Shown here in pieces: positions 1-42,247 of a stretch of DNA of 42,247 bases. The stretch spans positions 1-42,247 of the forward strand of contig CALUQO010000023.1 of NCBI GenBank assembly GCA_944322935.1, in the 5' to 3' direction. The first letter of the stretch is position 1, and every line of letters starts with the position of its first letter. The translations under genes were made by a program, and so were the position numbers. The notes below the pieces were generated by a model. It did no database searches and was not told the origin of the DNA. It saw only the letters and a program-made list of their open reading frames with translations. The stretch is from Candidatus Gastranaerophilales bacterium (lineage in GTDB: Bacteria; Cyanobacteriota; Vampirovibrionia; Gastranaerophilales; Gastranaerophilaceae).

Positions 1-360
1 TACGTTGTCAATCTTTTATGGCGCAGCTTGGTATTTAATTTTTATACAGCACGCAGAAGCTTCGCTTCTGTCTTAGCCCTCTCATAAAAGCAACATTTAG
101 TTGCTTTTATTCGGCAGTGTCTCCATTTCGACTTGACATTAAGTCAACTCTCAATGGAGTCCTTGCTACATCCCGATGTTACGTTGTCAATCCGTAGCGC
201 ACCTACGGTATTAAACTTTTTCTCTGCGCAAATTTATTGTGCTTTATATGACTACGTACGTAAAATAACAACTTATTCTTCTTTTTCAATGTGCAAATGC
301 TGTTTTAAAAACAGTACTTAAAGTTTATCAACAACATATATAGCCGTCAAGTTTGTTGCG
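1..360. other. Gene-free stretch with hairpins and short repeats
   Basis: No convincing gene is seen. The 62-codon frame at 133-321 has no ribosome binding site and overlies repeats. The stretch holds the structured repeat at 54-117, a 13-base direct repeat TACGTTGTCAATC at 1-13 and 180-192, and a small hairpin at 192-208 (CCGTAG/CTACGG, 5-base loop). The following gene reads towards this region from the right, so any transcript of it would run into these structures. Confidence 0.6.
54..117 (+). repeat. Structured dispersed repeat, copy 1
   Basis: Two hairpins in tandem. The first is at 54-70 with arms CAGAAGC/GCTTCTG around TTC. The second is at 84-110 with 11-base arms ATAAAAGCAAC/GTTGCTTTTAT around ATTTA. 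The second is flanked by CCTCTC (78-83) and TCGGCAG (111-117). The 40 bases at 78-117 recur identically, inverted, at 28437-28476. The first hairpin also recurs there, with one compensated base-pair change. Neither copy encodes a protein. Confidence 0.85.
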
Positions 361-765
361 CTACATTTTTCTTGTGACTTTAATAATATGCCACCCGAAT
401 CGGGTTTGTACAGGTTCTGATATACCGCCAATCGGGGTTGAAAAAGCTGCATTTTCAAATTCCGGCACCATCTGTCCTCTGTTAAAGTAGCCCAAATCAC
501 CGCCTTTATCCTTTGACGGGCATAACGAATATTGCTTTGCAAGTGTATCAAAATCTGCTCCGTTATCAAGCATTTTCTTTATTTCTATGGCTTCTTCCTG
601 TGTTTTAACAAGGATATGCTTTGCTCTTACAGTTCTATATACTTTTTGCGGTGCATCATCTTCATAAGCCTGTACTTTATCTGCAGAAAAATTAATAACC
701 GGCACTGCAAAGCTGCCTGCTAATATACTTATGCATAAAAGTTTTATTAAAAATATTTTTTTCAT
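361..765 (-). CDS. Exported parvulin-type peptidyl-prolyl cis-trans isomerase
   Basis: A 134-residue protein with a hydrophobic signal peptide (about residues 1-25 or slightly longer) followed by a single parvulin/rotamase domain (about 44-132). The domain starts at RAKHILVK and carries the family features GGDLGYFNRGQMVPEFE and a C-terminal GWHIIKV. It should catalyse prolyl isomerisation outside the cytoplasmic membrane. I chose the ATG at 765, not the upstream one at 795, because GGAGAG lies about six bases before it and the signal peptide then starts MKKIF. It lacks the SurA-type N-terminal chaperone domain, so it is a minimal PpiC/PrsA-like enzyme. It lies 78 bases downstream of manC on the same strand, possibly cotranscribed. 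Confidence 0.85.
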   Translation of the reverse strand: MKKIFLIKLLCISILAGSFAVPVINFSADKVQAYEDDAPQKVYRTVRAKHILVKTQEEAIEIKKMLDNGADFDTLAKQYSLCPSKDKGGDLGYFNRGQMVPEFENAAFSTPIGGISEPVQTRFGWHIIKVTRKM

Positions 766-843
766 CTTAAACTCTCCGTTTAAATTCTTGTTCAAATTTT
801 AAATAAAAATGTAATTAAAAACAATCGTCGGACGGGGCTATTT

Positions 844-2232
844 TTATACCCTGCCGTAAGCATCTTCGTATCTTATAATATCGTCTTCTGAAATATAATC
901 GCCCTTTTGTACTTCTATAATCCTAAGCTCTTTGTCATAAGGATTTTGAAGAGAGTGGATTGCCTTTAGCGGAATATCAATGCTTTGCCCTGCTTCCAGA
1001 TCATAGTTTTTGCCGTCTAATACAACAAGAGCCTTGCCTTCCAGCACAACCCAGTGTTCTGAACGGTGATTGTGTGATTGAATGGAAAGTTTTTGTTTGG
1101 GGGATACACATATTACCTTTGTGAGATATCCTTCGCCATCAGCAAGACAGGTATAATATCCCCAGGGTCTGAATACGGTTTTGTGTACTGTTTTGGCACT
1201 TAAGTTGTCAGCAGCAAGTTTGTCATACAGCTTTTTGACGTCTTGAGATTCCTCTTTTTTACAAGCCATTACGGCGTCTTCTGTTTCAACAAGAATAACA
1301 TCCTCAAGCCCTGATACTGCAACCAGCTTTTTGGCACTGTATATAAGAGAGTTTTTTACGTTGTTTGCTATAACATTGCCTTCTATAACATTGCCTTGTT
1401 CATCTTTTTCTTTTACATCATAAAGTGATTTCCAGCTGCCAAGGTCATTCCAATCAGATTCCAAAACAACCATAGCGGTTTTGCCGGATTTTTCCATAAC
1501 TGCATAATCGATTGAAATATTTGGCATTTTTTCGTAAATACCGTATGGAATTGATAAAGATTCCGAATAGTCCAATTCCTTTAAATTGTCAAAAATATTA
1601 GTGGCATGCTGTTTTATTTCCTGTTCCCAAACAGAGGCTTTTGCGCAGAACATACCGCTGTTCCAATAATAACAGCCGGCTTGTATATATTGTTTTGCTG
1701 TATCTTCATCAGGCTTTTCTTCAAAGTGTTCAACTTTATATCCGTTTTTCAAGGACTGTGCAGTTTTTATATAACCGTAGCCTGTTTCCGGATAAGACGG
1801 AGTAATGCCGAAGGTAACAATATAATTTTCTTGAGCAAGTTCTTTTGCTTTTTTTACAGTGTTTTCAAATGCCGTTACATTTTTTATCAAGTGGTCGGAT
1901 GGCAGCACAATTATTTCTTCATCTTTGTCGGATGTTTGTTTTATGTATTCAACAGCGCACGCAATAGCCGGAGCGGTATTTTTGCCCATTGGCTCGGCAA
2001 TAACATTTCCGTTTGATTCTATTTGTCTTAATTGAAATTTTACATCATTGGCATGTTTAATATTTGTAATGCACAGTATTTTTTTGTCATCAACAATATT
2101 TTTGAGTCTTTTAACCGTACTTTGCAAAAGACTGTTATCACCATGTATTGCGATAAGCTGTTTGGGATATAAATCTCTGCTTAACGGCCACAGTCTGCTT
2201 CCCGAACCTCCTGCAAGAATAATTGCGTACAT
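844..2232 (-). CDS. manC: Mannose-1-phosphate guanylyltransferase (with mannose-6-phosphate isomerase-type cupin domain)
   Basis: 462 residues, the usual length of ManC/AlgA/CpsB. The N-terminal nucleotidyltransferase domain begins with LAGGSGSRLWPLSR and a following PKQ lysine, the GTP/sugar-phosphate binding signature. The C-terminal cupin (about 350-455) has a metal-site segment around QSHNHRSEHWVVLEG. It converts mannose-1-phosphate and GTP to GDP-mannose in the cytoplasm; the cupin may add phosphomannose isomerase activity, as in bifunctional family members. GAGGAG lies seven bases before the ATG. The upstream neighbours are unknown membrane proteins and no glycosyltransferases are nearby, so the final glycan cannot be read from context. 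Confidence 0.93.
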   Translation of the reverse strand: MYAIILAGGSGSRLWPLSRDLYPKQLIAIHGDNSLLQSTVKRLKNIVDDKKILCITNIKHANDVKFQLRQIESNGNVIAEPMGKNTAPAIACAVEYIKQTSDKDEEIIVLPSDHLIKNVTAFENTVKKAKELAQENYIVTFGITPSYPETGYGYIKTAQSLKNGYKVEHFEEKPDEDTAKQYIQAGCYYWNSGMFCAKASVWEQEIKQHATNIFDNLKELDYSESLSIPYGIYEKMPNISIDYAVMEKSGKTAMVVLESDWNDLGSWKSLYDVKEKDEQGNVIEGNVIANNVKNSLIYSAKKLVAVSGLEDVILVETEDAVMACKKEESQDVKKLYDKLAADNLSAKTVHKTVFRPWGYYTCLADGEGYLTKVICVSPKQKLSIQSHNHRSEHWVVLEGKALVVLDGKNYDLEAGQSIDIPLKAIHSLQNPYDKELRIIEVQKGDYISEDDIIRYEDAYGRV

Positions 2233-2306
2233 TTTTTACTCCTCAAAATACTGTCTTTATAACCTTTTAGAATAAGTTTACTTTAACATGACAACTAATT
2301 CAACAC

Positions 2307-3140
2307 TTATATTTTGAACGAGCTGAAAGTGTTTGATCTTGGCAGAGGATATCTTAAAGTGCTTATTTGTGTTTTTATATGCGGTGTATTATGTATGGAA
2401 GGCTGCTCCCCGCCTGAAAGTCGTGCATTTTTACGCATTAGTCTTTTCTGAGAATAGTTTGCCATCATATTTCTTACAATCGGGGTTATTATGTTGCAGG
2501 CCAGAATTGACGCTCCCACTGCAGCAATTACGCCCACGCCGTTTTTATAACCGTTGAAGTTTCTTTGTACGTCTTCAACAAAATCAATTTGTTGTTCTAA
2601 TGTTCTCCCTTTGGCAAGGTTTTCAAATGCGGCTTTAAAATCAGGACCGGGGTTGAAACCATCCGGAACGTTTGCACCCTTAAGATAATTTAGTGTACCG
2701 TCTAAAAAGGCGCTCATATTTTGTCTTTGTTTTTTGACTTTTGTAATTCCGTAGTTTCTGAAGGTTTCGGCGAATCCTTTTATAAACTCTAAATTTGAGC
2801 GGGAATCAGGTTTCATAATTTTTAAAAAGTCGTTGCTCTGTTTTGTCATGTACTGAATGTTTTCAGACATGTGATCGCCGATGTTTTTTATGACCTGGCA
2901 AATAGAATAATACAGCCCTACATTAACAACTCCGTCGGCTATTTCCTGCGGAATAAGAAAACGTTTTTCTTTTTTATCGATGTCTTTGTTGCGTGCAAGC
3001 ATGAGAATCTGCGCCAGTGCAGATAATACCCATCCTGCTGCGCCAAGGTGAATAAGAGCAATGCCTACATCTTCTGCGTATTTGCCGTTCCATACTTTAT
3101 TTGCAAGACCTTCAAAAATATTTCCCTTAAGCAGCGGCAT
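2307..3140 (-). CDS. Unknown membrane protein (277 aa), pair member B
   Basis: I do not recognise a family. Likely membrane segments lie at about residues 25-48, 68-86 and 201-222; the middle (about 90-195) is hydrophilic and helical. The tail after 225 is basic, then rich in Pro, Ser and Thr, and ends in SSFKI. The start at 3140 lies inside the end of the 189-residue gene upstream (14-base overlap in another frame), so the two are almost certainly translationally coupled. Reality as a gene is supported by length, coupled overlap and a coherent protein. The function, perhaps a membrane complex with its neighbour, is inference. Confidence 0.7.
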   Translation of the reverse strand: MPLLKGNIFEGLANKVWNGKYAEDVGIALIHLGAAGWVLSALAQILMLARNKDIDKKEKRFLIPQEIADGVVNVGLYYSICQVIKNIGDHMSENIQYMTKQSNDFLKIMKPDSRSNLEFIKGFAETFRNYGITKVKKQRQNMSAFLDGTLNYLKGANVPDGFNPGPDFKAAFENLAKGRTLEQQIDFVEDVQRNFNGYKNGVGVIAAVGASILACNIITPIVRNMMANYSQKRLMRKNARLSGGEQPSIHNTPHIKTQISTLRYPLPRSNTFSSFKI

Positions 3141-3696
3141 CGTATTTAGCCTCCGTCTGTTGGTTTTCTATCCTGTCGTGCTCTATATGGCTTTTTACTC
3201 TTTTGGTTAAAGCTTTCGTAATGACTTTAGTAAGCGGTGCATCGATTAAAAAGTTTGTGAAAACCATTGCTCCTGTAGCAAAAATAGTACCTATTGTTTT
3301 TATAGAGTTGTTGTATTTGTTTAAAAAATCTATCTTTTTGATTTTTGTTTTAGTGCAGTCAAATTCCGGCAAGAGTACATCGTATTTTGTTTTCCTTTTG
3401 ATTGATTTCAGATATTTCGGACCTTCCTCAAGCACGTATCTTGAAAATCTTTTTGCAATAAAGATTGTTGCGTAGCGGACTCCTACGCCTACAACTGTAC
3501 CTGCAACAATTTTGCCTATTGTTCTTGCAACGGAAACTGCTCTTGTATCCTCGTCTGCAGAGCGGTTGTGCATGTCGATAAAAGGTTGTGTGCCAAGAGC
3601 CGTAGCACCTTGTATCAAACGCTGCTCCGGTGAATTAATATATTTGCCGATACCTGTTACTATCTTTTCGGCTTTGTTACTAATGACAATCGACAT
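3127..3696 (-). CDS. Unknown membrane protein (189 aa), pair member A
   Basis: No family recognised. The protein has a soluble N-terminus, a conserved-looking stretch QPFIDMHNRSADEDTRAVS (about 37-55), a hydrophobic segment at about 60-82, a basic soluble part, a second hydrophobic segment at about 133-152, and a charged tail ending KYDAAA. The ribosome binding site is poor (CGGAA about eight bases before ATG), so the start is less certain. The next gene begins 14 bases before this one ends, suggesting coupled expression. Similar helix-rich unknown proteins are, to my memory, common in Gastranaerophilales genomes; that is recollection, not a search. Confidence 0.68.
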   Translation of the reverse strand: MSIVISNKAEKIVTGIGKYINSPEQRLIQGATALGTQPFIDMHNRSADEDTRAVSVARTIGKIVAGTVVGVGVRYATIFIAKRFSRYVLEEGPKYLKSIKRKTKYDVLLPEFDCTKTKIKKIDFLNKYNNSIKTIGTIFATGAMVFTNFLIDAPLTKVITKALTKRVKSHIEHDRIENQQTEAKYDAAA

Positions 3697-3767
3697 ATCA
3701 CTATTCCGCTACAACTGTTCATATAAAACGTAAAATTAATTTTTTTTGCTAGTGTGTTTACAAAAAT

Positions 3768-4142
3768 TTATTTTGCAAGTGCATAACCGCAGTAGGTTGC
3801 TGTCAGCCCAAGAATCAAACTCGCTGACATATATGTAATGGCCTGTAAGATTCTGCCGTCTTTAAGAAAGCAGAAGGATTCACAGCTGAAGGTGCTGAAG
3901 GTCGTTAAACCACCCAAAAATCCTACTGTTAGAAACAGCTTAAGTTCAGGTGATAAAACCACAGCTTTGTTCATTGTCATGCCAAAAATATAACCGATTA
4001 TAAAACATCCGATTATATTTGCACAAAAAGTGCCTGCATACACATACTGTGTGCCCAGAAGCTTTGAGGCTGTTAAGGTTATCATATACCTCATTACAGC
4101 GCCTATTCCTCCGCCTGTAAATACCGCAAGTATATTTATCAT
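3768..4142 (-). CDS. crcB: Fluoride channel CrcB/Fluc
   Basis: A 124-residue, four-helix membrane protein. It has the family's N-terminal GGGIGAVMRYMI motif (Arg conserved) and the central GFLGGLTTFSTFS segment, which contributes the sodium site and the phenylalanine track of the fluoride pore. Fluc proteins work as antiparallel dimers that export fluoride passively, so one homodimerising gene is enough; no second copy is next to it. AAGGA lies about seven bases before the ATG. I looked for a fluoride riboswitch in the 219-base divergent spacer with panD and did not see its conserved pattern. Confidence 0.93.
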   Translation of the reverse strand: MINILAVFTGGGIGAVMRYMITLTASKLLGTQYVYAGTFCANIIGCFIIGYIFGMTMNKAVVLSPELKLFLTVGFLGGLTTFSTFSCESFCFLKDGRILQAITYMSASLILGLTATYCGYALAK

Positions 4143-4361
4143 TGCTGTTTCCTTTTGTACTTTTCAATTTTAAACCAAATAATTGCAATTTAAATATTTC
4201 TTTAGAAAATTTTTATAATCTATCTGCCCGTGTCTATTTTTAATATTTCACTCAAATTTTATTTAATATAGATTTTTAAATCTGATTTACAATTTTAACA
4301 ATTTTAAACAATTTTTATGCAACCTTTTTGTTTTTTTGTTAAAATAACTGACGAGGTAAAT

Positions 4362-4718
4362 ATGCAAATAGAATTTTTGTATTCAAAAATACACAGAGCC
4401 ACTGTTACGGACGCTAATTTAGAATATGTCGGTTCAATTACCATTGACGAAGAACTGATGGAAGCGGCAAACATGCTGGAAGGAATGAAGGTAGACATAC
4501 TTGACGTCAATAACGGCGAACGTTTCCAGACGTATGTAATTAAGGGTAAACGGGGTAACAGGGATATATGCCTCAACGGGGCGGCCGCCAGAAAGGTTGC
4601 CGTTGGCGATAAGGTTATTATTGTTTCTTATGCAATGATGACGCTTGAAGAAAAGGCTAAGTTTGCCCCGACGGTCGTAATGGTTGATGATAAAAATAAT
4701 ATTGTTAAAAAAGTTTGA
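4362..4718 (+). CDS. panD: Aspartate 1-decarboxylase (pyruvoyl enzyme)
   Basis: A 118-residue protein that makes beta-alanine from aspartate for pantothenate and coenzyme A. The self-cleavage pair Gly24-Ser25 is present in YVGSI; Ser25 becomes the pyruvoyl group. Lys9, His11 and the segment [15 protein letters not shown] (substrate-binding Arg and Tyr) are as expected, as is NGAAAR. I chose the ATG at 4362, not 4317, because GAGG lies just upstream and residue numbering then matches the family exactly. The protein has the normal length. panB and panC are not in the window. The next gene is a P-loop kinase-like protein. Confidence 0.96.
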
Positions 4719-4774
4719 GATTAATAAAAAAGCCGGCAAAAAATTTTTTGTTCGGTTTTTATTTTAACAAAACA

Positions 4775-5680
4775 ATGCAAAGGAATTCCAAATTGCAAAA
4801 CACAATATCAAAAGAATTTATAACTTCTCCCCAAAAACAACTGCCTTATAATGCAAAGCAGCAGGACAAAATCCTTCTTCGTTATATTGAAAAAAGATTA
4901 AACAAAATTTTCTTTGATGAGGTTAACTCACCGGATTCCATTTTCAAAAGAGTAAGCAACAATGCTATCTATAAAATGGCGCTGTTTTTGTCAGGAAATA
5001 TCAAACGTTCCTGCTCAATAGGCATTGCCGGAGAAACCGCAAGCGGAAAGTCAACAATAGCGTATGACATTATCAGTACGATTCAGACATTTGCTGATGA
5101 ATACTGCATAAAAGACGTTATCACAAGGTTAAATACCGATGATTATTATTACGACCGCTCGGAAATGGTTAAAAAAGCCGGCAGCTTTGCGGAGTTTGCA
5201 AAGCATTATGATCTTGACGTGCCGGAGGCTCTTGAGCTTGAGTTAATGAAAAAACATATCAAGCAGCTGCTTTTTGGCGACACTGTTTATCTCCCGAAAT
5301 ACGATATGTCCGGTACCGCCATAAGACGTGATAACGTTACAAAGGCACTTCCCTCTAAGATAATAATTTCCGAAGGCTTGTTCACTTTAACGGAAAAAGT
5401 TGTAGACGCCTTCGATTTTAAAATTTATGTTGATGTATCGCATCAGGTGCAAAAATCACGTTTTTATGAAAGAGCACAGGCCAGGGGGCTGGGTGATTCG
5501 GCCGATGAAGTTTACGAAAACGCTTCTTCAAAGGCCAAAATACATATTCATCCAACTGCAATGAAGGCCGATATTGTACTTTCGGGCGAAGCTGACAGGG
5601 CAGCATATAAAAGGTTCATTAACAGGATACTGGCACTTGTTGAAGAAGTTTATTTTAAAGATATTATCTTGCCTCGATAA
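4775..5680 (+). CDS. Uridine kinase-like P-loop protein, paralogue 1
   Basis: About 302 residues. The Walker A motif is GETASGKST (Lys92). A DDYYYDR segment follows, matching the substrate/catalytic aspartate region of the PRK/uridine kinase/pantothenate kinase superfamily, and then ISEGLFTLTEKVVDAFDFKIYVDV, the strand before the lid. A helical N-terminal extension of about 75 residues precedes the kinase core, longer than in standard uridine kinase. The start is uncertain: an in-frame TTG at 4715 overlaps the panD stop, but neither start has a clear ribosome binding site. A paralogue lies at 16403-17260. Adjacency to panD makes a role in coenzyme A synthesis thinkable, but the substrate cannot be assigned. 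Confidence 0.75.
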   Translation: MQRNSKLQNTISKEFITSPQKQLPYNAKQQDKILLRYIEKRLNKIFFDEVNSPDSIFKRVSNNAIYKMALFLSGNIKRSCSIGIAGETASGKSTIAYDIISTIQTFADEYCIKDVITRLNTDDYYYDRSEMVKKAGSFAEFAKHYDLDVPEALELELMKKHIKQLLFGDTVYLPKYDMSGTAIRRDNVTKALPSKIIISEGLFTLTEKVVDAFDFKIYVDVSHQVQKSRFYERAQARGLGDSADEVYENASSKAKIHIHPTAMKADIVLSGEADRAAYKRFINRILALVEEVYFKDIILPR

Positions 5681-5715
5681 AATTATGCAAAGGGAATAAA
5701 GGAGAGTTTTGGTCG

Positions 5716-6318
5716 ATGAAGTTGTGTTTGTTTCAAGGAACGTTTAACCCGATACACAATGCACATCTTAAAGTTTGTGAATACGCAAAAAAACAGTTTA
5801 ACTTTGACAAAATTCTTGTTATCCCCGCAGCCAATCCGCCTCACAAATCAGTGGACAGGGATCTTGCATATCACAGGCTGAGGATGGCGGAAATTGCAGT
5901 AAAGGACAAGGAATACCTTGAGGTTTCCGATATTGAATATTTAAGAAGCGGGCTGTCTTATACCTATCTTACCGTCAAAGAGCTGTATAATTTGTACGAT
6001 ATTGAGGGCAAAATAAGCTTTATAATAGGTACAGATGCTTTTAAAAATATAGAAAGCTGGTACGAAGCGGATAAACTCAAAGAGCTTGTTGACTTTATTT
6101 TGTTTGTCAGAGAGGACGAAAAACAGCTCAAGCAGGACAAAATTTGTTTGCAAAAGCTCAAGGATAAAGGGTATAATTACACAATGATGAAAATGCCTTT
6201 TTTAGATATATCATCGACCCAAATAAGGGAAAATGTTACAAACAGTATTCCCATAAAAACACTGGTACCGAAAGAAGTGGAAAAATACATTGATAAATAT
6301 GGCTTATACAGATATTAA
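5716..6318 (+). CDS. nadD: Nicotinate-nucleotide adenylyltransferase
   Basis: 200 residues, normal for NadD. The nucleotidyltransferase signature GTFNPIHNAHL is at residues 8-18 and the second signature SSTQIR at 166-171; the PPHK segment (41-44) is also typical. It transfers AMP from ATP to nicotinate mononucleotide to make deamido-NAD in the cytoplasm. AGGAGAG lies about ten bases before the ATG. It overlaps yqeK by 20 bases, a common nadD-yqeK arrangement; the rsfS gene that often follows is absent here. Confidence 0.95.
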   Translation: MKLCLFQGTFNPIHNAHLKVCEYAKKQFNFDKILVIPAANPPHKSVDRDLAYHRLRMAEIAVKDKEYLEVSDIEYLRSGLSYTYLTVKELYNLYDIEGKISFIIGTDAFKNIESWYEADKLKELVDFILFVREDEKQLKQDKICLQKLKDKGYNYTMMKMPFLDISSTQIRENVTNSIPIKTLVPKEVEKYIDKYGLYRY

Positions 6319-6892
6319 TACTCAAGAAATAGAAAACTGGCTCAAAGACAACCTTGTTGAAGAACGCTATATCCATTCACTTGGTGTTATGGAGTCAGCG
6401 GTTGAACTTGCAAGGATGTTTAACCTTGATGTGGAAAAAGCCAGGTTAGCAGGTCTTTTGCACGATGCGGCCAAGTGTTTTCCTAACGAAAAATTGCTTG
6501 AGATTATTAAAGAACATATCCCCGAGGTTCACGAGTGCGAGCTTTTAAATTACAAAACCCTGCATGCTCCGGTCAGTGCATATCTTGCAAAGACAAAATT
6601 TAACGTAACGGATGTTGAAATACTCGACGCCATAAGATGGCACACTTTAGGCAGATGCGGCATGTCGAATTTTGAAAAGATAATATTTCTTGCCGACAAA
6701 ATCGAGGCAAGAACAAGAGATTTGACTTTCCGCAACGAGTGTATGGAATTGCTTAAAGAAAATAACGGACTTGATAAAGCTTTGTTTAAATGTTTTGAAG
6801 CAACAATCAAGAGTCTTGTAGACAGAAGACTTGCTATTTGTCATATAACAATTGATGTTTACAACGAGCTTTTGGAAAAAATTTACGCATAA
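6299..6892 (+). CDS. yqeK: HD-domain Ap4A hydrolase YqeK (symmetrical bis(5'-nucleosyl)-tetraphosphatase)
   Basis: About 197 residues. HD-superfamily metal ligands are visible: His26 in RYIHSLGV, His55-Asp56 in LLHDAAK, further histidines in LHAPVSA and RWHTLGR, and the Asp of FLADKIE. YqeK proteins split diadenosine tetraphosphate symmetrically into two ADP. The gene starts inside the end of nadD; I chose ATG 6299 over the TTG at 6290 because the protein then begins MAYTD with no extra residues, but the ribosome binding site is weak, so translation probably depends on coupling to nadD. A small terminator hairpin follows directly. Confidence 0.93.
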   Translation: MAYTDINTQEIENWLKDNLVEERYIHSLGVMESAVELARMFNLDVEKARLAGLLHDAAKCFPNEKLLEIIKEHIPEVHECELLNYKTLHAPVSAYLAKTKFNVTDVEILDAIRWHTLGRCGMSNFEKIIFLADKIEARTRDLTFRNECMELLKENNGLDKALFKCFEATIKSLVDRRLAICHITIDVYNELLEKIYA

Positions 6893-6896
6893 AAAA

Positions 6897-6914
6897 AAGA
6901 CCCTTTTGGGTCTT
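6897..6914. terminator. Hairpin after yqeK
   Basis: AAGACCC-TTTT-GGGTCTT forms a perfect 7-base-pair stem, starting five bases after the yqeK stop. An A-run precedes it, but the following GAAATTTAAA is only weakly U-rich, so termination on the plus strand may be partial. Confidence 0.55.
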
Positions 6915-7140
6915 GAAATTTAAATAAGAAGAGAGAGCTTTCATATATATATAAAGTATTTCTTTTTTATAAAATTGCGTCTATCTTAACAAAAATTTAT
7001 AAATAATCATTGGGTCTATGCTAATTTTAGGAATAATTGCCGTAGTTTTTTCCTAAACAATGCAGTTTTTGTCGCAATTGATAACATTGATATTAATTTT
7101 TACGGTAATTTTTAATATATTACAAATTGTTAAGTTGAAT
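6915..7140. other. AT-rich spacer without a gene
   Basis: With the flanking leader this makes a 389-base gene-free stretch between yqeK and the gene at 7282. I see only AT-rich sequence here, no coding frame and no strong hairpin. The recognisable signals begin with the promoter at 7141. Confidence 0.5.
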
Positions 7141-7168
7141 TTGACATTGCCTCAAATCCTGTCATAAT
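7141..7168 (+). promoter_or_regulatory. Sigma-70-type promoter for the gene at 7282
   Basis: TTGACA (7141-7146, perfect -35) is 16 bases from CATAAT (7163-7168, 5 of 6 for -10). The start of transcription would be near 7175, giving a leader of about 105 bases before the ATG at 7282. This is the best consensus promoter I found in the window. Confidence 0.65.
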
Positions 7169-7183
7169 GCCTAATAGGATAGG

Positions 7184-7252
7184 ATGGATGACGCTGAATT
7201 ATACTTGTATCAATCTTTTCGCCTAAATCGTTTTTATAAAGGAGTAAGGTGA
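7184..7252 (+). CDS. Possible 22-codon leader ORF
   Basis: ATG at 7184 opens a 22-codon frame ending TGA at 7250-7252 (MDDAELYLYQSFRLNRFYKG and two more residues), inside the predicted leader of the gene at 7282. AGGATAGG lies immediately before the ATG, closer than an ideal ribosome binding site. A strong AAAGGAG (7238-7244) falls within its last codons. It may be a regulatory leader peptide, a small protein, or chance; the only support is its position and the preceding purine-rich sequence. Confidence 0.3.
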   Translation: MDDAELYLYQSFRLNRFYKGVR

Positions 7253-7281
7253 AGAACAATCAGTGAAAGGAAGGTTCAAAT

Positions 7282-7860
7282 ATGAGTATTTTGTCAGGTG
7301 TTATGAATTTGGGTAGAAAGGCTGCTGTTAATTTTACAAAAAGAGGTGCTGTTGAAACACAAAAAGTATTACACGGTAAGGTAAATGTTCCGAACTACAA
7401 TGTTTCAGGTTTAATTAATTCTCCGAAGGCAGATGAGTTTATTGCTTCTGCTGCTAAGCAAAAGGCTAATATATTGAGTGACAATCTTGTTAAGTTTTCT
7501 GACGGAACTTTGCCGTATCGTGTTATAACAAAACGTTTGCCTTCCGGAACAACTGTTACTCAGGCATTTGATGTTAACGGTCTGGCTTATAAAGAAGTTC
7601 TTAACAAAAAAGGCCATGCTCTTTCTTACAATGCATCAGGCACAGGACGCGGCAATGTTGCTTTAGCGTATGATTATCAAAAAGGTTTTGGCATGTATAA
7701 ACCTATGCATGCAACTGCGGCTGAAGCTAAATTCCTGACTAATGCAGTAGAGGTATCTGACCCAATTTTAGCAAGAGCAAAAGGTATGACTGCTTTATCT
7801 AACGCAAAGAATCCTGATTATCAAGCATTAGCAAAAATGGGTATGATTTATACTTTCTAA
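7282..7860 (+). CDS. Unknown 192-residue protein, monocistronic, strong expression signals
   Basis: I do not recognise a family. The protein is basic at the N-terminus (LGRKAAVNFTKRGAV), has no signal peptide or membrane helix, and has a mostly beta-type middle (SDGTLPYRVITKRLPSGTTV, then QAFDVNGLAYKEVLN) and an Ala-rich helical end closing with MGMIYTF. It has a near-consensus promoter (7141-7168), an excellent AAGGAAGG ribosome binding site about seven bases before the ATG, and its own strong terminator (7889-7919). This is the layout of a highly expressed single gene. Function unknown. Confidence 0.8.
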   Translation: MSILSGVMNLGRKAAVNFTKRGAVETQKVLHGKVNVPNYNVSGLINSPKADEFIASAAKQKANILSDNLVKFSDGTLPYRVITKRLPSGTTVTQAFDVNGLAYKEVLNKKGHALSYNASGTGRGNVALAYDYQKGFGMYKPMHATAAEAKFLTNAVEVSDPILARAKGMTALSNAKNPDYQALAKMGMIYTF

Positions 7861-7888
7861 ACATTTAATTAAACTAATTAAAAATAGA

Positions 7889-7919
7889 AAAACGTCCTGA
7901 GATAAAATCAGGACGTTTT
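7889..7919. terminator. Strong bidirectional terminator
   Basis: A perfect 12-base-pair stem (AAAACGTCCTGA / TCAGGACGTTTT) with a 7-base loop. T-rich sequence follows on the plus strand, and the A-run on the other side becomes a U-tract for the minus strand. It serves both the gene ending at 7860 and the glutamate synthase gene whose stop is at 7939. Confidence 0.85.
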
Positions 7920-7938
7920 GTTTATTTTCAGGATAATT

Positions 7939-9324
7939 TTATTTGCAGGCTGCTTTCAAATATTCATCCATTGCTTTTGCTGCGCGTTTGCCGGCGCCCA
8001 TTGCATTAATTGCGTTAGATTCGCCTGTCGGTGCAACGTCGCCGCCTGCGTAAACTCCAGGGATTGAGGTTTCTCCTGTTTCTGAGTTTACAATGATGTA
8101 GCCTTTGTTATTTGTTTCAAGGTCAAGACCTTCTTTTTCCGCAGATTTTTGAATAATCGGGTTAGGGCCTGTACCTAAAGCAACAATAACAGCATCGAGC
8201 TCCATTGTTACGGATTGACCTGTCGGAACAGGACGTCTTCTGCCTGATGCATCAGGTTCGCCAAGCTCCATTATGTCAAATTTCATTGCTTTAACATAAC
8301 CGTCTTCGCCTATGATTTCAGCCGGGGCGTGTAAGAACTTGAATACAACGCCTTCTTCTTTTGCGTGCCTGATTTCTTCAAGACGTGCAGGAAGTTCGGC
8401 TTCCGTTCTTCTGTAAGCAATGTAAACTTCTTTGTAGCCTACTCTTACCGCTGTTCTTGCGGCATCCATTGCAACGTTGCCGCCGCCGATAACAGCAACT
8501 TTTTCACCTACTTTAAGAGGTGTTGGTGTTGCGGCTTCGTTTGCGTGCATAAGGTTTACTCTTGTTAAAAATTCGTTTGCGGAGTAAACACCGTTGAGGT
8601 TTTCTCCGGGGATGTGCATCATTTTGGGCAAACCTGCACCGGAGCATAAGAAAATAGCGTCAAAACCATCTTCTTTAAGCTGGTTGATTGTTATTGATTT
8701 GCCAACTATTACGTTCTTTTCAAACTTAACACCTATGTTTTTCAACCCTTCAAGCTCTCTGTCCAATACGGTTCTGGGGAGTCTGAAAGGAGGAATACCG
8801 TATCTTAATACGCCGCCGAATTCGTGCAGTGCCTCAAATACGGTTACATCGTAGCCTGCTTTTCTTAAGTCAGCTGCGGCAGTAATACCTGCACAGCCTG
8901 AACCTACAATTGCAACTTTTTTGCCGTTGTCTTTGATTTCTCCGACTTTTGCATTCGTTTTGTCACCTACGTATCTTTCAAGAGCGCCGATTGCAACGGG
9001 TTTGCCTTTGATGCCGAGTATGCAGTTGCCTTCGCACTGGCGTTCCTGAGGACATACACGTCCGCATACTGACGGAAGCATACTTGTTTCTCTGATTATA
9101 TCACCGGCTTTTTCTATATTGCCTTCTTTAACAGCTGCGATAAAATCAGGAATATGTATGTTCACAGGGCAGCCCTGTACACATTTGGCGTTTTTGCAGT
9201 GCAAGCATCTTGATGCTTCAAGAGAAGCTTGTTCATCCGTAAAATTGCTTTCTACAGCATCGAAATTAGTTCTTCTTATTTGCGGATCCTGTTCCACAGG
9301 GTGCTGTCTTTCGACTTTTTCCAT
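7939..9324 (-). CDS. gltA: NADPH-dependent glutamate synthase, homotetrameric type (GltD/NfnL-like flavoprotein)
   Basis: 461 residues, the length of the single-subunit class. The N-terminal iron-sulfur region has CLHCKNAKCVQGCPV and CGRVCPQERQCEGNC. It is followed by an FAD-binding GSGCAGITAA (usual Pro replaced by Cys), a second nucleotide-binding GGGNVAMDAARTA, and the C-terminal GVYAGGDV FAD loop. The family moves electrons between NAD(P)H and an acceptor; glnA 54 bases upstream on the same strand argues for glutamate formation in a GS-GOGAT couple. No gltB large subunit is next to it. The alternative, an Nfn-type subunit, needs a partner reductase that is not seen here. GGAGAA lies eight bases before the ATG. 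Confidence 0.85.
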   Translation of the reverse strand: MEKVERQHPVEQDPQIRRTNFDAVESNFTDEQASLEASRCLHCKNAKCVQGCPVNIHIPDFIAAVKEGNIEKAGDIIRETSMLPSVCGRVCPQERQCEGNCILGIKGKPVAIGALERYVGDKTNAKVGEIKDNGKKVAIVGSGCAGITAAADLRKAGYDVTVFEALHEFGGVLRYGIPPFRLPRTVLDRELEGLKNIGVKFEKNVIVGKSITINQLKEDGFDAIFLCSGAGLPKMMHIPGENLNGVYSANEFLTRVNLMHANEAATPTPLKVGEKVAVIGGGNVAMDAARTAVRVGYKEVYIAYRRTEAELPARLEEIRHAKEEGVVFKFLHAPAEIIGEDGYVKAMKFDIMELGEPDASGRRRPVPTGQSVTMELDAVIVALGTGPNPIIQKSAEKEGLDLETNNKGYIIVNSETGETSIPGVYAGGDVAPTGESNAINAMGAGKRAAKAMDEYLKAACK

Positions 9325-9378
9325 ATTAAAATTCTCCGTTCATTCTCCCTTACTGTTAAAATTATAATAAAAATATGT

Positions 9379-10704
9379 TTATACGTCTAAATATTTTTTC
9401 AATTCCCATGGGGTTACCTGCTTGCGGTAATCATTCCACTCTTTTTGTTTTGATGACAAGAAGTTTTCAAAAATATAATCACCGAGCGCGACTCTTGCCA
9501 CATAGCTTTTTTCAAATTCTTCCAATGCAGTGAAAAGATTTCTCGGCAGTGATTTAATTTTTCTTTGCTTGATTTCATTGCCGGAAAGTAAGAATAAATT
9601 TTTTTCAACGGGCGCAGGCGGTTCGGTTTTGTTTCTCAGTCCGTCCATGCAGGTTTGCATAAGTACTGCAAATGCAATGTACGGGTTCATGCTGAAATCA
9701 GGCGAACGAAGTTCAAATCTTGTTGATTCTCCTTTTTTGGATGGTATTCTTATAAGCGCACTTCTTGTAACTGCTGACCAGACAATGTAAATCGGGGCTT
9801 CGTAATCTTTTACAAGCCTTTTGTAACTGTTTATTGTCGGGTTAAATACTGCGGATATCCCTTTAATATTTTTTAAAACAGAGCCAACAGAGTACAGGGC
9901 TTCCTGCGATAATTGATACGGCATATCTTCATTAAAAAATGCATTTTTCCCGTTTTTATCCGTCAGTGAAACATTCAAGTGCAGCCCCGAGCCGTTTTGC
10001 CCGTATATGGGCTTTGGCATGAAGGAAGCTAGAAAACCGAAGTTTTTTGCAATTGTTTTGGTTACGAATTTGAAGGTAATAAGTTTGTCTGCTGTTTTTA
10101 AAATTTCATCGTAGCCCAAATCAATTTCATGTTGAAAAGGTGCACCCTCATGATGCAGTGCGGAAATTTCGTATCCCATGTCCCCGAGCGTTAACATGAT
10201 TTTTGTGAGAACATCATCATATTTGTGAGATAAGTTTGTATCGTAATATCCTGTTTTTTCTTCGTTTCTTATAATATTTTTGTTATCATCGGTTTTAAAC
10301 AGAAAAAATTCGACTTCCGGGCCTATTTGCATTGTGTATCCGTATTGGCGCGCATTTTCTATTACTCTTTTTAAATTTGAACGCGGGCAGCCGGCAAACG
10401 GAGTTCCATCGGAGTTGTGGATGTCACAGATTAATCTTGCTGTATTTTTGAGCTTTGATATTTTAAACGGAAATATTAAAAATGTATCTTTGTCGGGAAA
10501 CAGCCGTAAATCTAACGTTTCGTTATCCCTAAAACCGCTTATTGTTGAGCCGTCAAACATTATTTCGTTGCTTAATACTTCATCAATCTGTGTTGAAGGT
10601 ATTTGTAATGACTTTATTCCGCCGTTTATATCTATAAATTGCAGAAAAATTGTTTTTATATTCTCTTGTTTAATTAATTTTTTTATTTCTGTATCAGACG
10701 GCAT
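9379..10704 (-). CDS. glnA: Glutamine synthetase, type I
   Basis: 441 residues, the length of the short GSI-alpha class. Signature segments are DGSTISGF, the metal-binding EVEFFLF and EGAPFQHEID, NGSGLHLN, NPTINSYKRL (ammonia/glutamate site) and RFELRSPDFSMNPYIAFAVL. It makes glutamine from glutamate, ammonia and ATP. No adenylylation-loop consensus was identified, consistent with GSI-alpha. The start at 10704 fits the family (IKKLIKQENI follows as usual) but has no proper ribosome binding site; promoter elements lie so close that the message may be leaderless. It probably runs into the glutamate synthase gene 54 bases downstream. Confidence 0.95.
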   Translation of the reverse strand: MPSDTEIKKLIKQENIKTIFLQFIDINGGIKSLQIPSTQIDEVLSNEIMFDGSTISGFRDNETLDLRLFPDKDTFLIFPFKISKLKNTARLICDIHNSDGTPFAGCPRSNLKRVIENARQYGYTMQIGPEVEFFLFKTDDNKNIIRNEEKTGYYDTNLSHKYDDVLTKIMLTLGDMGYEISALHHEGAPFQHEIDLGYDEILKTADKLITFKFVTKTIAKNFGFLASFMPKPIYGQNGSGLHLNVSLTDKNGKNAFFNEDMPYQLSQEALYSVGSVLKNIKGISAVFNPTINSYKRLVKDYEAPIYIVWSAVTRSALIRIPSKKGESTRFELRSPDFSMNPYIAFAVLMQTCMDGLRNKTEPPAPVEKNLFLLSGNEIKQRKIKSLPRNLFTALEEFEKSYVARVALGDYIFENFLSSKQKEWNDYRKQVTPWELKKYLDV

Positions 10705-10709
10705 ACCCT

Positions 10710-10739
10710 ATTATCCGACAGGTTTTACGGTAAGGTCAA
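10710..10739 (-). promoter_or_regulatory. Putative glnA promoter very close to the start codon
   Basis: On the minus strand TTGACC (10739-10734) is 18 bases from GATAAT (10715-10710). Only AGGGT separates the -10 from the ATG, so transcription would begin at or beside the start codon. No NtcA-type GTA-N8-TAC site was seen. Confidence 0.4.
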
Positions 10740-10791
10740 GTAAAAATCTTGTAACATTTCTTAATAAAATATATATAAAAAGTAAATATTT

Positions 10792-10819
10792 TTGATTGAA
10801 AAGTTTTTATATATATACA
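10792..10819 (+). promoter_or_regulatory. Putative promoter for the 54-residue gene
   Basis: TTGATT (10792-10797) is 16 bases from TATACA (10814-10819). The region is very AT-rich, so chance matches are easy. It is divergent from the glnA promoter. Confidence 0.35.
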
Positions 10820-10867
10820 AGAGGAATAAAAATCGAGAGTAAAACTAGAGTATTAAAGGGATAAAAC

Positions 10868-11032
10868 ATGATGCAACTGAAAGAAGAAAGGAAAATTCAA
10901 TACCCATACGATTACCGTATTGCGGAAGTTAATTTCTATGCAGTAACCGAACCAATCGGCAAATTGCCAAAAATAAACTTGACTTTGCCTAAAATATGTA
11001 TTGCAGAAAACTTTGAGATAAAAATAGTTTAA
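10868..11032 (+). CDS. Small unknown protein (54 aa)
   Basis: The frame runs from ATG 10868 (a second ATG follows at once) to TAA at 11030-11032 and encodes a 54-residue, charged, soluble protein beginning MMQLKEERKIQYPYDYR and ending NFEIKIV. AAAGGG about seven bases upstream is a good ribosome binding site, and a plausible promoter precedes it. No family recognised. The 3' end overlaps the end of the convergent HicB-like gene by four bases, so the two genes share their terminal bases. Confidence 0.55.
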   Translation: MMQLKEERKIQYPYDYRIAEVNFYAVTEPIGKLPKINLTLPKICIAENFEIKIV

Positions 11033-11244
11033 TACGAGCAAAGTTTTGAAAGAAATTTGTAAACGGGTTTTACCCTGACGGGAAAATCCGTTTTGTCCTT
11101 GTTTAAAATTGTTTCCAGATTCTTAACCGCAATATGTTCGCTTTTGCCGTAACCAACTAATTTTTTAGTAATGCAATTTGCAACATACATGTTATTTTTG
11201 CTTTTATATATAAGTGCAGGATATTCAACTACAGTAAAAGGCAT
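11029..11244 (-). CDS. Small HicB-like (UPF0150-fold) protein, orphan
   Basis: A 71-residue protein, VEYPALIYKSKNNMYVANC...VGYGKSEHIAVKNLETIL, that follows the beta-beta-beta-alpha pattern of HicB/UPF0150 domains. These usually read YPA-hydrophobic, then a Gly/Asn turn, YVA, a short loop, then a G-x-(S/T)-x-xEA helix. The start at 11244 is chosen because AAAGGAGAG lies just upstream; a longer frame to 11319 lacks a site. The usual C-terminal DNA-binding helix of full HicB antitoxins is absent, and no HicA-like toxin lies next to it. It is therefore an orphan HicB-like protein, not evidence of a toxin-antitoxin pair. The fold call rests on pattern reading. Confidence 0.6.
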   Translation of the reverse strand: MPFTVVEYPALIYKSKNNMYVANCITKKLVGYGKSEHIAVKNLETILNKDKTDFPVRVKPVYKFLSKLCSY

Positions 11245-11396
11245 TGCTCTCCTTTCTCTTTTTATAAAATTGTTATCGGTTTTTAGTGTGAAAAATTTAA
11301 TTAAATATTTGTATTTCATTTTTTTAACGTATATTTATGATTGTTTATTCTTGTGCTAATATGTTTCATACAGTTACGGATGAGGTTTATTGATAT

Positions 11397-11897
11397 ATGA
11401 TTAAAAAGACTTTTTTATTTTTACCGCTTTTATTTGTTACTGCAAACATTGCCGGTGCCGTTGAAATGCCGTCTGTTATGAAACAGACAATGGCTCAGGA
11501 CCCTATCGGTATGCCGGGTATGGTTAATCTTGTTGTATCAATGGTAATTGTTATTGCTCTGATTTATGCAACGGGTTGGATTTATACAAAATTGAGCGTT
11601 ATAAATAAAGATAAGTTGAAAAAGTTAACCTCCTCGCAAAGTGATAATGAGCGCTTTAATATAATACAATCAATGCCGTTAGGCCAGCAGAGATATCTTT
11701 ATTCAATTGAGATGAGCGGAAAGGTGCTTCTTGTAGGTTCAACACCGAGTCATATAAATTTGATTAAAGAGTTTGATAAAAAGCAAGATTCTATACAAGT
11801 TAAACAGGAATCTCCTGCAGCAGAAGAACAAACCCAAAAAACTGAGAAAAAAAATTCTTTAAATCTTGATGAAATTTACAGAAAATATAAAAGTTAA
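11397..11897 (+). CDS. fliO: FliO-like flagellar export apparatus protein
   Basis: 166 residues: signal peptide (1-21), short periplasmic part, one membrane helix (about 43-65), then the cytoplasmic FliO segment (about 85-127) with the family's MPLGQQRYLYSIEMSGKVLLVG pattern and the following STPSHINLIKEF. The charged tail (130-166) is variable, as in other FliO proteins. FliO assists assembly of the FliP-FliQ-FliR export gate. No other flagellar gene is in the window, which is unusual because fliO normally precedes fliP. It is the first gene of a close-packed run with neuB-like, HAD, TPR and lysC genes; neuB starts 24 bases after it ends. Confidence 0.75.
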   Translation: MIKKTFLFLPLLFVTANIAGAVEMPSVMKQTMAQDPIGMPGMVNLVVSMVIVIALIYATGWIYTKLSVINKDKLKKLTSSQSDNERFNIIQSMPLGQQRYLYSIEMSGKVLLVGSTPSHINLIKEFDKKQDSIQVKQESPAAEEQTQKTEKKNSLNLDEIYRKYKS

Positions 11898-11921
11898 TTA
11901 ATATAAATTTGGTGGTATATA

Positions 11922-12809
11922 GTGAGATATAATGTACAAATAGGAAATAAAACTATAGGTGATGATTTCCCTTGTTTTATAATTGCGGAAATAGGAATTA
12001 ATCATAACGGCACTGTAGTTCTTGCAAAAAAAATGATAGACGAGGCTGTTGCTGCGGGATGTGATGCTGTAAAATTTCAAAAACGTACGGTTACAAAAGT
12101 TTATACACCAGAAGAACTTGATGTTTACAGACCCAATTATTACGGCAATACAAATCGTGATTTAAAACTCGGGCTGGAATTGAGTTATGAAGATTATTGC
12201 GAGATTGACAAATATTGTAAATCGCAAAATATAATGTGGTTTGCCTCTTGCTGGGATGTAGATTCAGTTGATTTTATTGAACAGTTTGATGTTCCTTGCC
12301 ACAAGGTTGCCTCTGCCATGCTGACAGATGATGAGTTTTTGTTAAAGTTAAAATTTCTTGGCAAACCTATTCTTCTTTCTACCGGCATGAGTACGATGGA
12401 AGAGATAAGACATGCCGTCAATTTACTCGGTCAGGAAAATTTGGTGTTGTTCCATTGCACTTCTACTTATCCGACTGCGCACAGCGAAATAAATCTTAGA
12501 GTTATAGAAGAGTTTAGAAAAGAATTTAATTGTCCGGTGGGATACAGCGGACATGAGAAAGGTTTGTTGCCTTCAATTTTGTCTGTAGAACTGGGTGCTA
12601 ATGCTGTTGAACGGCATATTACTACAGACAGAACTCTGTGGGGTTCTGATCAGGCTGCCAGCCTTGAGCCTGAAGGATTGAGAAGAATGGTTAGGGATAT
12701 AAGAGAGGTAAAAACAGTACTGGGGGACGGTATAAAGATTGTTTATAAATCAGAAATACCCGTAAAAAACAAATTAAGGAAAACAACTAACAGCAAGGCG
12801 GGTGTATAG
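11922..12809 (+). CDS. neuB: NeuB-family nonulosonate (sialic-acid-like) synthase, without SAF domain
   Basis: 295 residues forming only the NeuB TIM-barrel domain. Family features are FIIAEIGINHNGTVVLAK, DAVKFQKRTV, the PEP-binding STGMSTMEEI, HCTSTYPT, GYSGHEKG and AVERHITTDRTLWGSDQAASLEP. Such enzymes condense phosphoenolpyruvate with a six-carbon amino or neutral sugar to a nine-carbon nonulosonate. Typical NeuB proteins are about 340 residues with a C-terminal antifreeze-like (SAF) domain; this one stops just after the barrel. The start is GTG with GGTGG just upstream. The KdsC-like phosphatase gene follows at once, which suggests a route through a 9-phosphate intermediate. No CMP-sugar synthetase is present in the window. 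Confidence 0.85.
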   Translation: MRYNVQIGNKTIGDDFPCFIIAEIGINHNGTVVLAKKMIDEAVAAGCDAVKFQKRTVTKVYTPEELDVYRPNYYGNTNRDLKLGLELSYEDYCEIDKYCKSQNIMWFASCWDVDSVDFIEQFDVPCHKVASAMLTDDEFLLKLKFLGKPILLSTGMSTMEEIRHAVNLLGQENLVLFHCTSTYPTAHSEINLRVIEEFRKEFNCPVGYSGHEKGLLPSILSVELGANAVERHITTDRTLWGSDQAASLEPEGLRRMVRDIREVKTVLGDGIKIVYKSEIPVKNKLRKTTNSKAGV

Positions 12810-13310
12810 ATGTATAAAACGTTAAATCTTTCACCCGATATTAAGATGATAGTTTCTGATTTTGACGGTATTTTTACTGATAATTCCGTGTATTTTTTTT
12901 CGGCTGACAACAAAGTTAAAAAACTCAGCTTTAAAGATTTAATGGGCGTATCCGTTGCAACCAAAAATGATATTAAGGTCGGTATTATCTCAGGAGAAAA
13001 AAGTAAAGAAATTGACTATATTGCGGATAAATTTGATTTAGTTGACATTCATCAGGGCATAAGAAATAAATTGCCTGTATTACAGGAAATAAAACAAAAA
13101 TATAACCTTAAAGATGATGAGATTGTATATATAGGCGATGATGTAAACGATATTGAATGTTTAAAAAGCGTTAAATACGCAATAACTGTTAAGCAGGCAA
13201 ATTATAAAGTTAAAGAACTTGATGAGGTTCAATTTACTCAGGCGGATGCAGGCGACGGTGCTTTTCGTGAAGTGGTGGATAATATAGTAGAGCTTAAAAA
13301 TCATGGCTAA
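12810..13310 (+). CDS. KdsC-type HAD sugar-phosphate phosphatase
   Basis: 166 residues, the size of KdsC and Neu5Ac/KDN-9-phosphate phosphatases (cap-less, tetrameric HAD type). Catalytic Asp17 and Asp19 lie in VSDFDGIFTDN, the second motif is GIISGEKS, the conserved Lys lies in the following helix-loop, and the acidic pair is GDDVNDIECL. It begins on the base after the neuB stop, so the pair is translationally linked. In Bacteroides a NeuB-type synthase and a KdsC-like phosphatase together make KDN through KDN-9-phosphate; the same logic may apply here. KDO-8-phosphate cannot be excluded from the sequence alone. Confidence 0.85.
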   Translation: MYKTLNLSPDIKMIVSDFDGIFTDNSVYFFSADNKVKKLSFKDLMGVSVATKNDIKVGIISGEKSKEIDYIADKFDLVDIHQGIRNKLPVLQEIKQKYNLKDDEIVYIGDDVNDIECLKSVKYAITVKQANYKVKELDEVQFTQADAGDGAFREVVDNIVELKNHG

Positions 13311-15042
13311 TGTGAAAGATATCCTTTTCAATTTTGGAAAGGAAATTAAAAAAAGTATAGATAAGTTTGATGTCTTTGTAAAAAAGTACAAGGCTGTTTC
13401 TCAAACTTCGCAAATACCGTCAACAGCTTATATGAATTGGGGTATAGAATTGGCTCAAAGCGGCAGGACTGAAGAAGCCATAGATAAATTAAGAACGGCA
13501 ACTTTGATGGCAAGTCAGAATCCCGGGGCTTATATAAATCTTGGCATAACTTTTTTGCGTCAGAAAAATTTTGAAGAAGCGATTAAAAATTTTCGTCAGG
13601 CAATTAAAGTAGACAAGTATAATTCAAAAGCTTATGCACTCTGGGCTTCGGCTTTGTCGGAGATAGGAGATTTAAAAGGCGCCATTGATATTTATAAATT
13701 GGCGCAAAAGTATGATTCCCGAGACCCTGATATTTATCTTAACTGGGGTATATCTCTGGCAAAAGCAGGCAAAAAAAGAGAAGCACGTGAAAAATTTAGA
13801 AAATCGGTTTCTTTGAATCCTATAAACCCTGTTACCTCTTTTTTGTGGGGCCTTATTTTGTATGAGGACTCCGAATACCAAGAGGCAATAAGCAAATTCA
13901 GTCATTCCTTGATATATTCTCAGGAAAAATACGACGCATTGTATTATATTTCTTTGTGTCATTTAAAGCTTAATAATTACGATTCGGCAATAAAATATGC
14001 AAAGGAAGCTATTAAAGAAAATAACACAAATGCCGATGCGTACACTGTTCTTGCTGACGCTTATTTGAAAATCGGAGATGAAGATAAATGTCTTAAAGCT
14101 TTTGCAGGTGCTGATGCTATGTGTCGAACAAATACGCAGTTTTTTATAAACTGGGGGCTGGCATTGCAGCATTACCATCATATTGATGATGCAAGAGAAA
14201 AATTAACTCAGGCAATTATGCTTGAGCCCAATAATACAATTGCCATATTTAACCTCGGGGTAAATTATCTTTTGAGCAAAGAATATACACAGGCAGAAGA
14301 GTTTTTCTTAAGAGTTCTTGACATAATTCCCGACCACGCTCAAGCCTTGTTTAATCTTGGGGCGCTTTCTTTTGATAAAAGTGATTACCGCCAAGCGTTA
14401 GAGTATTACAAAAAATCTTTGCAGATTGATAAGAAAAACACCAGAATTTATTATAATATGGCTAATTGCTATTATAAAATCGGCGAGTTTGATGATGCTG
14501 CACAATACTTTAAAAAATGCATAGAATACTGCCCGAATTTGACTCAGGCGTATATAAGCTATGCTCATTTGCTAGCTGATAAAGGTGATAGTATTGAAGC
14601 GCAAAGAAAAGCCCGCAGCGCATATTTAATGGATAAAGAGTCCTGCTATACAAATTTTGCTGTAGGTGCGGTTTATTTGAAACTTGGCAAATTCGAGGAC
14701 GCTATGGAAAGATTTGAATATGCCATAAAATTGAATCCCGATTATTATATCGCCAAGCTCGGTATTGCAGAGGTGTATTGCAGACAACGCCAATATGACA
14801 AATCTTTTGCCGTTTTTGATTCTTTATCTGTGGATGTGCGAGCTGCTAATGAGTATCTTAATATACTTTATCTTGTACTTTCTTCTGTTGTTAAAGAAGA
14901 AAATGCTACACAATCCGTAGTAAATTCAGCACTTGAATATTGTAATAAATTTTTAGAGCAGTATAATAACAATAACGATAAGGTACTTGAAATAAAAAAT
15001 ATCCTGTTAGAAAAAATACATCAAATTGAGGCTAATCAATAG
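13303..15042 (+). CDS. TPR-repeat protein with 14 tandem repeats
   Basis: 579 residues. After a 41-residue amphipathic N-terminus come fourteen consecutive TPR units of exactly 34 residues each (about 42-517), each with the W/G/Y-A-F-A-P spacing (for example AYINLGITFLRQKNFEEAI and AIFNLGVNYLLSKEYTQA). A 62-residue helical tail closes the protein. There is no signal peptide or catalytic domain, so it is probably a cytoplasmic scaffold. It overlaps the phosphatase gene by eight bases, and aspartate kinase overlaps its last base. Long TPR arrays often partner glycosyltransferases or secretion machinery; with fliO and neuB in the same run, a surface-structure role is a reasonable guess only. Confidence 0.9.
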   Translation: MANVKDILFNFGKEIKKSIDKFDVFVKKYKAVSQTSQIPSTAYMNWGIELAQSGRTEEAIDKLRTATLMASQNPGAYINLGITFLRQKNFEEAIKNFRQAIKVDKYNSKAYALWASALSEIGDLKGAIDIYKLAQKYDSRDPDIYLNWGISLAKAGKKREAREKFRKSVSLNPINPVTSFLWGLILYEDSEYQEAISKFSHSLIYSQEKYDALYYISLCHLKLNNYDSAIKYAKEAIKENNTNADAYTVLADAYLKIGDEDKCLKAFAGADAMCRTNTQFFINWGLALQHYHHIDDAREKLTQAIMLEPNNTIAIFNLGVNYLLSKEYTQAEEFFLRVLDIIPDHAQALFNLGALSFDKSDYRQALEYYKKSLQIDKKNTRIYYNMANCYYKIGEFDDAAQYFKKCIEYCPNLTQAYISYAHLLADKGDSIEAQRKARSAYLMDKESCYTNFAVGAVYLKLGKFEDAMERFEYAIKLNPDYYIAKLGIAEVYCRQRQYDKSFAVFDSLSVDVRAANEYLNILYLVLSSVVKEENATQSVVNSALEYCNKFLEQYNNNNDKVLEIKNILLEKIHQIEANQ

Positions 15043-16301
15043 TGGGTATAATTGTTCAAAAATTCGGCGGTACTTCTGTCGCTGATACAGATAAAATAAA
15101 AAATGTGGCATCTGCTGTTATAAGAGAAAAAGATAAAGGCAATGATGTTATAGTAGTTGTTTCTGCAATGGGACATACTACTGACTACCTTGTAAAAATG
15201 GCCAATGAAATTTCCGACCATCCGAATTCCCGTGAGCTTGATATGCTTCTTGCTACCGGAGAACAGGTTTCTATAGCTCTTTTAACAATGGCTATTCAGG
15301 CTAAAGGCTATGCAGCAGTTAGTATGAATGCAATGCAGGTCGGTATTATTACAGAATGTGTCCACTCAAAAGCAAGAATAGTTGATATTAAAACTAATAA
15401 ACTTAAAGAACATTTGGATAAAGGTGAAATTATTGTTGTAGCAGGGTTCCAAGGAGTTACTCCCGAAGGCGAAATTACAACTCTTGGAAGAGGCGGCTCC
15501 GATACGTCCGCTGTGGCAATAGCAGGCGCTATGCATGCCGACAGATGCGATATCTATACTGATGTCGAAGGTGTCTATACTACAGATCCTCGTATTGTGC
15601 CTAATGCTACTAAGCTTAAAGAAATTTCTTATGAGGAAATGCTTGAACTTGCCCATGTCGGTGCCAATGTTCTTCATCCACGCTCTGTTGAAACTGCCAA
15701 ACAGTATCACGTGCCTATGAGGGTGAGAAGTACCTTCAAACTTGATGATTTAGGAACTTATATTATAGGAGTCGATGAAATGGAAATAAATAAACCCGTA
15801 GCAGGCGTTGCAGCCGATTTGTCGCAGATAAGGGTTGTGATAACAGAAGTCCCTGATGTACCGGGTAATGCCGCAAAAATATTTGAAATGTTATCTGACT
15901 CCGACATAAGTGTCGATATGATTATTCAGTCATACGGAAGAAGTGATGATACAAATGACATTGCCTTTACAGTCAGCAAATCCGATTATGAAAAAACTAT
16001 GGAAATTGTTAAAGAAATTATTAAAGAAATTAATGCCTCGGGTGTGCTTGTTGACGAAGATATAGCAAAAGTTTCCATTGTAGGTGCAGGCATGGTAGAC
16101 AGACCCGGTATTGCTGCTTCCATGTTTAAGGCTCTTGCTGAAAGCGGCATAAACATCAAAATGATTTCTACCAGTGAAATTAAAATCAGCTGCCTTGTAC
16201 AAAAAGATCAGTCTAATGCGGCGATTAAAGCACTTCATACGGCGTTCCACCTTGATGCTAAGGAAACCGCAGTGGTTATGGGTGACTTGCCGGATGTGTA
16301 A
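15042..16301 (+). CDS. lysC: Aspartate kinase
   Basis: 419 residues. The N-terminal amino-acid kinase domain begins IIVQKFGGTSVAD and contains LLATGEQVSIALL, GRGGSDTSAVAIA and the aspartate/ATP segment DVEGVYTTDPRIV. Two C-terminal ACT domains (about 265-410) carry the regulatory site, with VPGNAAKIFEMLSDSDI and RPGIAASMFKALAESGINI. It phosphorylates aspartate, the first step towards lysine, threonine, methionine and diaminopimelate. The start is GTG, sharing one base with the TPR gene stop; the ACT domains imply feedback by lysine and/or threonine. The link to the surface-sugar genes upstream appears positional. A strong terminator follows. Confidence 0.96.
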   Translation: MGIIVQKFGGTSVADTDKIKNVASAVIREKDKGNDVIVVVSAMGHTTDYLVKMANEISDHPNSRELDMLLATGEQVSIALLTMAIQAKGYAAVSMNAMQVGIITECVHSKARIVDIKTNKLKEHLDKGEIIVVAGFQGVTPEGEITTLGRGGSDTSAVAIAGAMHADRCDIYTDVEGVYTTDPRIVPNATKLKEISYEEMLELAHVGANVLHPRSVETAKQYHVPMRVRSTFKLDDLGTYIIGVDEMEINKPVAGVAADLSQIRVVITEVPDVPGNAAKIFEMLSDSDISVDMIIQSYGRSDDTNDIAFTVSKSDYEKTMEIVKEIIKEINASGVLVDEDIAKVSIVGAGMVDRPGIAASMFKALAESGINIKMISTSEIKISCLVQKDQSNAAIKALHTAFHLDAKETAVVMGDLPDV

Positions 16302-16307
16302 AATTGA

Positions 16308-16340
16308 TAAGCGTCTTTGATGTGTATTCAAAGACGCTTA
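16308..16340 (+). terminator. Terminator after lysC
   Basis: A perfect 13-base-pair stem (TAAGCGTCTTTGA / TCAAAGACGCTTA) with a 7-base loop, starting six bases after the lysC stop and followed by T-rich sequence. It ends the run of genes that begins at 11397. Confidence 0.8.
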
Positions 16341-16402
16341 ATATTTATTAACTTTTTTAGAAATTTTGTCAAATTTTTTTATTTACAAGTATTGGGTATT
16401 GT

Positions 16403-17260
16403 ATGCAAATGTTAATAGACAAAGAAAACTCCTCAAAAGATAAGATTATTAAACCTGATTTTTCTACAAAAACGGGCAGAGAATTTTTGGCTTTTTATCT
16501 TCAAACAAAGTTTAAACAAATTTTGTCTTATGACAGAAAAAAAGAACGCCCGATATTCAAAGAAATTAATCCTAATTTCATCTCTAAATTTTCAAGACGT
16601 CTTATTGAAAATCCGAGCAAAAAAATCTTAATAGGTGTTACAGGTGAATCTGCAAGCGGGAAAACAACAATCTGTAAACAAATTAAAAAAACAAGTGTAG
16701 AACTTGATTTTCCTCTTGAATTTTTGAGTATTGATAACTATTTTAACGACATCTCTGCTTTAATTAAAAAATACGGAACTTTTGATGCTTTAAGAGATAA
16801 CGGATACGATGTTGATTCGCCTGAAAGTTTTCAGCTGGATCTTTTAAAAGAAGATTTGACAAAATTGTCAATGGGCGAGGATATTCTGGCTCCTGAATAT
16901 CTTATTAACGGTACAGGCATAAGTGTTCCAAAATCAATACCTATAAAATCACGCAAACTTATACTTGTAGAAGGTATGGCGGCAATGTACAGGGATATTA
17001 AGGATTTATTTGATGTAAAAATATATATTGATATCGACAGAAAAACTCAAAAAAAGTGGTTTATGGAACGTGCGGAAAAACGCAACCAAACACATGAAAA
17101 TGCTCTTAAACACTGGGAATATGTTGATATTGCCGCCGGCAAATATATAAGACCTTCTAAGGCTGATGCTGATATTGTTATTAACGGCGCATCCTCACTT
17201 GATTATTTTTCTCAAATTATTGAGTTTATTCATGCAGCAACAAACTGTTTTGTTTCATAG
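16403..17260 (+). CDS. Uridine kinase-like P-loop protein, paralogue 2
   Basis: 285 residues, homologous along its length to the protein at 4775-5680. The Walker A motif is GESASGKTT (Lys87), then SIDNYFNDIS where uridine kinases carry DxFY, then RKLILVEGMAAMYRDIKDLFDVKIYIDI and a basic lid (RAEKRNQTHENALKHWEYVD). A helical extension of about 70 residues precedes the core, as in paralogue 1. The active-site DD of paralogue 1 is DN here, hinting at different substrates. The ribosome binding site is weak. It stands alone between two terminator-like structures. It is a superfamily-level assignment (PRK/uridine kinase); the substrate is unknown. Confidence 0.75.
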   Translation: MQMLIDKENSSKDKIIKPDFSTKTGREFLAFYLQTKFKQILSYDRKKERPIFKEINPNFISKFSRRLIENPSKKILIGVTGESASGKTTICKQIKKTSVELDFPLEFLSIDNYFNDISALIKKYGTFDALRDNGYDVDSPESFQLDLLKEDLTKLSMGEDILAPEYLINGTGISVPKSIPIKSRKLILVEGMAAMYRDIKDLFDVKIYIDIDRKTQKKWFMERAEKRNQTHENALKHWEYVDIAAGKYIRPSKADADIVINGASSLDYFSQIIEFIHAATNCFVS

Positions 17261-17262
17261 AA

Positions 17263-17301
17263 TTAAATACTGAATTTAAAATTGCAATATTCTGTATTTA
17301 A
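17263..17301 (+). terminator. AT-rich hairpin after the kinase-like gene
   Basis: TTAAATAC-TGAAT pairs with ATTC-TGTATTTAA (13-base stem, one mismatch, 13-base loop), just after the stop at 17258-17260. The stem is AT-rich and the U-tract is poor, so this is a weak call. Confidence 0.3.
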
Positions 17302-17426
17302 GCCGACTGTCTGGTTTTTGCCGGTTTTTGGCTCTTAATTTGCTTTACATAACTTTACCAAAATGTTTAAAATTTGAAAAATTGGGTATTAATAATATAT
17401 GAGGCAAATTTAGGAGCGAAACATTA

Positions 17427-17999
17427 ATGAAAAAAATTATTACTACACTTTCTATACTGGCAATAGTATTTTTAGGTACGTTGTTACCGGTTTTTGCCGC
17501 TAATCATTATCTTAATGAACTTGATTCTTACCATGTATGGAAGCAAGGTAACAGAATCAGCGTTTGGGTTCAGCCCTCTCCATACAGGCAGCTTATATAC
17601 AATGCTTTTAGAGAATGGATGGTTGCAGGCGGCGGCTGTATAAGATTTGTCGATGCTAATACCGAAAAAAATGCAAATATACGTGTGTATTTTGTTAATG
17701 ACATACCGGATTCGCCCAGTGCTCAGGGTGTCACCAATTTTAGGGTAGTAGGCAAATATTTAACAAGTGCTACTATTCGTATACAGTATGTGAATGCATA
17801 TAATTCAAAAATTAAGATATCAGAGAAAAAAGTATACGGCGTAGCGATGCATGAAATAGGGCACGCCATCGGGCTTAACGGACATACCAAAGATTTAAAC
17901 GATGTTATGTACCCGACAACGCAGTTTACACAAATCGGAGTGCACCCGTCAGCACGTGACATTGCAACAATAAGAACACTTTATTGCTCAGGAAGATAA
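17427..17999 (+). CDS. Secreted matrixin-like zinc metalloprotease, tandem copy 1
   Basis: 190 residues: signal peptide (1-24, cleavage after VFA), then a compact metzincin domain. The zinc site HEIGHAIGLNGH (His142, Glu143, His146, His153) matches HExxHxxGxxGH, and the Met-turn is Met161 in DVMYP. A Trp-rich N-terminal part (VWKQGNRISVWVQPSPY) and two Cys (71, 187) that could form a disulfide are shared with the next gene. There is no obvious propeptide Cys-switch. AGGAG precedes the ATG. The next gene starts five bases after this stop, so the two are cotranscribed. The substrate is unknown; secretion or periplasmic location is inferred. Confidence 0.88.
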   Translation: MKKIITTLSILAIVFLGTLLPVFAANHYLNELDSYHVWKQGNRISVWVQPSPYRQLIYNAFREWMVAGGGCIRFVDANTEKNANIRVYFVNDIPDSPSAQGVTNFRVVGKYLTSATIRIQYVNAYNSKIKISEKKVYGVAMHEIGHAIGLNGHTKDLNDVMYPTTQFTQIGVHPSARDIATIRTLYCSGR

Positions 18000-18004
18000 A
18001 ATTA

Positions 18005-18532
18005 ATGAAAATTAATATGTCAAAAAATTTTTTGAGTTTAATATTTAGCGGAATTTTCATCATCTTTTCCTGTTCTTGTTGTTATGCTGTACAAGAACAA
18101 CCTCTTACAAAATTAATAACTTGGAGTGATAAACAAAATATTACTATTTGGATTGAACCGCATAAATATAGTTATGTTGTATATAACAGTTTTATGAAGT
18201 GGCAAAACGCAGCGAATGGGTGCCTAAGGTTTAGACAGGCAAAATCACAAAACGACGCCAATATTGTAGTCTATTTTTCTGATGAAGATTATCCAAGGCG
18301 TGGACATTCCGTTGTACACGAAGAAAACAATATTATGTTAGATGTAAAAATCTATATAATAAAAAGAAATATTAAAAATATGAAAGATTTAGAATTCATA
18401 AGTCTGCATGAAATTGGACATGCACTCGGAATTATTGGTCATCCTGAACGTTATGATTCAATTATGACCTTCGATTATACAGAATTGCAAAAAGCAGACA
18501 TATATACCATTCGTCAAATGTACTGCAAATGA
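18005..18532 (+). CDS. Secreted matrixin-like zinc metalloprotease, tandem copy 2
   Basis: About 175 residues, a diverged duplicate of the gene before it. The zinc site is HEIGHALGIIGH (His135, Glu136, His139, His146), the Met-turn is Met154 in SIMTFDY, and Cys at 73 and 174 match the pair in copy 1. The N-terminal hydrophobic stretch ends FSCSCCYA; it could be cut after CYA, or the IIFSC could be a weak lipobox, making this copy a lipoprotein. I chose ATG 18005, with AGGAAG about ten bases before it, over an in-frame TTG at 17984. The next gene is convergent, 11 bases away. Confidence 0.85.
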   Translation: MKINMSKNFLSLIFSGIFIIFSCSCCYAVQEQPLTKLITWSDKQNITIWIEPHKYSYVVYNSFMKWQNAANGCLRFRQAKSQNDANIVVYFSDEDYPRRGHSVVHEENNIMLDVKIYIIKRNIKNMKDLEFISLHEIGHALGIIGHPERYDSIMTFDYTELQKADIYTIRQMYCK

Positions 18533-18543
18533 TAAATTTCAAA

Positions 18544-19854
18544 TTATATAATTCTATAAATCAAAGAGCCTCTGTTTCTCTGCTCATAAGAGTATGAGAA
18601 CGCATCTTTCAGATATTCCTGTGCTGCTTCTATTTTGTCCGCATCGTTGGCGTACAGGGTTGCAACAACTTCCCCTTCAGTAACGGGTTCGCCGCAGATT
18701 TTGTTAAGGTATATTCCTGCCGAATAGTCTATAATATCGTGTTTCTTTTCACGCCCTGCGCCTAAAAGCTTGCAGGCATAAGCTGTCTTATACGCATCTA
18801 CATTCCAGATAAAACCGTTTTGAGGGGACTTAATCTGGTAGGCGTAATTAGGCTGTGCAAAGAATCTGTAATTATCAATAACACTCGGGTTTCCGCCCTG
18901 TGAACGGATAAGCTGCCTGAAATACTCCAGCCCTTTGCCAGAAGTTACGGCTTCATCAACTTTTTGATAAGCTTCATCTTTGTTTTGTGCTTTGCCAAGC
19001 GATGTCAAAGCAAGAGAAGCCATTTCGTAAGTGAGTTCTTTGATATCCGTAGTCATATTTCCTTTTAAAAACTCTATTGACTCTATGACTTCAATAGCAT
19101 TGCCGACAGCCCTGCCGAGAGGCTGTTCCATAGATGTAATAACGGCATGAAATTTTTTACCGAGCATATCGGCTATATTAACCATCCATTGAGCAAGCTC
19201 TGCTGCTTCTTCAGGAGTTTTTAAAAATGCGCCCGAGCCGTATTTTACATCAAGGATTACATAATCTGCACCCGAGGCGATTTTTTTAGAAACAACAGAA
19301 GATGCAATTAACGGTATGGAATCAACGGTTGCTGTAACGTCACGCAAAGCATAAAGCCTTCCGTCAGCAGGTGTGAGTCTTTTGGTCTGTGCACCTATTG
19401 CCAGACCAACATCTTTTACTTTTTGTATAAGTTCATCAATTTCCAAATTAGTTTTAAAACCGGGGATTGATTCCAATTTGTCTATTGTTCCGCCGGTATG
19501 CCCGAGTCCTCTGCCTGAAAGTTTTGCTATAGGTATTCCGCAGGCAGCGAGCAAAGGTATCAAAATAAGAGTAATTTTATCTCCGACACCACCTGTTGAA
19601 TGCTTATCCAGTACTTTTTCGCCGTGCTGACAAATTGGAGAAAGGTCTATTACCTCGCCGGAGGTTATTATTTCTTCCGTAAGATAAGCGGTCTCCTGCA
19701 GTGTCATACCTTTAAAATATACAGCCATAAGCCAGGCTGACACTTGATAATCTTCTGCCATACCGCTCATCAGTGAACTTATGATAAAATTCATTTCCTC
19801 TTTGGTATGTTCACCGCCGCGTTTTTTCTTTTCTATTAAATCAACGAATCTCAA
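18544..19854 (-). CDS. deoA: Pyrimidine-nucleoside/thymidine phosphorylase
   Basis: 436 residues. The family signature is complete: DKHSTGGVGDKITL (phosphate loop) and SGRGLGHTGGTIDKLES. The N-terminal MRFVDLIEKKKRGGEHTKEEM helical domain and the C-terminal PyNP domain are both present. It splits thymidine or uridine with phosphate to free base and sugar-1-phosphate, for salvage. The start is TTG at 19854, supported by the family N-terminus and by AAGGAT about eight bases upstream. Sequence alone does not separate the broad pyrimidine enzyme (Pdp) from strict thymidine phosphorylase (DeoA). No deoB/deoC genes are adjacent. Confidence 0.93.
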   Translation of the reverse strand: MRFVDLIEKKKRGGEHTKEEMNFIISSLMSGMAEDYQVSAWLMAVYFKGMTLQETAYLTEEIITSGEVIDLSPICQHGEKVLDKHSTGGVGDKITLILIPLLAACGIPIAKLSGRGLGHTGGTIDKLESIPGFKTNLEIDELIQKVKDVGLAIGAQTKRLTPADGRLYALRDVTATVDSIPLIASSVVSKKIASGADYVILDVKYGSGAFLKTPEEAAELAQWMVNIADMLGKKFHAVITSMEQPLGRAVGNAIEVIESIEFLKGNMTTDIKELTYEMASLALTSLGKAQNKDEAYQKVDEAVTSGKGLEYFRQLIRSQGGNPSVIDNYRFFAQPNYAYQIKSPQNGFIWNVDAYKTAYACKLLGAGREKKHDIIDYSAGIYLNKICGEPVTEGEVVATLYANDADKIEAAQEYLKDAFSYSYEQRNRGSLIYRII

Positions 19855-19972
19855 AACTTAAATCCTTACTTAGCTTTTACCAGACATATTTTCAGGATAG
19901 CACAAGTTTTAATTTAAGGCTTATTGTAAATATTACTTGATAAAGCTACCAAAAAATGTTGCAGCTTTTGGT

Positions 19973-20299
19973 TTAAGCAATTTCAATAAGATTATCTACA
20001 AGAACAGATTCGGCGTCATCAGGACTCTGTTTTGCTTTTTGAATCAATTCTTTTACGGCTTTAAGAGATTGATTTACTATATATTTTGTGTTGTTGTCAT
20101 CTGTTATAGTTGTTTCTCTTTTTTTGTTAGTATAATTTCCATACGGAGCATAACAATCCTCTTTAAGAGAAGTTATTTTCCTAGGATCAAGCTCTATCGA
20201 TATTTTTCTTGCTATATAATGTTGTGCACCATCCGGAAATTGTTCAAACAGTAAATTAGCTTTGAAAGACGGTGACTGTGTAACAGGTCTTATATTCAT
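19973..20299 (-). CDS. Small unknown protein (108 aa) with N-terminal SFKA motif
   Basis: Unrecognised. It starts MNIRPVTQSPSFKANLL; the rest is soluble and charged, with a possible beta region (HYIARKISIELDP) and a C-terminal helix (KAVKELIQKAKQSPDDAESV). An excellent AAAGGAGAGAG ribosome binding site precedes the ATG, so it is surely translated. The opening residues resemble those of the protein at 36976 (MAIRSINTINNISFTSRKK), which otherwise looks unrelated. The gene is divergent from tyrS and lies 118 bases upstream of the phosphorylase gene on the same strand. Confidence 0.75.
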   Translation of the reverse strand: MNIRPVTQSPSFKANLLFEQFPDGAQHYIARKISIELDPRKITSLKEDCYAPYGNYTNKKRETTITDDNNTKYIVNQSLKAVKELIQKAKQSPDDAESVLVDNLIEIA

Positions 20300-20352
20300 T
20301 TTCTCTCTCCTTTAACAATTTATAGATATATTAATGTTATAAATATATTTTT

Positions 20353-20382
20353 TTGCTACCGCTTTTTTATTTTTGTTACAAT
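20353..20382 (+). promoter_or_regulatory. Putative tyrS-cysK-cysE promoter
   Basis: TTGCTA (20353-20358) is 18 bases from TACAAT (20377-20382). A GAGGAT ribosome binding site follows before the ATG at 20417. No T-box leader, common for tyrS in Firmicutes, is present, because only about 28 bases would separate start of transcription and ATG. Confidence 0.4.
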
Positions 20383-20416
20383 AGTATAAAAATCACTAAA
20401 CAGAGGATAAATATAA

Positions 20417-21643
20417 ATGGAACCACAATTTCAGTTAAAAGAAGAGTTTATAAAACAGGCGCAGGAAATCTCAAGAGGAGCAGAACTCTTGCCGGGCGGT
20501 GTCAAAGAGCTTGCAATAAAATTGCAAAAGTCTAAAGAATCAGGCAAACCCATCAGAGTAAAACTCGGTATGGATCCGACGCGTCCTGACCTTCACCTCG
20601 GTCATACGGTTGTTATGAAAAAGCTCAAAAAATTTCAGGAGCTTGGGCATCAGATTGTGCTGCTTGTAGGCGGTGCGACAGCAATGGTAGGCGACCCGTC
20701 CGGTAAATCGGAAACCCGCCCCGCATTGACAAAAGAACAGGTTGAAGAAAACGCAAAAACCTATTTTGAACAGATGTCAAAGGTTCTCGACACATCAAAA
20801 GCAGAAGTTGTAAATAACGCTGACTGGCTGCATAAAATGAATCTTATTGATCTGTTAAAACTTGCTTCAAATGTTACTGTTGCACAGATGATGACTCGTG
20901 ATGACTTTGCCAAAAGATACGCTGACGGCAAACCCATTGCAATACACGAGTTTTTCTATCCGCTTATGCAGGCATACGACTCTGTTGCTATTGATGCGGA
21001 TATAGAGCTTGGCGGAACTGACCAGAGATTTAACGTTTTGTTGGGCAGAGAAATTCAAACAGCTTACGGAAAACCAAATCCGCAAATGGTTATGCTGCTT
21101 CCGCTGATTGAAGGTACGGACGGACTCGTTAAGATGTCCAAAACTTATCCGGAACACTGTATCTCCTTAACAGACAGTGCAAAAGATATGTACGGAAAAC
21201 TTATGTCTATACCTGATACTCTTATTATCAAATACTTTACGCTTCTTACGGATGTATCGGATGAAGAATTGAAGCAGATTGAAGAACGCCTTAAAACGGA
21301 AAATCCGCGTGATATCAAAATGCAGCTTGCATATACAATTACTAACGAATACCACAGTGATGAAGAAACTAAAAAAGCTCAGGATGAGTTCGTTAACGTT
21401 GTTCAAAATAAGGGTATTCCGGAAGATATCGAGTCATTTAAGATGACGGAAGACAAAAACATACTCGATTTGCTTCTTGAATTAGGCTTTGTTGCAAGCA
21501 AGGGTGAAGCAAAAAGACTTATCGCAGGTGGCGGTGTCAAACTGGATAACGAAAAAGTCAGCGATATAGCCCTTATGGTATCTGTACCGAAAGAACCCGT
21601 AGTGTTACAATCTGGTAAAAGAAAATTCATGAGGCTTGTTTAA
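20417..21643 (+). CDS. tyrS: Tyrosyl-tRNA synthetase
   Basis: 408 residues, class I. HLGHT (residues 60-64) is the HIGH motif and KMSKT (239-243) the KMSKS motif; GATAMVGDPSGKSETRP and GGTDQRFNVLLGR are typical of this TyrRS group. A C-terminal S4 RNA-binding domain (about 340-405) contains GFVASKGEAKRLIAGGGVKLD. It charges tRNA-Tyr with tyrosine. The last base of its stop codon is the first base of the cysK start, so the two are translated from one message. The small S4 end and the KMSKT form suggest the TyrZ-like bacterial lineage. Confidence 0.96.
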   Translation: MEPQFQLKEEFIKQAQEISRGAELLPGGVKELAIKLQKSKESGKPIRVKLGMDPTRPDLHLGHTVVMKKLKKFQELGHQIVLLVGGATAMVGDPSGKSETRPALTKEQVEENAKTYFEQMSKVLDTSKAEVVNNADWLHKMNLIDLLKLASNVTVAQMMTRDDFAKRYADGKPIAIHEFFYPLMQAYDSVAIDADIELGGTDQRFNVLLGREIQTAYGKPNPQMVMLLPLIEGTDGLVKMSKTYPEHCISLTDSAKDMYGKLMSIPDTLIIKYFTLLTDVSDEELKQIEERLKTENPRDIKMQLAYTITNEYHSDEETKKAQDEFVNVVQNKGIPEDIESFKMTEDKNILDLLLELGFVASKGEAKRLIAGGGVKLDNEKVSDIALMVSVPKEPVVLQSGKRKFMRLV

Positions 21644-22563
21644 TGGCAAAAATATATGACAATATATTAGAGCTTATCGGCAACACACCGCTTGTAAGAT
21701 TGAATAAGCTGAATGACGGCTATGCTGATATTGTACTTAAACTTGAATTTTTTAATCCTGCAGGTTCCGTAAAGGACAGACCGGCTTTGTATATGATTGA
21801 ACAGGCTGAAAAACAGGGGCTAATAAACAAAGACACTATTATTGTTGAGCCTACAAGCGGAAATACGGGAATTGGCCTTGCTCTTGTCTGTGCAATAAAA
21901 GGTTATAAGCTTATTTTGACCATGCCTGAAAATATGAGCGCAGAAAGAAGAAAAATGCTTTCGGCATACGGTGCGGATCTTTCTTTAACACCTGCATCTG
22001 CCGGCATGAAAGGTGCTGTTAATGAGGCAATGAAAATAGCGGATGCAATCGGCAACTGCTTTATACCTTCTCAGTTTTCAAACCCGTCAAATCCTGAAAC
22101 GCACAAAAAAACAACTGCTCAGGAAATTTGGAACGATACCGACGGTATGGTAGATATATTTGTAACTTCCTTTGGAACTGGCGGTACGGTTACGGGTGTA
22201 GCAAGAGGGCTTAAAGAACATAACAGCGATATAAAAATTATAGGAGTTGAACCTGCTGAAAGTCCGCTTGTTACTCAAAATGCAACAGGACAGCACGGTA
22301 TTCAGGGTATAGGGGCAAATTTTGTACCGCAAAACCTTGATAAAAATATTCTTGATGAAGTAATGACAGTGACAACAAAAGATGCTTTTGAAACAGCAAA
22401 GGCGCTTTCAAGACAGGAAGGTATTTGCTGCGGTATTTCATCAGGAGCCAACGTAAAAGCGGCAATAGAGTTATCAAAGAGAGAAGAAAACAAAGGAAAA
22501 TTAATAGTTACTGTAATCTGTGACTATGGAGAAAGATACATCTCAACACCTTTGTTCAATTAA
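21643..22563 (+). CDS. cysK: Cysteine synthase (O-acetylserine sulfhydrylase)
   Basis: 306 residues, standard length. The PLP lysine is Lys44 in NPAGSVKDRPA; the substrate loop is EPTSGNTGIGLA, the PLP phosphate loop is GTGGTVTGVARGLKE, and CGISSGANVKAA is the C-terminal PLP ring segment. It makes cysteine from O-acetylserine and sulfide. It overlaps tyrS by one base, and cysE, which makes its substrate, begins 16 bases downstream. The two enzymes often form the cysteine synthase complex. Confidence 0.96.
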   Translation: MAKIYDNILELIGNTPLVRLNKLNDGYADIVLKLEFFNPAGSVKDRPALYMIEQAEKQGLINKDTIIVEPTSGNTGIGLALVCAIKGYKLILTMPENMSAERRKMLSAYGADLSLTPASAGMKGAVNEAMKIADAIGNCFIPSQFSNPSNPETHKKTTAQEIWNDTDGMVDIFVTSFGTGGTVTGVARGLKEHNSDIKIIGVEPAESPLVTQNATGQHGIQGIGANFVPQNLDKNILDEVMTVTTKDAFETAKALSRQEGICCGISSGANVKAAIELSKREENKGKLIVTVICDYGERYISTPLFN

Positions 22564-22578
22564 AACGAAAGAAGATAT

Positions 22579-23241
22579 ATGCTTTTAAAACGCGCTATAG
22601 AACAAATTAAAGAAGATATAAAAACTATCTATGAAAAGGACCCAGCAGCCAATAATATTGTAGAAGTGTTCTTGTGTTATCCGGGGCTGCATGCGCTTAT
22701 CGCACATAGAATTGCTCACAAATTAAGATACTGGGGTATTCCAGTAATCCCACGTCTTATATCTTACTGGAGCAGGATTTTTACGGGTATCGAAATCCAC
22801 CCCGGTGCGAGAATCGGCAGAAGATTTTTTATTGATCACGGTATGGGTGTAGTGATAGGTGAAACAACATACATTGGTGACGATGTTTTGTTGTATCAAG
22901 GCGTAACCCTTGGCGGTACCGGCAAAGAACACGGAAAACGTCACCCGACACTTGAAGATAACGTTATTGTCGGAGCAGGTGCAAAGGTTCTCGGAAACTT
23001 AACAATAGGCAAAAATTCCAGAATTGGCGCAGGCTCTGTTGTAATAGATGATGTGCCGCCTGATTCTACCGTTGTAGGCATCCCTGGCAGAGTTGTTCAC
23101 CAGCGTGTTATGGTTGATGGTCAATTGCAGCATAACAGGCTCCCTGACCCCGTAAAATGCCAGTTGAACAGGCTCACATACGAGATTGCTGAAATTAAAG
23201 AGCAGCTTAATATCAAGACATCGGGCAAAAGTGATTGTTGA
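22579..23241 (+). CDS. cysE: Serine O-acetyltransferase
   Basis: 220 residues, the shorter class of CysE. The left-handed beta-helix domain has [24 protein letters not shown] (catalytic Asp-His in IDHG) and [14 protein letters not shown], followed by hexapeptide repeats [13 protein letters not shown] and GAGSVV. It acetylates serine with acetyl-CoA, supplying CysK. It ends with Cys rather than the Ile that docks into CysK in enteric bacteria, so the classical tail-insertion complex may not form or may differ. It is the last gene of tyrS-cysK-cysE; a separate promoter for ferredoxin follows. Confidence 0.95.
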
Positions 23242-23291
23242 TTTTTTACACTTCTTAATTGAATAGGGTATGTATTTTTCGTATTTTTTTG

Positions 23292-23329
23292 TATAATGTT
23301 CTAAGTAAGGGTAAGGGATAGTATCCCTT
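23292..23329 (+). promoter_or_regulatory. Ferredoxin -10 box and 5' leader hairpin
   Basis: A perfect TATAAT (23292-23297) without a good -35 gives a start near 23304. Close behind lies a hairpin AAGGGA-TAGTA-TCCCTT (23313-23329), near the 5' end of the message. Such 5' hairpins can stabilise mRNA, which would suit an abundant ferredoxin; that role is inference. Confidence 0.45.
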
Positions 23330-23353
23330 TTAATAAATATAAAGGAGAAAACA

Positions 23354-23533
23354 ATGAAAGTAAAAATTAATGACGGTTGCATTGCTTGCGGCGCTTGCGA
23401 ATCTGTATGTGATGCAGTATTTTCTATCGAAGACACAGCTGTAGTTAACGAAGCTGCTGTTGAAGGCAACGAAGATTGCATTAAAGAAGCTGCAGAATCT
23501 TGCCCTGTAGGCGTTATCGAAGTTGAAGAATAA
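23354..23533 (+). CDS. Small [4Fe-4S] ferredoxin
   Basis: A 59-residue protein, missed by length-based gene tracks: MKVKINDGCIACGACESVCD and onwards to CPVGVIEVEE. Cluster ligands are Cys9, Cys12, Cys15 and Cys50 (followed by Pro). Cys19 and Cys42 sit where Thermotoga maritima ferredoxin has a disulfide, and the whole protein resembles that single-cluster type. AAAGGAGAA is an ideal ribosome binding site. It is monocistronic, with its own -10 box, leader hairpin and strong terminator. It would be a natural electron acceptor for the pyruvate:ferredoxin oxidoreductase at 38190. Confidence 0.95.
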   Translation: MKVKINDGCIACGACESVCDAVFSIEDTAVVNEAAVEGNEDCIKEAAESCPVGVIEVEE

Positions 23534-23555
23534 TTTTTAACTTACATAAATTAAT

Positions 23556-23593
23556 AAAACGCTCCCGTATCATTGATTCGGGGGCGTTTTTTT
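23556..23593 (+). terminator. Strong terminator after ferredoxin
   Basis: The stem AAAACGCTCCCG / CGGGGGCGTTTT (12 pairs, one wobble) with an 11-base loop is followed by a run of T. It lies only about 15 bases before the endonuclease III start, so that gene needs its own start of transcription or read-through. Confidence 0.85.
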
Positions 23594-23607
23594 GCGTAAA
23601 TACACTT

Positions 23608-24252
23608 ATGGTAAACAGTAAAAAGAATATTGATAAAATAATCAAGGGCATAAAAGACGCAAACCTTCCTCAAAGGGATTTTGTGAAAATGATGGAAACT
23701 TTTCATGACCCTTTTAAGGTTTTGATTTGCTGCATCTTGAGCCTGAGAACAAACGATTTAACTACTTATCCCTGCTCTTTAAGGATGCTTGAGCTGGGAA
23801 CAACTCCGCAGGATTTTTTAAAGGTTGATGTTGAAACACTGGCAAAAGCTATATATCCTGTAGGCTTTTATAAAAACAAAGCACAACAGATTCTTGATAT
23901 TTCAAAAGAACTTGTGGAAAATTATGACGGAAAGGTTCCCGCATCGATTGATGAGCTTGTAAAATTCAAGGGCGTGGGAAGAAAAACAGCCAATCTTGTT
24001 CTGGCAAAAGGGTTCGGCATTCCCGCAATATGCGTTGATGTCCATGTTCACAGAATATCCAACCGCCTTGGCTGGGTAAAAACCAAAACACCGGAAGAAA
24101 CAGAGATGGAATTACGTAAACTGCTGCCTGAAAAATACTGGCTTGATATAAACACAATCCTCGTCACCTTCGGTCAGAACCTTTGCAAACCGCAAAGACC
24201 CATGTGCGAAACCTGCCCTGTTCAAGAATATTGCGAAAGTTTTGCCGTTTAA
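23608..24252 (+). CDS. nth: Endonuclease III (DNA glycosylase/AP lyase)
   Basis: 214 residues. The helix-hairpin-helix FKGVGRKTANLVL carries the catalytic Lys126, and the Asp of VDVHVHRISNRLG (Asp144) is the second catalytic residue. The iron-sulfur loop is intact (Cys193, 200, 203, 209 in C-x6-C-x2-C-x5-C spacing). It removes oxidised pyrimidines and nicks the abasic site. The usual SAQTTD loop reads SLRTND here. No ribosome binding site precedes the ATG, which sits just behind the ferredoxin terminator, so expression may be low or the message leaderless. It abuts the convergent gene tail to tail with no gap. Confidence 0.93.
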   Translation: MVNSKKNIDKIIKGIKDANLPQRDFVKMMETFHDPFKVLICCILSLRTNDLTTYPCSLRMLELGTTPQDFLKVDVETLAKAIYPVGFYKNKAQQILDISKELVENYDGKVPASIDELVKFKGVGRKTANLVLAKGFGIPAICVDVHVHRISNRLGWVKTKTPEETEMELRKLLPEKYWLDINTILVTFGQNLCKPQRPMCETCPVQEYCESFAV

Positions 24253-25473
24253 TTACATCCCTAATTCTTTTAATACACCGTCTAAGGCAATCTTAACATG
24301 GGCGTAATTTAATCCGCCCTGCATGTATGCTGCATAAGGCGCTCTCATCGGGCCGTCTGCGGAAAGTTCAATGGTAGAACCTTCTATAAAGCTTCCGCCA
24401 GCCATAATGAGCTTGTCATCATATCCGGGAACTTCGTCCGGAATCGGTGTAAGATAAGATTCTATAGGAGAATTGTGCTGCAATGCCTTGCAAAAAGCTA
24501 ACAACGGCTCAGGTTTGCCGAATTCTATTGTTTGAATCAAATCAGTTCTGGGAACATCAGGTTTCGGTGTTGAAATAAATCCGATATCTTCAAACACCTG
24601 TGAAGCCAGAATAGCCCCCTTAATTGCCTCGGAAACAATAGACGGTGCCATAAAAAGCCCTTGAAAAATAAGCCTTGTCTGGTTAAGCATTGCACCGCCT
24701 TCGCTACCTATTCCGGGAGCTGTAAGCCTATAGGCAGCCTGTTCAACAAATTCTTCTTTTCCTGCTATATACCCGCCTGTTTCAACAATGCCGCCGCCCG
24801 GGTTTTTGATAAGAGAGCCTGCTACTATATCAGCACCGATTTCCAAAGGCTCTTTTTCTTCAACAAATTCACAGTAACAGTTATCGACAAAACAGATGCA
24901 GTCGGGATTTTTAGATTTTACTATATCTATAACCTTTTTGGTTGTTTCTATATTAAGAGATTTTCTTGTTGAATAGCCTCTTGAACGCTGGATTGTAACC
25001 ATGTTAACGGATTTGTCAATTACCTTTTCCAACTTTTCAAGGTCAACATCCTGATTGTTAACCAGCGGGATTTCTTCGTATTTAACCCCGTGTCCCATCA
25101 AAGAAGCTCTGTAGTTTCCTCGTGTCCCGATAACTTCTTCCATTGTGTCATAAGGCGTTCCAACGACGGACACGAGCTTTTCTCCGTGTCTCAGATTGCC
25201 GAACAGAGCACAGGCAATAGCGTGAGTACCTGATACAAAGTGGTTTCTTACAATAGCAGCTTCTGTTTTAAATACGTCAGCAAAGGTTTTATCCAGAGCC
25301 TCACGTCCCATATCGTCGTGACCGTAGCCGCTAACAGTTGCGAAATGCTCCAGTCCGATTTTGTTTTTTCTGAAAGCTTCCAGAACCTTTTGCTGGTTAT
25401 ATTCTTTTATTTTATCCACACGTTTAAAATACTGTTGTACTTTTTCTTCGGCTTGTTCAATAATCTTATTCAT
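24253..25473 (-). CDS. Methionine gamma-lyase-family PLP enzyme (aluminium-resistance protein family)
   Basis: 406 residues, matching the YnbB/'aluminium resistance' family (Pfam Met_gamma_lyase). The PLP lysine is in GSLIKNPGGGIVETGGYIAG, the PLP aspartate in CFVDNCYCEFVEEKEP, and the start GYGHDDMGREALD and HFVSGTHAIACALFGNLRHG are typical. The family is fold-type I and distinct from true MetB/MetC/MegL enzymes; its substrate is poorly known, and the aluminium link is historical. The gene lies 132 bases downstream of gcvPA on the same strand, and could be cotranscribed with the glycine cleavage genes. AGGGATAAGA about ten bases before the ATG provides the ribosome binding site. Confidence 0.88.
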   Translation of the reverse strand: MNKIIEQAEEKVQQYFKRVDKIKEYNQQKVLEAFRKNKIGLEHFATVSGYGHDDMGREALDKTFADVFKTEAAIVRNHFVSGTHAIACALFGNLRHGEKLVSVVGTPYDTMEEVIGTRGNYRASLMGHGVKYEEIPLVNNQDVDLEKLEKVIDKSVNMVTIQRSRGYSTRKSLNIETTKKVIDIVKSKNPDCICFVDNCYCEFVEEKEPLEIGADIVAGSLIKNPGGGIVETGGYIAGKEEFVEQAAYRLTAPGIGSEGGAMLNQTRLIFQGLFMAPSIVSEAIKGAILASQVFEDIGFISTPKPDVPRTDLIQTIEFGKPEPLLAFCKALQHNSPIESYLTPIPDEVPGYDDKLIMAGGSFIEGSTIELSADGPMRAPYAAYMQGGLNYAHVKIALDGVLKELGM

Positions 25474-25605
25474 AAATATATCTTATCCCTATTCCTTTAC
25501 CTCAATTAAAATGATAGCAAAAAAGAAGTAAGGATTTAATCTGTTTAAAAGATTTTTATGTATTTTGCCGTACGTCGTACGTGTATTAAATTGTGTGACT
25601 GTTTT

Positions 25606-26859
25606 TTAAACAGCAAAATAAGCATAGTTGTCAATTTCCTCATCGGAGTTCATTTCAGTAACACAGACAAGGACTCTGTTGTCATCAAGTTTTATACCGC
25701 CAAGTATATTATTTTCCTTTAAACCTGCCAAAAATTCATCGGCATTGTTTACCTTCAGCACAAATTCATTGAAAAAGTTTTTGGATTGAAGTTCAAAGCC
25801 TTTGTCCATAAGTTTATCGGCCAGAACATGTGCCTTTTTGGCACTCAATAGGGCAACCTCTCTCAAACCTTTTAACCCTAAAACAGTCAAATACACTGTT
25901 GTTTGCAATGCAGCAAGAGCTTGATTGGAGCAAATGTTACTCGTTGCCTTTTCTCGTCTGATATGCTGTTCACGTGTCTGCAAAGTAAGACAAAACGCCT
26001 GATTTCCCACAGCATCCGCAGTTCTGCCGACAACACGCCCGGGCATTTGCCTTTTATATTTATCAAGGCAGGCAAAATATCCCGCATACGGTCCGCCAAA
26101 AGAAAGCGTATTTCCGGCAGGCTGGAGACTACCGACCATAACATCGCATTTAGGCGGTTCCAATACAGAAAGCGAAATCAAATCACAGCAGCAAATAAGC
26201 ATTGTTTTTGCATCTGAAATTTTTTCTTTTAACTGATCAACATTGTGTATTGCACCGTAATAATCTGGTGTTTGAAGCAGCACACAGGCAATGTCGGAAC
26301 CGATTTGCGATAAATCATTTGACACCTCAATATCTGCAGCCTCAGCATAGGTATTAATGACCTGTTGATATTGAGGATTTACTCTCTTACAAACAAGCAC
26401 CTTATTTCTTCCCGTAACTCTTACAGCCATAAGAACAGCCTCGGCGCAGGCAGTAGCAGCGTCATACATAGATGCATTTGACACATCCATATTTGTTAAA
26501 TTACAAATCATTGACTGATACTCATAAATAGACTGCAATGTTCCTTGAGAAATTTCAGCCTGATAGGGAGTATAAGCCGTGTTAAACTCAAATCTTGAAG
26601 ATATTTGAGAAACACAGGCGGGAATAAACCTTTTTGAAGCACCGCCGCCCAAAAAGCAAGCATAATCAGTTTTATTTGCAGCTGCAAGTTTTTTTATTTC
26701 TTTGCTAACCTCAAGCTCTGATAACCCGCTTCCAAGATTCAAGCTGTCTGTTTTAATATCTAAGGGCAAACCGGCATACAAATCATCACAGTTTTTAAGT
26801 CCGATTGAATTTAACATTTCCAATCGTTCATTTTCTGTGTGTGCTTCAAAATTTATCAT
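25606..26859 (-). CDS. gcvPA: Glycine dehydrogenase (decarboxylating) subunit 1
   Basis: 417 residues, the N-terminal half-protein of split-type P-protein, slightly shorter than the usual 440-450. Family features are FLGGGASKRFIPACVSQISSR, the AYTPYQAEISQGTLQ loop, YEYQSMICNLTNMDVSNASMYD, and QTREQHIRREKATSNICSNQAL. With subunit 2 it decarboxylates glycine and loads the aminomethyl group onto GcvH lipoamide. It lies nine bases behind gcvH. Subunit 2 (gcvPB), which carries the PLP lysine and normally follows directly, is absent: the next gene is a different PLP enzyme. So gcvPB must be elsewhere or missing. Confidence 0.93.
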   Translation of the reverse strand: MINFEAHTENERLEMLNSIGLKNCDDLYAGLPLDIKTDSLNLGSGLSELEVSKEIKKLAAANKTDYACFLGGGASKRFIPACVSQISSRFEFNTAYTPYQAEISQGTLQSIYEYQSMICNLTNMDVSNASMYDAATACAEAVLMAVRVTGRNKVLVCKRVNPQYQQVINTYAEAADIEVSNDLSQIGSDIACVLLQTPDYYGAIHNVDQLKEKISDAKTMLICCCDLISLSVLEPPKCDVMVGSLQPAGNTLSFGGPYAGYFACLDKYKRQMPGRVVGRTADAVGNQAFCLTLQTREQHIRREKATSNICSNQALAALQTTVYLTVLGLKGLREVALLSAKKAHVLADKLMDKGFELQSKNFFNEFVLKVNNADEFLAGLKENNILGGIKLDDNRVLVCVTEMNSDEEIDNYAYFAV

Positions 26860-26867
26860 ATTATTCC

Positions 26868-27251
26868 TTATTCTAATTCTTCTTTATAATCCGAATATTC
26901 CAGCAAATCCCCTGATTCCGCATGAGCCTCCGTGCTTTCAATTTTTACAAGCCAGCCTTCTTCAAAAGGACTTTCGTTAAGAATTTCCGGTGATTCAACA
27001 ATTTTTTCGTTTACTTCAATAATCTTTCCGCCAACAGGCATATAAATTTCAGAAGCAGCTTTAACTGACTCAACAGTTGCAAAAACTTCTCCTTTTGAAA
27101 ATTCCGTGCCTGCTTCGGGCAATTCAACAAAAACAATATCACCCAACTGTTCAACTGCATAATCAGTTAAACCGATAACAAATTGGGTTTCAGATTCTTC
27201 TAATAAATATTCATGGCTTTTGGAACATAAAATACCTTCCGGCACAATCAT
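26868..27251 (-). CDS. gcvH: Glycine cleavage system H protein
   Basis: 127 residues. The lipoyl lysine is Lys64 in TVESVKAASE; the flanking IGLTDYAVEQLGDIVFVELP and the later NESPFEEGWLVKIE are standard. It shuttles the aminomethyl group between P, T and L proteins. AGGAG lies about seven bases before the ATG. It is the middle gene of gcvT-gcvH-gcvPA. No lipoate ligase or dihydrolipoamide dehydrogenase (L protein) gene is in the window. Confidence 0.96.
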   Translation of the reverse strand: MIVPEGILCSKSHEYLLEESETQFVIGLTDYAVEQLGDIVFVELPEAGTEFSKGEVFATVESVKAASEIYMPVGGKIIEVNEKIVESPEILNESPFEEGWLVKIESTEAHAESGDLLEYSDYKEELE

Positions 27252-27272
27252 AGTTTTTCTCCTATATATGTC

Positions 27273-28379
27273 TTAACTTATTTTATATTTCTTTGCTACA
27301 AACGGTCTTTTGACAACTTTTGCTTTATACAACTTATTTCTTACCATAATCTCTATGGTTTCGTCCAGTGTTATATTATCCTTTGTATCAACATAACCCA
27401 TTCCGATGTTTTTGTCCAGTGTCGGCGAGTAGCCTCCGCTTGTTACAACACCTGTTTTATGACCGTTATAATAAATTTCGTATTCATGCCTTGGTATGGC
27501 TCTGTCAGTCATAACAAAACCTATTAATTTTTTAGATACACCGTTTTTAATTTGTTCCAGTATAACCTTTTTACCGTTGTATTCAGGAACCTTGTCAACA
27601 GGGATAGACCATTTTAAGCCGGCTTCAACCGGCGTTGTGCACTCTGTTAAATCATTGCCGTACAACATAAGTGCAGCCTCAAGGCGTAGTGTATCTCTTG
27701 CGCCGAGTCCGATAGGTTTTATCGAGAATTGTTCACCCTCTTTAAATAGCATATCCCATAGTTTTAATGCACATTCATTTTTTATAATAAATTCAAATCC
27801 ATCCTCGCCGGTATAGCCTGTTCTTGAAATATAACCGCTTATACCGTTAATATTAAATTCTTTTATAGTAAAGAAATGAGGCTGTTCCTCTTGAGAAAGT
27901 CCGAGTTTTTCAAGCACTTTATAAGCATCAGGCCCTTGTAAAGCGAGCATTGAACACTCATTTGACCTGTTTTCAAGCTTTACATCAAATTTTTTTACAT
28001 TTGTATTTAACCAGTCAAAATCCTTTTGTATATTAGCCGCATTTGCTATTACAAGATAACTGTTTTCAGACAGGTTATAAATTATCAAATCATCAACAAG
28101 ACAGCCGTCTGCTTTTGGCAGCTGGCAATATACGGCTTTTGACGGTTTTAATTTAGCAATGTCCTGAGGTACAATACTCTGTAAAAAATCTACAGCCTGC
28201 TTGCCGCTTACAAAAATCTGCCCCATATGAGAAACATCAAAAACCCCGACGGAATTTCTGACTGTTTTGTGTTCTTCAATAATGCTTGTGTACTGTACAG
28301 GCATATCCCATCCGCCAAATTCCACCATTCTGGCGCCAAGTTGTATATGTTTATCGTAAAAAACAGTTCTCTTGCTCAT
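27273..28379 (-). CDS. gcvT: Glycine cleavage system T protein (aminomethyltransferase)
   Basis: 368 residues, normal length. It has GARMVEFGGWDMPVQY at the N-terminus, VGVFDVSHMGQIFVSG, SRTGYTGEDGFEFI, GLGARDTLRLEAALMLYGNDL (folate-site Asp and Arg), and the C-terminal barrel with TSGGYSPTLDKNIGMGYV. It releases ammonia and transfers the C1 unit to tetrahydrofolate. GAGGCGG lies six bases before the ATG. It leads the gcv run. The upstream 208-base spacer carries the structured repeat copy 2 rather than a recognisable glycine riboswitch. Confidence 0.96.
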   Translation of the reverse strand: MSKRTVFYDKHIQLGARMVEFGGWDMPVQYTSIIEEHKTVRNSVGVFDVSHMGQIFVSGKQAVDFLQSIVPQDIAKLKPSKAVYCQLPKADGCLVDDLIIYNLSENSYLVIANAANIQKDFDWLNTNVKKFDVKLENRSNECSMLALQGPDAYKVLEKLGLSQEEQPHFFTIKEFNINGISGYISRTGYTGEDGFEFIIKNECALKLWDMLFKEGEQFSIKPIGLGARDTLRLEAALMLYGNDLTECTTPVEAGLKWSIPVDKVPEYNGKKVILEQIKNGVSKKLIGFVMTDRAIPRHEYEIYYNGHKTGVVTSGGYSPTLDKNIGMGYVDTKDNITLDETIEIMVRNKLYKAKVVKRPFVAKKYKIS

Positions 28380-28436
28380 TAAACCGCCTCATTATATTGT
28401 CTGAAAGGGACCTCGCTTATAAGAGTGCTATACACT

Positions 28437-28501
28437 CTGCCGAATAAAAGCAACTAAATGTTGCTTTTATGAGAGGAGCAAAGTCAAAAGCGAAGCTTTT
28501 G
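28437..28501 (-). repeat. Structured dispersed repeat, copy 2 (upstream of gcvT)
   Basis: Read on the minus strand it matches 54-117: first hairpin at 28501-28485 with arms CAAAAGC/GCTTTTG, then CCTCTC, then the second hairpin (28470-28444) and TCGGCAG, the last 40 bases being identical. The first hairpin differs from copy 1 by G to A in one arm and C to T in the other, so pairing is kept. A third hairpin (AGAGTG/CACTCT, 28422-28438 plus strand) follows here but not in copy 1. It lies 58 bases before gcvT in the sense direction, so it would be in the gcvT leader if transcribed. Confidence 0.85.
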
Positions 28502-28587
28502 CTTGCCGTATTCTGACCTTGTCGGGGTCAGTTGACTATATGAAAATTTATATATTATGTTTTAGGCTATTTTTTGATTATTGTCAA

Positions 28588-29484
28588 CTATATTTGAGAA
28601 TAAGTTTTAAAATGCGTTTTAACAGCATTTTTCAACTCTTCTTTTGTATATTTTTGTGCAATGCTTCTTGCTGTTTCCAACACCTGAGAAGAAGCCCCTT
28701 TAGGGATTATAACGCCGTATCTGGCGGAAATTTCGGCAATACCTTTTAAAAACTGTTCACGTGCCAGTATTGAGGCGGCAGCAACGGCAATATCTGCTTC
28801 TGCTTTGCAGCGCTGTTCAAGATGTATATTTTTGCCGTTTTTCATCAATGCATTTTTAATGAGTTTTTCATCTCCGAACTTATCTGAAAGCGCATAAGCG
28901 CACTCTTTTTTCTCAAGAATATTTTCTATTGCTCTTGCATGCCCCCACGCAAGAAGCTGATTTAAGTTATTCATTTTATTGTAAAGCTCGTTATACTTTA
29001 GAGGATTAATTGTAATAACGGAAAACACACAGTTGTTTTTAATTACAGCAGCCAGTTTGGATATATTTTTATCATCAATTTTTTTGCAGTCCTTAATTCC
29101 CGCATCAATAAGTATTTTGGTACTATTCTCCTCGACCATAACAGCCGCAATAACAAGAGGTCCGAAAAAATCCCCCTTGCCCGATTCATCACTGCCTATA
29201 TGGCAGGGCGGTATCTCTAAATCTGCAAGCGTATCATGATTACTGGTATTTTTAGATACCGGTTGATTTGTACCGTACAAATTTTGGAGTTTTGCGGCAA
29301 TGTCAGATACATCAGCCCCCTGCACCAGTAATTTAGCCGTATTATAAAAAGTTGCAGTATATTTTGAAGTTTTTGCACGCCATAATGCATTTTGCACTGA
29401 GGAAAAAGCAGCCCCGTCAGCTTCAAAAAAATCTTTCAGCAAAGATTCTTGTGTTTTGTCAAATTTTTGTGAATAAGAATTCAT
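28588..29484 (-). CDS. rnhC: Ribonuclease HIII
   Basis: About 298 residues. A TBP-like N-terminal substrate-binding domain (about 1-80) precedes the catalytic domain, with GSDESGKGDFFGPLV (Asp99, Glu100) marking RNase HIII rather than HII, and later YALSDKFGDE and EADIAVAAASILARE. It removes RNA from RNA-DNA hybrids and R-loops. I chose ATG 29484 with GGGAG six bases upstream instead of the frame opening at 29541. It is divergent from the AsmA-like gene 104 bases away. Confidence 0.92.
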   Translation of the reverse strand: MNSYSQKFDKTQESLLKDFFEADGAAFSSVQNALWRAKTSKYTATFYNTAKLLVQGADVSDIAAKLQNLYGTNQPVSKNTSNHDTLADLEIPPCHIGSDESGKGDFFGPLVIAAVMVEENSTKILIDAGIKDCKKIDDKNISKLAAVIKNNCVFSVITINPLKYNELYNKMNNLNQLLAWGHARAIENILEKKECAYALSDKFGDEKLIKNALMKNGKNIHLEQRCKAEADIAVAAASILAREQFLKGIAEISARYGVIIPKGASSQVLETARSIAQKYTKEELKNAVKTHFKTYSQI

Positions 29485-29588
29485 CAACACTCCCCGTATA
29501 AACATTAAAATATAGTTTAAACTATAACACAATAATGACATGAGACCAAAAGTGTTATATAATTTTAGGCGAGCTTGGGAGTGATAAG

Positions 29589-32500
29589 ATGAAAATTTTA
29601 AAACGGATTTTAATATTTTTCTGTGCGCTCATAATACTTGGTTATCTGGGTCTGTATCTTATACTGCCTTATTTTTTGAACAAAAAAGACTATTCAAAAA
29701 CCGTTACTGATATCATAAAAAAAGAAACCGGGCTTGTTATACTGGTACACAACTACAAACTGGACATATCACCGGCACTCAATATAAACTTTAAAGCCGA
29801 TGTAATACAAGGATTTTATCCCGATAACAAGCAGTTTTTAAACATAAAAAAATCTGATATCACAATCTCAACACTGTACCTTTTAAAAAAAGAAATAAAA
29901 TTAAACAAAGCTAGGGCTGAGGAACTGCAGTTTTCCACAAAACTTTTAAAAAACGGAAAAACCACAATTCAAGAGTATATTGAAGCAAATGTGAAACAAT
30001 CTCCTAGCGGATATATTGTTTCAAAAAATCATCCTGTTATATATATAAAATCATACATAATTAAATTAAAAGATGAAGAATCAGGCCAAAAATTTAAACT
30101 TAAAGGTAACGATTTAAAAGCTCGCAGAAGTGTTGACTTTCAAAATATTAACATAGAAACAAACGGTGATTTATACTGTTTTGATAAAAAATATTTGCAC
30201 TATAATGCCAAGGTGTCTGTACCCCAAGTACTTTTGGAAAATACGGATAAAATGCTGTTTGATTTTACCGTTGATGATTTATACAGATATGATTTTTCTG
30301 CAAATGTTACTACCGACTTAAAAATACACGCAAAAGACAAAAAAATTGATTATATAAGCGGTAAAACCGACATTGATAATTTCAAATTAAAACTTGGCAG
30401 TAAAATACTTCCTCCGAGTTATTTCCACATAGTTTTCGGTAAGGATAATGCCCAAATAACGTCAAAATTTTATACAGGTGCTAAAGAGGTAACGGACATA
30501 AATGCTAATATAAAGCTTACCAAACCGTATAAAATAAATATGCTTTGCAAATGCCCTCAGGCAGATATAGCAAACCTGCATAAAACAATAATCCCTGTTT
30601 TAAATCTTTTTAAGATTAAGAACAATCTCTCTGAATTCAATGCACAAGGCAAATTAAGCGCAGATTTTAAGCTTCAAACTGATTTGAAGACAATTTCTTC
30701 TAACGGCAGTTTAAAAATCAAAAACGCATCAATTACGCATAAAAGTATCCCTTTAATAATTACGAATGTTAATGCCCTTATTGATTTTTCTGATAACTCA
30801 ATTAATATAAAACAGTCTGATATGCTTGTTAATAATCAACCCTTAAAAGCAAAAGGAACAATAGACAAGAACGCAAATGCCGATATAATCGTTAGCGCAG
30901 ACAATTTGGATTTTAACCATATAATAAATGCTTTTCCTCAGTTAAAACCTAAAAAAAGCATAAATGTTATATCTGGAAAAGTGTCGTTTAATGCTCATTT
31001 GAATGGCAGACTTAATAAAATTGCGTCGAAGATACAAATATCAATCAAAAATTTTGCTGCCGTTGAAAATATAAAAAATATCAAAATTTCACTAAAAGAT
31101 ATTTTAATAAATGCTTCAAATTGTAAGGGAAAATATGCCGGAGATGTAGTGTTGAAAAATGTTGTTTGTTCTTCGCTACTAATACCAAACAATACTAACA
31201 GCATTAAATCTGACAGTATACAGGCAAAAATAACAGAAGAGAATATACATATTCTTCCTGTAAAAATTAATGCAGAAAACGCCAAATTGACATTAAGCGG
31301 AGATATTAATAATTATTTAACATCCCCTGAATCAACAGTTTTAATACAGGGGACAATTGATACTGCTCTTTTAAAGAGCTTTGGATCTAAAAATCTTCAG
31401 ATACTTTATAGGGGGTATTTACCTGTTAAAATCCTTGTAAAATCAGCCAATGAAACAACAAATTTTAATATTAAAATTCTTGCTAATCAAAACAACTATA
31501 TTACTCCAATGCTTGTTAAAAGTTTTGACGGAATAACAACGTTAACTGATTTAGAAGGCATGTATAAAAATGATGAAATTTTAATAAACAATGCAACAAT
31601 GTATTATGCCGGTAACACAAATAGTCTTTTAAAAGACGTAGATACATCGAAACTAAAAAAAGTGATAACAATTAAAGGCAAAGTAAAAAATCTTGCTGAT
31701 TCTCCCGTTATGGAAAAAATACTTATTACAACTCCGAGTGCATTGTCAGTGAGCATACCTCAAACAAATGACGGAATAGTGAATATAACTGCTAATTTAA
31801 CAGCAAACGGCAGTTTGTACTCTCCAACGATTAACGGAGTGATAAAACTGTCGGATCTTTCCATACCTTCGATGTTTGTAAAGGCACAAAATGCGGACAT
31901 AAACTTAGCTGCAAATAAAATCAATTTAAAATTAGATAACCTTAAAATAAATGATATGGATGTTTCTGTTGAGGCTGATGCAGAGCCGGATATAATAAAA
32001 ACCAACAAAATTAATTATTTGAGGTTGTCATCATCATATATAGATATGAATTATCTTATGAAAATTATGTCTATGCTTAATTCATCAAAATATGCACCAG
32101 GCAACGATTTTCCTTATGTTATTTCATCAGGTAATATAGACATAAAGTCTTTTAATATGGGGATGATAAAAGCAAACAATGTCACAGCAGAGATATCATC
32201 GCAAAAAAATAACTTATATATAAATAAAATGTTCTCGGATGCATACGGAGGTAAGGTCGCCGGTAAAATTTCGTATAATTTCCCATATACAAATATACAT
32301 GCTGATATACAGGGACGAGGTCTTAACGCAGCAACAGCAGCAGCAACTTTTATGCCTGCAGATAAAGGAATTTCAGGAATATTGGATTTTGACGCATCTG
32401 TTAATATGATTGGTACTGAACAATCTCAACAGTTGAACACGCTTAAAGGTAATGCAGATGTATTGATACGTAACGGTCGTCTCGGTCAATTAGGGCGTTT

Positions 32501-33188
32501 TGAACACTTTTTATATGCACAGAACCTTCTGTCACAAAAACTGATTTATGCAAGTTTAAACAGTGCGAAACAGGCAATCAGTCCGCAGGATACCGGGCTA
32601 ATTTCTTATCTTAAAGGAAAAATCAAATTCAGTGCCGGTTACGCACACATTAACCCTGTATTAACATCAGGACCTCAAATGAGTATGTTTGTTAAAGGCA
32701 AGATTAATCTTATAAATCAACATGTTGATTTAAAAATTCTCGGCAAAATTTCGCCAAATGTTTCAAGTTCGCTCGGTTTATTAGGTTCAATGACAATTAA
32801 AGATTTTCTTGATGAACACACAAAATACGGATCTGTTGTAGCAAATTTGTTTAACTCGTATAATATCGAGCTTCCGGAAGTTGATATAAGTAAAATTCCG
32901 CCCCTAACTCCAGACTACAAAACACAGACGAAAAACTTTCAGGTAATAATATCAGGAAACCCCGAAAGCGTGAGTTCAGTGCGTTCTTTTACCTGGGTAA
33001 ATCCGCCGGGAACAAAAGAAAAAATTCTGACTGAAAAGGTTAAAAAAGCAATTAATGAGGCACTGCCCGATAAAACTCCACAGGATAACAGCGGCAATCT
33101 GCCTAAACTTCAGCCTCAGACTCAAACGGCACCTGCGCTGACAACGCCGGATTTCTTAGACAAAATCCCTGATGACTTTAAAAATTAG
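29589..33188 (+). CDS. Large AsmA-like envelope protein (1199 aa)
   Basis: A short cytoplasmic start (MKILKRIL), one membrane helix (about 6-30), then about 1100 residues of repetitive beta-strand-rich sequence outside the membrane. It ends with an AsmA C-terminal-type region (about 960-1120) with LLGSMTIKDFLDEHTKYGSVVANLF and a Pro-rich tail. AsmA/TamB/YhdP relatives form long grooves that carry phospholipids between inner and outer membrane, so this supports a diderm envelope. Length is near YhdP and TamB. GGGAG about seven bases before the ATG is a clear ribosome binding site. The end overlaps the convergent nucleotidase gene by four bases. The exact subfamily is uncertain. Confidence 0.82.
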   Translation: MKILKRILIFFCALIILGYLGLYLILPYFLNKKDYSKTVTDIIKKETGLVILVHNYKLDISPALNINFKADVIQGFYPDNKQFLNIKKSDITISTLYLLKKEIKLNKARAEELQFSTKLLKNGKTTIQEYIEANVKQSPSGYIVSKNHPVIYIKSYIIKLKDEESGQKFKLKGNDLKARRSVDFQNINIETNGDLYCFDKKYLHYNAKVSVPQVLLENTDKMLFDFTVDDLYRYDFSANVTTDLKIHAKDKKIDYISGKTDIDNFKLKLGSKILPPSYFHIVFGKDNAQITSKFYTGAKEVTDINANIKLTKPYKINMLCKCPQADIANLHKTIIPVLNLFKIKNNLSEFNAQGKLSADFKLQTDLKTISSNGSLKIKNASITHKSIPLIITNVNALIDFSDNSINIKQSDMLVNNQPLKAKGTIDKNANADIIVSADNLDFNHIINAFPQLKPKKSINVISGKVSFNAHLNGRLNKIASKIQISIKNFAAVENIKNIKISLKDILINASNCKGKYAGDVVLKNVVCSSLLIPNNTNSIKSDSIQAKITEENIHILPVKINAENAKLTLSGDINNYLTSPESTVLIQGTIDTALLKSFGSKNLQILYRGYLPVKILVKSANETTNFNIKILANQNNYITPMLVKSFDGITTLTDLEGMYKNDEILINNATMYYAGNTNSLLKDVDTSKLKKVITIKGKVKNLADSPVMEKILITTPSALSVSIPQTNDGIVNITANLTANGSLYSPTINGVIKLSDLSIPSMFVKAQNADINLAANKINLKLDNLKINDMDVSVEADAEPDIIKTNKINYLRLSSSYIDMNYLMKIMSMLNSSKYAPGNDFPYVISSGNIDIKSFNMGMIKANNVTAEISSQKNNLYINKMFSDAYGGKVAGKISYNFPYTNIHADIQGRGLNAATAAATFMPADKGISGILDFDASVNMIGTEQSQQLNTLKGNADVLIRNGRLGQLGRFEHFLYAQNLLSQKLIYASLNSAKQAISPQDTGLISYLKGKIKFSAGYAHINPVLTSGPQMSMFVKGKINLINQHVDLKILGKISPNVSSSLGLLGSMTIKDFLDEHTKYGSVVANLFNSYNIELPEVDISKIPPLTPDYKTQTKNFQVIISGNPESVSSVRSFTWVNPPGTKEKILTEKVKKAINEALPDKTPQDNSGNLPKLQPQTQTAPALTTPDFLDKIPDDFKN

Positions 33189-34861
33189 TCGTGAGCAATA
33201 CGTCCGTCTTCGTGAATATCAATCGGCTGTCCGTTAAAAGACTTGATATAATCTATCAACATTTGTGTTTCATTTTTTTCGCATTTGTGGATGATTTTTT
33301 CGGGACAAGCTAGTGCCTCAAGCCCCTCGCTGCCTCCTGCTACAAATGTATTGTATGCGACTTTAAAGAATTTATCATTGCTGGGGTTTTGTGAATTTAA
33401 CGGTACTTGGGTTCCGTCTTGCTTAACCATTACAACATCTTTTACTTTATCATCAAGACCTATTCTGTATCTTAAGCCGCTTACCTGCAGAGCACCTGTT
33501 CTATGGTATTTGCTTGTTGCTTGTACAGCACTGTTTAATACATCAATAATATCTTTTTCGCTGAGTTTATAGACGTTAACATCGTTATAAAACGGCATTA
33601 AATCCATTATCTCTCTGTCGGTGACAGGGCCTGCCGGCAAGCTGGCGCGAATTCCGCCCATATTGTTAAAAACAATATCCGCATCGGAATATTTCATATA
33701 TGCATCGCTTAAAAATGCGCTTAACGGGCTTTCTTCAAGCACTGTTTCGGGCTTTGATTTAACCTCGTGTGCAATTACTCCGATTACTTCCGGTATACCG
33801 AGCGAAATATCCTCTACCATTTTTATAACAAGATTTTCAGGTTCCTTATCAAGGTTTTTTATTTCGTTTTTGGCTTGAATAATCCTTCCTTGCTTGTCAT
33901 AAACAACATCCAGAAGTCCGTAAGAATGTCCGTTCTTGCCAGCCTGTGTAACAATTACCCATTCTCCGCGTGGCGATTTAAACAGGTTCTTTCCGTAGAC
34001 AAGCCCTTCCAGTGTGTCGTGCGAATGTCCGTCGTTAATAACATCGATACCGCCAACACGTTGTGCCAGTTGTACAGATGCGTCTTTGCCAAGGTGAGAA
34101 ACAAGTTTTATAATGTTTACGCCCTGTTTTTCCAGTTTTTCAACTTCTCTGCGCACTGCGTCTTCTGTTTCTTTAATGTTTAGAATTTTTATATCCTGTG
34201 TGCCTTCTTTGCTTTGTGTACTTAGTCTGGAGAATAAATCAATCGGTACAAGTCCGATATAGCCTATTTTTCTTCCGTTTTCTTCCACAATCATTGACGA
34301 AGCAAATCTGCCGGCCTGAATATCGTCATTCAACGGGAAAGCTGCAGGATTGCTTTTATCTTTAGGCTGCAGGTTTAGAGCGAGTGTCTTAAATTTTGCA
34401 AAATCAAGCATTTCAGAAAGCCCAATAGCCCCATTGTAGTCCATATTATGGTTTCCTGGTGTTGCTGCAGTGATATTGCACATGTTCATCATCTTTACTA
34501 TGGCAATATTTTTTTCACGATTTGCTCCTACCCATTCATCACCTGAAAGAACAACATCTCCAGTCGGATTTTCCTTTTTGAATTTGTCAGATACGGTTTT
34601 AAATTTTCTAAATGCTTTAAAATGTCCGTGAAAATCATTGCCATATAGCGTTTTTTGCCGAAATGTATCAGTGTTGTTTTGGTTAAGATTACTTTGATGA
34701 TTATTTGAGTATACATTTGATTGAGCTGAAAAGTTCTGTCCGAACTTAACTTTCGGTGTATAAAAACTGGTGAATTTATTATTGATATACATATAAGAAC
34801 CCGCCACTTCTGTTACCAGTATAAAACATGTCAAAAATAAAATTTGCCCGATTGTTAACAT
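33185..34861 (-). CDS. Membrane-anchored 5'-nucleotidase/metallophosphatase (UshA family)
   Basis: 558 residues. An N-terminal hydrophobic anchor (about 5-26) is followed by an Asn/Gln/Ser-rich linker (about 40-66), then the metallophosphatase domain: GNDFHGH (Asp76, His78), SGDEWVG, PGNHNMDY (Asn137, His138), SHLGKD and NDGHSHDTL, all metal ligands present. The C-terminal nucleotidase domain (about 350-540) has FNNMGGIRASLPAGPVTDREIMDLMPFYN and VAYNTFVAGGSEG. It would hydrolyse nucleotides outside the membrane for salvage, which fits the phosphorylase at 18544. No clear ribosome binding site precedes the ATG, so the exact start is uncertain. The linker contains VKFGQNFSAQ, resembling other SF(K/T) motifs here. 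Confidence 0.88.
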   Translation of the reverse strand: MLTIGQILFLTCFILVTEVAGSYMYINNKFTSFYTPKVKFGQNFSAQSNVYSNNHQSNLNQNNTDTFRQKTLYGNDFHGHFKAFRKFKTVSDKFKKENPTGDVVLSGDEWVGANREKNIAIVKMMNMCNITAATPGNHNMDYNGAIGLSEMLDFAKFKTLALNLQPKDKSNPAAFPLNDDIQAGRFASSMIVEENGRKIGYIGLVPIDLFSRLSTQSKEGTQDIKILNIKETEDAVRREVEKLEKQGVNIIKLVSHLGKDASVQLAQRVGGIDVINDGHSHDTLEGLVYGKNLFKSPRGEWVIVTQAGKNGHSYGLLDVVYDKQGRIIQAKNEIKNLDKEPENLVIKMVEDISLGIPEVIGVIAHEVKSKPETVLEESPLSAFLSDAYMKYSDADIVFNNMGGIRASLPAGPVTDREIMDLMPFYNDVNVYKLSEKDIIDVLNSAVQATSKYHRTGALQVSGLRYRIGLDDKVKDVVMVKQDGTQVPLNSQNPSNDKFFKVAYNTFVAGGSEGLEALACPEKIIHKCEKNETQMLIDYIKSFNGQPIDIHEDGRIAHD

Positions 34862-34946
34862 TTGTTTACAAACTAGTCTTATCAGGTAAATTTTAAACGT
34901 TAGATTGTTTTTATATAAATAAGGTTAGATATAGGAAGATTTTAAT

Positions 34947-36194
34947 ATGGTTAATGGTATTTCAGGTCAAAATCCAAATTACTCAGCATTTTACAGAGCA
35001 GCAGCAGGCAACGCTGTAGTTAATCAAAACGATGTAAAAAACATGGTTAACTTTTTGAATGGTCAGCCTGTTACAGTAATGCCAGAACCTACAGTTGCCG
35101 AAATTACAGTTCAAACTCTTCCTTTTGCAGCAGCATTCGGCGGTATTCAAGGTTTTCAAGCTTTAAGAAGAAATAATTTTGATGTAAAACAAACAATTAA
35201 TAATATTAAGGCAGCTTCTCCATATACTCAAAGAAGCGAAGCATTAAAATCAGGTTTAGATAATATTAAAAGAGAATACGGTGATGTTCTTAAAAAGAAC
35301 GTAACACCCAATACAACAAGAGCACCGTTCGGATTGTCCAAACTGTTAGACAAAGTTCCCGGATATACAAAATTGAGAAGTACAGGCATCGGTAAAGCAA
35401 TGGGTAAATCCGGTGCAGGTTGGATGATGGTATTTGATGCAGTTGGCAAAACAATGGCTGATGTTGTACCTACTTTTCAACAATTGGGCTTTTCTGCCGG
35501 TATGAAACAGGTAGCTAAATCCGGTACACAAGTTGTTGCAGGCGGTGCAGGATGGCTCGCAGGTGATGCAGTAGGTACTGCAATCGGTACTGCAATCGGT
35601 ACTGCAATTTGCCCGGGTATCGGTACTGCAATCGGCGGTTTCTTAGGTAAATTCCTCGGCGGTGTTGTCGGCAGTGCAGTAGCCAGCAAAGCAGCAAAAG
35701 CTGTTACCGGGAAAAATGAACTTGAAAAAGTTCAAGAACAGCAAATGGCTGCAGTAACACAGCAGGTTGAAAATGATCCTAATACAAAACTTGCTTTAGC
35801 GCAGCAAACACTTGAAGCTGCAAACCAAATTCTTGCTCAAGATCCTAATAATCAGGATGCACTTGCAGCAAAAGCTTCAGCAGAAAAAGTTATAAATGAA
35901 CTTCAAGCATCTGTTCAACAGCCTGTAGACCAGCAAACTGTTCAACAACCTGCAGTTCAAAACGGATTTATGACTACGATGAGCGGCGTTCCGGTTGTAC
36001 CTGGCTTTAACGGCGTAGATTATGATATGAATGTATACACTGCAGCAATGGCAAATGCTTCTATGCCTTCTGCGTTCAACCCTATCGCAGCAGCAAACCA
36101 GTATATGGTGAATCCTTTCGGAGCGCAGACAGTTGCTCAACAAACAGCCGCTCAAACAACAGCTCAACAGACAAATCAAACAGCTGTTAAATAA
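34947..36194 (+). CDS. Unknown 415-residue protein with glycine-zipper membrane region and Gln-rich tail
   Basis: No family recognised. The order is: soluble N-terminus; a helix region (about 80-190); a glycine zipper (about 196-250) built on the repeat GTAIGTAIGTAI, encoded by a 12-base DNA repeat GGTACTGCAATC (three in tandem at 35574-35609, another at 35622-35633); a TPR-like helical pair (about 277-320, with DPNNQDALAAKASA); then a Gln/Ala/Thr-rich low-complexity tail. Glycine zippers form tightly packed helices that insert into membranes. There is no signal peptide. AGGAAG about eight bases before the ATG and a strong terminator mark a well-formed single gene. Function unknown. Confidence 0.8.
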   Translation: MVNGISGQNPNYSAFYRAAAGNAVVNQNDVKNMVNFLNGQPVTVMPEPTVAEITVQTLPFAAAFGGIQGFQALRRNNFDVKQTINNIKAASPYTQRSEALKSGLDNIKREYGDVLKKNVTPNTTRAPFGLSKLLDKVPGYTKLRSTGIGKAMGKSGAGWMMVFDAVGKTMADVVPTFQQLGFSAGMKQVAKSGTQVVAGGAGWLAGDAVGTAIGTAIGTAICPGIGTAIGGFLGKFLGGVVGSAVASKAAKAVTGKNELEKVQEQQMAAVTQQVENDPNTKLALAQQTLEAANQILAQDPNNQDALAAKASAEKVINELQASVQQPVDQQTVQQPAVQNGFMTTMSGVPVVPGFNGVDYDMNVYTAAMANASMPSAFNPIAAANQYMVNPFGAQTVAQQTAAQTTAQQTNQTAVK

Positions 36195-36240
36195 TAATTA
36201 CTAAATAATTCCTATATAAATAAACTAACCATATAAAAAA

Positions 36241-36272
36241 GCGGTCTGATTATTTCAAGACCGCATTTTTTT
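36241..36272. terminator. Bidirectional terminator
   Basis: GCGGTCT / AGACCGC stem with a 10-base loop is followed by a run of T (36266-36273) on the plus strand, and A-rich sequence (36235-36240) becomes a U-tract on the minus strand. It serves the glycine-zipper gene and the RHH gene that ends at 36339. Confidence 0.85.
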
Positions 36273-36338
36273 TATAAACCTATTCCTTATTCCCCATTAG
36301 TCCAGTATTGCTTCTAGTAAATTTAAATTAAAGCTTTT

Positions 36339-36527
36339 TTAGTCTAGTAATGCCTCTAAGATAGTTGCGTTTTTAGCTGCCAGTGTGTTTTCTCTAACTT
36401 TGTTTCTGTGGATGTAAGTTCTCAGTGCTTCGCGGATGAGTTCGCTTCTTGAGCGATTTTCGTTTTCGGCAACCTGATCGATTTCATCTAAAAATTTTTC
36501 CGGCATAGAAATAAGTACTCTTGACAT
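36339..36527 (-). CDS. Ribbon-helix-helix (CopG-type) DNA-binding protein
   Basis: 62 residues. The classic RHH layout is MSRVLISMPEKFLDEIDQVA (ribbon strand and first helix), then ENENRSRSELIREALRTYIHRN (turn and second helix), with a short helical tail. It should bind DNA as a dimer, either as a repressor or as an antitoxin-like protein. No toxin gene is next to it: the upstream side is a 374-base gene-free stretch beyond its operator region, the downstream side a terminator. A perfect AGGAGG lies about seven bases before the ATG. Five TTCTCTCG-like repeats upstream suggest that it represses itself. Confidence 0.9.
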   Translation of the reverse strand: MSRVLISMPEKFLDEIDQVAENENRSRSELIREALRTYIHRNKVRENTLAAKNATILEALLD

Positions 36528-36544
36528 AAAGTTTCCTCCTGTGG

Positions 36545-36601
36545 TTCTCTCGTTTCTCTCGTGTTTTGTTTCTCTCGTTTGTTTCTCTTAATTATCTCTC
36601 G
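36545..36601 (-). promoter_or_regulatory. Iterated operator-like repeats upstream of the RHH gene
   Basis: Five copies of an 8-base element on the plus strand: TTCTCTCG at 36545, 36554 and 36570, TTCTCTTA at 36583, and ATCTCTCG at 36594 (CGAGAGAA-like on the sense strand of the gene). Spacings are 9, 16, 13 and 11 bases. They lie immediately before the ribosome binding site. RHH proteins typically bind tandem short sites cooperatively, so these are probably its own operators. Confidence 0.6.
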
Positions 36602-36975
36602 TACTTATATAAAAAATTTTTTTAGATAAAAATTGCTTATTTTTTATATAAAAAGTATAGAACTCTTAACAAAACTTAATATTATATTTAAAAATCCTTT
36701 TATATTGCACTTTTTAGCCAATTGTTAAAAAACAGGTACCTAAGAGTCATTTTTATACGCATATATTTAATAATCCTGTAATAAAACCGGACATTAGATT
36801 GTAAGAAGGGCTAATCAATATATATTTTACCCATCAATCTTTTAATAGTTTGCAAATGTTTATAAGCCATTTATATAATAAGATATGTAAACAATCATAA
36901 TCAAATTTTGGATTATCGGAAAAATATTTTTTGTCAGTTTTTTCAATATAACGTACCTTAGCAAATGGAGATATT
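36602..36975. other. AT-rich gene-free spacer
   Basis: I see no coding frame with a start site in this 374-base stretch between divergent genes. It must hold the promoters of both the RHH gene and the gene at 36976, but AT content is too high for a confident -10/-35 call. A copy of AACAGGTACCT at 36731-36741 resembles part of the terminator at 38134-38167. Confidence 0.5.
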
Positions 36976-38070
36976 ATGGCAATTCGGTCTATCAATACAA
37001 TAAACAATATCAGTTTTACATCAAGAAAAAAGGCCTATAAGCCGCAAAAGGGAACTAATCGTACTTCAACACCTATTACAAAAGCTTTACCTGTTGCAAT
37101 AGCAATGATTCCTGTCGGTACTGGTGTTACATCCTGTATTCCGGATAATCGCAACGTTTTTGAAGTGGGCTGGCTTGATGTTGCTGCTAACAGGTTAAGT
37201 GACGAAGATGTCAAAAAGATAAATGAAACGCGTCAGGCGCCTAAGAATACTGTTTTTCAAAAGGTTGATGAAACAACAACGGAAACTTATACTGATGCTC
37301 GGGGAAATACTCAAACCAGAGTAGTAAAAACAGGCGGCTGGCATTATGAACTGGTTAATAACCTAACAGGAACCGAAACAGGAACAACTGTTTTGCCGGA
37401 AGGTTATACCGTACAAAAAGACATATTGGGCTTTATAGAAATTGTTGAAGATGGCACAAAAGGTATATTTTTGAAAAATAATGCTGAAAATGAAGCTGAA
37501 ATAAAGAAAAAAGATACTATAAAAAATGATATAGGGTTTCTTCAGGCAGCAACCGGCTTACTGACTGACAAACAGATTGAAAACATAAACAAATCAGGTG
37601 TTGTTCCTGAGGGCACAATTATTGTGAAAACTTTTGACGGCAGATATGAGCTTGAAAATGACAGGCTCGGACTGGAAAGAGGTACAAGACAAATTCCTGC
37701 CGGATATGAAATCAGAAAAGATTTATTAGGCTTCATTGAAATCGTACCGGTAGACCAAAAATCAATACTTTTAAGAAGAAAAGCCAAAGCAAAATCAGAT
37801 ACGATTAAAAATAATAAAGATATAAATTTTCTTGAGGCAAAAACCAGTCTTTTAACAGATGAACAAATTGAGGAAATAAACAAAACAAAGAAAATGCCTG
37901 AAGGCACGGTTATAGCTAAAGATAAGCTTGGAAATTATTATATTACAAGTGATATTTTAAATTTAGAAACAGGTACACGAACACTGCCCAAAGGTTATGA
38001 AGTTAAAAAGGACAAGCTTGGTTTTGCAATTGTTGTACCTGTTGGTACAAAAGGAATTTTTATAGAGTAA
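36976..38070 (+). CDS. Unknown protein made of three copies of an unrecognised ~80-residue module
   Basis: 364 residues. The N-terminus MAIRSINTINNISFTSRKK is followed by a basic stretch and a hydrophobic segment (about 36-53) ending in VTSC, a possible lipobox far from the start. Then come three copies of a module at about 66-167, 186-268 and 283-364. Each reads roughly FL-A-T-LLTDEQIE-INK, PEGT-I-K, G-Y-L, ETGTR-LP-GYE-KKD-LGFIEIVPV-TKGI. Copy 1 has an insert (about 98-118) with TYTDARGNTQTRVVKTGG. No family recognised. TGGAG about eight bases before the ATG supports the start. It looks like a surface or scaffold protein built by internal duplication; that role is inference. Confidence 0.82.
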   Translation: MAIRSINTINNISFTSRKKAYKPQKGTNRTSTPITKALPVAIAMIPVGTGVTSCIPDNRNVFEVGWLDVAANRLSDEDVKKINETRQAPKNTVFQKVDETTTETYTDARGNTQTRVVKTGGWHYELVNNLTGTETGTTVLPEGYTVQKDILGFIEIVEDGTKGIFLKNNAENEAEIKKKDTIKNDIGFLQAATGLLTDKQIENINKSGVVPEGTIIVKTFDGRYELENDRLGLERGTRQIPAGYEIRKDLLGFIEIVPVDQKSILLRRKAKAKSDTIKNNKDINFLEAKTSLLTDEQIEEINKTKKMPEGTVIAKDKLGNYYITSDILNLETGTRTLPKGYEVKKDKLGFAIVVPVGTKGIFIE

Positions 38071-38130
38071 TACTCCATAGGCACAGCTTTCTGTTACTTG
38101 CTATGCACGTCAAACCTGAATTTTTACAAT

Positions 38131-38167
38131 AAAAAACAGGCACCTGAAATGTGTCAGGTACCTGTTT
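38131..38167 (-). terminator. Terminator of the pyruvate:ferredoxin oxidoreductase gene
   Basis: AAACAGGCACCTGA / TCAGGTACCTGTTT forms a 14-base stem with one mismatch and a 6-base loop (38134-38167). On the minus strand it is followed by a U-run. It lies 23 bases past the stop of the gene ending at 38190. Confidence 0.8.
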
Positions 38168-38189
38168 AGTTTTATGAAGCTGTTATTAA

Positions 38190-41100
38190 TTACTTCAGCA
38201 ATTCACCGACTGATTTGAATACAGCCATTCTCTTAGCTGCATCTGATTCAGCCTGTGTATAAAGAGCTTCAGCGTGTTCAGGGTTAGTTTTTAACAACTG
38301 TTTGTAACGTCCTTCACTTCTGATGAACTCTTGGTAGTTACCTTTAGGATCTTTAGCATCCCAGGTGAACGGTTGTTCATTAGCAGGGTTGTATCTGTAT
38401 AACGGATAGTATCCTGCTTCAACAGCGCGTTTTTGTTCTGTTTGAGTTTTGCTCATATCGATACCGTGAGCGATACAAGGAGCATAAGCAAAGATGATAG
38501 ACGGGCCATCGTATGCTTCAGCTTCCTGGAATGCTTTAAGAGTTTGTGCTCTGTCCGCACCCAATGCAACTGATGCAACATATACGTAGCCGTATGACAT
38601 GCTCATCAAGCCCATGTTTTTCTTGTATGTCGGTTTACCGCCTGTAGCAAATTTAGCAACAGCACCTGTAGGTGTAGATTTAGAAGCCTGACCGCCTGTG
38701 TTAGAGTAAACCTCTGTATCGAGTACGAGGATGTTAACGTTTTTGTTTTGAGCAAGAACGTGGTCAATACCGCCGTATCCGATATCGTTAGCCCAGCCGT
38801 CACCACCGATAATCCAAACTGATTTATCAGTAAAGTAGTCTTCTAACTCTCTTACTTTAGCTAAATCAGGGCACTGAACATCAGCATATTTTGCAAGCAC
38901 TGCTTTAACTTTGTTTTGTGCTGCAACAGCTTCGTCAGTTTTGGAGTTATCCCAGTGTGACATAGCTTCTGTTAAAGCTTCTTTAAGGTCAGCAGGTGTT
39001 TTTTCGTTTTCGAGAACTTTTTCAACATAAGTTTTCAAAGTATCTCTGTTCTGGTCAACTGCCAATCTCATACCGAATCCGAACTCAGCGTTGTCTTCGA
39101 ACAATGAGTTTGCCCAAGCCGGTCCTCTGCCATCCTTAGTTGTTGTGTAAGGAATTGTCGGGAAAGTACCTGAGTAGATTGAAGAACAACCTGTTGCGTT
39201 AGCAACGATAGCGTTTTCACCGAACAATTGAGAAACCAGTTTAACGTAAGGTGTTTCACCGCAACCTGCGCAGGCACCTGAGAATTCGAATAACGGTTTT
39301 CTAAGCATAGCACCTTTGATGGTTTTTGTAGTATTTTTACCCATTACGTTATCAGGCAATTCGTCAAAGAATTTTTCGTTAACGCATTCGCAAGCTGCTT
39401 CTTCTTGTTCAACAGAAGACCAGGTAAGTGCTTGTTTTTCAGGGTTCTTGTTAGCAGGACACTGATCAACACAAACACCGCAGCCTGTACAATCTTTGCA
39501 ATATACCTGAACTTTGAAGTGTTCATCAGCAAGAGCAGGTTTTGCAGGGATTGTATTGAAGGATTCCGGTGCATCTTTAAGGTCTTTTGCTTCAATTAAT
39601 TTAGTTCTGATTGCAGCGTGCGGACAAGCAGAAGCACAGATACCGCATTGGATACAAGCTTCTGAGTTCCAGTGAGGAACACGCGGTGCGATAGCACGTT
39701 TTTCAAGGCAAGATGTACCTGTAGGGATTACACCGTCAACAGACATTGCTGATACAGGGATATCATCGCCTTTTTGTCTCATAGAAGGTTCAATGATTTT
39801 CTTAGCGAATTCGCTTGCATCATCAGATATGAATTTAACGGGATCTGCTGCACAAACTCCGTCTAATGAAGCAGGTACAACAACTTCTTCACAAGCGTCA
39901 ACAGCAGCATCAATCAAAGCAAGGTTCATGTTAACAACGTCGTCACCTTTTTTCTTAAAGGTTTTCTTAGTCATTTCTCTCATACCTTCTAAAGCTTGTT
40001 CAAAAGGAATGATGCCTGATACTTTGAAGTAAGCTACCATCATTACCGTGTTAGCACCTTTACCGCGCAAGCCGGGCTGTTTTTTAATAAGTGCTTCAGC
40101 GTCGATGTTATAGAATTTAACTTTCTTGTTGATGATAGTTTCTTGCATATCTCTTGTTAAATGAGAGAATGCTTCTTCTTTTGACCAAGGGCTGTTAAGA
40201 AGGAATACGCCGCCTTCTTTGATGCCTTTTAAGAGGTCATATCTACCGATGTAAGAGTGTGCAGAGCAAGAAACAAAGTCTGGTGCTGTGATTAAGTATG
40301 TAGATTTAATCGGTTTGTCACCGAATCTCAAGTGAGAAACAGTTACACCGAAAGATTTTTTAGAGTCATAAGCAAAGTATGCCTGAGCATCTTTGTTTGT
40401 ATATTGACCGATAATCTTAATAGAGTTTTTGTTAGCACCTACAGTACCGTCAGAGCCTAAGCCCCAGAACATACAGTTTGTTGTTCCAACTGGTTCAGTA
40501 ACGATGTGTTCGTCAACTTTCAAAGATTTGTGAGTTACATCATCTTCGATACCTACTGTAAAGCCGTGGAAGCCGTTGCTTTCGCCATGTTTGTAAATAG
40601 CGAGAACCATTGACGGAGTAAATTCTTTAGAAGATAAACCGTAGCGGCCGCCGATAACTCTGATGTCTTTGTTTTCAAGAGCTGCAACAACGTCCATATA
40701 TAAAGGTTCACCGATAGAACCGGGTTCTTTTGTTCTGTCAATAACGTTGATGCGTTTAACTGTTTTCGGTAATGCTTCGTTAAAGCGTTTTGTATCGAAC
40801 GGTCTGTAAAGTCTAACTTTAACCAAACCGTATTTAGTACCTCTTGTAGAGTTGAGGTATTCAATAGTTTCTTCAATAGTTTCGCAAGCAGAACCGATAG
40901 CAACGATAACGTCAGTTGCATCAGGAGCACCAACGTAATCGAATGGATGATACTGTCTGCCGGTTACTGCAGCAACTTTATCCATATATTCTTGAACAAT
41001 ATCAGGAACAGCATCATAGTATTTGTTAACGGTTTCTCTGCCCTGGAAGTATACGTCTGTGTTTTGTGCACCGACTTTACAAATAGGAGCTTCAGGACGC

Positions 41101-41723
41101 ATAGCTCTTTTTTTGAATTCTTCAATATATTTAGGTTCAACTAATTTAGCGATATCTTCGTAAGAGATTTCTTCAATTTTGTGTACTTCGTGAGAAGTTC
41201 TGAAACCGTCGAAGAACTGCAAGAAAGGAACTTTAGCTTTGTAAGTTGCAAGATGAGCTACAAGAGCCATATCCATTTCTTCTTGAACAGAGTTTGCAGC
41301 CAACATTGCATAACCTGTGTTTCTGCAGCCCATAACGTCTGTGTGGTCGCCAAAGATAGCGAGTGATTGAGCAGCCAGAGCACGTGCTGAAACATGGATA
41401 ACATGCGGAAGCATTTCACCTGCTGCTTTATGCATAACAGGAATCATTAATAATAAACCCTGTGAAGCTGTATAAGTAGAAGTCAAAGCACCTGCAGCCA
41501 AAGAGCCGTGTACCGCACCTGCAGCACCTGCTTCGGATTGCATTTCAGCTACTTTTACTTCTTTGCCCCAAATATTTTTTTTGTGTTGGGACGCCCATTC
41601 ATCAACCCATTCACCCATTGTAGATGAAGGAGTGATAGGATAAATTGCTGATACTTCGCTCAGTGCATAGGCAATATGCGCTGCTGCGTAGTTACCATCA
41701 ACAGTTATTGTTTTACCTGGCAT
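38190..41723 (-). CDS. nifJ: Pyruvate:ferredoxin oxidoreductase, single-chain
   Basis: 1177 residues, the full-length single-chain enzyme. The N-terminal pyruvate-binding domain has SAIYPITPSSTMGEWVDEW and FGDHTDVMGCRNTG. Two [4Fe-4S] motifs, CIQCGICASACPHA (about 690) and CKDCTGCGVCVDQCP (about 741), form the ferredoxin-like domain, and CAGCGETPY marks the third cluster. The thiamine diphosphate site is GDGWANDIGYGGIDHVL with EVYSNTGGQASK (about 973-1010). It oxidises pyruvate to acetyl-CoA and CO2 and reduces ferredoxin; the gene at 23354 encodes a likely partner. An ideal AAGGAGGGT about eight bases before the ATG and its own terminator suggest high expression. It points to anaerobic fermentation. 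Confidence 0.98.
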   Translation of the reverse strand: MPGKTITVDGNYAAAHIAYALSEVSAIYPITPSSTMGEWVDEWASQHKKNIWGKEVKVAEMQSEAGAAGAVHGSLAAGALTSTYTASQGLLLMIPVMHKAAGEMLPHVIHVSARALAAQSLAIFGDHTDVMGCRNTGYAMLAANSVQEEMDMALVAHLATYKAKVPFLQFFDGFRTSHEVHKIEEISYEDIAKLVEPKYIEEFKKRAMRPEAPICKVGAQNTDVYFQGRETVNKYYDAVPDIVQEYMDKVAAVTGRQYHPFDYVGAPDATDVIVAIGSACETIEETIEYLNSTRGTKYGLVKVRLYRPFDTKRFNEALPKTVKRINVIDRTKEPGSIGEPLYMDVVAALENKDIRVIGGRYGLSSKEFTPSMVLAIYKHGESNGFHGFTVGIEDDVTHKSLKVDEHIVTEPVGTTNCMFWGLGSDGTVGANKNSIKIIGQYTNKDAQAYFAYDSKKSFGVTVSHLRFGDKPIKSTYLITAPDFVSCSAHSYIGRYDLLKGIKEGGVFLLNSPWSKEEAFSHLTRDMQETIINKKVKFYNIDAEALIKKQPGLRGKGANTVMMVAYFKVSGIIPFEQALEGMREMTKKTFKKKGDDVVNMNLALIDAAVDACEEVVVPASLDGVCAADPVKFISDDASEFAKKIIEPSMRQKGDDIPVSAMSVDGVIPTGTSCLEKRAIAPRVPHWNSEACIQCGICASACPHAAIRTKLIEAKDLKDAPESFNTIPAKPALADEHFKVQVYCKDCTGCGVCVDQCPANKNPEKQALTWSSVEQEEAACECVNEKFFDELPDNVMGKNTTKTIKGAMLRKPLFEFSGACAGCGETPYVKLVSQLFGENAIVANATGCSSIYSGTFPTIPYTTTKDGRGPAWANSLFEDNAEFGFGMRLAVDQNRDTLKTYVEKVLENEKTPADLKEALTEAMSHWDNSKTDEAVAAQNKVKAVLAKYADVQCPDLAKVRELEDYFTDKSVWIIGGDGWANDIGYGGIDHVLAQNKNVNILVLDTEVYSNTGGQASKSTPTGAVAKFATGGKPTYKKNMGLMSMSYGYVYVASVALGADRAQTLKAFQEAEAYDGPSIIFAYAPCIAHGIDMSKTQTEQKRAVEAGYYPLYRYNPANEQPFTWDAKDPKGNYQEFIRSEGRYKQLLKTNPEHAEALYTQAESDAAKRMAVFKSVGELLK

Positions 41724-41950
41724 AATAAAGTACCCTCCTTGTTAGTGTATACTATTGCCTAATTCTAACTACATATCTATATGGTAATACAAACCATTTT
41801 TTAATACAAATAAAATAACGCTTTACGACCTATTTATATGTTAATTTTTGTTCATTATTTTATTTAAAAAAGCTTCTTGCTTAATTTTAGCAAAATTGTA
41901 TATTTATCCATAGGACAGATTTTGAGCTGCAATTAAATCTTGTCACGACT

Positions 41951-42024
41951 GCAAAAATCCCGCTGTCATTTGCGAAGCATCAGGCTTTTAGGTCTTAATT
42001 AATCGTTTGTGTTCAGAATCTTAT
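41951..42024. repeat. Direct repeat, copy A
   Basis: Matches 42161-42234 at roughly 80-85% by eye. Both contain GCTGTCATT, then GAAGCATCAGGCTTTT, then AATCGTTTGTGTTCAGAATC. The copies are in the same direction, 210 bases apart, with one single-base gap. Confidence 0.85.
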
Positions 42025-42035
42025 CGATAATGGAA

Positions 42036-42069
42036 TTGCCACCCATTCTTTGGTAAGAACGGGTGGCAA
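42036..42069. repeat. Strong hairpin between the direct repeats
   Basis: TTGCCACCC / GGGTGGCAA (9 pairs), one mismatch, then TTCTT / AAGAA (5 pairs) with a TGGT loop. A T-run (GTTTTTTAA) follows about a dozen bases downstream on the plus strand. It could be a terminator for an unseen gene or part of the repeat element. Confidence 0.7.
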
Positions 42070-42140
42070 ATAATGCAAGACTTGTTTTTTAATTCAGGCA
42101 GACCGAGGTGGGGAGCGACAAAAGCAATGATGGAAGGTCG

Positions 42141-42172
42141 GTTGGGCATACCTGCCCAACGCAAAATTTTGC
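42141..42172. repeat. Hairpin and adjacent palindrome at the edge of repeat copy B
   Basis: GTTGGGCA / TGCCCAAC (8 pairs, TACC loop) at 42141-42160 is followed immediately by the palindrome GCAAAATTTTGC at 42161-42172, where repeat copy B begins. Confidence 0.65.
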
Positions 42173-42234
42173 TGTCATTCTGAAGCATCAGGCTTTTTGG
42201 GTATTTATCAATCGTTTGTGTTCAGAATCTGACC
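42161..42234. repeat. Direct repeat, copy B
   Basis: Second copy of the 74-base repeat (see 41951-42024). The last bases, GAATCTGACC, diverge from copy A (GAATCTTATC). The copy ends 13 bases before the window edge. Confidence 0.85.
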
Positions 42235-42247
42235 AGTTGGGAAATTT

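Follow-up and report, generated by a model that had tools for sequence, protein, structure and literature searches.

The 42,247-nucleotide stretch of DNA analysed here (the window), from Candidatus Gastranaerophilales bacterium, carries a nearly identical pair of consecutive hairpins at two places. The question raised by this locus is whether such a unit is kept as an RNA, serves one particular gene or has been dispersed as DNA. The hairpins belong to a large family of tiny, apparently movable DNA palindromes that extends across Gastranaerophilales, a gut lineage related to cyanobacteria.

Two copies in the window and their family

Copy A, a dispersed unit of two hairpins (H1 and H2) at about 44-120 on the plus strand, matches the corresponding unit of copy B, at about 28434-28511 on the minus strand, at 90%. 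In copy A, H1 (CAGAAGC-TTC-GCTTCTG; 54-70, arms 54-60 and 64-70) is followed by the left box C-CTCTC (78-83), by the main hairpin H2 (ATAAAAGCAAC-ATTTA-GTTGCTTTTAT; 84-110, arms 84-94 and 100-110) and by the right box TCGGCAGTG-T (111-120), which departs from the consensus TCGGCAGAG-T by one mismatch. A third hairpin on the same strand, H3 (CTCCATT...AATGGAG; 121-159), was read by eye, as was the occurrence of loop types known from H2 in the H3 of other copies. Copy B comprises H1 (CAAAAGC-TTC-GCTTTTG; 28485-28501, arms 28501-28495 and 28491-28485) and the stretch of box, H2 and box, C-CTCTC-A..T-TCGGCAGAG, at 28435-28476 (covariance-model E 1.5e-15; H2 arms 28470-28460 and 28454-28444), all on the minus strand. 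It is held, on that strand, in a composite insert at about 28399-28546, the ends of which are known within a few bases, and the copy-B unit is matched repeatedly in eight relatives (G001, G006, G009, G010, G012, G014, G016 and G017).

The initial annotation of this DNA had described two copies of consecutive hairpins with 40 identical bases, and both the coordinates and a search for inverted pairs bear this out. The common run C-CTCTCATAAAAGCAACATTTAGTTGCTTTTATTCGGCAG (78-117 versus 28476-28437) lies within I1 (43 nt, 98%), which is the window's longest inverted pair and is adjoined by I2 (34 nt, 82%). The exchange of G for A on one arm of H1 and of C for T on the other (CAGAAGC/GCTTCTG versus CAAAAGC/GCTTTTG) had been read correctly, and so had the neighbouring genes: copy B lies upstream of gcvT and on the same strand as that gene, and copy A lies downstream of an ORF for a parvulin-type isomerase (361-795, minus strand), on the opposite strand. 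When the two units are folded as single-stranded DNA, none of 200 shuffles reaches their stability, whichever strand is taken (z -4.3 to -5.1).

Two other repeats were observed in the window. The sequence TACGTTGTCAATC occurs at 1-13 and again at 180-192, flanking copy A on both sides; the beginning of the contig may fall within a tandem repeat. A 12-bp tandem repeat, GGTACTGCAATC, occupies 35550-35633 within the ORF at 34947-36194.

A seed pattern yielded six close copies in genome G000, five of them exact and one with one mismatch. A covariance model was built from 18 hairpins, and 150 of 2299 first-look candidates were scored in this genome (2.3 Mb); the model gave 62 matches at E <= 0.1, which correspond to 58 distinct places, as the last four matches repeat earlier copies on the opposite strand. 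The further copies for which the initial annotation had proposed to search exist in number. Contigs C10, C13, C20 and C9 of G000 (loci L042, L045, L088 and L089) break off at a hairpin copy or array or within one, and the copy numbers are therefore probably underestimates. Of 40 relatives, 28 have the pattern CTCTCA-N18-48-TCGGCAGAG. Across the order Gastranaerophilales, 211 of 286 genomes carry it, namely 207 of the 264 that belong to the window's own family and 4 of the remaining 22; a reversed control pattern gave 2 hits. Among the matches listed in named genomes, the carriers are Candidatus Gastranaerophilales and isolate-titled genomes, many of them from gut or rumen. Inverted-pair length, copy number, order-wide occurrence and shuffled folds together rule out a chance origin of the match. 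Viral contigs gave 0 copies in two scans for two loop classes, and carriage by phage consequently has no support from these scans. No account of a CTCTC-box hairpin family was found among the open-licence papers listed, which is a weak negative.

Each unit reads C-CTCTC, arm, loop, arm, TCGGCAGAG-T, with a palindrome of about 10-12 bp and a short loop; in the window subfamily, H1 precedes and H3 follows the main hairpin. Of 227 contexts, at least 218 have a C before CTCTC and 215 have a T after the GAG of the right box. The loops belong to a small number of types; the commonest, given with their closing pair, are CATTTAG (80), CACTG, CACCG, CACAG and TACTTAA/TACTCAA. The foot boxes are nearly fixed and the arms differ between subfamilies, yet the arms match each other; the hairpin family thus separates structure from sequence. 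A same-strand neighbour lies within 250 bp of 56 of the 158 sampled hairpins, at a spacing of 70-239 bp. On the strand CTCTGCCGA..GAGAGG (e.g., window 78-119), the boxes place GA on both strands beside a short bulge. This arrangement, in boxes that hardly vary, may resemble the kink-turn motif.

Matched arms, empty sites and tRNA genes

In 122 distinct hairpins, the own arms pair at 86.1%, and arms dealt among the copies (200 deals) pair at a mean of 57.4% and a maximum of 60.4%. All four Watson-Crick types are present at arm positions 8 and 10; the counts at position 10 (n=123) are G-C 50, A-T 24, T-A 20 and C-G 10. A C-C mismatch occurs at position 7 of the H2 arms in 29 of 123 distinct hairpins, though other arm bases vary. 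The H1 alignment contains 30 of 32 segments from several genomes; L196, in which one missing base would unpair one cell, and L045, which holds another H1, were left out. In these 30 copies, the inner stem is paired in 210 of 210 cells with 4 of 7 pairs changed on both sides, and over the whole of H1 99.3% of cells are paired and 34 cells are changed on both sides. The pair singled out in the initial annotation is A-T in 17 and G-C in 13 of the 30 copies, with no other state. In the pairing alignments, whose copies are related to each other, the number of paired cells, the number of two-sided cells and the covariation score lie above shuffles. The number of pairs with a two-sided change does not exceed chance (reached by 421 and 105 of 500 shuffles in the two alignments), nor do further pair types (494 and 488 of 500).

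Recent copies show a different kind of change. A comparison of 42 copies from the window subfamily covered 462 arm cells: 10 are changed on one side, 3 of these 10 in a single divergent match (L207), and 1 cell is changed on both. Such one-sided drift suggests that pairing is kept in the copying lineage and not in every copy. Copies that drift singly and subfamilies that differ by paired changes are what would be expected if only copy-producing copies need matching arms.

Empty sites indicate that DNA holding these hairpins has been inserted. The gcvT-rnhC gap in G012 (flanks 98-100% identical) and in G016 is without the roughly 148 bp that hold copy B. A carrier termed M1 runs from TGTTCGAGAAAAATTCGTG to CTAGATTAGAT with the hairpin module inside and measures 178-353 bp in 13 pairs of genome stretches; for three of the seven M1 carriers looked at (L039, L061 and L040), relatives show uninterrupted sequence at that position. 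Clean empty sites were obtained for carriers (the copy-B insert and M1), not for a lone hairpin in unique DNA. Copy B lies in a second carrier, whose ends recur in elements that flank a RAYT gene (see below) in G012. These empty sites, the 58 places in G000, the 211 of 286 genomes and the position of 152 of the 158 sampled hairpins outside mechanical ORFs of at least 100 aa support dispersal, which the initial annotation had preferred to a gene-specific riboswitch.

As short non-autonomous inserts, the M1 carriers and the copy-B composite are like MITEs. Unlike MITEs, they have neither terminal inverted repeats nor a target-site duplication evident by eye, and no long gene-carrying (autonomous) version was found among 13 M1 and 8 M2 pairs. 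Cyanobacteria, a related branch, reportedly harbour very small mobile repeats (SDRs; Elhai et al., 2008), and the hairpins would likewise be tiny mobile repeats.

Many hairpins stand beside tRNA genes. In a sample of 114 stretches of named genomes, picked by loop-class pattern among the matches listed, 56 of the 158 hairpins have a tRNA gene no more than 300 bp away, compared with 795 of 20,000 random positions (4.0%); the fraction holds for that sample. Upstream of the tRNA, 41 of 41 hairpins are on the opposite strand, and downstream, 12 of 15 are on the same strand, with three that break the orientation rule; the CTCTC end thus points towards the tRNA in 53 cases out of 56. The tRNA-adjacent hairpins sit within partial copies of the neighbouring tRNA gene, often with tandem neighbours. 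Relative to the intact gene, 4-7 nt are replaced at the hairpin in 48 of 51 scorable units (5 nt in 21 units, 6 nt in 21 units), at tRNAs for 11 amino acids, and three units break the rule. The 51 scorable units come from 72 distinct ones, a flank of the other 21 matching the tRNA by fewer than six bases; 12 of the 51 stem from 14 hand-picked loci, and without them the rule holds in 36 of 39. Of the 17 units on the 3' side, 14 have lost GANTCC, in the T-arm, and in one more the missing tract includes this motif. In the 31 units on the 5' side, the missing tract, read outward, is in most cases GCTGC, ACTGC or GCTAC and falls at tRNA positions 12-23, within the D-arm; in the three tRNA-Ile units, it falls at 27-32, in the anticodon stem. 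A comparison of L142 with L096 revealed a similar replacement in a carrier element, of ACTTC and ACTCC.

The tRNA-Phe gene was followed through 13 loci, of which six have a whole hairpin and four lack one; in the remaining three, the hairpin is interrupted internally or truncated by the end of the contig. The flanks of the six whole hairpins are nearly identical, and their arms or loops differ between species. One of the four hairpin-less loci, in G012, holds a tyrosine integrase (L347 2170-3186, minus strand; Phage_integrase, 132 bits) where other species have a hairpin array, and this tRNA end may therefore double as an integration site. Owing to the conservation of tRNA genes, the ancestral sequence of many junctions is known, which makes the chemistry of insertion readable from genomes.

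In our judgement, the probable reading of these data is a non-autonomous, REP/MITE-like family of mobile DNA hairpins of the order Gastranaerophilales. The palindrome would fold when the DNA is single-stranded, and a putative trans-acting enzyme would recognise the two boxes at the hairpin foot, leaving the arm sequence free provided that both arms match. On arrival, a hairpin would take the place of 4-7 bp within a short site, with a preference for D-arms or T-arms of tRNA genes (in partial tRNA copies) or for larger miniature elements. It would then spread by being amplified in tandem and carried along with those elements. Only tentatively do we propose that the hairpins represent a class of mobile DNA for which the shape of the hairpin and the two boxes at its foot, whatever the arm sequence, serve as the recognition signal. 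Such hairpins would land on conserved motifs in the D-arms and T-arms of tRNA genes, swap out 4-7 bp, face the tRNA in a constant direction and employ an enzyme that is neither a RAYT, an integron integrase nor a reverse transcriptase.

The main rival, which we consider unlikely, is that the palindromes are born in replication and are not mobile units: template switching would copy one arm from the other and keep the arms perfect. The inverted T-arm sequence found directly before several hairpins would fit such an origin, as would H1 changes that are two-sided with almost no intermediate. The same is true of loop inversions, namely TAAAT in place of ATTTA in L185 and, in a G019 copy (C2:50589), a loop that is the reverse complement of a usual one; these inversions point to folding or arm-to-arm exchange in DNA. 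Template switching is, however, difficult to reconcile with nearly fixed boxes, with a similar replaced tract beside tRNAs for 11 amino acids, with insert differences at orthologous sites and with one-sided drift in recent copies. It may shape the arms of the mobile hairpins as well.

The search for a mobilising enzyme

A RAYT gene (REP-associated Y1 transposase) elsewhere in the genome, to which the initial annotation had pointed as something to look for, does exist: G000 has one PF01797 match (NF047646 131 bits versus a cut-off of 80). That REP elements are moved by the RAYT of the lineage is nevertheless improbable. The single RAYT of G000 (C7:23715-24149; L046, L149) sits inside a CTCTC hairpin beside tRNA-Phe, which would speak for the connection, but the gene is bounded by palindromes of its own (GTAGG..CCCAAC), the loop of the hairpin being replaced by GTAGG-palindrome, gene and palindrome. 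At the same tRNA, G007 retains a GTAGG remnant in such a hairpin loop (L095), and by eye most of the 21 RAYT loci listed have their own GTAGG-type palindromes. Hairpin number and RAYT presence do not co-occur either: no RAYT match at E <= 0.001 was obtained in the hairpin-rich G006 (61 hairpins), G014 (50), G017 (34) and G007 (23), G006, G014 and other relatives being incomplete genomes, and G027, G028, G033 and G039 have a RAYT and no hairpin. Since RAYT genes elsewhere mostly have their own palindromes and do not follow hairpin number, the gene in G000 is read as having inserted into the hairpin. Moreover, TAC (GTA on the other strand) precedes CTCTC in only 65 of 227 contexts, so the GTAG tag is not conserved. 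The idea of a GTAG-type REP served by that RAYT is accordingly not supported, given the missing tag, the different palindromes at the RAYT and the hairpin-rich relatives without a RAYT match, and RAYT as the needed mobiliser is rejected on co-occurrence.

Other candidates fared no better, and no mobilising enzyme emerged. Reverse transcriptase (PF00078) gave 0 matches in G000 (completeness 99.76), and reverse transcription was set aside for want of this enzyme there. A small tyrosine recombinase at C10 is found in 14 of 40 genomes, G000 included, and is absent from the hairpin-rich G001, G006, G010, G012 and G014. No Pfam family occurs in more than 3 of the 122 neighbouring ORFs scanned (best 25 of 136 families); the 122 were taken from 170 ORFs found by script, most of those above about 1.5 kb being left out.

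GTAG-tagged REPs and REPINs are described, in the passages concerned of three papers (PMC3116915, PMC3733652, PMC8266576), as small extragenic palindromes that are single, paired or clustered, with stems that differ between families and with some REPs inside larger palindromes. Compared with those passages, the hairpins are similar in being short, extragenic and present in many copies, with variable stems, a RAYT in the genome and some copies inside larger elements. They differ from GTAG REPs, as portrayed there, in the lack of a conserved GTAG tag and the conserved box on both sides, in arms that are very different within one genome, in a presence that does not follow RAYT, and in the tRNA association and replaced 4-7 nt tract. 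CGTC-tagged REPs, in the relevant part of PMC3733652, are small palindromes reported without a dedicated transposase, with 8-9 bp stems, 4-5 nt loops, a CCA-like tail and a terminal tag that is CCTC in many repeats, besides a TGTC variant. The left box of the hairpins reads CCTCTC and thus starts with CCTC; in contrast to the CGTC REPs of that account, arm pairing extends over about 11-12 positions, and the TCGGCAGAG-T box closes the right side. The spread of very small gene-less palindromes through bacterial genomes is called unresolved in passages of PMC3116915 and PMC3733652.

DNA palindrome or RNA element

A regulatory or structural RNA is a very improbable alternative to the mobile DNA hairpin. 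Both units fold strongly, and the arms and H1 covary, as an RNA element would lead one to expect, but G-U (G-T) pairs are scarce: they make up 16 of 1257 pairs (1.3%) on one strand and 29 of 1269 (2.3%) on the other, compared, at the same loci, with 183 of 1655 (11.1%) in the folds of 69 tRNAs and 31 of 480 (6.5%) in acceptor stems. This scarcity points to a DNA palindrome, not an RNA, and offers a simple test that separates DNA palindromes from RNA stems. The hairpins also occur in both orientations relative to genes and tRNAs, and copies drift without compensation. The window has no Rfam match at gathering score, and in a relaxed search of nine loci a single match overlaps a copy, at chance level (snR75 in L006; E 2.9, 20.1 bits versus a gathering score of 40). 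MicroRNA names in that relaxed search were far below their gathering scores and fell on other palindromes. The selection on an RNA that had been suggested from the conserved pairing is therefore not supported, given the lack of an Rfam match at gathering score, the scarce G-U pairs and the one-arm drift.

A GTT core box is part of the definition of attC, the recombination site of integrons. That the hairpins are integron-like sites of this kind, with fixed boxes, free arms and tandem units, is the least credible of the readings and is largely refuted here: structure-only recognition would explain the free arms, tandem neighbours are present, and the C-C mismatch that 29 of 123 hairpins show at arm position 7 is reminiscent of unpaired bases in attC, but the hairpins have no GTT core box, the neighbour spacing of 70-239 bp is short for gene cassettes, and none of the four scanned of five PF00589 matches in G000 is an integron integrase above cut-off, the best TIGR02249 score (146 versus 265) coming from a XerC/XerD-like gene. 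Separately, L003 contains at 1136-1210 a long palindrome (AAAGAAAGAAAAGTATC type) that differs in kind from these hairpins and lies outside their boxes.
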